This document shows, one piece after another, positions 1-14,119 of a stretch of 14,119 nt of DNA. Location of the stretch: the NCBI GenBank assembly GCA_027596035.1, contig JADGJA010000603.1:1-14119 (forward strand), read 5' to 3'. Source of the stretch: Thoreauomyces humboldtii (lineage: Eukaryota; Chytridiomycota; Chytridiomycetes; Spizellomycetales; Powellomycetaceae). A program made the position numbers and the translations under genes. Below the pieces are notes generated by a model that worked only from the letters and a program-made list of their open reading frames with translations, was not told the DNA's origin and ran no database searches. The stretch's first letter is position 1. Each line of letters opens with the position of its first letter.

Positions 1-1497
1 AGCGAGGGCAGCGCGCGTAGTATTTCGTGCAGACAGAGACAGAGAGATGCGAAATGCACTTTTTCGGAGGGTGTCTTGTCCGGTGGTCCGTGCGTGTTCC
101 CTCGGAGGCCCGAGGAACTGAAGAAAGGTCCCCAGCGTTCCGACCACAACTCTAAACCACCCTCCGGTTAGTCCGACCTCCCACAAAACTCAAAAGCTGC
201 CGCATCCTCGCTCAGCGCGAGCGTGCCTCGCTCCGGCCATCGCTCCGAACGGCCACGGTCTGTTCCTCGGTACAACGAGGAATGCATGACGTCGCCAGGC
301 GGAGAAGGGGACCTTCTTCATGCCCACATGCCCTGCCTGGCATGCACAGACGGCAGGACTACAGTATGGAATGTGAGCACAGTCAGCTGAAAGGGGAAGG
401 AGAGCTGAGCAATCAGGCTTTGAGAGGTTCTTCCTCGGCACACGGTCGGTAAATCATTTGCCAGGTGGTGCAATGTGAACCGGGAAACCCGGGGAACAAA
501 AGCCCGACCGCCTCTTTCTTTCCCCACACCCCTCCGAACTTCCGTCACCCGTGTTATAATGATGATCTTTTCGGAGCTTCCGGAGGGTACCTCGCTTTCG
601 GGACACAACCGAAAAAGCATTTTCCGGGACCGTTCGCGACCGTACACGTAACCGGTAGGGGGTCCTAAAAGGTCAGAAAGGTGTCATGCTCTTGTACATG
701 CGCCGGAGCGAGTTTGAGGGAAGGAACGAGCGGACAGTATGCCCAATGAGATCCCACACCGCCCTGCATTTCGAAAGTGTCACCATGATGCAACAGTACA
801 TACCCTTCTGTAGAGAGGATATCATCCCAGAGAACGAGAATAAAAGGACTCGGAGCGTCATATGGTTGCCTGCATGGAAGGCGATGAGCGCCAGTCGTGG
901 ACACTCCTCCTACACTTGTGTATGAACTGTACATATCCAGGCAAGTACCGGTAGCTCAGAAAGAAGATGTCTGGTTTCCCGAATCAACAAACCTGGTTGA
1001 CTGTATAACCTTGTACCACCGACACCGGATCCTGGGCTTCTTCTTTCTTTTCCTGATCCTCGTCTTTTTCGGACTTTCCTTTCGCCTCACACGTTTCCCA
1101 TCAGCTGGTCACCTTCCCTCTCCTCTCGCTGTCTATGCTCTGCACCGTATCCTGCCGCTGTGTCTCTCACCTTTTTTTTTCTTTTACTGTACTTTGGACG
1201 AGGAAAAGAAGGACAGGGACGGGCACAGTTTGCAGTGCATGTGGGGGTGCGTTGTCTAGGCGCATGGGGGAAGAGGGTGGCGTGGGGGACCGCTGCGAGG
1301 TCTACCGCAGTGATACAGGCAGCAGCAGCAGCAGTATCAGGGCTACATGTATCTCTGCATGATGGCCCCCATGCACAGCCTGTGCAGTTGTTTTTCGAAC
1401 GAGTTTGCTGCAACTGGCTCTCGTGGACCATCACCATCACCGTTCGACTTCCCCAGAATTCAAGACCGGCTGCTGCCCGAACACGCCATACGCGTAA
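1..1497. other. No supported gene; upstream region of the RGS-like gene
   Basis: I see no convincing coding region here on either strand. The open frames are short and overlapping, with no recognisable motifs, and I could not chain them through splice sites into a conserved-looking protein. The stretch 1040-1190 is pyrimidine-rich, including an uninterrupted T run near 1172-1180. Such tracts are common in fungal promoters and 5' UTRs, so this may be the promoter and leader of the gene at 1498. A gene made of very small exons, or a non-coding RNA, cannot be excluded. Confidence 0.5.
1320..1334. repeat. CAG trinucleotide microsatellite, five units
   Basis: Five perfect CAG units lie in the untranslated region upstream of the RGS-like gene. 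No supported reading frame crosses them. They are a likely length-polymorphic site and nothing more can be said. Confidence 0.9.
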
Positions 1498-2800
1498 ATG
1501 TTACCCAGTCCAAAGCGCGAGTTGCGTCGAATGCCTGCTGGAATCAGACTGCCACACATGTCCTCCCTACCTCCCTTCCATGAAGCCCACGGCAGAGGCA
1601 GCGCCCTCTTAGAGCAGTTGGAACTGCGTCTGGCAGGGGATGCTGAAGAACTGGGAAGTAAAACTGTCACCGCCGCACCAACTCCGCCTCCTACGGGTCC
1701 ATTGCCCCCAACTCCATTTCCACCTCCATCACCACCGTTGTGTCTCGGACGGACCATATCGCCGACGCCTAACCGCGACTCTGGCGGAACGAGTCGAAGG
1801 GCCTTTGTGCGCACCTTGTTTGTGAACGAGGTGTCCTTCCGGGCCTTTTCTCGATTCGCTCTGGTAAATCGTTGCTTAGGTCGCAACGAGCAGTATATGC
1901 AACCTACTGATGCTTCTTTTCGCTTCTTCATAGCACCTGGAACCATTCTTTTTCCACGCTCTTCGATTCCACTCCCTGTACACGGGTCTTTGTCTTGCGC
2001 TCCTAGAGCAACTCCCATCGACCTATCGCGACGCATTACCACGCGAGACACTCCCCACGTTCGGCATCGCCCGCTTTGTATCGCCCATCTGTCCGCCATC
2101 CGCTCCACCGCTCCTCATCCCCGCAGCCCTGCGACCACGTTTCCTGGTCCTCTGGGACATGTACCTTCGGAAGGAGACGGCAGGATCCCAGTACATCGGA
2201 GGATCCCTCCCTCAAGAGACGCGCCTGAGCCTCGCCACAGCCATCACAGGCGCGACCGTGTGGTGCGGCGTGCTGGACGAAGCAGTCGGGAGAATCCTCG
2301 AGATCCTCTATCAGGACGGGTTCACCGTGTTCGCGAGACGTACGGCCGGCCTGGCGGTCAGATCGCATCCGGACATCCAGTTCGCACCGAGGGTCGGTCA
2401 GGGAAACTGGCCGGAATCGGCGAGACTCGCCATCCCGTCGTCATCGCCATTGTCATCATCTTCGTCGACCGCGTCATCCCCACCTCCTCTTCCTCCTCCA
2501 CGACCGCAAAGCGACGGTCCACCACCATCGACCCTACGAACCCGCGCCTCGAACGCCAGCTTCAACACGACCTCGGCCATCGCGTCCCGTTCGACGTCGC
2601 TGCGTCCGTTGCCGGGATGGGCGGTCAGTCGACCGCTCTTGCATTCCGCGTCTTGCTTCGCCTTGGGGTCCACGGCTCGAGTCGTCACGGAGGAGCAGTC
2701 CGGAGGCAAAGATCCGCGTCTACCTCGACGCAGACAGCTCAGACATTCTTCCTCGGTCGTACAGGACGAGGGGAGGGATTTCTGCCATATCCATCGGTGA
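1498..2800 (+). CDS. Divergent RGS-domain-like protein, two exons, about 410 aa
   Basis: Exons are 1498-1863 and 1934-2800, separated by a 70-nt intron (donor GTAAAT, branch-like CTGAT near 1910, acceptor ATAG). The intron is needed because the second half lies in another frame, and both sides join in phase 0. Residues 1-100 are Pro/Ser-rich. Residues about 101-260 are a helical domain with aromatic-rich stretches (FRAFSRFALHLEPFFFHALR), then an ICPPSAPPLLIP segment, then EAVGRILEILYQDGFTVFAR. This order and spacing resemble the RGS fold (regulators that speed GTP hydrolysis by G-alpha), whose last helices carry a similar A..V..L..D.F..F pattern. Residues after about 270 are Ser/Pro-rich and look disordered. 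The start is the first ATG of the frame; Met12 or Met21 are alternatives. The last codons could hide a further intron, since GTGAGC overlaps the stop. The gene model is fairly secure; the RGS assignment is inference. Confidence 0.6.
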
Positions 2801-3195
2801 GCGTAGTCGGCAGTGAGCCTGGTAGTGTTGGCTTTTTGTTTTCTCTACTTTTTTTTTTGGCGTACCGTATAGTAGAATAGCCCCTTGCCTGTTTTTATCT
2901 TACCCCTAATCATAATGTGTCGCTGTGCCCTCTGCATTTGATCCAATGTCAACCATATGCATCAACTACCATGCATTGATTCAATAGTTGTCCACCCTCG
3001 GGAATCATTCACTAATGCCTTCATTGGGAATGGTATCGCCCGTATCGAGTTTGGGAATGCTGCTTGGAATGTTGGTTGGATTATTGAGCGTAGTAAAGCA
3101 CAAGCAGATGGCTTCGAGCAGATATAAAGCAGAAGCGAAGATGATATCATTGAGACAAGTACAAGAAGTAGAAGGGGAAGGAAAGCTTGGTCAGT
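2801..3195. other. Convergent 3' intergenic region
   Basis: This is the spacer between the ends of the RGS-like gene (+) and the small gene (-). It holds a T run near 2852-2860 and a loose repeat of TTGGGAATG-like words between 3023 and 3075, so it is low in complexity. No AATAAA polyadenylation signal is evident. The frames across it are short and show no protein features, so I read it as overlapping 3' UTRs. Confidence 0.55.
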
Positions 3196-3759
3196 TCAGC
3201 GCCTTGTTCTTCTAAAAGAAAGCTGGAGAGATGACGAAACAAGTGAGAAGCGTAGACCCTCTGCATTTACACCGGCTGGGGACGGGTCGCCTCCCGTGAA
3301 GGAGGCAAGCTGCATTACCTACAAAAGAGACGAGAGACATAAAAGACATGCGAGCGAGAGAAGATACCAAGTATGCGGAGCCCCCAGACGACGAGATCCT
3401 TCGTTCCACCGTAAATTCGAAACCTCTCAACTGGCCGTCCGCGGTCAGGAGTTCTTCAGGCTCCCTGATGAAGATAGAAAGAGAGAGAAGGGAAAGAAAG
3501 AGAGAGATTGTCAGAGAAGAGCAGCGAGAACCGATCGAATGGAAACTGCGAGACTGTGAACTTACCAATCCCTGGAGCTCAGAGGGCCCGAGACTCCGGC
3601 TGGCTCCGCCGAGCGCTGAAGATCTTGGGGCGCCTGAGAAAGAGAGAGAGAGAGAGAGAAAGAGAAACCGATAGTCAGACAAGAAAGGCATGAATGAGAC
3701 AATATTGTGACTTACCAATCCTCAAAGCCCAGATCGCCCGGATGCTTTGGTTGGCCCAT
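3196..3759 (-). CDS. Small conserved-looking protein of unknown function, spliced, 65 or 87 aa
   Basis: The coding exons on the minus strand are 3759-3716, 3464-3368 and 3318-3196, if the exon at 3633-3566 is skipped. The frame then runs MGQPKHPGDLGFEDW into EPEELLTADGQLRGFEF and ends at a TGA at 3198-3196, giving 87 aa. This ATG is the first in the inferred transcript: the two upstream exons contain none. An optional 50-nt intron at about 3273-3224 (GTGTAA...CTCCAG, branch-like CTCAC) would shorten the end to ...DPSPAAFF, giving 65 aa with the stop at 3214-3212. The middle intron 3367-3319 is 49 nt. The protein is soluble, with acidic and hydrophobic blocks and no signal peptide, membrane segment or metal motif. 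I do not recognise the family. The coherent frame across three exons supports a real gene; cDNA is needed to confirm the splice choice. Confidence 0.6.
3566..3633 (-). other. Candidate skipped exon that would terminate translation
   Basis: This 68-nt block has a good acceptor (long pyrimidine tract ending CTCAG) and a good GATTG|GTAAGT donor. If included between coding exons 3716-3759 and 3368-3464, the frame reads 17 more codons and hits TGA. If skipped, the frame continues cleanly into the downstream exon. Its length is not a multiple of three. It therefore behaves like a poison exon, or is a decayed copy of the neighbouring exon. Inference from splice sites only. Confidence 0.4.
3640..3659. 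repeat. AG/CT dinucleotide microsatellite
   Basis: A run of AG units, read on the minus strand as the CT-rich tract directly before the acceptor at 3634-3635. Its length could influence use of the skipped exon. Confidence 0.9.
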
Positions 3760-4250
3760 CGGGCCCCGAAGCAAGGCCACTACTGAGAAGCAGTGCACCT
3801 TGAGTCCCCTGGAACGGATGAGAAAGACAATCAGAGAGTGGAAAAGTGAAGCGTATCAGCGAAGAGACCGTGGACTTACCAATCCTAGAAGCCCAGAGAA
3901 TAAGGAGCTCAGCTGGTATGGACGTCGAAAGATTGCAGATGGCGCGTTGTCGAATGCCGCGAGCGAAGCCTGCAAACAAACGAGAGAGCAGAAAAGAGAG
4001 GTCAGAAGTGAAGGGCCATTGGGAGATGCCGCGTGCGTTCAACAAGAACCCATCAGCACTTACGAGGAATGTCGGCGAAGAATGCCCGTGAGATGAGCTG
4101 CGCAGCCGTAGTCGAAAGGAGATGTCGGTCGAGGGTGTTCGATGGTTGCAGTGTGGCTGCCGAGCGTGCGGATGGATGGATGGATGGAGCGCTGTGGATC
4201 AGTCGGTCGGTGGGTCGAAGTCCTGGAGTTTCGTTGAAGGTGAAGATGGG
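3760..4250 (-). other. 5' untranslated exons of the small gene
   Basis: Upstream of the start codon, splice-like signals define exon 1 (from about 4250, a start inferred from the TATA box, to 4064), exon 2 (3969-3880) and the first part of exon 3 (3808-3760). The introns are 4063-3970 and 3879-3809, with GTAAGT donors and pyrimidine-rich CAG acceptors. None of these exon parts contains an ATG on the minus strand, as expected for a selected leader. The exon 2 and exon 3 ends are near-copies of each other. Confidence 0.5.
4171..4187. repeat. GGAT tetranucleotide microsatellite
   Basis: Four tandem GATG/GGAT units lie in the first untranslated exon of the small minus-strand gene, where the transcript reads them as CATC units. 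On the minus strand they create no ATG. Confidence 0.85.
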
Positions 4251-4277
4251 GCAGGGCGATGGGGCGATGGGTCCCCC

Positions 4278-4284
4278 TTTTATA
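4278..4284 (-). promoter_or_regulatory. TATA box of the small minus-strand gene
   Basis: On the minus strand the bases read TATAAAA followed by a G run. It lies about 220 nt upstream of the first donor at 4063 and would place transcription start near 4250. No ATG occurs on the minus strand between here and the donor, which fits a leader exon. Confidence 0.55.
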
Positions 4285-4316
4285 CTGCGCGCTGGGACCC
4301 GGATCCTTGTTTTGGC

Positions 4317-4376
4317 GAAAGTGGTTGGCACAGCCTTCGCAACGAGGTCGAAAGTGTTTGTGGTTGGCACAGCCTT
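4317..4376. promoter_or_regulatory. Duplicated 17-bp upstream element
   Basis: GTGGTTGGCACAGCCTT occurs perfectly twice, at 4321-4337 and 4360-4376, each preceded by a CGAAAGTG word. The copies start 39 bp apart and lie about 37 and 76 bp upstream of the TATA box on the minus strand. That is a typical place for activator sites. The factor is unknown. Confidence 0.5.
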
Positions 4377-4384
4377 ATCTGTCC

Positions 4385-5104
4385 CCGTCAGTCTCTATCT
4401 GCCGCCTCGGTTCCGGAAGATGGTGCTCCCTTTGAGATGCGAGTCGCAACAGACGAAAACAGTGATGAGCGCATCCTCATTTCGTCATGAATATGTTCTT
4501 CGCGTCCAGCTCGAGGATTAGCACTGGAAGCAGCAATGAATTCGTTTGCTTTGTCTTTACAACGTTAGGTCCAAGTACGTTTGTACCGGGGAACGGCTAT
4601 GACAGCGAGGTCCTTGCCTCACAAAGCTTTTCGCAAGTTCGGTTTGAACAGACAAAATGGTGGTTCACATGTATGACTCATCGCCTGTCGATCGGTTGTG
4701 GCGTTCTCGCTGAGGGACGAACCATGATCGTCCCCGTGCTGCCTCCCGCTGCGACGCTCCCAGGACATGAAGACTTGAGAGGACCGACAGGACCCAGGAC
4801 GCGACTTGAGTGTCTGCTAGCAGCCGCCAGCAATGGACCACGCGACAGGACGGGGGCGTGGCGAACTTCTTGCTGCTAGGGAATCACTGGATGAAGAATG
4901 TACCATAGCAGCTGCATTAAAAGACTGCTAAGAGAAAAGGTGCAGTAAACCATCTCAATGATGAATCTCATCCTTCCGTATGATGCACACGCTATGACTC
5001 CCTAAGCTAACAGAAAACGCGAAACTAGGAAAGGGGACAAATACAAAAATGAGCTTGATCCCCACTCCAAACCCCAATGCACTTCCTTAGCAACTGGGTT
5101 TTCT
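4385..5104. other. No supported gene
   Basis: This is the spacer between the promoter of the small gene and the 3' end of the Ubl-RING gene; both are transcribed leftwards. One plus-strand frame stays open from 4487 to 4879, but its translation has no domain, no motif and irregular composition, so I do not call it. The part from about 4880 to 5104 is AT-richer and is probably the 3' UTR of the gene at 5105. Confidence 0.5.
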
Positions 5105-6327
5105 TTAACGCAGGATGGTCACATGCCCCTCGGGAATTGCACCGCATTCTGGACAACCCGACCACGTAGCCAACCATTCCGTCGCGCAACATCTGGGGAT
5201 CCGATGACCACAAGGGAGCTCGAATACGCCTTCATCGACGCCTCCCAAGCACATAGGGCACCTATCGTTCGGCTGTCGATCGTCGTCGAGTGGCCTGGTT
5301 TGTAAGACCAGCCGTTCCCATTGAGCGATGCCCATGTGAGAGCGACGGAAGGCTTGGTAGGCGTCTTCCCAGCGAGCTGCCTTCCATGGTGATGTGGCGC
5401 GGACTATATCCCGGCGGACTTGGTCAGTGATCTTCATTCCAACGAAACGGTACTGGCAGTTGTTGAGGGCGCAGTCCTTGCTCTCAACGAAATGGCCGCA
5501 TTGGGGACACTTGCTTTTCTCCAAGTTGTCAATGGGGGAGTATTCTTCGTAACCGAGGTTGATGATGACCTGAGGGAATTATAACCCAAATCGATCAGAG
5601 TTTTGCGTCCCTTTTGCCACCGAAACCCGCTCGGGCAGCTACTCTTTACCATTTGTCTGTACGCGGCGCACGCGCGGTTGTTGCAAATTCCCTCAAGCGT
5701 GAGACCGGGTTCTGCAATCATCCATGTCGGACCCGTGGCAGTCCATGCGATTCGCTGAGGTCCTACCGGATTCTGCACGTTCACGTAACTGAGGCCAAGT
5801 CCCGTCGGTTCGTATCCTCCACGAAGTGCACCCGAGATCTCGATGTAGCTGTCGTTTCGGATTCCGTAGTGAGACAGCAGCTTGTCAAGGCTCAAAGGTC
5901 GTGACTGGTAGGAGAGTCTCTGTTCCTTTAACGGCAGGTGAGTGCGTTCCTCGATGCAAAGCGCCATGTCCTTGACGGTTCGAAACAGTCCTCGACAGCA
6001 GATGGTGGTTCCATCGAGGTTTCGGGCGAAGACGGATTCGACAAACTTGTCCTTGTCGGTGGGTTTCCAGACGCGAAGAAACCAATGGGCGCCAAAGATG
6101 TCAAAGTACTCGGTGGGACGGTTATCATCTTTGGAGGTGATGAGCCGGGAGCCGACGGCCATCGTGAAGGCCGGGGAAGATGTGCGGTTGTCGAGTTTCA
6201 AGGATTCCAGAAGGCGGTGGAAACGGTTCGCCAAGTCCTTGGCGGTGAAGGTGCTGTCGGGACTTTTGAGGTCGACTGCGAGCAGGCCGCCGGGAAGCCC
6301 GGTTGTGTGTAAGGTGAGCGTCGACAT
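5105..6327 (-). CDS. Tandem ubiquitin-like, Cys-cluster and RING protein (copy A), 380 aa
   Basis: Exons are 6327-5650 and 5569-5105, with an 80-nt intron (GTAAAG...CTCAG) in phase 0. Residues 1-86 form a divergent ubiquitin-like fold (TLTLHTTGLPGG start). Residues about 98-171 are a clear ubiquitin-like domain that aligns along the whole of ubiquitin (EQRLSYQSRPL, HYGIRNDSYIEI) and ends in LRGG. Residues 172-270 carry a Cys cluster: C215, C220, C247, C250, C259, C264. Residues 330-368 are a C-terminal RING with ligands C330, C333, C346, H348, C354, C365 and C368; the expected second histidine is P351. A RING suggests an E3 ubiquitin ligase, but the lost ligand may weaken E2 binding; C353 could substitute. 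Start M at 6327 is chosen because copy B starts identically; an in-frame M at 6453 exists. I know of no named family with this order. The partner copy lies directly upstream on the same strand. Confidence 0.8.
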
Positions 6328-6719
6328 ATCTTTGGGATGGTTGTCGAGTTGAGTCCACGGGAAACCAAAGAGGCTGGGTGAGAGCGCGAAGCAAAGTCCT
6401 ACTTTTATGGAGATCCCCTGTCCTGTCTTTGAGCGGGAGACGGGAGGCGGCATGCTTGAGACAGAAGTACATGTGTCCTGTTTGACTTGACAGGCTTTCG
6501 GTCGGAACCGTCTCAGCTCTCAGCTTCGAGCCGTCATGTTTTCTCGACAGAACAACCACGAGGATCCCCACATCTTCAGATGAGTTGACATTTGCGAATT
6601 TCATGCTACGGGGCTCTCGGAAAGACCATATACTGCCCCCGTAACTAGTGGAATAATCTCTCAGCACTACCGACCTCCCAAAACCCTATACGCCTAGACT
6701 CCTCCCCCCGTTTTCCCGC
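6328..6719. other. Spacer between the two Ubl-RING copies
   Basis: About 390 bases lie between the start of copy A and the stop of copy B, both on the minus strand. The stretch must hold the promoter and leader of copy A and the 3' UTR of copy B. I see no TATA box, no further Ubl or RING remnant and no insertion sequence. Confidence 0.5.
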
Positions 6720-7933
6720 TCAGAACATCATGATGGGCGCGGTCTCGTCGCACACCGGACAGGTCTGCATGCCCAACTGCACCCAATCTCCAGCGCAACG
6801 ACCATGGGTTCGATGACCGCAGCTGAAACGGCAGGTTCCGCTTTCCTCCTCCTTCAAGCCATCCTGGCACACACCGCATCTGACGGTCTTCTTACTTTCG
6901 CTGTCGGTTCCGAGCTTCTTGGTCTCGATGATGAGCTGGAGCCAGTGCGCGGTGCCCAAACGAGAACGACGGAACGTTTGGTAGGCATCCTCTGGCTTGA
7001 CAGATACCCAGTCGGATTGTAGACGCTTGGTGCCGTGCGACTCGTCGATGCGGAGACCAAGGAAGCGGTACTGACATCTACTGAAACCGCAGTCCTGGTT
7101 TCTGGCGCGCTTTTGGGAGGCGAACCGCCCTTCGGAATCGGTTTGAGCTACGTGAACGTGGCAAACGAGCTGAGACCGCGGCAGATACCTTGGAGCCCGA
7201 AGGCTCCTGCCTGGCGCAGAGCTCGACCTGGTCTCGTCGTCGAAGGAGAGTGCTCGAATACAGAATGTGCTGCTCATGAGAAAATGGTAAGTGCTGTCTT
7301 GACATAGCGTAGAAGCCTTTGCGGGCAAACGACTAATCGGCCACTTTGGTGAGTTTTTCTTAGGTGATGATCAACATGGGATTCGGAGAATACTCTCCTG
7401 CGCACGACATGGCCAAGAGCATCTGTCCTATGTGCAGCACCTACGTCCCACAGTTCCATCTCTCTGAATGCCGTAATGCTTGAGAGACTGGCCCATGTCT
7501 AGGCGTCGCGAACAATGGGAAAGCCGCTGAGCCCGAATCGACATGCCCGTCCGATCCTCGATAGCCAAAGCAAGTTCCTTGACAGTACGGAACGATCCTC
7601 GAAGGATCCTGGTCTTGCCGTCGATGTGTCTCACGAAAATAGAGTCGATTGCCTCTCCGGCGACGGTGTCTCGGACGCGGAGGAACCGAAGACTTCAAAG
7701 TAGTGCAAGGGACGGTCAGCGTCTTCCCTGGTGATGGGGCGATCACCGACAGAGATATCAAAGGTGCGAGAGAGGGATCCTTTCTTCTCGTCATCTGCTT
7801 TGGGAGGGGAGAGACATTGACGGATGCGCTCCTCCATGTCTTTGGTGGTGCTTGCACCGTCAGAATCCTTGATCCGAATTCTCTTGAGCCTATGGCCGGG
7901 GAGACCGGAGACGTAGATAGTAAGCGTCGGCAT
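6720..7933 (-). pseudogene. Rearranged Ubl-RING paralogue (copy B), inverted core and frameshift
   Basis: Three pieces match copy A. First, 7933-7449 (-): ATG with MPTLTIYVSGLPG, then the first and second Ubl. The frame breaks near 7685, where FEVFG joins FLRV and about 10 nt corresponding to AHW are missing. Second, 7095-7448 lies on the PLUS strand: SGALLGG, the conserved GLSYVNV segment and PGLVVEGECSN, then an intron at 7287-7363 in the same place as in copy A, then INMGFGEYSP and CPMC. Third, 7094-6720 (-): CGFSRCQYRF and an intact RING (CGVC, CGHRTHGRC, CPVC), ending in a TGA at 6722-6720. Read as DNA stands, no full protein can be made from either strand. The RING here keeps the histidine that copy A lost. 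It is either a recent pseudogene or an assembly inversion; the well-preserved pieces argue for recent damage. Confidence 0.75.
7095..7448 (+). other. Inverted internal segment of copy B
   Basis: The 354-bp block encodes, on the plus strand, the end of the second Ubl (SGALLGG) through the first Cys pairs (CPMCSTYV). Its flanks encode the adjoining parts on the minus strand. The ends are placed by homology to copy A, with about 3 bp uncertainty. No clear inverted repeat or target duplication flanks it. It includes a canonical 77-nt intron (GTAAGT, CTAAT, CTTAG), which shows its native reading direction is plus. Confidence 0.75.
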
Positions 7934-8852
7934 GTCAGAATGCCCTGGGGATTTGGCAAACTTCGAAGATGGTAGAAGAGCTGGAAGATGCTCAACGTCG
8001 AACTTATCTGAATGAAGTGCGGGTGAAACCGCTTTGTCTCGAGCAGGCGCGGTTTTTGACAGATGACAGATCGCGGGTCTCAGCGACCAAAGCTGACGGC
8101 TGTTCGACTCCGACGCTTCGACGCCTCGGTTAAAGCGGCATCCTCGTCCTCCTCGTGGTGTACCGACGATGCGACGTCGGCTGCTCACAAGAAACCGCAG
8201 CGGACGAAGAGCCGTTCCAAGTTGCGGTTTCTTCGGCAGCCTTTCCAAAGCGTTGGCTTTTCAAGACAGTCACTCCCATTTGCCGTGCTAGAATTGCCTT
8301 GTGTCTGGTCTTTATCATTATTCTGCGTCACGACTGAGCACCGACACCTACAGTAGAGTCAACAGCCGGTGTCGCTCGAAATAGAAAATCGGGAGCTAAT
8401 TCCGTCCTGTTCGCTTACCGATCCATCCCATTGTCCGTTGATGCCCCCTATCAGCTGCTGCTCAATCGCCCTCCGCAATTCAAAATGTTCCACGGAATAG
8501 ACGAGAAAAGTTGACGCAAGCGGGGATTGGTAGGAAGGCTACATGCGACAAAAGCTTGAATCCCGAATCACATCCCGCCAAAAAAAGGTGAGAAACCGGT
8601 CCGTCGAAAGGGCAGCCACCATTTCCTCACTCTCTCCCCTCCTTCAGTTCTTTCTTGTCGTCTTGTCTCGGAAAAGTGTGTGATCATCTGCCAGGTTGGT
8701 CTGCTTCCTTGAGGGCACTGGGTCTGTACTTGTTAGTGCTCATGACGACATTGGACCTTCCCGCTAGAAACCACATTTGGGTAGCCCGTGATCGCTTGCA
8801 GTGAAGAGGACATTAGTTTCCCAAAAGAAACCCATCTACCACGAAACTCATC
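7934..8852. other. Divergent promoter region between copy B and the FHA-RING gene
   Basis: About 900 bases separate the start codons of two divergently oriented genes. Minus-strand frames extend upstream of 7933 but match nothing in copy A, so I treat them as leader. Pyrimidine-rich stretches near 8630-8665 and an A run near 8580-8586 suggest a promoter or leader for the gene at 8853. I see no other gene. Confidence 0.5.
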
Positions 8853-10678
8853 ATGCCCGGTCCACAAATCGACACGCTTCTTGTCGCCCCATCACCCTCC
8901 GCCAGCGACCCGCTCACGCCATCGACTCCAACGGACTCCGGCGTCATCCGCATCCAGCTCATCCCTCACTCTGACGTCGTGGGTCGCCCCGCACTTGGAG
9001 ATGTCGTCGAACGATCTTTTAAAGAAGGAATGGCTCTCCGCATTGGCAGACAAGTGCTGAAGGACGGACTGCCCACCGTCGTCAAAGGTCAGAAGCAGCC
9101 GAAGGAGGATGACATCTGGTTCGCTAGCAAGGTCGTCAGTCGAAATCATGCCGAGATGTGGGTCAAGGACGGTCAGGTGGGTGCTCGATACTCAAGACTT
9201 GTCAGGTTTGGTCTTTTCAACCTGTCGGTTGTGAACCATCTGCCTTATCGCATATCAGATATACATCAAGGACATTGGTAGTTCGTCGGGGACATTTCTG
9301 AACAAAATGCGACTCAGCCCATCTGGCAAAGAAAGCAGACCGTACCCCTTAAAGGAAGCGGATTTGGTGCAGTTCGGAATAGATTACAAGGGGAAGCCAG
9401 ATGGTAAGCGAGTTCGATAGATTCCCGGCCATTCACCTGTGACGTTGAGAACCTGCAGAAGCTAAAGAACGTCGCTTTGTTTTCGCAAAGATATATACAA
9501 GAGTATCATGGTACAGATCGGGTTTTATGATCAATCTTGGGTTCATCAGCAGCGCCGGAAAGCAAATCCCGCTCGGTAAGAAGATATGCTCGCTGTCCAA
9601 ACAACATGTCCGTGCTTTCATCTCACGCCTCGTCCCTTTCAGATTCCGCACGGCTCTCAAGATGCTTCTAGCAGCTGCCAACCCATTCGCAACGGTTTCC
9701 GATTCTCCCGAGGACGACACGACCGGCACCGACTGCTGCATATGCATTGGTGCGATCGGACCCTTCCAAGCTCTCTTCGTGGCCCCTTGCTCTCACTGTT
9801 ATCACTACAAATGCGTGCACGGCATCCTTGCCCAGTCAGCCATGTTCCAATGCCCGATGTGCAGACAGGTAGCCAACCTCGCCGCCAGCGTCAGCAGCGA
9901 CTCGCTCTTCGACGACGCCGAAGCTGCCGAAGGAAGAGGCGGCGAACCCGTTCCACGTCACATGGGTGCCTTGAGGGATGGGAACGAGACAGAAGCGACA
10001 TCACCTGCCGCAGTAGTCGTCCCCAACCCGCTGGCGAGGTTGAACCTGGACCGCACCGCCGAGCCAGCGTCGGGCAACGCTACGCCTAGGAACCACGAGC
10101 GGTCGGTGGGAGGTGCAACATCGATCGCGTCTCCGGACTCTGACGCGACCGCTTCCCTTCGGTCTCCCGTCGAACGACTTCGACCCATGTCGGGCGGGAC
10201 GGCCATCCTTGGCAACGAAGGAGGTTCCGGTGCCACCACGCCGACCCAACAGAGCAACGGTGGTGGCCCGGCTACGCCCACGAACCGTCGACACAAGCGT
10301 CGATCCTCCTCTCTCACCTCAAAGCTTAACGCACTCCTCCGCAGGGGAGACAAAAAGGAGAAAGATGAGGTCCCAGACGTTGGTGGAGGGAACGGTCTCT
10401 CACCTGCCTCGTCGGTGGCCGTTCCGGAAGAGGATGGAAGTGGTGGCAGTGGCAGTGGCAGTGGGGATCGTCAGCATCTTATGGACAGGCTATCCCCTAC
10501 CACCGACGCTGCCCAGGACACGGAGACGGACGAAACGAGGGGAAGGGAAGGACACAGCAAGTACCATCGGGGTCGGGAGAGCGCAGTGACCGCCGAGGGT
10601 AACGCGCATGGCAGCGACGACGAGACCAACATACTAGCTTCGAAAGCGTCGGCGGACGATGTGAGTATCGGCGAGTAA
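8853..10678 (+). CDS. FHA-RING E3 ubiquitin ligase, Dma1/CHFR family, 529 aa
   Basis: Exons are 8853-9176, 9259-9403, 9491-9575 and 9643-10678; introns are 82, 87 and 67 nt. The acceptor at 9490 is chosen over the CAG at 9458 because it gives the family-like IYKSIMVQIGFYDQSW and the phase that exon 4 needs. Residues about 60-185 form an FHA domain with the phosphothreonine-binding signature: IGR (64-66), SRNH (96-99) and GSSSGTFLN (115-123). Residues 216-258 form a RING with C216, C219, C234, H236, H239, C242, C255 and C258. The tail (260-529) is Ser/Gly/Thr-rich, with basic and GSG repeats and no further domain; the PAR-binding zinc finger of animal CHFR is absent. Known members act as checkpoint ligases that restrain mitotic exit or septation at spindle poles and the bud neck. 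Function here is inferred from the family; the domain call is very secure. Confidence 0.92.
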
Positions 10679-10997
10679 TGATCGCGTCGAAGGTACAAGA
10701 GTGCGGACAGGATTTTTGTGGTATTCAATTGAAAGTCGTTGCTTGTTGTAAGCGGTTTCGTTGCCGCGAGCTTGGCTGAAAGCACTGTTCATTGTACGGG
10801 CCCTCGCAAATGTGATGGGACAGTGTTCTGGTGCCATTTAAGAATGATTGACAAAATCAGAGCTATTCCGAGCAGCACCAAGTCTAGGAGCGGAGACGAC
10901 TGGCACATCTGAATAGGTCGATTTCATTGTGAACCAGAGGTATCTCAACATTCAATGCAAATGATCCAACGCATGTGTAGCGATGAAGTATGCTGCT
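10679..10997. other. Convergent 3' intergenic region
   Basis: About 320 bases lie between the stop codons of the FHA-RING gene (+) and the PARP-like/B-box gene (-). No frame here has domain features. The two 3' UTRs probably share this stretch, so antisense overlap of transcripts is possible. Confidence 0.55.
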
Positions 10998-13224
10998 TCA
11001 GTAAGTCTCGGCTGCTGACGACATGATTGAGGACCCTATGGAATCGTCAGAAAAACAAGCTGATGAACTCTCAACGACGGAGAACATCTCGTACCTTCGT
11101 CGTCGGAATGGTCATGACGGTGACCATGTGCGGTGGCTGCACGTGGAGCGCTCATTTGATCGAAGGTGCCTAATGTTTCCGCGAAAAAGTCCTGTGTTGA
11201 AGGAAGTTTAGAGGGGATTTGTATGGTTAACCAGAAATCTACATGACTTACGGATATCCGACGGTGAACTCGACGTTCTGGCTTGAGCGTCTGCGTGGGC
11301 ATACCCATCCCGAATCCACTTGCTTTTGGAGAAGTCTTGGCTGCTCATGAGTCCAAAGCGGAAGGTATAGATGGTCTGGCGTACACAAAACTTACCACTG
11401 GTCCCGACAGCGTCGCCGCTTTACTTCCGTGACCATGTCCATGACCATGACCTAACTTCTTTCCACCGCCTCCTACGCCTCCCCCTCCGGCACCTCCCGT
11501 CCCAGCTCCATTTGGACCACCATTTGCGACCACAGCGGCGCGATCCCTGTCGATACTGACTGTGATCCCTCCGGTGATCCTCGCGTCGAGCTGCACGTCG
11601 ATCTGGTTCCGGAAGAACCGGAAGTCGTGCAACTCGGATCGGCATTGCTGATGTTTTGCCCAGTTGAACAGGAAGGTGGTGGCGTCTCCTTCCTGCTGAT
11701 AACGGAGGAACTCTTCCAAACGTTCGATCTCTCCGAATTGACGGTGGAGCTCCAGTTCGTCGCCTAGCAAGACTGTCAACTACGAGAGTATGTCGGTGAG
11801 TTTGTCAAAAAACAAGAAGTGTTGATTGATGAATTTTTTGTCCCTCTACCTTGTTCTTGACCACATGCTTAAGGTCAGCCATGGCGCGCTTGTACATATC
11901 TTCAATTTGAGCTTCTATTTGGGCTCCCATCTTCTCCACAGCTTTGGCCCGGGAATTCACGGCAGCGATCTGGCTAGTGATCTCTGTGCGGCGTGCTTGG
12001 AGGATCGGATCATGCTAAGAATATTGTGATATGTATCATCAGCCAGTGCCACACCATACAAATCTTGCCCCGCGGAGAAGTGATTACCGTCTGAGCCTCC
12101 TGAATGACAGATGTGTATGCCTCCGCGACACTGACAAGCTGATGCCGTGCAGCCTCCCCGTTTGCATGGTTGCCGACCATCTTGCAGAACACGCAAACAG
12201 GGATGTGGCACTGTGAGCAAAAGAACTCGATGAGCTTATCCGGATGGTGTCGGCAGCTTCCAAACACGTCAGCTCCTTTTCCGATCGGCGTGCGGACGTG
12301 TCGACTGGCAAGTTTGGAAACGTGGAGCTGAGCGTCGCATTTTCCGCAGAGATTAGCTGCGTCCGCTGTGCAGAAGACGGTGGCGTGTTCCTCCTCGCAA
12401 TTGTCGCACTTTGCTTTCTATGAATCCCAAAAACGACGAAGTCCACGTTAGCAGAGTTCAGTGTGCTTCAATGACACTGAGCACTATTCACCTCGCGAGA
12501 TTTGTTTTCCTTTGAATAGTCAAAGTCGTAGTGAACGAGGTACACAGGAAGAATCTAGTTGTCGAAAATGTCAATCGACCGGTTCCGCCCGCCGTAGTTC
12601 CTGTCCAATCCTGATGGGCACCTGGCCCCACATACTTGGGCGGTCTCTCGAACAAAATACTCGTGATGGTACTGGTCATTGACGTTCTTGGGGTCCTTCG
12701 CAGCATCATCACCAGGGCCTACGCAGCTCTCTTTAGTCACGTATTCCTTTGCAGATGAGCCTTGACGGTGGATTTTTACCTTTGACGTAAAAGCTATCGT
12801 ACCCATCCGGAACCTTCGTGTTCTCGGCAGTGACTTCATCAGCTACATAAGCTCTCCCAACGCCGACTCTGCACAGCAGCGCTTTCCGCAGCCCCCTTCC
12901 CTCTCCTTTCCGTCTCCCAGCCTCCAGTCCACCGACCACGAACTTCATGCCATGTTGGCTGGGTGGAAACTCGAAGCCCCTGCGAATGACGTCCTCCTCG
13001 GTGTTGGAACCCGCGAGCTGAGTTGCGTCTAGCCAGGACGGTAGGATGAGGGTGTCGTTGCATCGTTTCTCGAACTGAAGCGTGAGATGCGGGTTGGACA
13101 GCGCGTGCGCCGACACGATCCGGGTGGTGCTGGCGCGAAGAGCAAGTTGGAGGGAATACTCGAGGGCACCAAATTCGGGCGTCCCTGGTGAGAGCTGAGT
13201 CTTGCCGCCGTGCTTCTCTGACAT
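10998..13224 (-). CDS. PARP-like region with two B-boxes and coiled coil, TRIM-like, 562 aa
   Basis: Nine exons: 13224-12780, 12718-12636, 12554-12492, 12417-12088, 12014-11850, 11779-11396, 11335-11252, 11191-11095 and 11035-10998. All introns are 59-81 nt, GT-AG, and all phases agree. Residues about 48-190 resemble the C-terminal half of PARP catalytic domains: ALLCRVGVGRAYV, DGYDSFYV, then HHEYFVRETAQILPVYLV, where E168 sits at the catalytic glutamate position. The usual HG and Y motifs are not visible. Residues 201-237 are a CONSTANS-type B-box (CDNC, C213, D216, C221, C224, H229, H237). Residues 252-289 are a TRIM-type B-box (C252, H255, C264, C267, C272, C275, H281, H289). Residues about 290-400 are Gln/Glu/Lys-rich and likely coiled coil. 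The tail is Gly-rich, with GHGHGHGHG near 476-484 and HGHRHDH near 540. It may be an ADP-ribosyltransferase-like scaffold; activity is unproven. The exon 7 acceptor (AAG) was chosen by phase and is the weakest junction. Confidence 0.8.
11426..11452 (-). repeat. Coding Gly-His repeat
   Basis: Alternating GGN and CAY codons encode GHGHGHGHG in the tail of the PARP-like/B-box protein. Such runs can bind divalent metals. The DNA repeat is also prone to slippage. Confidence 0.85.
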
Positions 13225-14008
13225 CTTGGTGGGTGCTCTGCTGCAGGGAAGGGTTTGGCTACGTGTAAAACGAATCTTGAAGGTAAAATCGTGAACGCGT
13301 CCTGATTTCGGGACGGAGCCGATGCGCGCTCCTTTTGCGGACCGCCGCCCGAGCAGCGACCTTACATCGGGCCCAAAGACACTTTTTTCACGCGACAGAG
13401 GAACTGGAAGAGCTCATGGACGTGCTGGTTACAAACTGTTAGCCATTTAGCTTGCCCGCTATGACCATATTTGCGCATGCACGCTTTCGACTGGTTTCGA
13501 AACAACCGAGAGACCCGTCCCCTGCAGCTGAAACAGCTTTGGGCACTCTCACCACGTCCACGTCCGGTAGCCCTTCGCTGGGGATTCCAGACCTCTCCAA
13601 GCTGTGCATTTATCGAATCAGGTTCTCATGAGAATATGTTGCATCTCCATAAGCATTAGTTTACGTTGGGGTGAGTCCGCTCGCCATCCACCAGTCAAGC
13701 ACTCTGACGCGCCTGTTGGCTAGAGTCATCGCGGCGTCCGTGTAATGCCATGTGAACTACAGTACGGTAAATGTTCACCCGGCGATGTGGGCAAGAAAAC
13801 TATTGTTCGGATGTGCCATGAACAGCCGAACAATACTTTTTCTATGTCTGTCGTCCTGCAATAGTTGAGTTCAATCGCTTTGACGAGGGCGCTGCTGTCG
13901 GACCAGAAGGTGCTGTTCCGCGGTTCCACAAAGTAAAAAGTCCGTCTTTTGACCCAGCATACATTTGCCGTTTACCGGATGACCAAAGTAAGTGTAGAGT
14001 AGCGCTAA
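13225..14008. other. Upstream region of the PARP-like/B-box gene; no gene seen
   Basis: This stretch holds the promoter of the gene starting at 13224 and the 3' side of the RG-tail gene at the right edge. Two short frames (plus 13471-13659 and minus 13726-13929) have no protein features and are left out. I see no TATA box in good position. Confidence 0.5.
13295..13300. promoter_or_regulatory. ACGCGT (MCB-like) site
   Basis: A perfect ACGCGT lies about 70 bp upstream of the start codon of the PARP-like/B-box gene. In yeasts this hexamer is the MBF site that drives G1/S and replication-stress genes. A single hexamer can occur by chance, so the call is tentative. Confidence 0.25.
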
Positions 14009-14119
14009 CTACCCCGGAGGTATTCTACCTCTGCCTCTACCCCGTCCTCTGCCTCTACCCCTCCCCCTCCCAGCGTTTCCGGGCCTCCGCCTTGCTGGAG
14101 GTGCCTGTTGTCCCCTCCG
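14009..14119 (-). CDS. C-terminal RG-repeat tail of a protein cut by the window edge
   Basis: The minus strand is open from the right edge to a TAG at 14011-14009. The 36 residues begin RRGQQAPPARRRPG and end with an alternating Gly-Arg run and IPPG. Long GR repeats close several small RNA-binding proteins, notably Sm D1, Sm D3 and Lsm4, where the arginines are methylated and help snRNP assembly. The Sm fold itself would lie outside the window, so the identity cannot be settled. Other RGG proteins are equally possible. The rest of the gene, and any introns, lie to the right. Confidence 0.55.
   Translation of the reverse strand, partial: RRGQQAPPARRRPGNAGRGRGRGRGRGRGRGRIPPG

Follow-up and report, generated by a model that had tools for sequence, protein, structure and literature searches.

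A probable fungal member of the PCR4/PCR5 family of preconoidal ring proteins in Thoreauomyces humboldtii

What manner of protein places a PARP-like head before two different B-boxes and a probable coiled coil, and can such a protein be an enzyme? The gene that raises the question lies in a 14119 base stretch of Thoreauomyces humboldtii DNA, here called the window, which is contig JADGJA010000603.1 in full. Our preferred reading, to which we give a probability of roughly 0.6, is a dimeric, non-enzymatic scaffold of the PCR4/PCR5 family at the flagellar or cortical apparatus of the zoospore, where the homodimer, its location, and its role are parts that we infer.

Gene structure and homology to PCR4 and PCR5

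Joined together, nine minus-strand exons between 13224 and 10998 gave the 562 aa hypothetical protein HKX48_007306 of T. humboldtii (P0001) letter for letter; the nine exons first proposed were exact. The span originally marked, 12088-13224, takes in no more than exons 1-4 and misses the coiled coil and C-terminal tail, which extend down to 10998. Exon 1 (12780..13224, minus strand, as are all that follow) carries the start codon together with the bulk of the PARP-like, putatively pseudo-ADP-ribosyltransferase (pseudo-ART) domain, residues 1-148. Exon 2 (12636..12718) encodes the end of a loop and a strand with EYFVRETAQ, which holds the catalytic Glu position; exon 3 (12492..12554) encodes ILPVYLVHYDFDYSKENKSRE, comprising the last PARP-like strand and a linker. 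The CONSTANS-type B-box (residues ~198-240), the TRIM-type B-box2 (251-294), and the beginning of the helical part fall in exon 4 (12088..12417), followed by the coiled-coil helices in exon 5 (11850..12014). Exon 6 (11396..11779) contributes the second long helix, a conserved region with FLFNWAKHQQ and IDVQLD, and the start of a Gly/His-rich tail. The tail, predicted to be disordered, continues through exon 7 (11252..11335) and exon 8 (11095..11191), the latter with a DFFAETLG motif common to many fungal members, and exon 9 (10998..11035) supplies the C-terminus and stop codon. The B-box part, for which a separate gene had been contemplated, belongs to this single gene, and a search for orthologues with the same domain order found them; that of Spizellomyces punctatus (SPPG_07075) has 75% identity. 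In the genome assembly (823 contigs), one full gene was accompanied by a partial copy of its 3' end on contig C418 (1457-1775; 75% identity over 326 alignment columns), matching window positions 10995-11308, a span that takes in exons 8 and 9, the greater part of exon 7, and the introns between them; the two paralogues of the preconoidal ring were thus not recovered from this assembly.

Queried alone, the window protein matched two core proteins of the preconoidal P2 ring of Toxoplasma gondii, namely PCR4 (TGME49_201220; E 5.8e-53) and PCR5 (TGME49_242320; E 6e-31). A profile of 39 members matched PCR4 at E 6.7e-85 (profile positions 11-459) and PCR5 at E 6.7e-56 (18-398), and the head on its own found PCR4 at E 4.2e-16. 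The homology to both proteins is collinear over the head, the two B-boxes, and the coiled-coil helices. The searches were also reciprocal: fungal queries returned PCR4 and PCR5 in the PDB, and a PCR4 query returned P0040 of the fungal clade, a protein found by both PCR4 and fungal queries and 88% identical to a Piromyces protein. The window gene, in our view, almost certainly belongs to the PCR4/PCR5 family as one of its fungal members.

The predicted folds of the individual domains match those of the solved PCR4/PCR5 chains (9ya0). As a whole, the model superposed poorly on those chains (Foldseek rmsd 34-37 angstrom, TM 0.27-0.49; rmsd 7.3 by VIA-align), so the same domain arrangement is not shown; the model has a mean pLDDT of 69.6, and its confidence between domains was low (pTM 0.59). 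PCR4 differs further in the long inserts of its head, and the final B-box2 His is mostly not retained on the apicomplexan side; the fungal protein has the long disordered tail with DFFAETLG; the conoid itself is absent in fungi. The architecture, for which no described system had been known to the original prediction, is not categorically new, since it already occurs in Toxoplasma PCR4 and PCR5 with a solved example. The literature text searched held neither a report of the family in fungi nor a PARP-like or B-box reading of preconoidal proteins; Extended Data Fig. 8 of PMC12819142, which according to its legend assigns ring-protein domains by AlphaFold, ToxoDB, and FoldSeek, may already give such a reading. 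The PCR4 and PCR5 gene identifiers receive no mention in the main text of PMC7951837 and no passage in that of PMC11005440.

According to PMC12819142, the core of each repeat of the P2 ring consists of two PCR4/5 heterodimers, with ~46 repeats to the ring; the two proteins are called homologous, both are listed as essential, and the assemblage is stated to have no known counterpart. Loss of either leaves the rings absent and gliding unstarted, as PMC12663574 relates in citing earlier work. If our reading is correct, free-living fungi with swimming spores hold a counterpart for one part of this ring, homologous over nearly its whole length, which suggests that part of the preconoidal ring is older than the parasites.

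Distribution and a proposed role

Searches with the window protein returned 78 matches at E 0.001 or better among 7994 scored candidates. Organism names or codes were available for 53 of these, every one of which is an aphelid or a zoosporic fungus (chytrids, Neocallimastigomycota, Blastocladiomycota). Six of the placements were confirmed in the taxonomy; the others include the codes Hompol1, Orpsp1, and Partr_v1. An alignment-based search with 39 members likewise gave 78 matches, 74 of them already known. Seeding with PCR4 gave 33 matches among 7993 scored, of which 24 bear the name of an apicomplexan (Toxoplasma, Besnoitia, Cystoisospora, Cyclospora, Eimeria, Plasmodium, Cryptosporidium, Theileria, Babesia, and the gregarine Selendium). 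Each search scores just the ~8000 candidates that share most words with the query, and ciliates, algae, and animals are beyond that reach. Public labels for the family such as 'E3 ubiquitin-protein ligase' and 'zinc finger protein' would be uninformative or misleading. Three public gene models appeared questionable: a Babesia relative of PCR4 labelled 'E3 ubiquitin-protein ligase arc-1' (P0109), a Phlyctochytrium member fused to a lariat debranching enzyme (P0079), and a member fused to a PRELI domain (P0052).

In the mechanism that we propose, the PARP-like fold would have lost its catalytic residues and would now act as a module for protein binding, both B-boxes, the CONSTANS-type and the TRIM B-box2, would be zinc-stabilised interaction modules, and the helices would dimerise the protein through a TRIM-like coiled coil. 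The product of the single chytrid gene would most likely be a homodimer, as against the paired paralogues PCR4 and PCR5 of Toxoplasma. That homodimer may be the repeating scaffold unit of the zoospore flagellar (basal-body or cortical) apparatus, and apicomplexans may have built the preconoidal ring from the same scaffold family. Because chytrids lack a conoid, the property common to the family is most likely that of a scaffold, and a dimeric scaffold is the likely identity of the chytrid protein. Location at the flagellar apparatus or the linked cortex follows from the zoosporic habit of the named fungal members, a distribution that somewhat favours the flagellar apparatus as the main site.

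Family and flagellum are not strictly linked: the gene is kept in Cryptosporidium, Babesia, and Theileria, which lack a typical flagellum, and in Amoeboaphelidium, the spores of which are mainly amoeboid. Its retention in aflagellate apicomplexans would also suit the main rival to flagellar placement, in which the family is the same and its ancestral job was as a secretion or actin scaffold at the pole or the cortex of the cell. Such a cortical or secretory role would agree with the inclusion of SEC23/24, FRM1 (a formin), and MyoL (a myosin) in the Toxoplasma P2 ring, as described in PMC12819142. Neither Dikarya nor any other non-flagellated fungus was found among the 53 named of the 78 matches (~8000 candidates scored), despite members detected down to 36% identity, though such fungi possess both secretion and actin; we judge the cortical alternative rather unlikely.

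Under the flagellar placement, which we prefer, a broader history can be put forward tentatively, at somewhat less than even odds. The core block of the preconoidal ring may be an ancient flagellar component that predates the split of fungi and alveolates, forming in chytrid zoospores a related homomeric ring or plate close to the basal body, with PCR4 and PCR5 arising by duplication; it would represent a class of TRIM-like scaffolds with a dead ADP-ribosyltransferase at the RING position. A flagellar-apparatus origin of the apical complex would then become testable outside the parasites, and the family would be a further molecular link beside apicortin and SAS6L. SAS6L has reportedly been used already to argue for a flagellar origin of the conoid (PMC3697468). 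A published precedent for the flagellar role is apicortin (TgDCX), an unrelated conoid-fibre protein (partial p25alpha plus doublecortin) that flagellated fungi likewise have, as does a single fungus without a flagellum; its author hypothesises stabilisation of flagellar microtubules (PMC12189498). The Thoreauomyces genome has p25alpha and doublecortin loci, which are not shown to be apicortin because they lie on different contigs.

Counterparts of CGP/PCR10, ring partners with Clu and TPR-like domains, were also sought. The genome has two CLU loci, one on contig C821 (E 1e-80) and a divergent one on C573 (E 2e-8; 975-3336, minus strand) with a PH-like start, recognised by eye, before its CLU domain. 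The C573 gene was considered as a CGP/PCR10 counterpart: the pieces tried matched no 9ya0 chain at E 1 and nothing relevant in the PDB, and with these pieces no counterpart was recognised in this genome.

The PARP-like head

The late PARP signatures first noticed in this locus, ALLCRVGVGRAYV (residues 115-127), GYDSFYV (141-147), and EYFVRETAQILPVYLV (168-183), are present in that order in the spliced protein and are more than chance, since the domain matches PARP by both structure and family profile. In a structure comparison, the head of the predicted model matched PARP folds, pointing to an ART-like fold, and the family profile matched PARP4 (E 3.6e-4) and tankyrase-1 (E 0.017) in the same profile search that recovered PCR4 and PCR5; both checks that the original prediction had proposed for the head thus favoured it. 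A degenerate PARP head would also name the fold of the N-terminal half of PCR4 and PCR5.

The window protein gave no Pfam PARP match; six of 39 members gave one at E up to 0.5, the best at 0.011. Seven proteins from the PCR4-seeded matches were scanned, and one of them, the Theileria equi orthologue, passed the Pfam PARP cut-off by itself (28.3 against 26.7 bits). Comparison of the family profile with one PARP from the Thoreauomyces genome was not significant. With two PARPs of that genome, an end-to-end profile alignment was obtained at a low probability of 34 (E 4e-4), and in a local HMM search the PARP on contig C106 scored weakly and that on C617 not at all. A near copy of the canonical C106 PARP with in-frame stops, on contig C691 (11190-11522), looks like a decayed duplicate.

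Compared with the catalytic (ARTD) domain of tankyrase and other PARPs, the head has the same fold in its predicted model and the same core, VG...GYDS...EY.V...Q...YLV, and differs at the sites of catalysis. No HG[ST] motif stands at the catalytic place; among the 106 of 114 heads long enough to test (eight were dropped), it occurred in three, always in a variable insert. In a register drawn from sequence patterns and weak profile alignments, as distinct from superposed coordinates, the window protein has G-M-K-F where PARPs have G-x-Y-F, which puts Lys at the presumed NAD-stacking Tyr site. A basic residue, Lys or Arg, fills that site in 63 of 73 filled rows on the fungal side and 25 of 29 on the apicomplexan side; the Glu site is variable, with Glu in 48/79 and 23/32 filled rows, respectively.

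The activity implied at the outset would make the protein a TRIM-like regulator with an active ADP-ribosyltransferase in place of the RING E3, modifying targets that the B-boxes recognise. The predicted ART fold, the frequent Glu, and profile matches of the B-box2 and helices to TRIM3 and TRIM72 (given below) are all compatible with such an enzyme. It is improbable nonetheless, because the catalytic place lacks the HG[ST] motif and the inferred Tyr position is mostly basic on both sides of the family; further, the Toxoplasma homologues are described as deeply embedded subunits with likely structural roles (PMC12819142). Judged by its residues, the head is very probably catalytically dead, in keeping with a non-enzymatic scaffold.

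Descent, B-boxes, and neighbouring genes

A tree of 52 rows (51 of the 114 family proteins plus a PCR5 piece) separated a fungal side (33 rows, 99/99) from an apicomplexan side (18 rows, 99/94). Blastocladiomycota (seven rows), chytrids (ten rows), and aphelids (two named rows and one other) each formed supported groups, a pattern that favours vertical descent. The two Neocallimastigomycota rows did not fall with the chytrids, a clade of P0054, P0061, P0064, P0066, P0071, and P0076 (100/99) adjoined the fungal rows, and the PCR5 piece sat on a very long branch beside the arbitrary root. The patchy spread of the family, with named matches confined, within the reach of the searches, to zoosporic fungi, aphelids, and Apicomplexa, could suggest contamination, or a gene that passed horizontally between chytrids and apicomplexans in recent times; the nine exons, the separation of the two sides with their internal groups, and orthologues on contigs as long as 2.2 Mb make either very improbable.

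Both B-boxes that had been claimed, one CONSTANS-type and one TRIM-type, are there. The two stretches matched Pfam zf-B_box at E 4.8e-16; among solved structures, the first matched CONSTANS (7wsj) at E 2.4e-12, its closest match apart from PCR4/5, and B-box2 matched TRIM63 (2d8u) at E 3.9e-5. The first keeps the pattern C-x2-C-x8-C-x2-D-x4-C-x2-C-x4-H-x7-H, and zinc ligands are conserved in nearly all family rows, the exception being the final His of B-box2, which is mostly lost on the apicomplexan side. Helices modelled with middling confidence at 310-335 and 346-391 are compatible with the proposed coiled coil, and the 39-member profile also matched the B-box2 and coiled coil of TRIM3 (E 1.2e-4) and TRIM72 (E 9.7e-4). 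The TRIM-like reading, with an ART-like fold at the RING position, was right at the level of domains: the protein shares with TRIM (RBCC) proteins a B-box2 followed by long helices, and differs in its pseudo-ART head, its CONSTANS-like first B-box, and the absence of a RING in the Pfam scan. A B-box regulator of transcription like plant CONSTANS, to which the first B-box and its ligand pattern might point, can be set aside as extremely unlikely given the collinear match to ring proteins and a Pfam scan that found neither a CCT nor another DNA-binding domain. Two further B-box loci in the genome, on contigs C344 and C37, appeared by eye to encode a B-box protein of no relation and a fragment that is TRIM-like.

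Other genes in the window encode RING proteins. At ~8850-10678 on the plus strand is a RING protein (zf-RING_11) with an N-terminal part that looks FHA-like by eye and gave no Pfam match on its own; it presumably resembles the Dma1 type of ubiquitin ligase. An apparent tandem gene pair occupies 5105-6350 and 6720-7930 on the minus strand. Each has a C-terminal RING (Pfam) and, upstream of it, a ubiquitin-like stretch that was seen by eye and in one case precedes LRGG; this joining of a ubiquitin-like module to a RING may merit separate attention.
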